IMG/VR virus record: IMGVR_UViG_3300037264_003347
Location: 1-35,926 of that record
Length of the DNA: 35,926 bases
Direction: 5' to 3' (one strand)
Source: a virus
In this document: positions 1 to 35,926 of the stretch, piece after piece
Numbering within the stretch: the first letter of the stretch is position 1
Layout of the letters: each line of letters opens with the position of its first letter
Made by a program: the position numbers and the translations under genes
Notes under the pieces: generated by a model
Told to the model about the DNA's origin: nothing
What the model saw: only the letters and a program-made list of their open reading frames with translations
Databases searched by the model: none

Positions 1-59
1 TCGGCTGGTGTGAGTCGGAGCCTGTTGCAGGGCGGCCGATCCGTTTAAGCTCGGCACGG

Positions 60-236
60 ATGGTCCTCTACTGGGATGCCGCGTGTGGTGGCCTGTTTGG
101 CTTGGCGGCTGGCGGCCCGAAGGGGGCCACCCGTCTCACGGCCGCCGTCCGCGATCACGGTGACGAGGCAGTGCGCCAGTGGTTCTCTGTTGCCCCCGAG
201 GCGGCGAAGGAGATCGACGCCTGGGAAGCAGCGTGA
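60..236 (+). CDS. Small hypothetical protein, possibly 5'-truncated by window edge
   Basis: A 58-residue protein if translation starts at ATG 60 (begins MVLYWDAACG, ends DAWEAA). I do not recognise a family. No clear Shine-Dalgarno precedes ATG 60, and the same frame is open to the left edge, so this may be the 3' part of a longer gene. In frame 1 a different peptide ends at TAA 46-48 and could be the tail of an upstream gene. That arrangement would favour ATG 60 as the real start. The gene is the first visible member of a plus-strand early operon; its TGA (234-236) overlaps the GTG of the next gene as GTGA. Existence is fairly likely; start and function are uncertain. Confidence 0.5.
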   Translation: MVLYWDAACGGLFGLAAGGPKGATRLTAAVRDHGDEAVRQWFSVAPEAAKEIDAWEAA

Positions 237-559
237 CCGCTGCCTACGGCTACGGCTCCGGCTCCGGCTACGGCTACGGCTACGGCGACGGCTACGGCGA
301 CGGCTACGGCTACGGCGACGGCGACGGCTACGGCTACGGCGACGGCGACGGCGACGGCTACGGCGACGGCTACGGCGAAGTCTTGGGAGAAGTAGGTGAG
401 CACAAGGCTTGCTTGGTGTGGCCTGGGTACATTCGCGTAGGCTGTCAGACGCTATCGGTCCGGGCTTGGAAGGCTCAGTGGCGCGCGCTGGCTGCCAAGC
501 ACGGTGTTGTTGTGACGGAGCCTTCGGTGAGGCAGATGCTCAAGCTGGCCCGGCCATGA
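233..559 (+). CDS. Gly-Tyr/Gly-Asp dipeptide-repeat small protein
   Basis: A 108-residue protein from GTG 233, chosen because the GTGA overlap with the preceding stop matches the operon's style. Residues 5-48 are 22 uninterrupted dipeptides of YG, DG or SG, an extremely flexible, aromatic and acidic low-complexity segment. Residues 49-108 form a compact-looking tail (begins EVLGEVGEHK) with Trp and basic residues (WKAQWRALAAKHG). Similar Tyr-Gly/Asp-Gly runs occur in other phage hypotheticals, but I know of no assigned function. The tail could be a small globular domain tethered by the repeat; a phase-separating or adhesive role is only speculation. It sits immediately before a Lar-like antirestriction gene, and its stop overlaps that gene's ATG as ATGA, suggesting coupled early expression. 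Confidence 0.75.
   Translation: MTAAYGYGSGSGYGYGYGDGYGDGYGYGDGDGYGYGDGDGDGYGDGYGEVLGEVGEHKACLVWPGYIRVGCQTLSVRAWKAQWRALAAKHGVVVTEPSVRQMLKLARP
245..376 (+). repeat. 6-bp tandem repeat (22 units) encoding Tyr-Gly/Asp-Gly
   Basis: Twenty-two consecutive 6-bp units of the form TACGGC, GACGGC or TCCGGC lie wholly inside the gene at 233-559. The third base of every codon is C, so variation is almost entirely at the first two bases of alternate codons. This gives Tyr, Asp or Ser against an invariant Gly. The array keeps all six frames largely open, which explains the spurious Arg/Leu-rich and Ala/Val-rich frames here. Confidence 0.95.
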
Positions 560-933
560 AGCCAAACCTGTCCGGTAACGTCACGAATCATGACGGCGAC
601 TACACGGTAAACGTTGCCACGATCTGCCCATTCTGCGGCGGTTCCATGCTTCACTGCCTACAGGCAACCAGCCGCGACGTAGCGATCGAGTGCTGGAACT
701 GCTTTGCGCGTGGCCCACTCGCCTCCGATGAGTCGGAGACGGACGACCGAGCCCCCGGCGTAGTAGCGGCAGGGAAGTGGGATCAGCGCGCGGCCCTCGC
801 TCCCCTCATAATCGAGGTGACGGCGTGGGGCGCCAACCTGTTCGACGCCGCCACCGGCGAGCGCGTTTCCGACTCAAGCGGCATCGCGGTTCGCGACATC
901 GCTGCCGGCACGCCACTCTTCAAGCGTCTATGA
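556..933 (+). CDS. Lar-like restriction-alleviation zinc-ribbon protein
   Basis: A 125-residue protein starting at ATG 556 (ATGA overlap with the previous gene). Residues 24-27 (CPFC) and 46-49 (CWNC) form a four-cysteine zinc ribbon, followed by ARGP at 51-54 and a lysine-tryptophan pair at 74-75. This spacing and the following acidic stretch match the Lar family of phage and prophage proteins. Characterised members alleviate type I restriction by altering host restriction-modification activity. Residues 81-125 are an extra tail with the motif ANLFDAATGE that is not part of the usual short Lar core. Family membership is from motif pattern only; many Lar-like phage proteins have never been tested, so antirestriction activity is inferred. 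Position in a plus-strand early operon fits a defence-evasion role. Confidence 0.75.
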   Translation: MKPNLSGNVTNHDGDYTVNVATICPFCGGSMLHCLQATSRDVAIECWNCFARGPLASDESETDDRAPGVVAAGKWDQRAALAPLIIEVTAWGANLFDAATGERVSDSSGIAVRDIAAGTPLFKRL

Positions 934-1232
934 CCCTCGCCCTCACCCTCCGTCGCCACAACTTCACCCCCGCCACCCTGCCACGGCTGGAGCGCCAGCA
1001 GGCCACTTGGGACTGGTGGACGAGCGACGGTCACAGCGGTTTGTTGGAGATCCACATCCCTTCGCCGCGTTTGCTGGGCGGCAGCGTCGCCGACAGCGCG
1101 TTCAACGCCCTTCAGGACGCCATAGACGCTCGCTTTGTGGGCGCTACGGAGCTTGGATGGCTCCAAGGGGGCCCAGTTGTAGGCTCTGTCGTCAAAATCC
1201 GCCCCGTTTCAGGAGGAAACCATGACCGTTGA
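930..1232 (+). CDS. Hypothetical early protein, 100 residues
   Basis: A 100-residue protein from ATG 930, which overlaps the Lar-like gene's stop as ATGA. It is rich in aromatic and hydrophobic residues (QQATWDWWTSDGHSGLLEIH around residues 24-43) with no cysteine pairs, signal peptide or membrane segment. I do not recognise a family. It overlaps the start of the downstream exonuclease gene by 11 bases, and that gene's Shine-Dalgarno (AGGAGG) lies within this reading frame. It is therefore almost certainly co-transcribed with the Lar-like and exonuclease genes. A nuclease accessory or anti-defence role is possible from position only. Confidence 0.7.
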   Translation: MTLALTLRRHNFTPATLPRLERQQATWDWWTSDGHSGLLEIHIPSPRLLGGSVADSAFNALQDAIDARFVGATELGWLQGGPVVGSVVKIRPVSGGNHDR

Positions 1233-1938
1233 CCGTGTTCGGGTGCTTATGGACATCGAAACCTGCCCCGAGTGGGTGGTTCCAGGCCAGCCGGGGGTGC
1301 CGGACCGCTTTCTGCGTGTCGCCGAGGACAAGATGCGGGCGAAAGCGCCTGCTCGGTGGCGCGGCATCGACGAGATGAGGCTTTCCGCGGCTACGCCCAA
1401 CGTCGAGCAGGCCCGAGAGCTCGCCGAGGTGGCGGTGGTGGCCGAGGACATCGCCTTCGACGATGCGCTGACGCCATTGCGTGGGCGGGTGGTGGCTGTG
1501 GGGCTTCAGCAGGCCGGAGATCTGGACCGCGTGTTCTTCACGGCCCCTGGGGCTGACGATGAGAAGGGGTTGCTAGTCGATGTGGCGATGTGGCTGGATG
1601 CCCGGCGGGCCACGCACATCGCGACCTACAACGGCAGCAAGTTCGACATGCCCTTCTTCCAGTTCCGCATGCTGAAGCACCGCATGCCCCGCCTGCCGGT
1701 GAACTGGCGCGACCTGTCCTTCGAGATGCCGTGCATGCGCACGTACACCGGTGCGCCGCTCATCCCGAAGCTCTCCGAGCTGGTGGAGGCGCTGGGTATG
1801 GCACCGATGGACGACTTGAAGGGCGATGCCGCCCCGCGGCTGGTGCGGGACGGCAGGCTGGGGGAGGTGCTTGAGCATCTCGCCTGCGACATGGAGCGTC
1901 TCGAGTATTTGGACCTGACGCTGGGGCGGCCGGCGTAG
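1222..1938 (+). CDS. DEDD-type 3'-5' exonuclease, PolB-exonuclease-like
   Basis: A 238-residue RNase H-fold exonuclease candidate. Its ATG is preceded by AGGAGG at good spacing. Exo I motif: MDIET at 10-14, with D11 and E13 as likely metal ligands. Exo II: TYNGSKFDMPFF at 135-146, with the usual N137 and D142. The expected Exo III motif near the C-terminus appears as HLACD (219-223). D223 is present, but histidine sits four positions before the aspartate where DEDDy enzymes have tyrosine; DEDDh enzymes have histidine five positions before. The protein resembles the stand-alone 3'-5' exonucleases related to the proofreading domain of family B polymerases. No polymerase gene was recognised in the window, so it may process recombination intermediates with the ERF-like protein, or degrade host or competitor DNA. 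It is the last gene of the left plus operon. Confidence 0.85.
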   Translation: MTVDRVRVLMDIETCPEWVVPGQPGVPDRFLRVAEDKMRAKAPARWRGIDEMRLSAATPNVEQARELAEVAVVAEDIAFDDALTPLRGRVVAVGLQQAGDLDRVFFTAPGADDEKGLLVDVAMWLDARRATHIATYNGSKFDMPFFQFRMLKHRMPRLPVNWRDLSFEMPCMRTYTGAPLIPKLSELVEALGMAPMDDLKGDAAPRLVRDGRLGEVLEHLACDMERLEYLDLTLGRPA

Positions 1939-2006
1939 CTACGGCTGCGGGCGGGGGTGAGCTTCTCGCCGGTGGTTGCGTCGTAGAGGTCGCCGAAAGG
2001 GTACAT
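1626..2006 (-). CDS. Small minus-strand ORF with antisense-overlapping tail
   Basis: Begins at ATG 2006 behind a strong Shine-Dalgarno (GGAGGTGATGTG), with its ATG overlapping the preceding stop as TGATG. The first ~23 residues look like a real protein ([16 protein letters not shown]). From about residue 25 the frame runs antisense through the 3' end of the exonuclease gene for roughly 300 bases and becomes Arg/Ser-rich shadow-like sequence until a stop at 1626. Most likely a small gene has lost its own stop, or its 3' end was removed when the two convergent operons were joined. The nominal 126-residue product may still be made. The GDLYDATTGE motif echoes ANLFDAATGE in the C-terminal tail of the Lar-like protein. 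Function unknown. Confidence 0.4.
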   Translation of the reverse strand: MYPFGDLYDATTGEKLTPARSRSYAGRPSVRSKYSRRSMSQARCSSTSPSLPSRTSRGAASPFKSSIGAIPSASTSSESFGMSGAPVYVRMHGISKDRSRQFTGRRGMRCFSMRNWKKGMSNLLPL

Positions 2007-2119
2007 CACATCACCTCCAGATTGAACCCGCCACCGTCGCGCACCTTGCGCGCGGTGACTATCACAAACTCGAAAGGATAAGCCTCGCTCGCAACTTTCG
2101 TCTTGACCAGCGCGCTCAC
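2006..2119 (-). CDS. Tiny 37-residue hypothetical protein
   Basis: This 37-codon gene is supported by both borders. It starts at GTG 2119 overlapping the pentapeptide gene's TGA as GTGA, and its stop overlaps the next ATG as TGATG. The composition is protein-like ([20 protein letters not shown] at residues 5-24): mixed beta-prone and charged residues, unlike the repetitive shadows around it. No family recognised. The length is similar to small phage host-modulating peptides, but nothing in the sequence says what it binds. Co-transcribed with the minus-strand accessory operon. Confidence 0.6.
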
Positions 2120-2757
2120 CTCGGCACCGCCAGCCGCGCCCGTGCCGCAGCGACAGCAGCGGCAAGGTCGGGGTGCACGTCGCTGCCGAACCAGCCCTGT
2201 GACGCCGCCCGGGGCAGCAGCAGGCTACCGCACGTTTGCGGGTGCAGCCGGCGTCGCTCGTCGCCGACTGGCAGTAGTGCCTGCGCCCAGCCGGCGAGGC
2301 AGTGGGCCGTGCCGCAGGCCCCCACCTCGGTCGCAGCCTCGGGGCGGTAGGCCTCGTGGTGCCAGATCGCCTGATTCCAGAGATCAGCCGGGGCGGCTGC
2401 GATCGCCTCGACGCACGCGGCTAGCGTGGCGGCCTCCTCCTCCTGGGCCACGAGGCCGATCGCGTCGGTCAGGTCGGCGTCGGTCAGGTTGGCGTAGGTC
2501 AGGTTGGCGCCGGTCAGGTTGGCGTAGGTCAGGTCGGCGTAGGTCAGGTTGGCGCCGGTCAGGTTGGCGTAGGTCAGGTTGGCGCCGGTCAGGTCGGCGT
2601 CGGTCAGGTTGGCGTCGGTCAGGTTGGCGTCGCGCAGGTTGGCGCGGGCCGCCACCGTCCCCTCCGGGGGCGAGTGCCGCGCCCAGCCGTACACCGCCAG
2701 GCAGTGAGCCTGGTGCGGCGCGTACCACGGGAAAATCTCTAGGTGTCTCGGAATCAT
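2116..2757 (-). CDS. Pentapeptide-repeat protein with C-terminal Cys-motif domain
   Basis: A 213-residue protein from ATG 2757, preceded by AGGAGGGAGC. Residues ~37-99 are about a dozen A(N/D)LTx pentapeptides, expected to fold into a right-handed quadrilateral beta helix. This fold mimics DNA in gyrase-protecting members such as Qnr and MfpA. Residues 1-36 contain HCLAVYGWA, and residues 148-158 contain [11 protein letters not shown], related to the (T/C)xHCxAGW motif I recall beside pentapeptide repeats in other phage proteins. The C-terminal half (about 115-213) is mostly helical. The repeat core is short compared with gyrase-targeting pentapeptide proteins, so DNA mimicry is possible but unproven. 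It belongs to the coupled minus-strand accessory operon and its stop overlaps the GTG of the next gene. Confidence 0.85.
2464..2643 (-). repeat. 15-bp tandem repeat encoding pentapeptides
   Basis: Roughly twelve 15-bp units, on the plus strand variants of GTCAGGTTGGCGTAG, inside the pentapeptide-repeat gene. Units differ at one or two positions (gta/gtc/gcc; gtt/gtc), giving AN/AD and LTY/LTG/LTD. The high nucleotide identity between units suggests recent expansion or homogenisation rather than only ancient protein-level repetition. Confidence 0.9.
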
Positions 2758-2767
2758 GCTCCCTCCT

Positions 2768-3013
2768 TTACTTTGGTAATCTCGGCCCAGTACACCGCCC
2801 CCGGCAGTCCTGGCAGCACCGGCAGACCGCCTGAGTCACGGCGCACGAGCCCGCCTGCCCGCCAGCGCCACAGCCGCGACAGGACGGCAGCAGGCTGGCG
2901 TGGCGACGCTCGCGCAGGAGCAGGGCGCGCAGCTCGGCCGCCAGGTCGGCGGCACCTTCCGCCACCAGCTCGGCCAGCAGAAGCTGCTGGTGGGCTTCGA
3001 GGCCGGGGCTCAA
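2768..3013 (-). CDS. Small Cys-rich protein (zinc-binding candidate)
   Basis: An 81-residue protein assigned from TTG 3013, whose TTGA overlap with the previous stop and upstream GGGGGGTGG fit the operon's coupling. No in-frame ATG or GTG with a comparable signal was preferred. Residues 1-42 are a Leu/Ala/Glu-rich amphipathic helix. Residues 45-74 hold C45, C48, C57, C64, C66, C67, C70 and C74, arranged as CRGC and CQDC with extra cysteines, suggesting one or two zinc sites. The stop TAA is followed directly by the Shine-Dalgarno of the pentapeptide gene. An overlapping frame ending at 2754 is also open and even has an ATGA junction, but its composition is Arg/Pro/Gly-rich and lacks helical pattern. 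Frame choice is therefore likely, not certain; function unknown. Confidence 0.55.
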
Positions 3014-3408
3014 GGCGCCACCCCCCTTCCGTCGGCGTCGAGCAGTACACGACGGCCGAGGCCCAGGTGGACCAGGACCCACGACCACTCAACCACTCCC
3101 TGCAGGTCCCAGGCCGTAAGGTACACCGGTGGGTGTTGCTGCTTAAGCCCCTCGAAGGCCATCAATGAGCGGGCAATCCCATCCGGCACCGGCCGCCCTG
3201 CTAGGCCGAGGACCAGCGCGCCGTCGGTGTACCAGTGCTCATGGTCGCCACGACCGCGCTGGCAGTCCATGGTGAGCCATTGTCCACCACCGCCAGGGAA
3301 TGGCCACAACACCGCCACCGGCGCCCTGCTCCCGTGCGGCCCGTCGCCTATCAGCGCCTCCCTGTGTTCGGCACTCGGCACGAGCAGCACCCCCGCCACG
3401 GCGGTCAT
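3010..3408 (-). CDS. Hypothetical protein, 132 residues
   Basis: Starts at ATG 3408 (ATGA overlap with the upstream gene, with GAGGTG just before it). The protein is a well-mixed globular sequence with several Trp and aromatic residues: WPFPGGGGQWLTMDC near residues 35-49, DHEHWYTDGALVLGLAG near 55-71 and WDLQGVVEWSWVLVHLGLG near 100-118. No signal peptide, membrane span or motif that I can name. The DHEHWYTDG stretch could be a metal or ligand site, but this is only a visual impression. Coupled on both sides within the minus-strand accessory operon. Confidence 0.7.
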   Translation of the reverse strand: MTAVAGVLLVPSAEHREALIGDGPHGSRAPVAVLWPFPGGGGQWLTMDCQRGRGDHEHWYTDGALVLGLAGRPVPDGIARSLMAFEGLKQQHPPVYLTAWDLQGVVEWSWVLVHLGLGRRVLLDADGRGVAP

Positions 3409-3623
3409 CGGAGCACCTCCGCGGCGCAGCGCGTCAGCGTGTTGGCCCAGGCCTCGTTCTCGACGTAGCGTTGGCCGCCATCGGCCAGTACGCGCCGGGC
3501 GTCCATCCGCCACCCCTCCGCCAGCGCTCGCAGCCGGTCCACCTCGGCCACCAGTGCGCGCACCTGCGCACCGGTCACCGACGCCGGCCACCTTCGGATC
3601 TCCTCCAGCTCGGCGGCGGTCAT
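3405..3623 (-). CDS. Small helical/coiled-coil protein, 72 residues
   Basis: A 72-residue protein from ATG 3623, overlapping the preceding stop as ATGA. Residues ~2-45 form a long helix with hydrophobic residues at coiled-coil-like spacing (GAQVRALVAEVDRLRALAEG around residues 18-37). The second half contains DARRVLADGG and ANTLTRCAAEVLR. No catalytic motif. It may be an oligomerisation or partner protein for the products on either side, since all three genes share single-base-scale overlaps. I do not recognise a family. Confidence 0.65.
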   Translation of the reverse strand: MTAAELEEIRRWPASVTGAQVRALVAEVDRLRALAEGWRMDARRVLADGGQRYVENEAWANTLTRCAAEVLR

Positions 3624-4183
3624 CGCTCACCCCCAACATGGCGACACACAGCAGCGAGCGCGAGCCAATCGGCCTGCGGGTCCGCAGGGTCGATCGAGGC
3701 GATGGCGACGATCGAACCGTAGCCCCAGCCGTCGTGGGTGCGACGGCGAACCGCACCAAGCGCAGCAAGCGAAACCGGGCCGGGGGCGAACTGGATGCAG
3801 CACATGTCCCGCGGCGCGCTGATCGTCTGGAGCGCCCATGCCTGCGACGTGCCGATCCGGTACCACCCCGGCGCCGTCGCCCCGACCTCCAGCCCCACCC
3901 TCTCCGCGAGCCAACGGGCGCAGCGATCGCGGGTCGCGGCGTCGGCGAGGGAAAGTCGTGGCGACTCGACACGTAGCGTCATGTACGCGCAGTCAGTGCC
4001 GGGCGAGTCCTCCCAGCCGTCCGGTGCTGTTGGCCCAGCCAACCAGTCGCCCGGGTAGTCAGGGTCAGGGCACAGCAGCGCCCCGGGCCCGCCGCCGTCG
4101 GTATCCTCCGGCAGAGCAGGCAGCCCCACCGGGTCCAGGCCAGGCACCTCCGACAGTCGCAGCAGCAGGCGAGGGTCGCTCAC
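3620..4183 (-). CDS. Hypothetical protein, 187 residues
   Basis: Assigned from GTG 4183, which overlaps the Ala-rich gene's TGA as GTGA. The frame stays open far upstream, but only because it runs through the repeat array in a meaningless Arg/Glu/Gly frame. The N-terminal ~65 residues are acidic and Pro-rich (LPALPEDTDGGGPGALLCPD). The rest is a mixed alpha/beta domain with an RDRCARWLAERVGLEV helix (near 87-102) and several Trp, Cys and Met residues (PRDMCCIQF). The pattern is consistent with a small soluble phage early protein often seen beside Ala-repeat genes. Function unknown. Confidence 0.7.
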   Translation of the reverse strand: MSDPRLLLRLSEVPGLDPVGLPALPEDTDGGGPGALLCPDPDYPGDWLAGPTAPDGWEDSPGTDCAYMTLRVESPRLSLADAATRDRCARWLAERVGLEVGATAPGWYRIGTSQAWALQTISAPRDMCCIQFAPGPVSLAALGAVRRRTHDGWGYGSIVAIASIDPADPQADWLALAAVCRHVGGER

Positions 4184-5049
4184 GCCGCCTCCCTGGTCAC
4201 GATCCTGGCCTCGATCGCGTCGAGCACCGCCGCGGTGATCCGGTCCGCACTCTCGGCCCTCGCGGCACTCGCGGCCCTCTCGGCACTCGCGGCCCTCGCG
4301 GCACTCGCGGCCCTCGCGGCGCTCGCGGCGCTCGCGGCCCTCGCGGCCCTCTCGGCACTCGCGGCCCTCGCGGCCCTCGCGGCGCTCGCGGCCCTCGCGG
4401 CCCTCTCGGCACTCGCGGCCCTCGCGGCGCTCGCGGCGCTCGCGGCCCTCGCGGCCCTCGCGGCACTCGCGGCCCTCCCGGCCCTCGCGGCGCTCGCGGC
4501 CCTCTCGGCACTCGCGGCACTCGCGGCACTCGCGGCCCTCGCGGCCCACGCGGCGCTCGCGGCCCACGCGGCGCTCGCGGCCCTCTCGGCCCTCTCGGCC
4601 CTCTCGGCCCTCGCGGCCCTCGCGGCGGGTGGCGCGCCTGCCTCCAGCCACGCTAGCACCTCGTCGATCGCCGCCACCACGCCCCACTCGTCGCGGCGGA
4701 CGTGGCTGCGCGCCTCGCGCAGTGCGATCCCCCTCGCCTGGAGGTCCAGCGCTCGCCAGTCCTCCGGCGTCAGCGCGCCCCACCGGCGGGCCAGCCCGGC
4801 GAAACGCCGGACCATTCTTGGCCACGCGGTCGCCGAGCCAGAGTCGTCGAGCCACGGCGTGAGGTTGGCGAGCCAAGGCGGCATTACCTCGGCTGGGCAC
4901 GCCTCCGCGCTCCCCGCATCGCCGGCCTCCGGCGATAGCGCGGCGAGCAAACAGGCGGTCTCCCGCCCGGCGGCGTCAGTGCCACGCCACTCGTGGCGGA
5001 GCAGCCGCCCCTCGGCAATCAGCAGGTCCAGTCGGTCTATCCCCTCCAT
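4180..5049 (-). CDS. Ala-rich tripeptide-repeat protein with conserved N-terminal domain
   Basis: A 289-residue protein from ATG 5049 behind AGGAGGTGAGTC. Residues 1-137 are a unique, Trp-rich domain ([57 protein letters not shown]). I recall similar, functionally unassigned domains from other phages. Residues ~140-267 are a tripeptide-periodic stretch of the form A-A/E/G-R/S/W, predicted as one very long Ala helix with a slowly rotating stripe of Arg/Ser/Glu. The C-terminus ([17 protein letters not shown]) looks like a capping helix. It is the first accessory gene after the DnaB helicase, with its own strong ribosome binding site and a 38-bp gap, so it may be expressed at a higher level than its neighbours. 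Confidence 0.8.
4252..4629 (-). repeat. 9-bp tandem repeat (~42 units) in Ala-rich gene
   Basis: About 42 units of 9 bp (plus strand variants of CGCGGCCCT, CGCGGCACT, CGCGGCGCT and CTCGGCACT). Only two or three positions vary. The variation changes the third residue of each tripeptide among Arg, Ser, Trp and Glu while Ala is kept. No stop appears in any of the six frames over the array, which produces long meaningless Leu/Ala, Pro/Arg/Gly and Arg/Glu/Gly frames. Confidence 0.95.
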
Positions 5050-5087
5050 GACTCACCTCCTAGCGTTGCACCAACATTTCTCGCAGC

Positions 5088-6458
5088 CTAGAACTCAAGC
5101 TGGAACCCGTCGGCTTCGCCCTCGTAGGGCTCTTCTGCGGCCGGGCTCGCCAGTCGTGCGTCGCCAGTAGCCTCGAAACGGGTCCGCCAGCCCACCCACC
5201 GCAGGTCGGCGGTGCCTGTCGGGCCGTGGCGGTTCTTCGCCACAATGACCTCGGCCTTACCGATCAAGCTGGCGTCTGTTGGGTCGTATAGCTCGGGGCG
5301 GAAGAGGAAGAGCACCTGATCGGCGTCCTGCTCGATGGCCCCGCACTCGCGGATATCCGACAGGATCGGCCTCTGGACTCGCCGCGCGTCCACGGCGCGG
5401 TTGAGCTGGGCGAGCACGATGATCGGCAGTCCACACTGCTTCGCCGTCGCCTTGATCATGCCGGAGATACCGGACAGTTGTTGTTCGCGGCTCACCCGCG
5501 GGTCGTCGCCTCGCAAGAGCTGGACGTAATCGATCACCACCAGCCCTAGGCTGGGCGTGGTGGACCACAGACGCCGGATCTTCGCGATGGCTCTTGCCCC
5601 GGTGATGGCCGGCTCGTCGTCAATCCACAGCGGGAGGCCTTCCGCGGTGGCGAGCCCGTCCTCGAGGCGATCGCGTTCGGACTGCAGCAGCTTGCCGTCG
5701 CGAATCTTCCCGGCTGGAACCGACGAACACGCCGCCAACATTCGCCCGGCAAGCTGAGTCCCGGCCATCTCCAACGACAACACGCCGACGCCGACGCCGG
5801 TAGACGCCACAAGCTCGGCGATTTGCAGCGCCAGCGCGCTCTTGCCAGCGCCGGGACGTGCGGCAATGACCGTCACGTCCCCCGGTTGCAGGCCGCCTAG
5901 CAGCTCGTCGATTGGAGCGATGCCAGTGCGGAGCCCGGGGCGCTGGGTGCCGGACTGGATGCGGTCAGCGCGAGCGATCGCCTCGGCTGCGATGGTCCCG
6001 ATCGGCACCCACCCGGCGGCGGCCATCGGGTCCGATGTCGCCGCGGTCAGCGCCGCCACCGCGGCCTCACCCACCTCCAGCGCCGTCCGGCCAGGCTCCT
6101 GCAGGCCGCTACCAGCGGCGCGCAGTGCGGCCAGTAGCTTCCGCCGGCGCGACTGCTCCAGCACAGCGCCGAGGTAGGTACCGAACGCGGCAGCGGCGGG
6201 CACGCGGTCAGTCAACTCGGCCGCGTAGGCGACGCCCAGCACCTCTGGCCGACAGCAACGGGCAACGCGCAGAGGGACCGTGACGCTGTCGATGAACTCC
6301 CCGGCCGCCATCATCTTCAGGAGCAACGCGAACAACGTCTCATGCGCGAGGCTGTTGAAGTCTGTCGGCACGAGGACGTCAGCGGCGACCTCCAGGCACT
6401 TCTGGTTCAGCAGGATGCTCCCGAGTAGGAGGCTTTCGGCTTCGGCGTAGTCGTTCAT
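5088..6458 (-). CDS. DnaB-family replicative helicase
   Basis: A 456-residue hexameric 5'-3' helicase, close to the usual DnaB length. Residues 1-100 are the N-terminal helical domain (MNDYAEAESLLLGSIL), then a linker, then the RecA-like ATPase from ~170. Walker A is ARPGAGKS at 200-207 and Walker B is VVIDYVQLL at 307-315. The H3 sensor region is VLAQLNR at 348-354, and SDIRECGAIEQDADQVLFLFRP at 367-388 includes the DnaB glutamate/arginine-finger region. This should unwind the phage fork while host DnaG and Pol III synthesise DNA, since no polymerase or primase was recognised here. ATG 6458 overlaps the stop of the upstream initiator-like gene as ATGA, so initiator and helicase are coupled. 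Confidence 0.95.
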   Translation of the reverse strand: MNDYAEAESLLLGSILLNQKCLEVAADVLVPTDFNSLAHETLFALLLKMMAAGEFIDSVTVPLRVARCCRPEVLGVAYAAELTDRVPAAAAFGTYLGAVLEQSRRRKLLAALRAAGSGLQEPGRTALEVGEAAVAALTAATSDPMAAAGWVPIGTIAAEAIARADRIQSGTQRPGLRTGIAPIDELLGGLQPGDVTVIAARPGAGKSALALQIAELVASTGVGVGVLSLEMAGTQLAGRMLAACSSVPAGKIRDGKLLQSERDRLEDGLATAEGLPLWIDDEPAITGARAIAKIRRLWSTTPSLGLVVIDYVQLLRGDDPRVSREQQLSGISGMIKATAKQCGLPIIVLAQLNRAVDARRVQRPILSDIRECGAIEQDADQVLFLFRPELYDPTDASLIGKAEVIVAKNRHGPTGTADLRWVGWRTRFEATGDARLASPAAEEPYEGEADGFQLEF

Positions 6459-7723
6459 GAGGCTCCTAGGTAGGTCTTGCGGAAGGTGGCTCTGTTCTGG
6501 CGGGTGGTGAACTCATCGGCGCGTGCCATGGCGGCCAGCCCCCCGCAGGCGTCGATCGCCGCACGTAGGGCTCGGGCCTTGCGAGGGTCGGGGTGCAGCG
6601 GGTCGGGAGGGCGGGCGCCTTTCAAGACCAGTTTATCCACCCACGCCCAGGCTTTCGGCTCCTCCTCGGGGTCCATCGTCGCTGCCGCGGGCCTTGACGC
6701 CAGGCTGAGATACTCCGCAAAGTTGTCGGGCCGCGTCAGCGTCTTGAGGCCGAACTCCGCCCGTAGTTTGGTGGCGCGCTCAGTCGGTCCCGCGTACCAG
6801 CGAAACACCGCCAGCACGGACTCGGGGCCAACCTCCGACAGCCGGGCGGCCAGCGCAACGCCGAGGCCCTTGCGCGGGTTCAGCGGGCGACTGGTGGGCT
6901 CGATCGCCTTCCAGGCTGCGCACACCTCCGCCCAGCCCGGGGGGGCTTTGGGGGGTGTGTTCTCCGAGCTGGTGGTCTTGTCGGTGTTGGTTCTGGCGTG
7001 GAGTTGGCTGCCCTGGATGGACTGCAGTCCGTCCGCGGGAGCCGAAGGCGACCTGTTCTCAGGTGGTGTGAGGGTGAGGGTAAGGGTGTCTACTACGCGC
7101 GTGTGGACCTCGGCTGGACCTTCGCTGGACGTCTTTGCGCGAGAATGCTGTTTCGCTTGTGGCGTTTCTGGACCTTCGCTGGACGTCGGCTGGACGTCGG
7201 CTGGACCTTCGCTGGACGTCGGCTGGACCTCGGTCGCATTGTACGGGTCGCGCCAGTCGCTCCGCAGCACGTCCCGCACCGGGTGGTCTGTCCACCCCCA
7301 GCGCTCGCGCAGCACCGCCCGCGAGGGGATCGCCCCCTTCCGCTGGCGGTCGAGCCACCGTAGGTCGAGGATCGCCAGGTCGCGCGGGAGCGCCAACCCC
7401 ACCTCACGCAGCGCCCTACGCGCACGGTCCCAGCCGTCCGCCTCGCACCGTATCCAGCCTGACACCAGGGACCTCGCCCCCAGGTGGTCCGGCGGGTAGC
7501 TACTCCCGCCGGGCGGCCGAGCCGCGGTCCTGGTGGACATCACGACCCTACCCGACCCGTGGCGGTGGCGCAACCTCCCCCAGCCCGCACACGGCGGGTG
7601 AGCGACAACCGGCCACGGCCCGGCGTACAGCCGAGCGTCGCGGCTCGCGGGCCACGCGTCCACGTCTGGGCGCCCCACGTAGGGCCCGCGCTCGCGGACG
7701 TACAGGGCGGCGATCATCGCCAT
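6455..7723 (-). CDS. Putative replication initiator with fused N-terminal HPPC domain
   Basis: A 422-residue protein from ATG 7723, which has a strong GGAGGTGCCG before it. Residues 1-50 match the start of a common phage protein of unknown function (IAALYVRERGPYVG, DARLYAGPWPVVAHPPC) but stop short of its usual length. Residues 87-165 resemble a DNA-binding winged-helix-like segment (SGWIRCEADGWDRARRAL, AILDLRWLDRQRKGAIPS, LRERWGWTD). Residues 166-260 are a low-complexity Thr/Ser/Glu/Pro linker with TSSEGP repeats. Residues 262-343 are a helical domain (PPGWAEVCAAWKAIEP). The order DNA-binding head, linker, tail, placed directly upstream of DnaB, is that of phage O/DnaD-like initiators. GTG 7465 could start a shorter initiator without the N-terminal fragment. 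First gene of the minus operon; helicase loading is inferred. Confidence 0.65.
   Translation of the reverse strand: MAMIAALYVRERGPYVGRPDVDAWPASRDARLYAGPWPVVAHPPCAGWGRLRHRHGSGRVVMSTRTAARPPGGSSYPPDHLGARSLVSGWIRCEADGWDRARRALREVGLALPRDLAILDLRWLDRQRKGAIPSRAVLRERWGWTDHPVRDVLRSDWRDPYNATEVQPTSSEGPADVQPTSSEGPETPQAKQHSRAKTSSEGPAEVHTRVVDTLTLTLTPPENRSPSAPADGLQSIQGSQLHARTNTDKTTSSENTPPKAPPGWAEVCAAWKAIEPTSRPLNPRKGLGVALAARLSEVGPESVLAVFRWYAGPTERATKLRAEFGLKTLTRPDNFAEYLSLASRPAAATMDPEEEPKAWAWVDKLVLKGARPPDPLHPDPRKARALRAAIDACGGLAAMARADEFTTRQNRATFRKTYLGAS
7114..7220. repeat. Three 20-bp direct repeats, candidate iteron origin
   Basis: Three exact copies of CTGGACCTTCGCTGGACGTC lie at 7114-7133, 7168-7187 and 7201-7220. 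Partial copies (GGCTGGACGTCGG, GGCTGGACCTCGG) flank the second and third. Start-to-start distances are 54 and 33 bp, close to five and three helical turns, so all copies face the same side of the helix. They lie in the low-complexity linker of the initiator gene, the same relative position as the lambda origin within gene O. Origin activity is inferred. Confidence 0.55.
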
Positions 7724-7762
7724 CGGCACCTCCAGCCACTGGCTACCACGGGCTGGTGTGAT

Positions 7763-7806
7763 GCGCAACACCCCTTGCCACACGTTGCGCGAGTTGTTAC
7801 AACGTG
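7763..7806 (+). promoter_or_regulatory. Divergent control region: promoter with nested inverted repeats
   Basis: Plus-strand sigma70-like promoter: TTGCCA at 7775-7780, a 17-bp spacer, and TACAAC at 7798-7803, with ATG 7820 just downstream. Inverted repeats overlap it: GCGCAAC (7763-7769) with GTTGCGC (7784-7790), CACGTTG (7781-7787) with CAACGTG (7800-7806), and the near-perfect palindrome GTTGTTACAAC (7793-7803) across the -10 box. These look like operator half-sites for a dimeric repressor. A weaker minus-strand promoter (TTGCGC at 7768-7763, TAGCCA at 7745-7740) could serve the initiator/helicase operon. No repressor gene was recognised. Confidence 0.6.
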
Positions 7807-7819
7807 CGTGGAGGTGTGA

Positions 7820-8005
7820 ATGCGGTTTCACATGCACGACAAGGAAGGCCGGCTGCACAAGGCGGTGGAGATCGTCAAGCGCGGGCTGCGCATCGTCCCG
7901 CCCGATACGGAGATTTTCCGCCACGCGGCGGCGCTTGGCTTGCGCGAGCTGGTGAAGGGGACGCCCGATGAGGCCGAGGTGGCCAGCATCTTGGAGGGGA
8001 TGTGA
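7820..8005 (+). CDS. Small hypothetical protein at head of recombination operon
   Basis: A 61-residue protein from ATG 7820, with GGAGGTGTGA directly upstream. It is helical and charged (GRLHKAVEIVKRGLRIVPPD at residues 10-29, then FRHAAALGLRELV). No family recognised. As the first gene behind the controlled divergent promoter, and because of its size, it could be a regulator or a partner of the ERF-like protein. No classic helix-turn-helix can be seen. Its TGA overlaps the GTG of the ERF-like gene as GTGA. Confidence 0.7.
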   Translation: MRFHMHDKEGRLHKAVEIVKRGLRIVPPDTEIFRHAAALGLRELVKGTPDEAEVASILEGM

Positions 8006-8706
8006 GCGAGCTTGCCAAGGCGGTGGTGGCGGTGATGGGCGAGGTGCACGCCGTGCCGGAGACGGGGCAGAACAAGTTCCAGAACTACAAGTACGCCAGC
8101 GACACCGACTTGCTGAAGGCGCTACAGCCTGCCATGGCCCGCGCCGGGCTGTGCCTGCTGCCGATGGTGGTAGCTTCGACGGTGAGCAAGCACAGCGCGA
8201 CCGCGAAGGAAGGCGAGCAGTGGCGTACCGACATGACCACCACCTACCGGCTGCTGCACGTCTCCGGCGAGTACATCGACATCCAGACGGTGGGCTGCGG
8301 CGTGGACGGCGCGGACAAAGGGGCATACAAGGCGGCGACGGGCTGTCTGAAGTACGCACTGCGCCAGTTGTTCCTGGTGCCGACCGGCGATGACGCCGAG
8401 CAGGCGCCACCGCAGCGGAAGGAACGTCGCCCAGACCCGCCCCCCGCAGATCACGACGCCGAGTTCGCTGCCGACAGCAAGTGGTTCCACGCCAGCCGCA
8501 ACGACCTGCCGGGGAGGCCGACGAAGGAGGAGGTGGACACGTTGTGTGGCCGCTTCCGGAACTACCGCGGCAAGCGCGCTTCGCAGATTGGCCACGGCGG
8601 CCGGGACTGGCTGTTGCAGTGGCTTGCCTTGCCAGAGGGTCAAGCGGCGTTGTCCGGCCTGCGGGACGCGCCGCCGAGGGACCGGGAACCAGGTGAGGAA
8701 GGGTGA
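8002..8706 (+). CDS. ERF-family single-strand annealing protein
   Basis: A 234-residue protein from GTG 8002 (GTGA overlap). The N-terminal ~125 residues carry the ERF pattern: ELAKAVVAVMGEV, then KFQNYKYASDTDLLKALQPAMARAGL (residues 25-50), then TTTYRLLHVSGEYIDIQ and the conserved GADKGAYKAATGCLKYALRQLFLVPTGDD (102-130). ERF proteins, first known from phage P22, anneal complementary single strands and help circularise or recombine phage DNA. Residues 131-234 are a Pro/Arg/Asp-rich linker and a second small domain (EVDTLCGRFRNYRGKRASQI), perhaps for DNA or SSB contact. Likely early gene. It may act with the exonuclease at 1222-1938, although that gene is on the other side of the early operons. 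Confidence 0.9.
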   Translation: MSELAKAVVAVMGEVHAVPETGQNKFQNYKYASDTDLLKALQPAMARAGLCLLPMVVASTVSKHSATAKEGEQWRTDMTTTYRLLHVSGEYIDIQTVGCGVDGADKGAYKAATGCLKYALRQLFLVPTGDDAEQAPPQRKERRPDPPPADHDAEFAADSKWFHASRNDLPGRPTKEEVDTLCGRFRNYRGKRASQIGHGGRDWLLQWLALPEGQAALSGLRDAPPRDREPGEEG

Positions 8707-8723
8707 ACACACAAGGAGGTACC

Positions 8724-9092
8724 ATGCTGTTCAACGAGAAGACCGGCGAAACAGTGGACGACGTCTGGAGGCAGCAGACTGGACGCACGCCGAACCGGTA
8801 CAAAATGTGGGCCAGGGACGGCAAAGCGTGGTGTTTTGTCCACGCCGGCCATGACTTCGTCACCGTGATGGCAGTGGAGAAACGAGCCTGCTACCCGGAC
8901 CGTGATCTACGGGTGGAGGACTGCGAAGGGGCCCGGGTTGTACGCCAGCGCAACCAGGCTGGAGTTATGGTGGCTGTCCGGCGCAAGCCTGGGTTGGTGG
9001 TCGCCAAATACGCGATGTCATGCGCCTCGGGCGAGTGGGGGTGGAAGTTCTACCACCATTGGACCACGGAGACTCTCCCCAAGGAGAAGTGA
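8724..9092 (+). CDS. Hypothetical early protein, 122 residues
   Basis: Start chosen at ATG 8724 because AAGGAGGT lies immediately upstream. A GTGA-coupled GTG at 8703 would add seven residues. The protein is rich in Trp, Arg and Cys (WRQQTGRTPNRYKMWARDGK at residues 15-34, then WCFVHAGHDFVTVM, ending YHHWTTETLPKEK). It is beta-prone, basic and without membrane segments. No recognised family. Following the ERF gene in the same operon, a nucleic-acid-related accessory role is plausible but not shown. Confidence 0.75.
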   Translation: MLFNEKTGETVDDVWRQQTGRTPNRYKMWARDGKAWCFVHAGHDFVTVMAVEKRACYPDRDLRVEDCEGARVVRQRNQAGVMVAVRRKPGLVVAKYAMSCASGEWGWKFYHHWTTETLPKEK

Positions 9093-9105
9093 CCCGAAGT
9101 GACAC

Positions 9106-9135
9106 TTGACGTGCCCGTGGCGCTCGGGGTACACC
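9106..9135 (+). promoter_or_regulatory. Possible sigma70-like promoter before packaging region
   Basis: In the 59-bp gap before the 9152 gene, TTGACG (9106-9111) is followed after 18 bp by TACACC (9130-9135). The -35 is good and the -10 weak. The gap is one of the few in the window, which supports a new transcription start for the packaging and structural operon. No operator-like repeat is obvious. Confidence 0.35.
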
Positions 9136-9151
9136 TCCAGCGAGGCAACCG

Positions 9152-10030
9152 ATGACCACCCCTCGCACGCGGCGCGTTCTGGACTTGATCGACGGCGCGG
9201 CCCCCGAGCGCCGCCCTGGGGCAGTGGTCGTGACCACGTTGCAGGACATGGTGCAACAGGCGTTGGCGGCACTGGACGAGCCTGCGCCGAAGCACGCGAA
9301 GTGCGGGCTGTACCTCGTGGACCCGCCGACGGTTTGGACGCTGGACCACGAGCAGCGCAACAAGGTGGCCCAACTGGTGGCTGGCATCATTCGCTACCAA
9401 ACCCGGGTGACTCGGGATACTTTCACGGTGGCGGCGGTGGTGGGGCAGCGCACTGCCGACGAGTGGTACGACATGGTCATGGCCTCGATGTGGGCGCGCC
9501 AGGAGGCTCATGCGCTCGCACTGACTGGCGAATGGCGCCCTTGCGCGCTGAAGTTCGAGACGGCCGAGGTCCCCGGCACTGCGCTGGAAGACAATCCGGA
9601 CTACAACCCGGCGAAGGATCACGCGTCGTTCGAGAGCGCCGAGGAGTCGAGGCTTCTCCAGCGCACTCGTCGCACGGCGACGGTTGTGGAGAAGCTGAGG
9701 ATCGTGGTCGTGTGGCTCGAGGTCACCGGCGCCCCGCCGTACGACAAGTTGCGGCAGGAGTACAACCGAGGCGACAACCCGCAAGCGGCGTTCATCGCCT
9801 CGCGCCAGTTCGCCCATGCTCCGCACCTCGTCCAGCAGCAGATCCGCGAGGCCGAGGCGATCCACCGGCGATTCATGCTGTCGCAGTACCCGGACGGGAT
9901 CCCCGAGGACCGGCTGGGCGGCATGCAGGCGGTGGATAAGTACGCCGGCAGGGAAGTGGCGCTTCCGGAGCCGCGCCCAAAGAAGGCCCGGACCGCTCGC
10001 AAGGTCGGTCAGGCGTCAGCCGATGCGTAA
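9152..10030 (+). CDS. Hypothetical protein, 292 residues
   Basis: Starts at ATG 9152, with AGCGAGGC upstream as a weak ribosome site. It is a soluble, mostly helical protein. Features include an N-terminal basic segment (TTPRTRRVLDLIDG), DEWYDMVMASMWARQEAHAL near residues 103-122, a central helix (RTRRTATVVEKLRIVVVWLE) and a basic C-terminus (RPKKARTARKVG). I do not recognise a family. Lying two genes ahead of the terminase cluster and behind a possible promoter, it could be a late regulator, a DNA-binding protein or a terminase accessory. The C-terminal lysine/arginine cluster favours nucleic-acid binding. Its stop overlaps the next start by eight bases. Confidence 0.75.
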   Translation: MTTPRTRRVLDLIDGAAPERRPGAVVVTTLQDMVQQALAALDEPAPKHAKCGLYLVDPPTVWTLDHEQRNKVAQLVAGIIRYQTRVTRDTFTVAAVVGQRTADEWYDMVMASMWARQEAHALALTGEWRPCALKFETAEVPGTALEDNPDYNPAKDHASFESAEESRLLQRTRRTATVVEKLRIVVVWLEVTGAPPYDKLRQEYNRGDNPQAAFIASRQFAHAPHLVQQQIREAEAIHRRFMLSQYPDGIPEDRLGGMQAVDKYAGREVALPEPRPKKARTARKVGQASADA

Positions 10031-10376
10031 CTCCGCCGACATCCTCCTGCTTGGCGAGCGCGAGGAAGAGCTCGACGCACTGTACGAAGAGGTTCTAGTC
10101 CTCGTAGACCCCCAGGTGTCGCCGGTCATCCGAGCGGCGTTCGCCCGCATGGTGGCCGCCGATATCTGGGTGGCGGAGCGGCACGTTGCGCCGTCTGCTG
10201 CGCATGAGAAGATCCGAACGGCCCCCACGCAGTCCGAGTCTCGCCGGCAGGCACTGGCTGAGGAGATCGAGCGCGGCAAGATCCGAAGCCTCTGCCTGGA
10301 GCGCGCCGACGCCACGCTGAAGGCCGCCAGCGGCTTCGCTCGTGCGGGGCTGCGCCTCGCGCGCAAGGCGGCGTGA
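10023..10376 (+). CDS. Small helical protein, possible terminase small subunit
   Basis: A 117-residue protein from ATG 10023, overlapping the previous stop. The sequence is almost entirely alpha-helical and charged: EREEELDALYEEVLVLVDPQ near residues 11-30, RQALAEEIERGKIRSLCLER, and a basic end (FARAGLRLARKAA). Small terminase subunits usually lie directly upstream of the large subunit and are small helical oligomers, so this gene and the next two are the positional candidates. No helix-turn-helix stands out. Call is by context only. Confidence 0.65.
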   Translation: MRNSADILLLGEREEELDALYEEVLVLVDPQVSPVIRAAFARMVAADIWVAERHVAPSAAHEKIRTAPTQSESRRQALAEEIERGKIRSLCLERADATLKAASGFARAGLRLARKAA

Positions 10377-10711
10377 TGAGCGTCACTCGCCTCCCGGGCA
10401 GCGGTGGTCCCTGCTCGAGGTGCGGCGACAGGTTCCCGCCGGGCCCCTCCGTCGAGGGGCTGGCGATGCACGGATGCGACGCCCCGCAAGTTGTCGCGAC
10501 GGCCACCACCAGGGCGCTGGACGAGCTCGCCGCCGAGGCCGCGCAGATCGGGATGACCGCACTGCGCGAGGAGCCCAGCGCCGACGCAGCGGCCCGCATG
10601 GTGACCGCGCTTGCAGCCTATCGGAAGGCCAGTTCAGACGGTGTCGATCTCGGCGGCGAAGACGAGGCCCTGTGGACAAAGGGGGCCGACGATGGGGTCG
10701 TGGAGTCCTGA
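10376..10711 (+). CDS. Small zinc-ribbon protein
   Basis: A 111-residue protein from ATG 10376, whose A is shared with the previous stop (TGATG). A GTG three bases earlier is possible. C13 and C16 (CSRCG) with H32 and C34 (MHGC) form a plausible zinc site in the N-terminal 35 residues. Residues 45-90 are helical (TRALDELAAEAAQIGMTALR, ADAAARMVTALAAYRKASS). Function is not recognisable. As a zinc-bearing small protein before the terminase it could be a packaging or late-transcription factor. Confidence 0.7.
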   Translation: MSVTRLPGSGGPCSRCGDRFPPGPSVEGLAMHGCDAPQVVATATTRALDELAAEAAQIGMTALREEPSADAAARMVTALAAYRKASSDGVDLGGEDEALWTKGADDGVVES

Positions 10712-10916
10712 CCGGCAGGTCATGCAGGCGCTGACGATCGACAGCCAGGACGTGCTTGAACGACTGGCCGCGCACTCCGGCGCCTTGCGGGTGCAGGTGT
10801 TGGACTACCTGCTGCGCCTGCCCGAGGACGACTTGCTGCGCCACCTGCGGGACCAGGTGGCGCTCACCCGCGCCGCGGACCTGGCGCTCGGGGGCGTACT
10901 CACGCGGGTGCGGTAG
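10692..10916 (+). CDS. Small helical protein before terminase
   Basis: A 74-residue protein from ATG 10692, preceded by AAAGGGGG and overlapping the upstream gene by 20 bases. ATG 10722 is an alternative start. It is Leu-rich and helical (SQDVLERLAAHSGALRVQVL, LRLPEDDLLRHLRDQVAL). The stop TAG shares its G with the GTG of the terminase gene, so expression is coupled to the terminase. It is a candidate for the small terminase subunit, though it is short for that role and I see no DNA-binding motif. Confidence 0.65.
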   Translation: MGSWSPDRQVMQALTIDSQDVLERLAAHSGALRVQVLDYLLRLPEDDLLRHLRDQVALTRAADLALGGVLTRVR

Positions 10917-12523
10917 TGGAGCCGCGGTTCTGGGATCCGTACTGGACGATCCCGCGGTTCAACATCACGACCAAGGACCATGTGACGCAGCCGCTCGGGA
11001 AGCTGTGGCCAGAACAACTTGCTTTCCTGGCTGCCTTCCTGACGCACGACCGTATTTTGGTGGAGAAGTCGAGACAGCAGGGCTTGACCACCGTCGCGTC
11101 ACTGGCGCTGCTCTGGTACGTGCTGACCTGCCCCGACGGCGGAGGTGTGATCCAGCTCACACACGAGTCAGACGCCATCGCCTCGCTGAACGAGAAACTG
11201 CGAGTGGCCATCCAGTCGGTCCCGTCCCGCTTCCGGCCGCAGGTGACGAAAGACACCGCCAACCACATCGCGCTCGGCAAGTGCAGCTTTCGGCAACGAA
11301 TGGCCGGCGGGCGGTCGCAGAGCAAGTCGTTCACCTACCAGCACCAGCACTACACCGAGATGGGCTCGTACCCGCAGGGCTCCGCATCGGTGAACGGTCG
11401 GGGCGTGGACCGTCAGGTGTGGGCGTCCACCAACGCCACGATCAAGCAGAAGCCGGGGTTCAGCAAGACCGTGGTGGAGAGCACCGCGCACGGCCCGCAT
11501 GGCCTGTTCCACGAGCTCTGCAAGGTCGCCTGGGAGTCGCCGGCCTGGGCGTTCCTGTTCTTCTCCTGGTTCTACACCGACGAGAACACGGCGCCAGTAC
11601 CGGACAAGTGGGAGCGTACCGACGATGAGGACGAGCTCCTGCGGCTGTACGCCGCCGAGGGGCTGACTGACGCACACCTAGTTTGGCGTCGGCAGAAGCT
11701 CGACGATGAGAAGGTGGACCCGGAGCAGTTCCGGCAGAACTACCCGAGCAACCGTCACGAGCCGTTCTACGTCACCGGCTCGCAGTTCTTCCCCGTCGAG
11801 GTGCTGAACCGGTTGACGGCGTACGCGGATCCCCGCACCGACAAGCAGGCGCTGGTCATGCTCGAGGAGCCGATCCCCGGGCGGTTGTACTTCATCGGCA
11901 TGGACACCTCGGGCGGCGTGGGGCGGGACTACGCGGTGGTGGTGGTCCTGCGCGACGACGGCAAGCTGGTGGCCCGCTGGCGGGACAACCGCACCGGCCC
12001 CCACGAGCAGGCCCGCATCGGCGCCAAGCTGTCGGCGAAGTACAACCGAGCGCTGACGCTGGTGGAGGCCAACCGGCACGGCGCGTCGGTGTTCTCCGAG
12101 ATGTCCAGGCTGGGAGTCAACCTCTGGACCGACGCGAAGGGCAAGCCGTTCTGGACGCAGCGCGGCTCGATCGCCACCAAGGACCGCCTCGTGGACTTGG
12201 CGAAAGATCTGCTGACGCTCGGGGTGTTCAATCCGCAGGCGGTGGCGACGCAGTGGGAGGAGGCCCCGGTGAGGATGGAGTCCTGGCTGTTCGACGCGGT
12301 CATCGTCTCGCAGCTCAGCGACATGCGGGAGGACGACAAGGGCAACGTTACCGCCCCAGACGACCACCACGACGACTCCGCCATGGCGTGGATGCTCGCC
12401 GTCTGGTGCGCTCGTGATAAGCTCCGCGCGAGGACTCGCGCGCAACTCTGGACTCCGGATGAGGCGCGGGCAGCTCGGAGTCGCCGCCTGCGAGAGATGG
12501 TCACCACGGGGAGGATGGCGTAG
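10916..12523 (+). CDS. terL: Terminase large subunit
   Basis: A 535-residue ATPase-nuclease that packages DNA into the prohead. GTG 10916 overlaps the upstream TAG. The ATPase domain has a degenerate P-loop, KSRQQGLT (51-58), then IQLTHESDAIASLNEKL (79-95) and the coupling segment VVESTAHGPHGLFHELC (186-202). A Walker B-type acidic residue probably lies in HYTEMGS (E148). The C-terminal RNase H-like nuclease is indicated by YFIGMDTSGGVGRDYAV (D330), LTLVEANRHG (E384) and DDHHDDSAMA (D486/D487), in the order expected for large terminases. The length is typical. The gene is followed directly by portal, the standard packaging pair. Confidence 0.92.
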   Translation: MEPRFWDPYWTIPRFNITTKDHVTQPLGKLWPEQLAFLAAFLTHDRILVEKSRQQGLTTVASLALLWYVLTCPDGGGVIQLTHESDAIASLNEKLRVAIQSVPSRFRPQVTKDTANHIALGKCSFRQRMAGGRSQSKSFTYQHQHYTEMGSYPQGSASVNGRGVDRQVWASTNATIKQKPGFSKTVVESTAHGPHGLFHELCKVAWESPAWAFLFFSWFYTDENTAPVPDKWERTDDEDELLRLYAAEGLTDAHLVWRRQKLDDEKVDPEQFRQNYPSNRHEPFYVTGSQFFPVEVLNRLTAYADPRTDKQALVMLEEPIPGRLYFIGMDTSGGVGRDYAVVVVLRDDGKLVARWRDNRTGPHEQARIGAKLSAKYNRALTLVEANRHGASVFSEMSRLGVNLWTDAKGKPFWTQRGSIATKDRLVDLAKDLLTLGVFNPQAVATQWEEAPVRMESWLFDAVIVSQLSDMREDDKGNVTAPDDHHDDSAMAWMLAVWCARDKLRARTRAQLWTPDEARAARSRRLREMVTTGRMA

Positions 12524-14319
12524 TGATCGAAAAAGCAGACGTTGCAGAGATTGTGCGGACCCACCAGCAGTGGGTGCAGACCATGACCCCGATGTGGGAA
12601 CGCATCGGTGGCGCGTATGCTGACCGCTTCTGGTCGTCGCTGCAGCGTTTGCCGCTCGACCCGATCTTCAGCGCCGCCGCCATCGACAAGGGCAAAACCA
12701 AGGTCGAGATTAACCTGTTGCGACCCTGGGCGTTGAGTTTCCTGGCCAGCCTGTACTACAAGGGCGTGCAGTTCGCGAACCGCGCAGATCCTCTCGAGGA
12801 GAAGATCGCTCAACCCAAGGTCGAAGCGGTGGCCGAGGCGATAAACGCCTACTTCCGGCTCTCCGACATCGAAACGACCACATCGCAGGGGCTGCAGGTG
12901 GCCCTGCTGTACGAGGGCACCGGCGCCTTCAAGATCGGCGTGGACGACCACGTTAAAGTGGCCCATCGGTCGGTTTGGATTGAGGCGACGATGCCGTGGG
13001 AGGTGGTCTTCGATCGCCGTGTCCGCACGAAGCGGTCGATGCGGTACAAGGGCTATCTCCGCCACATCACGCGCGAGGAGTTCGAGGGGCAGTTCGGCCG
13101 CAAGCCCGAGGTCTGCGAGCTTGTGATGTTGCCAAGCGTGGTGAAGGTGGTGCTCAACGATGAGCACGGGGTGCGCTCCATTCTGGACCACGTTCGCTTG
13201 CTCGAGTTGTACGACATGAGCGAGGACGAGCCGCTGCTGCGCTTTTTCACCGTTGGCAACGCGGAGACGGGCGGAGCTGACATCCAAGAGGTGTTCGCCG
13301 AGGGGGAGAACAAGGCGCTTAAACTGCCGCTCACGGCTGACCAAGAGCCAATGAACATGCTTATCCCCCTGGTTGTGGACAACCCTGTAGAGCATGTGCT
13401 GTACAACCTGGCACCGGCCCTGTCGTTGTACCGCCTGAACACGGAGATGAACTTCCTGATCTCCGACATGGCCACGGGGTACCGGCGCACGATGGGTCGG
13501 GTCCTGGCGTACCTCAAGAACAAGGGCGTGGATGCCACGGTTCTGGAGGCCATCGAGCGCGGCGACGACATGGTGATGGCTGGGTTGGAAGGTGAGACGC
13601 TTGAGGGCGTGTTCAAGTTCGTGGAGCAACAGCCGATTCACTCCGGTGTGCTCGAGTACCGGGCGATGCTGGAGAAGGCCATCCCGCAGGTGCAGCTCAC
13701 GGCTGGCATGTCGCGGGGGACGCCTGGACAATACCTGTCGGCCACCGAGGTGCAGTTCTTGTCGAGCTACACCGAGACGATGATCGGCCGGATGCGGCGT
13801 TCGGCGGACGCGGTGCTGACCGAGTTGGGGCGAAACTACCTGAAGCTCCTGTCGGACCGGGTGGGCAGCGAAGGGCTCAAGGTGGTCCTGCCGGACGGCA
13901 GGATGGTGAAGCTGACCAAGGCGGACCTGGCGCGTCGCTGGGTGTTGTCGATGGCGGACGGGGCCATCACGCCGATGGCTTCCCAGCAGAGGAAGATGGA
14001 GTTCGCGCAGATCGAGCCATTACTCAAGGGACTCATCGAGGGGGCGACGATGCCTGAGGCCTCTCCGAAGCTTCGAGGCGCGGCAGCGGCGTTGTACAAC
14101 CACGTTCTGACGCTGTTCGGGCTGCCCGAGTCGCTAAGGTTCGAGAACCTGCCACTGGCGAAGGCCGAGCCGCCTCCCGAACCTCCGCCCCCTCCGGCTC
14201 CGGCTTCTTCACCGCCCCCTCCGGCTGGTGGTGGTGAAGCGCCGATCACCGATGACCCATCGCTGCTGAACAACCCCGTGGGGCGAGCAGCGGCAGCGCG
14301 CGCTGCGGGGGTGGGCTGA
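12523..14319 (+). CDS. Portal protein
   Basis: A 598-residue protein starting at GTG 12523 (TAGTG overlap with terminase). Size, position after TerL, and an internal region typical of podovirus portals support the call: EGVFKFVEQQPIHSGVLEYR, then VQLTAGMSRGTPGQYLSATE and a long helix RMRRSADAVLTELGRNYLKLL. The portal is the dodecameric ring at the unique vertex through which DNA enters and leaves. The last ~60 residues are a Pro-rich disordered tail (EPPPEPPPPPAPASSPPPP) before a short Ala/Arg end, longer than expected for a portal and perhaps lying in the capsid interior. Identification rests on context and pattern, not a sequence search. Confidence 0.85.
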   Translation: MIEKADVAEIVRTHQQWVQTMTPMWERIGGAYADRFWSSLQRLPLDPIFSAAAIDKGKTKVEINLLRPWALSFLASLYYKGVQFANRADPLEEKIAQPKVEAVAEAINAYFRLSDIETTTSQGLQVALLYEGTGAFKIGVDDHVKVAHRSVWIEATMPWEVVFDRRVRTKRSMRYKGYLRHITREEFEGQFGRKPEVCELVMLPSVVKVVLNDEHGVRSILDHVRLLELYDMSEDEPLLRFFTVGNAETGGADIQEVFAEGENKALKLPLTADQEPMNMLIPLVVDNPVEHVLYNLAPALSLYRLNTEMNFLISDMATGYRRTMGRVLAYLKNKGVDATVLEAIERGDDMVMAGLEGETLEGVFKFVEQQPIHSGVLEYRAMLEKAIPQVQLTAGMSRGTPGQYLSATEVQFLSSYTETMIGRMRRSADAVLTELGRNYLKLLSDRVGSEGLKVVLPDGRMVKLTKADLARRWVLSMADGAITPMASQQRKMEFAQIEPLLKGLIEGATMPEASPKLRGAAAALYNHVLTLFGLPESLRFENLPLAKAEPPPEPPPPPAPASSPPPPAGGGEAPITDDPSLLNNPVGRAAAARAAGVG

Positions 14320-14780
14320 TGCCGATCGAGCTCCGCGAGTGCACCGAGTGCCGACGCGTGTACGAAGTGCTCGTGATGCGCGGAGAGGCCGTGGGAGTTG
14401 TGGAGCGTCAGGAAGGTGACATGCGGATCTCCTGTCCGGGCTGCGAGGGCACGGCTTTCAGCCGGCTTGTTGGTGTTGCCCAGCTCCCGCACATCAACGA
14501 GTATCCGCGGTTTGACCGGGGGCTCGACCTCATGCTGGAGAGCGAGCAGCACCGGCAGCGGGTGATGAAGGAGCGCGGGCTCGTCGAGCTCGGGAACGAT
14601 CACGAGGCCCTCCTGCGCGCGCAGCGCCGCCGCTGGGAGGAGGAGCGAGAAGGGCGCGCTCGGCGTAAGCTGGAGCTGGAGAGCCACCCGGCCTACCGGG
14701 AGTACATGGCCCAGCACGAGCGGCAGATGCAGGACGAGGCAGCGGAGATCAAGCGCCGAGCGCGCGAAGGGAGGCTGTGA
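14319..14780 (+). CDS. Zinc-ribbon protein between portal and scaffold
   Basis: A 153-residue protein from ATG 14319 (TGATG overlap). C8/C11 (CTEC) and C39/C42 (CPGC) frame a ~28-residue insertion, a compact zinc ribbon of the FmdB-like type found near structural genes in many phages. Residues 60-153 form a long, very charged helix or coiled coil (RRRWEEEREGRARRKLELES) ending in basic residues. This could contact the portal or scaffold, or regulate late genes. Coupled to both neighbours by start/stop overlap. Confidence 0.75.
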   Translation: MPIELRECTECRRVYEVLVMRGEAVGVVERQEGDMRISCPGCEGTAFSRLVGVAQLPHINEYPRFDRGLDLMLESEQHRQRVMKERGLVELGNDHEALLRAQRRRWEEEREGRARRKLELESHPAYREYMAQHERQMQDEAAEIKRRAREGRL

Positions 14781-15379
14781 TGGAAGGACTGACGCCGGAG
14801 GAGGAGGAGGGGCTGGCCCAGGTCGAGGCCGTCGAGGACCAGACCGCTGCCGCCACCACCGACATGGTGGGGTCGATGGTGCCGGAGTCGCCCGAGCCGT
14901 TCGACTCCGCCCAGGTCACTATGGCGGGCAAGGCGCTGGAGAGCGCCATCGCGGCGCTGTCGGGCGGCAAGAAGGTGCCCCTGCCCCCGGTCGGCCCGTT
15001 CGAGGGTGGCACGGTGCTCCCCCAGGGGCTGTACGTGGGCCTGCGGGTGGTGAGCGACTTTCTCACCGAGAACCAGGCGCCACCGGAGATCTCCTTCTCT
15101 GCCGACGAAGCCGCCAGTTCGCCGGAGGGGCTGGAGTCGGCGACCGACAAGCTGATGCTCATCGCCCGGGACACCGGGGCTCGCGAGTCTGCCGGTCCCA
15201 AGGCCGCCACGCGCACACCGAAGGAGCCACCGATGCCGCCGAAGCCTGGAGCCCGTGCCGCCACCGCCAAGCGTGATGCCGGCATGGCCAAGCCGTCGCC
15301 AGCACCCGCACCGCCCGCCAGCGCCTCGAAGGGTAAGCCCGGCGAGCGCGCTGCGAAGGCGCGCAGCTCGTACTACTAG
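14780..15379 (+). CDS. Hypothetical virion-assembly protein, 199 residues
   Basis: Starts at ATG 14780 (TGATG overlap; a GTG one codon earlier is possible). Residues 1-50 are acidic (TPEEEEGLAQVEAVED). Residues 50-100 are a hydrophobic block (ALESAIAALSGGKKVPLPPV, GLYVGLRVVSDFL). The C-terminal ~70 residues are Ala/Pro/Lys-rich and disordered, ending RSSYY. An acidic front and a basic disordered tail, located just before a scaffold-like gene, suggest a prohead assembly or internal protein. No family recognised. Confidence 0.7.
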   Translation: MEGLTPEEEEGLAQVEAVEDQTAAATTDMVGSMVPESPEPFDSAQVTMAGKALESAIAALSGGKKVPLPPVGPFEGGTVLPQGLYVGLRVVSDFLTENQAPPEISFSADEAASSPEGLESATDKLMLIARDTGARESAGPKAATRTPKEPPMPPKPGARAATAKRDAGMAKPSPAPAPPASASKGKPGERAAKARSSYY

Positions 15380-15388
15380 GAGGTCGCG

Positions 15389-16339
15389 ATGGAAGGAGAA
15401 GAAGTAGCGGTTGTGCCCCCGGCAGGGGATGAGACACCGGGGCCAGAGGTGGAGGAGGTCGATCTCCTGGCCCCAGACGAGCCGGTGTTTCGGCCGATCG
15501 CCGAGTTGCTGGAGAAGGAGCCCGATGCGCTGAAGATGAGCAGGGAGGACTTTGAGGCGCTCGGTCCGAAGGGCCAGGCGAACATGGCTCGGATGCGGGC
15601 CGCGATGACCCGCTCCACGACGGCCACCGCCACCACGCAGCGCCAGCTCGAGGCCGAGCGCATGGCCTTGCAGGCTGCGCGCGCGGAGTGGGAAGCAGAG
15701 CGCGCCCAGATGCTGAAGCTGTACGGAGATCCGAAGCTGTTGGGGGATGCGCCACCAGACGCTGGCCCAGATTCCCGCACGGACCCTGACGGCTACATCC
15801 GATGGGTCACTGCGCAGGAGACTCACGCGCGGATGGCAGCCTTTGGGGCAGCGCTCTCGAAGGCCGGCTCCGACAAAGAGGCGTCACTCAACGCCAACAA
15901 GGCGAAGGCTGCGGTAGATGCCGAGGCCGCCGGGGTCCAGTCATGGTTCGACGGGTTGGCTGCCAAGGACTTGCCGTCAGAGTTCGTCACGGCGCTAGAG
16001 GACGACTACATCCAGCAGCTTCAAGACGGTCGCAAGCCGGTGCTCGATGACCTACTGGTCCTGCACCTGCACCGTCGCCAGATGGCCGCCGGTGAGGCGG
16101 AGGAGGCAGCGCGTGCCCGCACCGCGGGGATCGTGATGCGCCCGTCCGGTGGCCGAGGCGCACCGCCCCGCACGCCGGAGGCGCCGATCCCGTTGAAGGC
16201 GACGGCGGAGGAGTTGGCTGACTACTTTCGGAAGAACCCTGAAACGCGGGCTAGGTTCATGGGTATGTCCGCAGACGAGCGGGTGAGGCTGCTGCAAGAA
16301 CAGCGCAAGGACTTGCGCCCAGCCAGCACTGCGCGTTAG
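15389..16339 (+). CDS. Putative scaffolding protein
   Basis: A 316-residue protein behind TAGGAGGTCGCG. The acidic, Pro-rich N-terminus (DETPGPEVEEVDLLAPDEP) is followed by long charged helices (QRQLEAERMALQAARAEWEA near residues 84-103). A central Ala-rich helical part comes next, and a basic end (VRLLQEQRKDLRP) that could bind capsid subunits. Composition, helicity and position just before the capsid gene are those of phage scaffolds. No protease motif is visible, so the scaffold may exit intact. Called by composition and context. Confidence 0.75.
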   Translation: MEGEEVAVVPPAGDETPGPEVEEVDLLAPDEPVFRPIAELLEKEPDALKMSREDFEALGPKGQANMARMRAAMTRSTTATATTQRQLEAERMALQAARAEWEAERAQMLKLYGDPKLLGDAPPDAGPDSRTDPDGYIRWVTAQETHARMAAFGAALSKAGSDKEASLNANKAKAAVDAEAAGVQSWFDGLAAKDLPSEFVTALEDDYIQQLQDGRKPVLDDLLVLHLHRRQMAAGEAEEAARARTAGIVMRPSGGRGAPPRTPEAPIPLKATAEELADYFRKNPETRARFMGMSADERVRLLQEQRKDLRPASTAR

Positions 16340-16345
16340 CGTTTC

Positions 16346-16362
16346 CGACAGCAACGCTGTCG
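16346..16362 (+). terminator. Perfect 7-bp hairpin upstream of capsid gene
   Basis: CGACAGC-AAC-GCTGTCG forms a 7-bp stem with a 3-base loop seven bases after the scaffold stop. No T-run follows, so it is not a classical intrinsic terminator. It may be an mRNA processing or stability element that raises capsid expression relative to upstream genes. It lies in the 108-bp gap before the capsid gene; no convincing promoter was found in that gap. Confidence 0.5.
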
Positions 16363-16447
16363 CGTGACGACAATCAGCGCCCCCGTATGGACAAGGCCCT
16401 GACCGCTTGGCGCAGCGAATCGTACCAGTTCTCTTCTGGAGGTTCGT

Positions 16448-17491
16448 ATGGCCACCGCGTTTACGCTCGGTGATGAAGAGTTCGCCGCCGCCGCCTTCGA
16501 GCACAGCAAGGAAGTGGCGAACGGCATCGACATTCCGTACCGGTTCGCCGAGTACATGTTCCAGAACAAGGTCGAGGAACGGGAAGGTGGCATCAAGGCC
16601 ACGGTCGAGTGGAGTGTTCGGCGTCATTCCGAGACTACCGCCATCAAGACCGGCTATGAGCCGATCCGGTTCAACATCCGGCCCACGCTGAAGGCCGGCT
16701 TCTTCGAGGACCGCATCGGGGTTCGCCCCCTGGTGATCGGCCTGAAGGAGGAGATCCAGAATCGCGGGCGGACCGCGATGATCAACATCCTCAAAGAGAG
16801 GATGATGGACAACAAGATGGCGCGGCTCGAAGAGTACGAGCAGGCATCTCTGTTGGGGACGGTGTCTGCGTGGGATGACCTCGTGCCGGTCAACGGCGCG
16901 GACAACACGGACGGCATCATCGAAGCCGCCGCTGTGGGCGCGCAGACCAACACTGTGCACAACCTCTCGAAGGCCACGTTCGCCGCCCTTCCTGGCTTCA
17001 ACAACCAGTTCTTCGACGGCGCCAATAGTTTCTCCACCAACGGCTTCATCGGCATCGACCGCGTCAAGTTGCGCGCCCAGAACCGCCGGATGAAGAACGC
17101 GCAGTGGCGCTGGTACGTTACCGCCGAGGTGGCGGAGTTCTACCATCGCGGGCTGGTGGCCCAGGAGCGCTACGGCGGCTCCGCGGTGAAGGGCGCTTCG
17201 CAGTCAGGTGCCGAGCTCGAGTTCGAGATGCGCGGGTTCCCGACGTGCGTGGTTAACAACATGCCGGCCGCAGGTTCGGCGACGACCGCGAACCCCTGGT
17301 CGATCCTTCTGATCGACCACGAGCAGATCAAGTACAACGCCCAGCGCGGGTACTTCGACAAGCAGATCCCTCTGCAGGCGATGTGGGCTGCTGGGTCGCC
17401 GACCCGGGCCGCGTACACCGTGGACGCTGGCCAGAACGTTTGCCGTTACTTCGGAACGTCGGGGGTCATCGTTGACCTCCAGACGTACTAG
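16448..17491 (+). CDS. Major capsid protein (HK97-fold)
   Basis: A 347-residue protein with CTGGAGGTTCGT before ATG 16448. Its length and position after the scaffold, and its sequence texture, fit an HK97-fold capsid subunit. An N-terminal extended arm is followed by an E-loop-like region (EEREGGIKATVEWSVRRHSE at 43-62), a long spine-helix-like segment (TAMINILKERMMDNKMARLEEYEQ) and a beta-rich C-terminal A-domain (SILLIDHEQIKYNAQRGYFD, VCRYFGTSGVIVDLQTY). No N-terminal delta domain or protease site is obvious. The leader hairpin and good ribosome site fit high expression. Homology to a named phage cannot be claimed without a search. Confidence 0.88.
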   Translation: MATAFTLGDEEFAAAAFEHSKEVANGIDIPYRFAEYMFQNKVEEREGGIKATVEWSVRRHSETTAIKTGYEPIRFNIRPTLKAGFFEDRIGVRPLVIGLKEEIQNRGRTAMINILKERMMDNKMARLEEYEQASLLGTVSAWDDLVPVNGADNTDGIIEAAAVGAQTNTVHNLSKATFAALPGFNNQFFDGANSFSTNGFIGIDRVKLRAQNRRMKNAQWRWYVTAEVAEFYHRGLVAQERYGGSAVKGASQSGAELEFEMRGFPTCVVNNMPAAGSATTANPWSILLIDHEQIKYNAQRGYFDKQIPLQAMWAAGSPTRAAYTVDAGQNVCRYFGTSGVIVDLQTY

Positions 17492-17500
17492 GAGCTTCCA

Positions 17501-17974
17501 ATGCCGCTGATCACTTACGACGCTGGAACCACCACGGACGACCTCGGCACTGGCGCCCAGCAGGTTGCTCCTGTCCCTGGCGGCTCCCGACTGGACGCCG
17601 ACAAGTACGCCGACCGCGTTCTCGTCTACAACGGCACCGCGACGCCGATCGTTGTGGGCGACACCCTGCAGCTCGACCTGGTCACCGCCGGGTTCGTTGT
17701 CGGCAAGTGGGTGGCGCAGGGGCCTGCCGTTGCCGACAGCCCGCGGGTTGTTGGTTCGGCGAACGAGGCGATCGCAGTAGGCGATTGGGGCATGGCGACG
17801 CTCCATGGCTACGTGGCATCGCTGAACGTGGATGCTGGCGTTGCAGCGGGCGACCTCCTGCAGCAGAGCGCTACTGCCGGCCGGGCTGAGACGGCCGGAG
17901 CTACCACGCAACGTGGGTTCGCGGTGGCGCTCACCGCTGCTGCCGCAAACCGCTGTCAAGCCTGGCTGTACTGA
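17501..17974 (+). CDS. Capsid decoration/stabilising-like protein
   Basis: A 157-residue protein starting nine bases after the capsid stop, with GGAGCTTCC before ATG. It is almost all beta and Gly/Ala/Val-rich (ADRVLVYNGTATPIVVGDTL, NEAIAVGDWGMATLHGYV, VDAGVAAGDLLQQSATAG). This pattern, including the GDWG turn, resembles small head-decoration proteins placed immediately after the capsid gene in many phages. The stop is followed by a terminator-like hairpin, closing the head module. Role inferred from context. Confidence 0.7.
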   Translation: MPLITYDAGTTTDDLGTGAQQVAPVPGGSRLDADKYADRVLVYNGTATPIVVGDTLQLDLVTAGFVVGKWVAQGPAVADSPRVVGSANEAIAVGDWGMATLHGYVASLNVDAGVAAGDLLQQSATAGRAETAGATTQRGFAVALTAAAANRCQAWLY

Positions 17975-18006
17975 TCGCCTGGAGTCAATCTTCTCGCTAG
18001 GCGACG

Positions 18007-18031
18007 GCCCAGCAGGCTTGGCTTGCTGGGC
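18007..18031 (+). terminator. Intrinsic-terminator-like hairpin after head genes
   Basis: GCCCAGCA (18007-18014) pairs with TGCTGGGC (18024-18031) around a 9-base loop, giving a strong 8-bp GC-rich stem. It is followed by TGTCCCGTTTC, a weak T-rich tail. It sits in the 79-bp gap between the decoration-like gene and the adaptor-like gene, where partial termination would keep head proteins more abundant than tail proteins. Confidence 0.65.
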
Positions 18032-18053
18032 TGTCCCGTTTCTGGAGTGAGCG

Positions 18054-19565
18054 ATGAACGCGAAGGAAACCAGGAGCCAGATCGAGTACGAGATCCAGTT
18101 CGCGCCGGGCGCCGAGCAGCACCGCATCGACATGTACGCTGCGATGAACCGCGTGCTGGCGGAGATCTTGCTTATGCACCGCTGGACGTTCCGCTACCGG
18201 ACGTACCGGTTCGCGGCGTTCGCCGACCTCGCGTGGAACCTCGACGGGTGGACGATCTCCCAGGTGGGAGTGCCGGTGCGCCACATCACGGTAACGGCGT
18301 TGACGGCCGGTGACTTCGCGACGAACGTGTCGCGGCGACGGGCCGCCCAGTTCGTAAACGCGATGCTGAACAACCCGGTGACTCCGCCGGAGTCCATGCG
18401 TGATGTCCTTGGGCTCGTGGACAACGGCTGGGGCACCGACCAGTTCATCGTTGAGCGCTGCACTGTGGTGGCTACGCTGGGGGAACCGACGGGCTTCGAA
18501 CTCTACCTGGACCCACGGTTCTCGCTCAACACCAACCCGCAGGTAAGCGGGTGGCTTGGGGATTGGAGCCTCCAGTTTCTACGGTACGCGCTCCCGCGGG
18601 ACTGCGCGCAGGTGGACCGAGTGGTGGTGCTCGAGGGCGACAACGTGACGCGCCGCGTGCTCCAAGCGTGGGACTCGGCGCGGGAGAACTCCATGCTGGA
18701 CCTGGACCCCGACGACACCGGCACGCCGCACGTCTGGTCGGTGGATGTGGTGGGCGTGGGCCACACCCCCGGCGCCACCATGGCGCTTGCAGGCGCGCAG
18801 GGGTACCCGCACCAGGTGACCTCGGGTGGTGCCCGAGCGAACGCGCCTGAAGCCCCGACGGGCTTGAGCGCTGCGATCGAGGACCTGCCGGCGTTCTGGA
18901 CGGCGGCGGCATTCGGCAAACGTCTGACGTACTGCTACACCTGGGTGTTTGGCGGCATGGAGTCTGGCCCCTCCCCGTTCGCCGAGGCGATTGTGGAGGA
19001 AATAGGCGACACAGTGCGCCTGACTCTTGAAGTGCTCGACGACAACGACTTCGGGCGGCAGAGGTACATTTACCGACGGGTGCTTGAAGGGCCGTGGCGA
19101 CGGATCGCCGTGCTCGACAACCCGGCCACCACCACGTACGACGACGCGGGCGGGCAGGCCGTGGAGCCGCTCATTCAGGAGGCCCTGGACCCGACGACTC
19201 TCGACCGCAACCTGCGGGAGACGCCGTCCTACCAGTGGTTGCGCCTCTGGCCGCGCCCCGAGAGCACCACGGACGTGGAGGTGCGCTACCTCGCGCGACC
19301 GAAGCGGCTGGTGAACGACCAGGATGTGCCGGAGATGCCCGACGAGGGGCACATGCTCATCGTGCACAAGGTTGTCGCCGACATCGCCGCTCGGCGCGGA
19401 GCGGTAGATCTCGCGAAGCATCACACCGCCCGGTACGAAGAGGTGCTTGGCATGATGCAGCGCCGTTACCTCTCCACCGATGACGGCCCCCGGGTGCGGA
19501 GCGGCTCCTGGGACAACGCCAACTACCGGCCGCTCGAGTACAACGTCACCTGGACGGACTCGTGA
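18054..19565 (+). CDS. Head-tail adaptor-like structural protein
   Basis: A 503-residue protein from ATG 18054 with GGAGTGAGCG upstream. The N-terminus (NAKETRSQIEYEIQFAPGAE) and helix AAMNRVLAEILLMHRWTFRY, and especially the C-terminal segment, resemble the helical core of podovirus adaptor (ring below portal) proteins: RYLARPKRLVNDQDVPEMPD, then LIVHKVVADIAARRGAVDLA. The middle (~130-380) is a beta-rich insertion with fibronectin- or jelly-like composition, unusually large for an adaptor and perhaps exposed. GTGA overlap with the next gene. Moderate confidence on role; certain as a structural-block gene. Confidence 0.65.
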   Translation: MNAKETRSQIEYEIQFAPGAEQHRIDMYAAMNRVLAEILLMHRWTFRYRTYRFAAFADLAWNLDGWTISQVGVPVRHITVTALTAGDFATNVSRRRAAQFVNAMLNNPVTPPESMRDVLGLVDNGWGTDQFIVERCTVVATLGEPTGFELYLDPRFSLNTNPQVSGWLGDWSLQFLRYALPRDCAQVDRVVVLEGDNVTRRVLQAWDSARENSMLDLDPDDTGTPHVWSVDVVGVGHTPGATMALAGAQGYPHQVTSGGARANAPEAPTGLSAAIEDLPAFWTAAAFGKRLTYCYTWVFGGMESGPSPFAEAIVEEIGDTVRLTLEVLDDNDFGRQRYIYRRVLEGPWRRIAVLDNPATTTYDDAGGQAVEPLIQEALDPTTLDRNLRETPSYQWLRLWPRPESTTDVEVRYLARPKRLVNDQDVPEMPDEGHMLIVHKVVADIAARRGAVDLAKHHTARYEEVLGMMQRRYLSTDDGPRVRSGSWDNANYRPLEYNVTWTDS

Positions 19566-21595
19566 GGGGCCAGTCCATCGACATCCCTTTGCGGGGCATG
19601 GACCAGCGTCTCTATCCGCCAGCCGGCGCGGCGGAGGAGGTGGTCAACATGTGCCTCGATGCCGGGGTGTGGAGGGCCGCGCCGGGGACGGCACTGGTGG
19701 TGGCTACTGCATCGAAAGTGCAGTCCATGGGCTGGTTCTCGACGCACAACGGCGTGGGGCAGCTTATTGTCGAGTACGGGGCGCCCGGGGCGCCTGGGTT
19801 CCTGGGCTACGTGCACTGGCCGTCTGGCGTCATCGTCCCGTTCGCCGACGACCGTAGGATCTTGGACGTCCCCGCAGCCCGCTCGACCCACATCCAGTTC
19901 GGCAACTGGCACTACGTCTTCAGCCAGCACAACCCGCCGGTGCGCTGGAACGGGCGGCGCAAGATGGCAGTGGGGTTCGACCGCCCGCCGCCACCTCCGA
20001 CGGTGAGCGCACAGAACGGTACACTCGAGGACCAAGCATACGGGGTACCGCAGTTCTCGATCTCCGCCGGGACGAGCAACGACCACCAGCGGGGGGTTGG
20101 CCTGCGGGCAGACCCGCTGCTCATCGCCACCACCGCCTGGAAGTACGCGTACCGGGTGACCTGGGTAAACGATCTCGGGATGGAAAGTCCCCCGAGCGCC
20201 GTCACCTGGGTGGAGTTCCAGAGCCGCGACCCGGTGTTGACCGAGACGTTGACCCGCAAGGTGTCGGTGGCGGTGCAAGCTCAGGGAGCCCCGGCGAACG
20301 TCCAGGCCGTCAGGATCTGGCGCTCCGTGGACTCCTTCAACCTGCCAACCGATGGCACCGAGCCCCCCTGCTACCTGCTTGCGGAGATCTCCCCTCTTGA
20401 GGCGTCGCTGTGGATCGACGACCACGCCGACAGCGAGCTCGGGCTGTTGCTCGACCCGACCTTCAGCGGAGTGATCCCCTCCCGGGTTCGTGGGGTTGCG
20501 CTGTTCGCTGGGCATTTCTTCTTCATCACCAGCACGGACGACCGCGTGTTCATCAGTGCAGCGCAGTTCGTGGAGCAGGTGCCTCCCCAGAACTGGCTGC
20601 CGGTGGCCGGGAACGGACCGTCCATCGCCATCAAGGCGACCCGCAACGCGGTCATCATCTATAAGGAACGGTCTACCTCAATCATCACGCAGACACAGAC
20701 GGGCGAGTTTCAGATAAACACCCTCACCGAGCAGACCGGCGCCTCGTGTCCGGTGGTGATCGAAGTCCCCGGCATGGGGTTGCTCTCCCTCTCCGACCAG
20801 GGCCCGTTCCTGCTCACCGCCTCGCTCGAGGCGGGCTCGCCGACGACTCCCCAATACCTGGGCGACTTCGTCCAGGACACCTGGGGGCGGGTGAATCGGA
20901 CGGCGTTGATCTCCGCCGTAGGGTCCATCCACCGCCGCAAGCGAGAGGTCTGGTTCCACGTCCCTTCGACGGGGAGCAACGAGCCAGACCTGGGGTTGGT
21001 GTTCCACTACCCTTCGGGGGTTTGGAGTATTCGGGAGGAATACATCGCAAGTGGCGGAAAACTTTCCACGCCGATCACAGCGATGGTGGAGACGAGCGAC
21101 GCCCGTGCTGACCTCTTCCTTGGCGGGGGATCTGGTGTCTACCACGTCAGCCAGGGATACGACAACAGCCGGACCGTGCGGTACAAGCTAGGCCCTATCG
21201 ACCTGTCGCAGCGCTCGACGCTGATGCACGCCGAGCTTCTGGTCATGGGCGAGGGCAAGCACGAGCTGAGCGTCACATCATACATCGACCGCGGTGTAAC
21301 GCCGACTACAGACCCCGAGGTGAAGTGGGCGCTCGACCCCGACCGCGGTCGCCCCGACTACGAAGGCCCGCCGCTGTGGGGTGTGGCGGTATGGGGCCCC
21401 GATGAAGTGTGGGACACCGTGGTGCCGGTGCGGGTGCGCATCGACCCCTGGAGGCAGACAGCGCTGGAGCACTCGCTCGACATTGCCGGAGTTCTGGGTG
21501 TCGGGCTATCAAGCCGCCGTCTTGCCCTTGTGGGGGTCCGGGCGATCGTCCAATCCCCGCCGGCCGAGCAGGTCCGCGCCGGACTGACGCCGTGA
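19562..21595 (+). CDS. Tail nozzle-like protein (beta-propeller candidate)
   Basis: A 677-residue protein from GTG 19562, overlapping the adaptor gene's stop. The N-terminus (MDQRLYPPAGAAEEVVNMCL at residues 13-32, then GVWRAAPGTALVV) has the pattern of podovirus nozzle/tail-tubular-B-like proteins, where conserved residues introduce a list of bound components. The rest is beta-rich with repeated Trp- and Gly-containing blades (YCTWR-like strands, QTQTGEFQINTLTEQTGASC, GVWSIREEYIASGGKLSTPI, AVWGPDEVWDTVVPVRVRID). It most likely forms the distal tail opening below the adaptor. Size fits such proteins. No enzymatic motif seen. Confidence 0.65.
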   Translation: MRGQSIDIPLRGMDQRLYPPAGAAEEVVNMCLDAGVWRAAPGTALVVATASKVQSMGWFSTHNGVGQLIVEYGAPGAPGFLGYVHWPSGVIVPFADDRRILDVPAARSTHIQFGNWHYVFSQHNPPVRWNGRRKMAVGFDRPPPPPTVSAQNGTLEDQAYGVPQFSISAGTSNDHQRGVGLRADPLLIATTAWKYAYRVTWVNDLGMESPPSAVTWVEFQSRDPVLTETLTRKVSVAVQAQGAPANVQAVRIWRSVDSFNLPTDGTEPPCYLLAEISPLEASLWIDDHADSELGLLLDPTFSGVIPSRVRGVALFAGHFFFITSTDDRVFISAAQFVEQVPPQNWLPVAGNGPSIAIKATRNAVIIYKERSTSIITQTQTGEFQINTLTEQTGASCPVVIEVPGMGLLSLSDQGPFLLTASLEAGSPTTPQYLGDFVQDTWGRVNRTALISAVGSIHRRKREVWFHVPSTGSNEPDLGLVFHYPSGVWSIREEYIASGGKLSTPITAMVETSDARADLFLGGGSGVYHVSQGYDNSRTVRYKLGPIDLSQRSTLMHAELLVMGEGKHELSVTSYIDRGVTPTTDPEVKWALDPDRGRPDYEGPPLWGVAVWGPDEVWDTVVPVRVRIDPWRQTALEHSLDIAGVLGVGLSSRRLALVGVRAIVQSPPAEQVRAGLTP

Positions 21596-22164
21596 AACCG
21601 TTCTCCCGCGCTGTCATCGACGGCAACGACGTCGCCGCTCCTGGGAACATCCAGGAGGAGATGGCGGAGATCGCCGGCATTGTCAACGGCCGCATTGACC
21701 ACGACAACTTGCAGGACAAGCTGCTTACATCGGCGAAGGTGGCCTCCGGGGCGCTGCAGAACATCGGGGTGGAACGCACTACGGCGTCGGTGGTGGTGAG
21801 CGGGGACGCCGAGACGCCGACGTCCGCATGGTTCGACGTGCCGGGCCTGTCGATCAACACGCAGACGCAGGACGCGTTCCTGCAGATTGAAACCTCCGGA
21901 TGGTTCGACGGCAATGCCACGCTCGAATACCCGATGGTGTTTGCGGCCTGTATCGACGGCAGCCGTACGGTCATGGGCGGGCCCACCAGCTTTGGGCCTG
22001 ATGGCCATTGGTGGTGTACCGCCGAGGTGCCGGTCGGTGGTGGCGCGCACGTCGTATCGATCCAGTTCGCACACACCGACAACCCCGGCCTAGGAGTGGT
22101 GAATACCGCCTGGGAGCGGGATTTCCACGCTAGGCAACTCTGGGTGCGGGAGGTGAAGCGATGA
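21592..22164 (+). CDS. Virion appendage-like protein, 190 residues
   Basis: Starts at GTG 21592 (GTGA overlap with nozzle gene). The N-terminus has a fibre-attachment texture (GNDVAAPGNIQEEMAEIAG, NGRIDHDNLQDKLLTSAKVA at residues 33-52), with short helices and Asn/Asp turns as in tail-fibre anchor domains. The remainder is a beta sandwich (TPTSAWFDVPGLSINTQTQD, GHWWCTAEVPVGGGAHVVSI). It probably sits on the nozzle or whisker position. Its stop overlaps the next ATG as ATGA. No receptor-binding motif can be named. Confidence 0.65.
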   Translation: MKPFSRAVIDGNDVAAPGNIQEEMAEIAGIVNGRIDHDNLQDKLLTSAKVASGALQNIGVERTTASVVVSGDAETPTSAWFDVPGLSINTQTQDAFLQIETSGWFDGNATLEYPMVFAACIDGSRTVMGGPTSFGPDGHWWCTAEVPVGGGAHVVSIQFAHTDNPGLGVVNTAWERDFHARQLWVREVKR

Positions 22165-22769
22165 GTGTGCGCGTTGCCTACGAGTTCAAGCGACCCGGGG
22201 GCTCTCGGGAGTCCTCGTGGTTGGAGGACTTCTGTGACGATGTGCGCACCGCTACTGGGGAGATCGGCGACCTCAACTATGCCGAGGAAGGGGTCCGCTA
22301 CCGGCACTTCGCCGACGACGAAGGCCCCGCCTCATTCCTCGGTGACGACTCCTCCGGCACTGCCAGCGCTGTCCCTGCCCAGGCGTTCCTCCCTATCCCT
22401 GGCGCAGCGGCAGTCATCTTGCCCGGCCCGTTCACTGTCCGTCCTGGCGAGCGTCTGCGGGTGCGAACCAGTGTGGACTTCCCAACGGTCATCCTCGGCC
22501 CAGTGTACGGGATCCCCGGCGGCACTACGGTACAGCTTCGGCTCACGTACAACATCGACACGGTGGCCACGCCGGATGCGTTCTCCGAGGTGCGCACCAC
22601 CACCAGTGTGGCGGAGCCGGAGAGCACCGGGCTTACCACGTTTTCAACGTTCTACAACAGCACCGGGACAGCGGTAACCATCGAGAACATCGAGCCAGAG
22701 CTCGCCTGCTCCGGCCTTGTCCGCGTCAGCAATACCCGCGTCGAAGCCGACGTGTTCAGGAAGGTCTGA
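22161..22769 (+). CDS. Virion appendage-like protein, 202 residues
   Basis: From ATG 22161. The N-terminus (SVRVAYEFKRPGGSRESSWL, then GEIGDLNYAEEGVRYRHFAD near 38-57) resembles fibre proteins that introduce a trimeric beta domain with an NxxGxxxRxF-like motif. The C-terminal ~130 residues are beta-rich (LPGPFTVRPGERLRVRTSVD, TVQLRLTYNIDTVATPD). Like its two neighbours, it is a short structural protein without catalytic motifs. TGATG overlap to the next gene. Confidence 0.65.
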   Translation: MSVRVAYEFKRPGGSRESSWLEDFCDDVRTATGEIGDLNYAEEGVRYRHFADDEGPASFLGDDSSGTASAVPAQAFLPIPGAAAVILPGPFTVRPGERLRVRTSVDFPTVILGPVYGIPGGTTVQLRLTYNIDTVATPDAFSEVRTTTSVAEPESTGLTTFSTFYNSTGTAVTIENIEPELACSGLVRVSNTRVEADVFRKV

Positions 22770-23488
22770 TGCCGACCCCGACGCAGGTGTTCACCGACGG
22801 TGACGTGATGAGCGTGAACGTGGCCACCGCTCTGGCCGCTATCCGCACCTACATGACCGGCGGGTGGGTCCTGGCGGACTTCCAGAACAACAGCCTGCGT
22901 TCCGAGCAGGCGTATCGCCCGGACTTCTACGCCGTGCCGGAGTACTGGTTCGATGGCGACTTCGCGCAAATCTTGTACGCCACGGGTGGCCAGTCCCCAG
23001 CGCCGATCCCCAGGCCGATCGACACGCCATCCGAGGGGCGTGGGTTCGGGCTCATCCGCGACCGCTACCCCATCTTCCCCAACCTGTGCACGCTCGAAGC
23101 GGAGTGGGCGCCTGTCGAGCGGCTGTCCCGTCGGTTGTACATCGACGTGCCGAGTACCATCCGCATCACCGCGCAGTGGTACGCGCACCACGCGCAGAAC
23201 GGGGCGACGACGCCGATCCGGTTCGGCTCCTTCCACCTCCGGTGGCGCCGCGTCGAGGACGGCCCTACCGCCGTCCCGGCCATCATCCCCGGGACGGAGC
23301 GCATGATCTTGGCTCCCGAGCCCCGGCACCAGTTCTCGGTCATCGGCAGCCTTGTGGTCCTCGCCGGGCAGGAGGGGACCTACGACGTGGGCGTGTGTTA
23401 CAACCGAGACACCAACACGCACGCGGAAGCCTTCCAGCTTTCGGTGATGCAGCGGCACCTGGGCATCGAGGTCATCAAGGGGGAATAG
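22769..23488 (+). CDS. Virion appendage-like protein, 239 residues
   Basis: From ATG 22769. The N-terminus (PTPTQVFTDGDVMSVNVATA, LAAIRTYMTGGWV) is a helical anchor. The main body is a beta domain (LYIDVPSTIRITAQWYAHHA, IRFGSFHLRWRRVEDGPTAV) ending in a regular strand pair before IEVIKGE. Third in a run of small tail-associated genes between nozzle and ejection proteins. The function is probably structural, as part of the tail periphery. Confidence 0.65.
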   Translation: MPTPTQVFTDGDVMSVNVATALAAIRTYMTGGWVLADFQNNSLRSEQAYRPDFYAVPEYWFDGDFAQILYATGGQSPAPIPRPIDTPSEGRGFGLIRDRYPIFPNLCTLEAEWAPVERLSRRLYIDVPSTIRITAQWYAHHAQNGATTPIRFGSFHLRWRRVEDGPTAVPAIIPGTERMILAPEPRHQFSVIGSLVVLAGQEGTYDVGVCYNRDTNTHAEAFQLSVMQRHLGIEVIKGE

Positions 23489-23490
23489 CC

Positions 23491-24300
23491 ATGGTCTGGC
23501 CAGCAGTTGCGGCGGCGACACAAGCGCTTTCCAGCCCGGCGGGACAAGGACTGTTGGCCACCGGCCCAGCCTTCCTTCAAGGGGCATGGGGGCTCCTGCA
23601 TAAGTCGAAGTTCGACAAGGAGAACATCCGCGCCTTGGAGAACCTGCAAGGATTGCAGGCCAAGGGCCAGCTCGGCCTCACCGACGAGGAGTACCAGCAG
23701 CGTGCGCGTGACCTACAGGCCCCGGTGCAGGCGGCGGCCACGCAGGTGCAGCAACAGCAGGCTCGTGCGCTTGCGGCTGGTGGACGTCTGGGAGGGCGGG
23801 ACCTGTCGGCGATGCGCTCGGAGTCGGCGCAGATGCTCGGCTCGTCCGGTCAGCAGGTGCAGGCGGCGCTCGACCAAGCGTCCGAAGCGAAAGAGGCAGC
23901 GCAGATCGCGGAGATGGACGCGCGAAAGGCGGCGGAGGCCAACCGGGTGCAGGGGATCGAAGACAACTTCTGGAAGACGATCAACATGTCGGCGAAGGCG
24001 CTGGGTGAGATGGGCGGCGCACCACCTGGGACGAACAAGGCCACCGGTACGTTCGGCTCGCAGCCTGTGGCGAAGACGACCACTACTCAGGCTGCCGCTA
24101 CCGCTGCCCCAGCGGCTACCGAGGCGTTTCAGCGCGAAATGTCTACGTTCCTGGCCGCTCCGGACTCACAGCGGATCTTCCAGCAGGCACTCGCCGGCGA
24201 GAACCTGCAAGACCCGCAAGTAGCCCGGCTGCGTCAATTGCTCGAACAGGCAGCGGTGACGGAGATGGAGGCTGCTGCTTCCGCTCCGCCCCCCGTGTAG
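23491..24300 (+). CDS. Internal virion/ejection protein candidate A (gp14-like position)
   Basis: A 269-residue Ala/Gln-rich protein from ATG 23491. The N-terminal 30 residues are hydrophobic (MVWPAVAAATQALSSPAG, GPAFLQGAWGLL), followed by long amphipathic helices (DEEYQQRARDLQAPVQAAAT, QASEAKEAAQIAEMDARKAA) and a disordered Ala/Thr/Pro linker. This resembles T7 gp14-like ejection proteins, which form the outer-membrane part of the ejectosome. First of three genes of increasing size (269, 520 and 1706 residues), the same order as gp14-gp15-gp16. Role inferred from order and texture. Confidence 0.65.
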   Translation: MVWPAVAAATQALSSPAGQGLLATGPAFLQGAWGLLHKSKFDKENIRALENLQGLQAKGQLGLTDEEYQQRARDLQAPVQAAATQVQQQQARALAAGGRLGGRDLSAMRSESAQMLGSSGQQVQAALDQASEAKEAAQIAEMDARKAAEANRVQGIEDNFWKTINMSAKALGEMGGAPPGTNKATGTFGSQPVAKTTTTQAAATAAPAATEAFQREMSTFLAAPDSQRIFQQALAGENLQDPQVARLRQLLEQAAVTEMEAAASAPPPV

Positions 24301-24309
24301 GAGGTTCTC

Positions 24310-25872
24310 GTGGCCGTGGAAACCATCGCAGCTTCAGGCGTCGCCCCCGCCCGCACTGTCTACCAGGTGAGCAAGGCGCCATTCACCGGCAACGCCTTTA
24401 CCTCGTGGGTCGAGGGCTACCTGGGCACGCGCCTTGAGGACGCCCGCTACCTGTACCGCTACTGGCTGGAAGGTCAGGCGACCGCCGAGGGTCAGCGGGC
24501 TAAGGCCATCGCCGACCTGATGGGTGAGAAGACCGCGCTGATGGAGCAGCGCAACAAGCTGGCGATGTCGGCAGAGGACAACAGCATCAAGCTGGCGGAG
24601 CTGAAGAAGGACATTCGCGTGCAGCAGATGAAGCTGTCCGAGGCTCGCATTCTTGCGGACAAGCTGCCGGAGTCGCCAGCCGCCGATGAGGCGAGGATTG
24701 CGTTCAAGAACCATGTGGCGGTGGCAGCAGCCGCCATCCAGGCCGGTGACACCAAGACGGCCCAGGACGCTATGCGCAACGCCGAGCAGGAAGGGCGAAA
24801 GTGGATGGACACCGCCCAAGGGATGGGCAAAGCCGCCGTGCAACGTGAGCTTGCCGCCGGCGCCGAGGGGATCGAGGTGGTGCGGGATGCGTCCCGGGGC
24901 AAGGGGGAGGACCCCGGCCCGCTGGGGGTGGACCTCGGGGAGATCGCGATCCCCTCCCCCGGTGCGTCCGAGGAGTTCAACGTCACACCCGGCGGCTCGT
25001 ACTCGGTGGAGACGAGCACCGGCGCTCGCGGCACCCCGGCCCAGGTCGGCGCCGTCATGCAGGGCGCGCCGGCAGGTGGTGGCGGCATCCCTGGGCAGGT
25101 GGCCGACGGGCTGGCTGGGCTGCGGCAGGCCGCGACAGGTGGTGGCGGCTACGACCCGGAGTTCGGCGGGCGCATCGACGAGCTGAACCAGGAGATCGAG
25201 CGGCTCCGTGGCGCCAAGTTCGGTGACACCCGCCCCACCCCCTACGACCAGCTCATGCCCCGTGCGCCCCGCCCCACCACGCCGGGGCCGTTCCCACGGC
25301 AACCCGCAGCTCCCGGCGCTCGTGCTGCCGAGGCGCTGCGCACGCCACGGCAGGCGCTACGGGAGGAGGGGCCACCGTCGGAGATGCAGCGGCAGGCCGA
25401 GGCGATCGAGCCTGGCGACGAGCTCGACGTGCCAGCTTCAGCCCCTGCCTCGATGGAGGATACAACGCGCGCTACTCTCGCGCGCAAGCGCGTCCGTGAG
25501 GGGCGCGTCCCGGACCCCGTGCTGGAGGCCGAGGCCGAGCCTCCCCGTGAGTTCTCGACAGAAACCGCCGAGGAGCGCCTCGAACGCATGCTGGACGCTG
25601 CGGGTGTCAAGGCCCCAGCTCCACGCGCCGCCGCCAAGCCGGCGCCGCGAACGAAGTTCTTCGAGGGGGCGCCGCGAACGAAGTTCTTCGAGGGGGCGAC
25701 GCCACCGGCCGAGGACCCCTTCGAAGCCGACCTGCGCGCGCTCGAGGAGGAGGAGCGCAAGGAGCTCGAAGCGGCGGGTGCGACGGATGCGGACAAGATG
25801 GGCGCCAAGGTGCGCCGCAAGGTAGGCGAGCGGTACGCTGCCTGGAAGCGCGCAGCGGGTCAGGTGGCATGA
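24310..25872 (+). CDS. Internal virion/ejection protein candidate B (gp15-like position)
   Basis: A 520-residue protein from GTG 24310 behind GGAGGTTCTC. Residues ~40-150 are helical and coiled (AKAIADLMGEKTALMEQRNK, NSIKLAELKKDIRVQQMKLS). A Gly-rich segment follows, then a Pro/Arg/Glu-rich disordered half with the nine-residue tandem repeat APRTKFFEG, and a charged C-terminal helix (LEEEERKELEAAGATDADK). Its position between the small hydrophobic protein and the giant protein corresponds to the periplasmic tube protein of podovirus ejectosomes, although the sequence is much more disordered than gp15. Confidence 0.6.
   Translation: MAVETIAASGVAPARTVYQVSKAPFTGNAFTSWVEGYLGTRLEDARYLYRYWLEGQATAEGQRAKAIADLMGEKTALMEQRNKLAMSAEDNSIKLAELKKDIRVQQMKLSEARILADKLPESPAADEARIAFKNHVAVAAAAIQAGDTKTAQDAMRNAEQEGRKWMDTAQGMGKAAVQRELAAGAEGIEVVRDASRGKGEDPGPLGVDLGEIAIPSPGASEEFNVTPGGSYSVETSTGARGTPAQVGAVMQGAPAGGGGIPGQVADGLAGLRQAATGGGGYDPEFGGRIDELNQEIERLRGAKFGDTRPTPYDQLMPRAPRPTTPGPFPRQPAAPGARAAEALRTPRQALREEGPPSEMQRQAEAIEPGDELDVPASAPASMEDTTRATLARKRVREGRVPDPVLEAEAEPPREFSTETAEERLERMLDAAGVKAPAPRAAAKPAPRTKFFEGAPRTKFFEGATPPAEDPFEADLRALEEEERKELEAAGATDADKMGAKVRRKVGERYAAWKRAAGQVA
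25641..25694 (+). repeat. Exact 27-bp tandem duplication in coding sequence
   Basis: Two identical 27-bp units at 25641-25667 and 25668-25694, in frame, encode the nonapeptide APRTKFFEG twice. Identity at every base including wobble positions shows a recent duplication inside the disordered region of the 520-residue protein. Confidence 0.95.
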
Positions 25873-25873
25873 G

Positions 25874-28800
25874 ATGGCGGAGCCCACGTCAACGCTGACG
25901 AAGGAGCGGATGGACGCCTTGCTTGCGGCGAAGAAGCTCACGCAAGCACGCTACGACGCGTGGGCCAAGCGCAACCAAGTCAAGGCCCCCGAGGTTGTTG
26001 CGACCGTGGACTACGGCCCGCCGACGCTGGGCGCCGCCCGCGAGCGCCGCATCGAGGAGCAGCGCTTCCCCGAGCCGCCGCTGGTGCCAGCACACGCCGA
26101 GGCGCTACGTCGCGCGGAGCACGATGCGAGGTTTGGCACGCGGCTGGAAGCGTACCGTGACCTGATGTCCGCCCTCGGTGTGACCGAGGGCAAGCTGTTG
26201 CCTGGACAGTACGAGACGATCAAGGGTGAAGCGGAAGCCAAGATGCTACCGGCGCAGGTGGACCCCAGGGTCGGGCCTACCAAGTCGGAGGCGCTGATGC
26301 TGGCCATCCAGCGCAAGCGCCAGCAGGACGAGCCGCTGATGACCGAGGTGGCGGAGACGCGTGGCGTGCCGGCCTGGGATGTAGCAGGCGACATCGCCAA
26401 AGGGCTCACGACTGGCATCGGCGAGGACGTGGGGAAGCGGCTGTATCCGTTGATCTCCGGCGGTAGCGGTCTGCCAGACGAGAGCTACCTGTTCCGCAAC
26501 CTGCGGGGGCTCGGGGCGCCGAGTCAGGTCGTCGAGGTCCCCGCCAACCGGGCTGTTGAGTGGCTGGCCGAACACCTCCCAGACCCCGGCAAGCCGGTGC
26601 AGCGGGCGATCCGCAACATCCCGTTGATCCCTGAGGTGGCGGCTGGCGGGCTCAAGGTCGGCGATATCATTCCCTTCTCTGGCACGGACTACGCTGCGGC
26701 GCAGAAGAAGATCCGCGCGGGCCAGGTGAAGGGCGCCTCCGACTTCACCCCGGGCGACCGAGCTGAAGCCGGCGCCTTAGACGACGCGTTCCTCGACGCC
26801 GCCGGGAGGGTGTACGACGGCTGGGGCCTGCCAGACGACTTCCACGCCGCCGCCAAGGAGGCCGGTGCCCGTCCGCAGGGCCAGCGGTTGGCGTACGTGG
26901 AGGGCATGGCTGCGTCGTTTCTGGTGGACCCCTTCCTGGCCGCCAGCAAGTTGACCGGCGTTGTGAAGGGCACCGCCGGCACGGCCCGCAGGGCGGTCCA
27001 GGTGACGGGGGACTGGCTCGACGCTGTTCCGACCATCGCAGGGGCCACCGGCATCGCCAAGCGGGCAGCGGCAGCGATTGCGGAGGCAGGGAACGCGGGC
27101 GCCGGGACGCTGGCGGCGAAGGTGGACCGGTTGCGTCGCAGCCCGGGGCTGGCGGCGAAGGTGGAGTCGGAGCTTGCCGAGTACGGCAAGAGCTTGGATG
27201 GCATCGTTAGTTCGCTTCGCACACCGACAGCAGACGTGGCCGCCGCGCTCGACGACGTGCCCACCGTGGCGCCGAGGCCGGTGACGGGGGCGACGATCCC
27301 GCCGCAGCCAGGGCCGGTGTACCCGGGCGGTGCCGCCAGTCGGTTGCCGCCCCCATCGCCGGGTGCAGACATGCCCGAGCACGAGATCCAGCGGCAGATC
27401 TACCTCGCCATCCAGCGACAGAAGGAGCCGCCCGAGGTGCAGAGGCTGCGGGCCGAGAACCTGGCGGCGGAGTCGGCGGCGGAGGAAGCCGCGCTGCGAC
27501 GGAAGTACGGGCCAGCCGGGACTACGATGGTGCCCGACGTGGTGCATGGCCGGCCTCCAGTCAAAGCGAAGCCTCTGGCCCCTGCTCCTGCCTCTTCGCC
27601 CCCAGTCGCTCCGCCTCCCCCGAAGCTGTCGCTGGTGGACGAGATCACCGAGGCCGCCGAGGAGCTGCGTGACGCGCTCGAGGACGCGCCGATCCGCAAG
27701 CCTATGACGGCGGCCCCGAAGGCGCCCGCCCCTGCTGCCGGCCCCGTCTTGCCGCCGCCCCGCGCGGGCATCACGCTGGCTCCTATGCCGTCGCCGCGGG
27801 TGGACGAGGCCCGTGCGCTGGTGCGCGCCCCCGAGGGGCCGACCGTGCGCTACGCAGGCCCCGACGACGCCCCCGACGAGCCGCTGTACGAGTTGATGGG
27901 GGACAAGGGCGTGACGATGGCGTTCCGCGGGACGCTCGACGAGGCCATGGACGAGGTGGTCAAGCGGCAAGACCTCGCCGACTTCGTGGTGCGGGGTACG
28001 CGCAGGATCTTCGGCTGGCGGAAGACGCCCACCCGCACCGGCGCACGCCCCCGGCAGAAGGGGCTCAAGACCCCCGAGGGCCCACAGACGGTGGAGCCAG
28101 GGCTGGCGGCCCACCACTACGACGCCGGCGCCAAGGAGGCGGCGCGGGTGGAGGCCCGCGCGGCAGCGGGCGGGGCGTGGCACAAGGAGACGGCCCGGGG
28201 CATCGAGGCGTTCTTGGGCGACGCACTGCGGGACAACCCCCGCATCGCGGCGCGGTGGGAGGAAATCTTTCGGTTCGCCAAGGATGAGGAAGGCTCGACG
28301 ATAATCGAGCGCGCCCTTCTTCCTATCGGGATCTCCCTCCTCGCTCTCCAGCGCACGCTGCGCGCCCGTAACCTCTTCGCCAGGACGAAGGGGGTTCACC
28401 CCGATGTCGAGCTACTCGCCGCCATCATCGAGCGCAACGTGCGCGGCGCATCCCCACCGAGGGGTGCCAAGTTCCGGGGCGGCCAGTACTTCGCGCCGCC
28501 GGTGGCGCGGCAGATCGACGCCGACGTCGCAGCACAGGTGAAGGCAGCCGGCCCCGACGGCCTGCGAAAGATGGCGCCAGGGTTCGGCATCGACCCCAAG
28601 GCGTTCACCCCCGCCCAGGTGGACCAGCAGGTCACCGAGGCGCTGTACCAGGTGGCCGCTCGCAAGAGCGCCGAGGCATCGAAGGCGGTGCGGGAGTCGG
28701 GGTGGTTCTGGGACCGCGTGCTGGCGCCGGTGCTGCGGGGTACGGGGGCACGGGACGTCTTCAAGTCGGCCACGGGGGACTTGATCTCCCTGGGCGAGCG

Positions 28801-30994
28801 TATGGCCATGCCGCAGTCCCTGCGGATCGCCCTGTCGATGGGCGACGCCCCCATGCGAGGCGTGGTCTACGACGCGCCGGCCGTTCTGAAGCGGGCGCAG
28901 GCCCTAGCGCGTGACCCGAACCTCCCGGCTGCCGATGTTATCGCGCAGTTGGTGGCGAACGAGGTTGGGGTTCCCCCGTCCGCCGTTGCATGGGTGCGCA
29001 AACAGGGCGACGCGGAGTGGACAGGCGAGGGCGTGGACGAGGCTGCACGGCTGCTTGACGACGTGCTGCGGTCGTTGATCGGTACGCGCCAGTCGGAGTC
29101 GGCTGGGGTGGACCTCGCGCTCGAGGCGATGCGGAGCGACAACGACCTGCCGAAGCTGTACCGGGCCCTGTTCGACAAGGGGCTGGACGCTCCGGAAGTG
29201 CAGGATTTTGCCAGGCTCATCGGGAATACCCAGAAGCTGGTGGGCTCCGAGGCGGCGGCTGCGGGGTTCGTGGGCCGCCGCCTGCTGGCGGGCCGGCGCT
29301 CTGCCATGGCCGAGTCGTTGGTGCGTATGGGGTTGGCGGTCCCGCCTGGCAAGCAGAGCACGGCCATCAAGGCTGCGCTGCAGCGGCTGCTCCAGGGTGG
29401 GGTGGCGCCGGCCACCCCGGAAGGGGCGGTGGCAGAGGGGATCTGGCGCCGCATCGGGGCGCCGACCACCGGGGCAAAGGTGACCTTCATCCCTGGCACG
29501 CAGACCTTCGTGCCGGACTACATCGCCGATGTGGTGCAGCAGGCCGGCGCGGAGATCCTGACCGACATCGACCTGCCGCGCTCCTTCCTCGCGACGCTGG
29601 GCGGGGTGCCGTCGGTCATCACCAAGATGTACGTCAACGGCCGGGGGATCTTCGCGAGGCCCGGCGCCATCCTCGGCAACTTCCTCGGCAACCCGCTGCT
29701 CGAAGCGTACTCGACCGGCAAGGTGTCCACACCGTCAATGCAGGCGCTGAAGCTGGCGATGGCCACGCACGGCTCGCGGCTCGACGTGAAGGTGCCCGGG
29801 ATGGTGGCGACGCCGGATGGCGGGGTGCCGCTGCAGGATGTGCTCGCGGCCTTCCGCCGCCACGGCCTCGACCAGACCCCGGGGTACGAACGCACGCAGC
29901 GGTTGCTCGACGAGATCGGCGCCGAGGTGTCGCCTACTCGCAGCAAGCTGGGGGCCTTCTGGCGGACGGTCACCCGCAACAAGCTGGCGAAGGTGGTACT
30001 GACTGGCGACGGGGTGGCGCTGGCGCTCAACGTCGTGGACGCGAACAGCCGCTTCACCACCATGATCTCCCACTTGAAGGCGGGCAAGACGCTCGACGAG
30101 GCGGCGGTCCTGGCGCGTGAGGCGCTGCTCGACACCAGCACCATGCTCCCCATCGAGCGGGGGATCTTGCGGTATCTGACTCCCTACTACACGTACCTCC
30201 GGTCGGAGGCGGTAGCGGGGATGAAGAACCTGGCGAACCCTAGCCGGTGGGGACGGCTCGGGAAGGGGGCGAGGTTTATGGAGCAGAGTCCGGGGGTGTT
30301 CGCGGACCCCGACCTGCACGACGACAAGACGGCGAACAAACTGATCCTCGGAACGTGGGAGCCGGAGGGGGAGGAGGGTGCTATCGAGGCGGTGACGACG
30401 GCATCGATCGCTCCGTCGGTCCTGCTCGAAGTGATGTCCGACCCAGCGGCGTACCTCGCCCCCGGCGTCAACCTGTTCTCGCAGGCGACAGGCATCAAGG
30501 AGCTGGCGATCCCTCCGGAGGGGGTGCCCACAGACCCGATGGCCCACCAGTTCACCGTGCCTCGTTCGCTGGTCGAGGACCCGCTCATCGGGGACTGGCT
30601 CATCCACCACTTCGGCATCGCCCCCCGGGCCATCGGCCGCTTCGACCAGCCGGGGCTGGCGACGACGGAGTTTGAGGGTACACCTGCCCGCTTCGTGGTG
30701 GGCGAGGCGTGGGGGTCTGACACGACGGCCGCAAAGGAGGCCCGGTCGGCATGGCTGCTGGTCCGCGGAGTCACGGGCCCGGTGTCCCGCGTCCTCGTGG
30801 GCCTCGCCGACCTGTACGGCACCGACGAGCACGCTCGTGGCAGGCAGCGGCCCCTTCCTGCGAGGGTGGCGCGGGTACTGCTCGGCTCGCCACCGGTCAC
30901 GATCGAGACGCCCGAGAAGAAGAAGCGGCGCGAGGCAGAGCAGCAGACGAGGGAGTTCAACGAGGCAGCCGAGGCGGCCCGCAAGGCGCCGTGA
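25874..30994 (+). CDS. Giant internal virion/ejection protein (gp16-like position)
   Basis: A 1706-residue protein, one-seventh of the window, from ATG 25874. Its N-terminus (LTKERMDALLAAKKLTQARY) starts a helical region to ~550. Then come a Pro-rich disordered segment (~450-650, e.g. PPQPGPVYPGGAASRLPPPS) and a long helical rest with the conserved-looking block YVNGRGIFARPGAILGNFLG (~1252-1271). Near residues 1420-1460 is LPIERGILRYLTPYYTYLRS. The last pattern recalls phage/polyvalent proteins with a PFxxWxR-like element. I found no lytic transglycosylase signature (E-S-x-x-N), the N-terminal enzyme of T7 gp16, so peptidoglycan cutting may lie elsewhere. Likely ejected into the cell to form or gate the channel for DNA. 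Confidence 0.7.
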   Translation: MAEPTSTLTKERMDALLAAKKLTQARYDAWAKRNQVKAPEVVATVDYGPPTLGAARERRIEEQRFPEPPLVPAHAEALRRAEHDARFGTRLEAYRDLMSALGVTEGKLLPGQYETIKGEAEAKMLPAQVDPRVGPTKSEALMLAIQRKRQQDEPLMTEVAETRGVPAWDVAGDIAKGLTTGIGEDVGKRLYPLISGGSGLPDESYLFRNLRGLGAPSQVVEVPANRAVEWLAEHLPDPGKPVQRAIRNIPLIPEVAAGGLKVGDIIPFSGTDYAAAQKKIRAGQVKGASDFTPGDRAEAGALDDAFLDAAGRVYDGWGLPDDFHAAAKEAGARPQGQRLAYVEGMAASFLVDPFLAASKLTGVVKGTAGTARRAVQVTGDWLDAVPTIAGATGIAKRAAAAIAEAGNAGAGTLAAKVDRLRRSPGLAAKVESELAEYGKSLDGIVSSLRTPTADVAAALDDVPTVAPRPVTGATIPPQPGPVYPGGAASRLPPPSPGADMPEHEIQRQIYLAIQRQKEPPEVQRLRAENLAAESAAEEAALRRKYGPAGTTMVPDVVHGRPPVKAKPLAPAPASSPPVAPPPPKLSLVDEITEAAEELRDALEDAPIRKPMTAAPKAPAPAAGPVLPPPRAGITLAPMPSPRVDEARALVRAPEGPTVRYAGPDDAPDEPLYELMGDKGVTMAFRGTLDEAMDEVVKRQDLADFVVRGTRRIFGWRKTPTRTGARPRQKGLKTPEGPQTVEPGLAAHHYDAGAKEAARVEARAAAGGAWHKETARGIEAFLGDALRDNPRIAARWEEIFRFAKDEEGSTIIERALLPIGISLLALQRTLRARNLFARTKGVHPDVELLAAIIERNVRGASPPRGAKFRGGQYFAPPVARQIDADVAAQVKAAGPDGLRKMAPGFGIDPKAFTPAQVDQQVTEALYQVAARKSAEASKAVRESGWFWDRVLAPVLRGTGARDVFKSATGDLISLGERMAMPQSLRIALSMGDAPMRGVVYDAPAVLKRAQALARDPNLPAADVIAQLVANEVGVPPSAVAWVRKQGDAEWTGEGVDEAARLLDDVLRSLIGTRQSESAGVDLALEAMRSDNDLPKLYRALFDKGLDAPEVQDFARLIGNTQKLVGSEAAAAGFVGRRLLAGRRSAMAESLVRMGLAVPPGKQSTAIKAALQRLLQGGVAPATPEGAVAEGIWRRIGAPTTGAKVTFIPGTQTFVPDYIADVVQQAGAEILTDIDLPRSFLATLGGVPSVITKMYVNGRGIFARPGAILGNFLGNPLLEAYSTGKVSTPSMQALKLAMATHGSRLDVKVPGMVATPDGGVPLQDVLAAFRRHGLDQTPGYERTQRLLDEIGAEVSPTRSKLGAFWRTVTRNKLAKVVLTGDGVALALNVVDANSRFTTMISHLKAGKTLDEAAVLAREALLDTSTMLPIERGILRYLTPYYTYLRSEAVAGMKNLANPSRWGRLGKGARFMEQSPGVFADPDLHDDKTANKLILGTWEPEGEEGAIEAVTTASIAPSVLLEVMSDPAAYLAPGVNLFSQATGIKELAIPPEGVPTDPMAHQFTVPRSLVEDPLIGDWLIHHFGIAPRAIGRFDQPGLATTEFEGTPARFVVGEAWGSDTTAAKEARSAWLLVRGVTGPVSRVLVGLADLYGTDEHARGRQRPLPARVARVLLGSPPVTIETPEKKKRREAEQQTREFNEAAEAARKAP

Positions 30995-31014
30995 TACCAA
31001 CGCGTGGAGGCGAG

Positions 31015-31407
31015 ATGCGACGACCGTTCAGCACGATCTTGGAAGTGACTCTGACTACGGGCCTCGCGAGTCGCGAGCTTCTCGGCGAGTATGTTTCTGG
31101 TGAGGTGTTCGCCTACACCGTACGTGCCAGCGCTGCCACGAACGCGAACATGGACTTCTACCTGGTAGATCGCCTCGCTGACAGCGGCGATGACGACACC
31201 CCGGCGGCCAACGCTGCGGCGGAGTACCGGGTGGTGGACGACACGACGAACACGCCGGACGTTAGCGCCACGGAGAAGTTCATGGGCTCGGTGTTGGCGT
31301 ACCCGATGCCGTTCAAGAACGGGCTCCGTGTCTACTTCAATACCACTGGCGGCGCTGGGGGCACCTACATCGTCGAGGTCCGGGGCTGGACCGGGGACGC
31401 AGCATGA
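31015..31407 (+). CDS. Small virion protein, paralogue of the gene at 34095
   Basis: A 130-residue beta-rich protein from ATG 31015, with GTGGAGGCGAG upstream. Its C-terminus (YPMPFKNGLRVYFNTTGG, then GGTYIVEVRGW) matches the C-terminus of the protein at 34095-34466 (TVPFKNGLWVQVQGVGG, SGTYLVSLRG). Its central EVFAYTVRASAATNANMDFY corresponds to ETYTARCASGAGHVTVEVYV there. The two are therefore paralogues. It precedes the spike-like gene directly (ATGA overlap), and could be an attachment or capping protein for it. Confidence 0.7.
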   Translation: MRRPFSTILEVTLTTGLASRELLGEYVSGEVFAYTVRASAATNANMDFYLVDRLADSGDDDTPAANAAAEYRVVDDTTNTPDVSATEKFMGSVLAYPMPFKNGLRVYFNTTGGAGGTYIVEVRGWTGDAA

Positions 31408-32942
31408 GCCGGACATGGCCGCCGCCGAGCGCTGATGGTGTCGTCTCCGCGCTGGAGGGGGGCAACGCCACCGACGGCTCTTGGTTGGTGTACGACCCGG
31501 GGGCGCGCCTCGTTGGCGGTGCAGTGACCAGGGTGAACGGAACGCACAAGCACCTGGCGACCTGGGCGCTGGGGCTGGCGGGCACCACGATGGCGCAGGG
31601 GATCACCCTGTACCGGCGGATCCGCGACGCCGACGGCAACTACCCGAGCAACGAGCGTGGGTGTCCGCACCGCATCACCGCAGCGTGGGCGGGGCGGCTG
31701 CTGATGACCAGCGCCCACCGGATGATCTTGCTGTGCGGGTACGCTTCCGGCCCGCCGACCGACGGGGCCAGCATCGTCCGTCTGTACGGTATGCAGGATG
31801 GAACCGCTGGGAACATCCAGGTGAACGGTCGGATGTTTGGGACAGTCGCGGCATCGACGTACAGTCCGGGAGTCACGTCCACGCACCGGACACGGCAATG
31901 CTCGGTGATGCTGCCACGCATGTCGAACCAGTGCGCGATCCCCATCCTGCCGGGCACCGCCCCGGACGGGAACCGGGACGGGCTCAACACGGTGCGCAAC
32001 ACGTACACCGCCAACATCGACGAGGAGTTCGGGAACGAGGCGGAGGTTTACGAGTATATCTACATCGGCTGCGGTGCCGTCACCGTCGCCGACGTGCCGA
32101 TCTACTTCACCTTCGAGTCCGGCCTCATCGGCCCGAACGACAGCGGCTACCACTACAGCCCGGAGATGGGCGGCGCGCAGGAGCCGCTTCGCATCTACTG
32201 CGACGGCGACAGCAGGTGGTTCGGTGGCGCGGGTGGCGGCGGGGCTGGCGGCTACCCTGGCCTCCAGCGAGCGCTGGCCGAGTTCGAGCTGCGCCGCACC
32301 AGTGGTGCCCGCCGCCAACCGGTGCACTGTGTGGGGTACACCGGCTCGGGCATCGGGGTGGCGCCGTCGGCGTTCGGTGTCGATGGCCAGGTGGACACGG
32401 GGGCTGCTTCAGGCCGCGCGCTAACCGATAGCGTGGCCGACATCGCGGCGCGCATGACCTCGATCGGCAATGCCGGTCGGGATCTGCGAAACGGAGATCT
32501 CTTCCTGCTGTTCTTGGGAACGAATGATGCCGTGGCCTTGCGGACGGAGCCGCAGATGCGGGCAGACGTGGTGACGATCGCCGGGCTGGTGAAGGCTGCG
32601 TTTCCGAACTGCCGGGTGATCTTCGCCTTTACCCGAGGTGTTGGTTTCCCGCAGTACATCTTGTTGTGGCAAGGGATTGTCGCCTCCTTGCCTGCGAACG
32701 TGGATGGGTACCTCGACTTCGCGTCCTGGTTCACCGACGCGTTCGTGGTCTCCGGCCCGGACTCGCACCCGTCGTTGCCCCCATCGCCGACCGGCCTTGC
32801 TGCCTGGGATCCGCCCCTCCTGATGGACCCGGCCGCTGCGGACTTCACCCAGTATGGGATCTGCGCGATGGCTTACCACCTGTTTCGCTACATACACGGC
32901 GTTACCCCACCGCTTCTTGCGGGCGAGGTTGCGCCGGTCTAG
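31404..32942 (+). CDS. Tail spike/appendage with SGNH-hydrolase-like domain
   Basis: A 512-residue protein from ATG 31404. Residues 1-255 are an all-beta, Gly/Thr-rich module. Residues 256-500 have SGNH-hydrolase features: block I YCDGDSRWFGG (266-276) with candidate nucleophile S270, Gly-containing VGYTGSGIGV (310-319), block III GTND (372-375), and a beta-strand VIFAFTRG before a C-terminal helix. Such domains deacetylate or cleave surface polysaccharides in phage spikes. Block V is unusual: where DxxHLTxxGY is expected the sequence is AADFTQYGI, with aspartate (D480) in place of His. A D453-S-H455 pair lies 25 residues earlier. The enzyme could therefore be active through H455 or be an inactive binding domain. 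It is the strongest host-range candidate in the window. Confidence 0.7.
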   Translation: MSRTWPPPSADGVVSALEGGNATDGSWLVYDPGARLVGGAVTRVNGTHKHLATWALGLAGTTMAQGITLYRRIRDADGNYPSNERGCPHRITAAWAGRLLMTSAHRMILLCGYASGPPTDGASIVRLYGMQDGTAGNIQVNGRMFGTVAASTYSPGVTSTHRTRQCSVMLPRMSNQCAIPILPGTAPDGNRDGLNTVRNTYTANIDEEFGNEAEVYEYIYIGCGAVTVADVPIYFTFESGLIGPNDSGYHYSPEMGGAQEPLRIYCDGDSRWFGGAGGGGAGGYPGLQRALAEFELRRTSGARRQPVHCVGYTGSGIGVAPSAFGVDGQVDTGAASGRALTDSVADIAARMTSIGNAGRDLRNGDLFLLFLGTNDAVALRTEPQMRADVVTIAGLVKAAFPNCRVIFAFTRGVGFPQYILLWQGIVASLPANVDGYLDFASWFTDAFVVSGPDSHPSLPPSPTGLAAWDPPLLMDPAAADFTQYGICAMAYHLFRYIHGVTPPLLAGEVAPV

Positions 32943-32950
32943 GGGTTGTC

Positions 32951-33217
32951 ATGGCCGCGGACGATGTGATCTCCTTACTCATCAAGACCTCCTCGGAGGA
33001 GCGCAAGCTTCAGACCAAGGAGTTCACCGAGGCGTTGGACAAGCTCGGCGAGCGGATGGTTCGCACAGTGTGGCTGGCGGGGGCGTGCGTGATTGTGGCG
33101 CTCATCCTCCAGTCAGGGATCCCCGCTGCGTTCGAGGGGTTCGGCTTCAAGTTCTCGACGGCAGCGGTGGCCGCTGAAGGCCCCGAGCCGGCGGATGCGG
33201 CGGTCATCCCGCCATGA
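32951..33217 (+). CDS. Single-TM small membrane protein, holin candidate
   Basis: An 88-residue protein from ATG 32951 (GGGGTTGTC upstream). Residues 1-38 are charged and helical (SSEERKLQTKEFTEALDKLG). Residues ~39-61 form one membrane helix (TVWLAGACVIVALILQSGIP). A short Phe/Ala stretch and acidic tail follow. Small size and one or two membrane segments fit class III holins or XhlA-like membrane partners. The endolysin is 1.5 kb away, with two structural genes between. No other holin is obvious on the plus strand. Topology would likely be N-in, C-out. ATGA overlap with next gene. Confidence 0.55.
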   Translation: MAADDVISLLIKTSSEERKLQTKEFTEALDKLGERMVRTVWLAGACVIVALILQSGIPAAFEGFGFKFSTAAVAAEGPEPADAAVIPP

Positions 33218-34098
33218 CCCCGGCGCGCGAGCACCTCTCCTCGGCGCTGCGCCGGGCGCTCGCCATCACAGAGGAGTTGCTGCGGTCCCTGCTGCGGCAG
33301 TTGTCGAGGATTCTGGCCGCCATTACAAACATCACCACTACGTCTGGTGACGGGGGGCGCGTTGCTCTCGACGTGGCGATGTACTCGCCGGGCCTCGCGC
33401 TTTCCTTTGCGGGCAAAGCGAATACCGCCGCTCTGGTGGAGGTGCCGTTCTCGGCTACGGTGTACACAGAGCAGGCGGCCAACGGACAGCGAAGCATCTC
33501 GTCCACGTCGGTGCTTGATGCCGCCGCCGGGACTGGTGCTAGGACGGTGGGGCTTACCTATTACTCGCTGGTAGCCGGTGTCGTCACCGGTCCATTCACC
33601 GAAACCCTTACACTCAACGGCATTGTGGCGGTGAACACGGTGGCGACGAATATCTGCTTCATCGCCAAGATGGAGGTGCTCACGGCAGGAGTCGGCGGCG
33701 TTAACGCTGGCATCATCCAGCTGTTCACCTTGATCGCTGGAGGCGGGATAGTGTTCGCCTCGATCGCGGTTTCCGACCGGAGGACTTTTCTCGGGCTAAC
33801 CTACATTCCCACTGGGGCTGACCTGTATCTGACCGGCGTTGTGATTGCGTCTACGGCAAGCACCGGCAACGTGCCCCAGGCATCACTGCGCAGCATGCGG
33901 TACGACGTGGCAGCAGCAGCCGAGGCGGTGGTTCACGACAGGGTTTCCGTGCAGGGCCACACCGGTAGCAACACGATCCACTATCGAACCCCCCATCGCG
34001 TCACCGGGCCCGCGAGACTGCGCGCGTATGTGACGCCTGAGAACGTGCTGGCGCAGGTGCAGAGCTTGAACGCTACATACTATCAGGTGCCAGCATGA
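33214..34098 (+). CDS. Virion structural protein, 294 residues
   Basis: From ATG 33214. Residues 1-40 are a helical segment (ALAITEELLRSLLRQLSRIL) that might anchor or trimerise. Residues 60-294 are beta-rich. Around 95-120 the phrase SSTSVLDAAAGTGARTVGLT, and further on NGIVAVNTVATNICFIAKM and the Gly-rich VLTAGVGGVNAGIIQLF, match a pattern I recall from structural proteins of several phages (…AAxGTGARTVxIxY…). No enzyme motif. Located between the holin candidate and the second paralogous small protein. Probable tail- or capsid-attached protein. Confidence 0.7.
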   Translation: MTPAREHLSSALRRALAITEELLRSLLRQLSRILAAITNITTTSGDGGRVALDVAMYSPGLALSFAGKANTAALVEVPFSATVYTEQAANGQRSISSTSVLDAAAGTGARTVGLTYYSLVAGVVTGPFTETLTLNGIVAVNTVATNICFIAKMEVLTAGVGGVNAGIIQLFTLIAGGGIVFASIAVSDRRTFLGLTYIPTGADLYLTGVVIASTASTGNVPQASLRSMRYDVAAAAEAVVHDRVSVQGHTGSNTIHYRTPHRVTGPARLRAYVTPENVLAQVQSLNATYYQVPA

Positions 34099-34466
34099 CC
34101 ACGCCGTTCAAAGAGCAAGTGCAGGTGGTGCTGTCGTCGGTGGGCTGGGCTGCGGTAGAGGTGTTCGCCTCGGAGTCGGGCTGGCTCGAGACGTACACAG
34201 CGCGCTGTGCCAGCGGGGCCGGCCATGTCACGGTCGAGGTATACGTGTGCGACGGGCCGCTACCTCCCGGCCCGCCAGCCGCCGCGCCTACATTCGAGGA
34301 CCAGTTGGCCAGCGAGCTTGGCCTGGGGGCGGCGACGCTCGCCGCGGGCGTGCGTCTCGTGCCGGCCCGGACGGTGCCGTTCAAGAACGGGCTGTGGGTG
34401 CAGGTGCAAGGCGTCGGCGGCACCTCGGGAACGTACCTCGTTAGCCTACGGGGGGTGCTGATATGA
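34095..34466 (+). CDS. Small virion protein, paralogue of the gene at 31015
   Basis: A 123-residue beta-rich protein from ATG 34095 (ATGA overlap). It shares a C-terminal module (PFKNGLWVQVQ, SGTYLVSLRG) and the central TYTARCAS region with the protein at 31015-31407. A Pro-rich loop (PLPPGPPAAAPTFEDQLA) is inserted in the middle. The pair brackets the spike, holin candidate and structural gene. It could be a capping or attachment subunit for the appendage. The stop overlaps a tiny downstream ORF as ATGA. Confidence 0.7.
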   Translation: MTTPFKEQVQVVLSSVGWAAVEVFASESGWLETYTARCASGAGHVTVEVYVCDGPLPPGPPAAAPTFEDQLASELGLGAATLAAGVRLVPARTVPFKNGLWVQVQGVGGTSGTYLVSLRGVLI

Positions 34467-34522
34467 GCCAACCCCTCCCACCGTTGCCACCACCGAAGCC
34501 ACAACCCAGGAGTTGCTCATGA
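34463..34522 (+). CDS. Tiny Pro-rich 19-codon ORF
   Basis: MSQPLPPLPPPKPQPRSCS, 19 residues, with ATGA overlaps at both ends: ATG 34463 on the previous stop, and its TGA 34520-34522 on the next ATG. The Shine-Dalgarno of the next gene (CCAGGAGTTGCTC) lies inside it. The exact frame at both junctions suggests it is translated, either as a small product or as a ribosome relay that couples the structural operon to the lysis genes. No function is evident. Confidence 0.4.
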   Translation: MSQPLPPLPPPKPQPRSCS

Positions 34523-34746
34523 TCACCAGCGGAAGTCGAGCAGCAGCAGAAGCGAAGGCCCACGCCCGGGGCCTCACCCTCCCTCCGGTGCCGGTGGACA
34601 GGCAGGCGGTGCCCGATGTCCACGTCCCGGTCATCGCCGTGTCCGCCTCGGTGGCGGCAGCGGTGGCGAAGGCAGCGAGCAAGGCGGTCAAGGCGGTCAA
34701 GGCGGTGGTCAAGGCCGTCGCCCCGAAGAAGGGGAAGGGCAAGTGA
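34519..34746 (+). CDS. Cationic amphipathic-helix lysis protein (disruptin candidate)
   Basis: A 75-residue protein from ATG 34519 (TTG two codons earlier is open too, but ATG follows CCAGGAG). Residues ~40-66 (VIAVSASVAAAVAKAASKAV, then KAVKAVVKAVA) form a helix with lysines at spacings of 4, 3, 3 and 4, all on one face, and Ala/Val on the other. The helix is followed by PKKGKGK. This is the pattern of membrane-active cationic peptides, and of phage disruptins that break the outer membrane in phages without spanins. Residues 1-39 are a Pro-containing soluble leader. It directly precedes and overlaps the endolysin (GTGA). No spanin pair was recognised. DNA-binding (histone-like) is the main alternative. 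Confidence 0.6.
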   Translation: MITSGSRAAAEAKAHARGLTLPPVPVDRQAVPDVHVPVIAVSASVAAAVAKAASKAVKAVKAVVKAVAPKKGKGK

Positions 34747-35192
34747 ACCTCTCGCCCCACTTCACCCTTGCCGAGCTGTCGGTCACCGAGGTGCGTCACC
34801 TCCAGGCCACCAACCGCAGGGCGGCCGAGGGGTTCGTGACCACGTTGATGATCTTGTGCTCCATGCTGGAGAAGGTGCGCACCCTGTGCGGCGACCGGCC
34901 GGTGGTGATCCACTCCGGGTTCCGCAGCCCGGAGTTGAACAAGGCCATCGGCGGCAGTAAATATTCGCAGCATTCCAAGGGTGAAGCTGCCGACTTCCAC
35001 ATCGCCGGCCTCGACCTGCGCCGCGCCTTCGACCTCATCCGCAAGGCGGACCTATCGTTCGGCCAGCTCATCCTCGAGGATGGCGACGGTGATGGTGTCC
35101 CCACCTGGATACACGTCAGCCTCTCGTCGGAGAGGCACAGCCGCCAGGTGCTGACCTTCGACGGCACGGACTACCACCCCGTCAGCCCGTAG
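34743..35192 (+). CDS. Endolysin, peptidase M15-type (L,D/D,D-carboxypeptidase fold)
   Basis: A 149-residue protein from GTG 34743. The zinc-peptidase motif SGFRSPELNKAIGGSKYSQH (58-77) followed by SKGEAADFH gives H77 and D84 as zinc ligands. WIHVSL (123-128) gives the third ligand, H124, and EDGDG (112-116) lies near the catalytic acid. This corresponds to M15A enzymes that cut peptide stems or cross-links of peptidoglycan. The length is that of a single catalytic domain without a binding module or signal peptide, so export would need a holin. It terminates the plus-strand late operon and overlaps a convergent minus gene by 11 bases. Confidence 0.9.
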   Translation: MNLSPHFTLAELSVTEVRHLQATNRRAAEGFVTTLMILCSMLEKVRTLCGDRPVVIHSGFRSPELNKAIGGSKYSQHSKGEAADFHIAGLDLRRAFDLIRKADLSFGQLILEDGDGDGVPTWIHVSLSSERHSRQVLTFDGTDYHPVSP

Positions 35193-35292
35193 CCCAGGTC
35201 AGCAGCACGACGGTGCTGTACGCCAGCGTGTGCGCCAAGATCAGGCCGCACACCACCGCCGCGCTCGCCTCGAGCATGTCACGTATCTGCAT
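35182..35292 (-). CDS. Tiny membrane peptide convergent with endolysin
   Basis: A 36-residue peptide from ATG 35292, with TGGAGGTGACC before it. Residues 8-34 (EASAAVVCGLILAHTLAYST, then VVLLTWATG) are hydrophobic and likely membrane-embedded. The same frame is open upstream to GTG 35385, which overlaps the TGA of the previous gene (GTGA), giving an N-terminally extended 67-residue form with a Gly/Ser/Pro-rich front. Dual starts are reminiscent of holin/antiholin control, but only the short form has a strong ribosome site. The product may be part of the lysis timing system, or unrelated. Confidence 0.55.
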   Translation of the reverse strand: MQIRDMLEASAAVVCGLILAHTLAYSTVVLLTWATG

Positions 35293-35381
35293 GGTCACCT
35301 CCAGGGGAGAGGGGGGCTCACAGCCAAACCCGGAGAGGGACACTCCCGAACCGGAGCCCGCCCCCTCCCCCGAAGGGGACG

Positions 35382-35507
35382 TCACCAGCAGCCCGCCCCG
35401 TGCCCGCACACCGAGAGGAGCATCACCCCTCCGGCGAGGCAGTACAGCAGCTCGAACATCTCGATGACGTCCTGGCCGGTGATACCCCAGCTATCGTCTT
35501 CCAGCAT
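35382..35507 (-). CDS. Tiny membrane-associated peptide, 41 residues
   Basis: From ATG 35507, preceded by TAGGAGGTGACC. Residues 1-16 are acidic and helical (LEDDSWGITGQDVIEM). Residues ~18-36 are hydrophobic with cysteines (ELLYCLAGGVMLLSVCG), followed by HGAGCW. Likely a single-span membrane peptide. It is located in a minus-strand operon between a 69-residue protein and a second membrane peptide. After its stop, CCCCTTCGGGG on the minus strand can form a UUCG-type hairpin without a T-run. Confidence 0.55.
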   Translation of the reverse strand: MLEDDSWGITGQDVIEMFELLYCLAGGVMLLSVCGHGAGCW

Positions 35508-35516
35508 GGTCACCTC

Positions 35517-35726
35517 CTACGTGAGTTCGTTGCGCACCAACTCCTCGAGCTCGAGGCCCCCGCGCTCACGCGCCAGGGTCAGGAGCCCGAGCACCATCGC
35601 CCGGCTCCGGATCGACTGCCGCCTGTCCCCGAGGGACACCTCGAGCAGCCGGTTCTCGGCGGCTATGAGCCTCGGGGCCAGGTCGGTCTTCACCACCATC
35701 CGCCATTCGACGACGTCTTCTTGCAC
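35517..35726 (-). CDS. Small hypothetical protein, 69 residues
   Basis: From GTG 35726 with GAGAGGTGAGAA upstream, overlapping the end of the preceding gene. The protein is helical and charged (EWRMVVKTDLAPRLIAAENR at residues 7-26, then LLEVSLGDRRQSIRSRAMVL and LELEELVRNELT). Composition recalls small DNA-binding or antitoxin-like proteins, but no clear ribbon-helix-helix or HTH motif is assigned. Precedes the two membrane peptides in the same operon, so it may regulate that operon. Confidence 0.6.
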   Translation of the reverse strand: MQEDVVEWRMVVKTDLAPRLIAAENRLLEVSLGDRRQSIRSRAMVLGLLTLARERGGLELEELVRNELT

Positions 35727-35926
35727 TTCTCACCTCTCGGTGGAGCGTACCACGTCGGGTCACCTCGGGACATGGCCTCCCGCAGCAGCTCGCGCACGAG
35801 CCGAGCGAGCGGCAGCCCCCGCTCCATGGCGGCCTGCAGCAGGTAGCTGTGCACCTCGGCAGGCACGACAGCGTGCACCTCCCAGCGCTGGCGTCGGTGT
35901 ACCTGCCGGCGCTCGACCAGCGCGTG
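35690..35926 (-). CDS. Ribbon-helix-helix-like protein, truncated by window edge
   Basis: The frame is open to the right edge (79 codons visible), so the start lies outside or is GTG 35878 without a good ribosome site. Residues from HAVVPAEVHSYLLQAAMERG onward, then LPLARLVRELLREAM, fit the pattern of a short beta strand plus two helices of CopG/Arc-type ribbon-helix-helix regulators. The last ~20 residues (PPRGEKCKKTSSNGGWW) overlap the next gene. First visible gene of the right minus-strand operon; it could repress its own promoter or others on the phage. Confidence 0.55.
   Translation of the reverse strand, partial: HALVERRQVHRRQRWEVHAVVPAEVHSYLLQAAMERGLPLARLVRELLREAMSRGDPTWYAPPRGEKCKKTSSNGGWW

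Follow-up and report, generated by a model that had tools for sequence, protein, structure and literature searches.

A small cationic protein encoded directly before a phage M15 endolysin as a possible disruptin-like lysis protein

A gene for a small cationic protein of 75 residues lies immediately before the M15 peptidase endolysin gene in the window, that is, the whole 35,926-base stretch of viral DNA analysed here. Judging from its coding statistics, its Shine-Dalgarno (SD) sequence and its GTGA overlap with the endolysin gene, it is very probably a real gene that is translationally coupled to the endolysin. Disruptins are phage-encoded antimicrobial-type peptides that are too diverse for systematic prediction (PMC12819732), and by our weighing of the evidence no other specific function of this candidate is as likely as a disruptin-like role, to which we give a rough probability of one in three. 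Since the protein is small, cationic, amphipathic and endolysin-coupled, no spanin was detected in the contig and the host probably has two membranes, this function is a reasonable hypothesis, and not a demonstration. Ranked below it were, in this order, a gene serving mainly for translational coupling, a nucleic-acid-binding protein and an accessory of the holin/endolysin step.

The candidate gene and its neighbourhood

The genes discussed here are the following.

32951..33217, plus strand: 88-aa protein with a single transmembrane segment (best 19-mer: octanol score -5.4) and an acidic Pro/Ala-rich tail
34095..34466, plus strand: 123-aa protein, paralogue of the product of 31018-31407 (BLASTP 32% over 124 positions, E = 3e-11)
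34463..34522, plus strand: possible 19-aa Pro-rich minigene, MSQPLPPLPPPKPQPRSCS, with ATGA overlaps with the 34095-34466 gene and with the candidate gene
34519..34746, plus strand: candidate gene, 75-aa protein with a net charge of +10
34743..35192, plus strand: M15 peptidase endolysin, 149 aa, GTG start (PF08291, E = 5.8e-18; phrog_894 endolysin, E = 7.3e-29)

The initial annotation had placed a 75-residue reading frame just before the endolysin, and this was confirmed, with phage-like coding statistics. The GC content at the three codon positions of the candidate (0.71/0.54/0.84) agrees with that of the large structural genes of the contig, and its codon likelihood is +0.23 in frame and negative in both remaining forward frames (-0.58 and -0.43). 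The ATG is preceded by AGGAG with a gap of 6 nt, an in-frame TTG two codons upstream is an alternative start, and the stop codon TGA overlaps the GTG start of the endolysin by 4 nt. The encoded protein is MITSGSRAAAEAKAHARGLTLPPVPVDRQAVPDVHVPVIAVSASVAAAVAKAASKAVKAVKAVVKAVAPKKGKGK.

The 123-aa protein and its paralogue (31018-31407 and 34095-34466, both on the plus strand) flank an SGNH-hydrolase-like gene at 31404-32942, and neither member of the pair had a family match. The 88-aa product of 32951-33217 is likely, from its sequence, to be a holin or holin-like protein and is the best holin candidate in the contig; it showed a weak colinear match to the transmembrane protein preceding the M15 gene of locus L007 (27%, E = 0.006). 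The M15 start of loci L005 and L007 is overlapped by a gene for a near-neutral protein of 56-57 aa unrelated to the candidate, and in many other M15 relatives a transmembrane holin-like protein is found directly before the M15 gene. Because the slot is filled by such proteins, it appears from these comparisons to belong to the lysis cassette, with a variable occupant. Clear family matches in the contig were obtained only for the terminase, the M15 endolysin, DnaB, ERF and a pentapeptide-repeat gene, so that the identity as a podovirus is unproven here. No tRNA genes were found.

Several other small genes were seen around M15 genes. Just past the endolysin of the window, two tiny membrane-like ORFs of 36 and 41 aa (35292-35182 and 35507-35382, minus strand), each preceded by GGAGGTGACC, are convergent to the lysis genes. 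Two-helix small proteins of 50-61 aa (for example ...GPRSPGGRKVTAEEGKAIAQDA...) recur near the M15 gene in L005, L007, L008, L009, L014 and L017, and the M15 genes of L074, L030 and L047 have nearby a gene for a small, very basic protein of the phrog_16028 kind (MxxGLYANIxAKxKRI...). In L074 this gene occupies the slot and overlaps the M15 start.

Candidate homologues were sought in viral contigs, annotated phages, 14 related-M15 records, Pfam, PHROGs, NCBIfam and PDB, and nothing meaningful was obtained in these searches, which does not prove uniqueness. Thus the candidate has no homologue from which an assignment could be carried over. The search for homologues beside endolysins, proposed earlier as a check, likewise gave none, the L005/L007 slot protein being unrelated. 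Relatives of the phage itself were not found in viral contigs through the presumed major capsid, terminase and portal proteins or the 1706-aa, 294-aa and 123-aa proteins, by short-pattern searches that are insensitive.

The C-terminal helix and the DNA that encodes it

The protein is laid out as a helix at residues 4-16, a Pro-rich linker at about 19-40, a cationic amphipathic helix at 43-67 and a basic tail at 70-75. The two helices (4-16 and 43-67) were predicted by a single-sequence AF2 model, the second at a pLDDT of 80-86. The hydrophobic moment of this 25-residue helix was 0.478, compared with 0.171 +/- 0.085 in shuffled sequences (p = 0.0004, for a segment picked post hoc), and the corresponding test of the best 18-mer over the whole protein, which has a moment of 0.577, was weaker (p = 0.041). 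The moment of the helix was maximal at 100 degrees per residue. On the helical wheel, Lys residues lie at 0-120 degrees and Val residues at 200-320 degrees, and the clustering of Lys gave p = 0.019. Residues 43-75 carry +9 of the net charge of +10. Taken together, the model, the moment, the wheel and the charge uphold the earlier description of a C-terminal cationic amphipathic helix with a basic tail, and the helical-wheel check proposed with it came out positive.

An equally high moment by itself is common enough, being found in 10% of the 75-aa pieces of large phage ORFs. None of 1,487 such pieces combined an 18-mer moment of at least 0.577 with a charge of at least +4 and a mean hydrophobicity of at least 0, limits that were fixed after the candidate was known. 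Among the SD-bearing small ORFs of all loci compared, the candidate alone combined such a moment with its Ala/Lys/Val content.

The helix consists of Ala, Val and Lys with one Ser; its apolar face is made of Ala and Val only and contains no aromatic residue, Leu or Ile. The best 19-mer of the protein had an octanol score of +3.1, that is, no transmembrane segment. The interfacial energy including helix formation (Wimley-White) was -2.4 kcal/mol for the candidate helix versus -11.2 kcal/mol for most of phiKT gp28, a crude estimate in which -0.4 kcal was added per helical residue and the lengths were 25 and 50 residues, respectively. This estimate suggests that the helix would be a weak membrane binder relying mainly on charge. 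An amphipathic helix is predicted, and its calculated membrane binding is much weaker than that of gp28.

Part of the pattern coincides with two features of the DNA.

34680..34706, plus strand: the 9-bp unit CAAGGCGGT in three perfect tandem copies (Tandem Repeats Finder), encoding KAV-KAV-KAV, residues 55-63
34726..34742, plus strand: purine-rich stretch encoding the tail KKGKGK and forming the endolysin SD region (anti-SD duplex, Lys statistics)

Short-period arrays also occur elsewhere in the contig, with a 9-bp unit in 42 copies (4250-4626), a 6-bp unit in 22 copies (244-376) and a 15-bp unit in 12 copies (2462-2644), and a periodic peptide can be produced by slippage without selection. 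The 9-bp array of approximately 42 copies belongs to a short-period repeat gene at 4183-5049 on the minus strand, the 6-bp array has a YG/DG-rich frame, and the gene at 2119-2757 on the minus strand encodes a pentapeptide-repeat protein (PF00805, E = 3e-22). Outside the KAV triplet repeat, the candidate nevertheless has further residues on the fitting faces of the helix, namely Val 45, 49, 64 and 67 and the lysines 51 and 65.

The stretch AAGAAGGGGAAGGGCAAG, which codes for the tail KKGKGK, runs up to and into the endolysin GTG, and the 20 nt before this GTG (34743) form an anti-SD duplex of -7.9 kcal/mol, the strongest among the six starts compared. Among 191 upstream ORFs that have the same stop/start overlap, Lys accounted for 11.5% of the last six residues versus 3.7% of the body, an approximately 3-fold enrichment, and 3 of the 191 tails, the candidate included, were equally Lys-rich. 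Because the DNA of the tail is also the endolysin SD and Lys is enriched in coupled tails, the basic tail, which carries 4 of the 10 net charges, is at least partly an effect of the ribosome-binding site. This matters for disruptin searches in general, since a Lys-rich C-terminus is to be expected in a protein encoded directly before an endolysin gene when the same DNA provides the ribosome-binding site of the latter.

Spanins, host and alternative functions

A six-frame scan for a signal sequence plus lipobox with any start detected no o-spanin or u-spanin candidate in the 35,926-base contig, which is linear and incomplete. As a control, the scan detected in L015 a lipoprotein that is Pro-rich and Rz1-like and lies downstream of the M15 gene. 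It also recovered a conserved 52-aa ORF in L005, L007 and L009 (MTRDD...LAGCSASLPYGRPG...), a possible lipoprotein with a lipobox, located on the minus strand at approximately 3.6-4.5 kb from the M15 gene. An internal start at 33035 with the motif LAGAC was rejected as a lipoprotein because the hydrophobic stretch extends past the Cys. The earlier remark that no spanin was seen thus holds, by a scan with a working control, for this contig only; the contig has no end repeat and ORFs run off both ends, so that a spanin may lie out of view.

Relatives of the M15 protein were found in phages of Pelagibacter, Stenotrophomonas, Caulobacter, Burkholderia and similar hosts, and 21 of its 22 genome matches were in Proteobacteria or Bacteroidota. 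The DnaB relatives were mixed, Gram-positive phages included, and uninformative on the host. A two-membrane (Gram-negative) host is likely from these relationships, and since the M15 relatives belong almost entirely to two-membrane hosts or their phages, an outer-membrane step of lysis is expected.

The features of the candidate might also be explained with little contribution of the peptide itself. According to this explanation, slippage of the 9-bp unit expanded KAV, the SD within AAGAAGGGGAAGGGCAAG keeps the tail basic, the product is of low complexity, and the main role of the gene is to couple endolysin translation to the operon. The perfect repeat, the 42-copy and 22-copy arrays, the strong SD duplex, the Lys enrichment in coupled tails and the failure to find conservation of the candidate all agree with it, and we regard it as possible, though doubtful. 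Nevertheless, the segregation of Lys and Val exceeds what the repeat provides, and so Lys-rich a tail is rare among coupled genes. The disruptin-like reading is in turn weakened by the origin of KAV in a DNA repeat and by the identity of the tail DNA with the endolysin SD, as well as by the weak calculated membrane binding, the lack of a homologue and the near-neutral slot protein of L005 and L007, where the upstream transmembrane gene is similar.

A small basic DNA- or RNA-binding protein of the histone-H1-like or HU-tail-like kind, packaged or acting on nucleic acid and adjacent to the endolysin only incidentally, is unlikely in our estimation. The Ala/Lys/Val/Pro composition and the APKKGKGK tail do resemble such proteins, and Lys-rich, very basic small proteins are encoded near the M15 genes of other aquatic phages, such as the phrog_16028 protein of L074. 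However, H1-like tails are Pro-interrupted and unstructured, whereas the Lys residues of the candidate lie on one helix face; moreover, its gene is translationally tied to the endolysin, and neither a DNA-binding nor any other nucleic-acid-binding family was matched in Pfam, PHROG or NCBIfam, nor was there a meaningful sequence match in PDB. Improbable to a greater degree is an accessory of the holin/endolysin step, such as an antiholin or an endolysin-release partner, acting at the inner and not the outer membrane. The slot directly before the endolysin, which holds a transmembrane holin-like protein in many M15 relatives, and the mild hydrophobicity of residues 36-54 (mean Kyte-Doolittle 1.68) are in line with it, but the octanol score of the candidate indicates no transmembrane segment, in contrast to that of the 32951 protein. 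On the same score, the candidate was rejected as a transmembrane holin.

If the candidate does act as a disruptin, it would be a late protein of the lysis cassette co-produced with the M15 endolysin through translational coupling, as read from the 4-nt overlap and the internal SD. A holin, perhaps the single-transmembrane product of 32951-33217, would open the inner membrane and allow the peptide to reach the envelope. There its Lys face may bind LPS and displace divalent cations, and its Ala/Val face may enter the outer membrane. In this manner the peptide would finish lysis without spanins, the function reported for phiKT gp28, with no identity to the gp28 family claimed.

Comparison with known systems

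Lambda-type Rz/Rz1 and unimolecular spanins would fill the outer-membrane step as the candidate might. Spanins have a signal sequence, lipobox or transmembrane segment, whereas the candidate has none of the three and was rejected as a spanin for this reason. In a survey of 677 phages of Gram-negative hosts, no spanin was found in 91, approximately 13% (PMC6139136). Histone-H1-like and HU-tail proteins share with the candidate a Lys/Ala-rich composition with Pro and a KKGKGK-type end, but differ in the absence of a family match and in the segregation of Lys described above.

The 56-57-aa protein of L005 and L007 (M(A)MHLTPxIINLIHDLAKAIGPRSPGGRK...) takes the position of the candidate, with its stop overlapping the M15 start, and shares amphipathic helices with it (maximum 18-mer moment of 0.60 in L007). 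It differs in that its charge is only +2, its sequence is unrelated and it recurs in several phages.

The closest functional parallel would be gp28 of Escherichia phage phiKT (YP_007006611.1, from NC_019520), a short amphipathic helical peptide that finishes lysis in place of spanins (PMC12819732). It consists of 56 aa with a charge of +7 and belongs to phrog_35982, whereas the candidate matched no PHROG. Both proteins are small and cationic with a high hydrophobic moment, both genes touch the endolysin gene, and no spanin has been identified in the phiKT phage, as in the incomplete contig of the candidate. In contrast, the gp28 gene follows the endolysin gene and the candidate gene precedes the M15 peptidase gene; gp28 contains Trp, Phe, Tyr, Leu and Ile, while the candidate has its Ala/Val/Lys helix and a Pro-rich linker; and the two gave no BLASTP alignment at E<=100. 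The sequence style is thus different from that of gp28, in line with the different style noted in the initial annotation, and its sequence places the candidate outside the gp28 family. It may, tentatively, represent an independently evolved disruptin type, unrelated in sequence, whose minimal helix of Ala, Val and Lys arose in part through duplication of a 9-bp codon triplet and which is translationally coupled to an M15 endolysin. If this is true, the candidate is an independent example of a disruptin with a very simple sequence rule.
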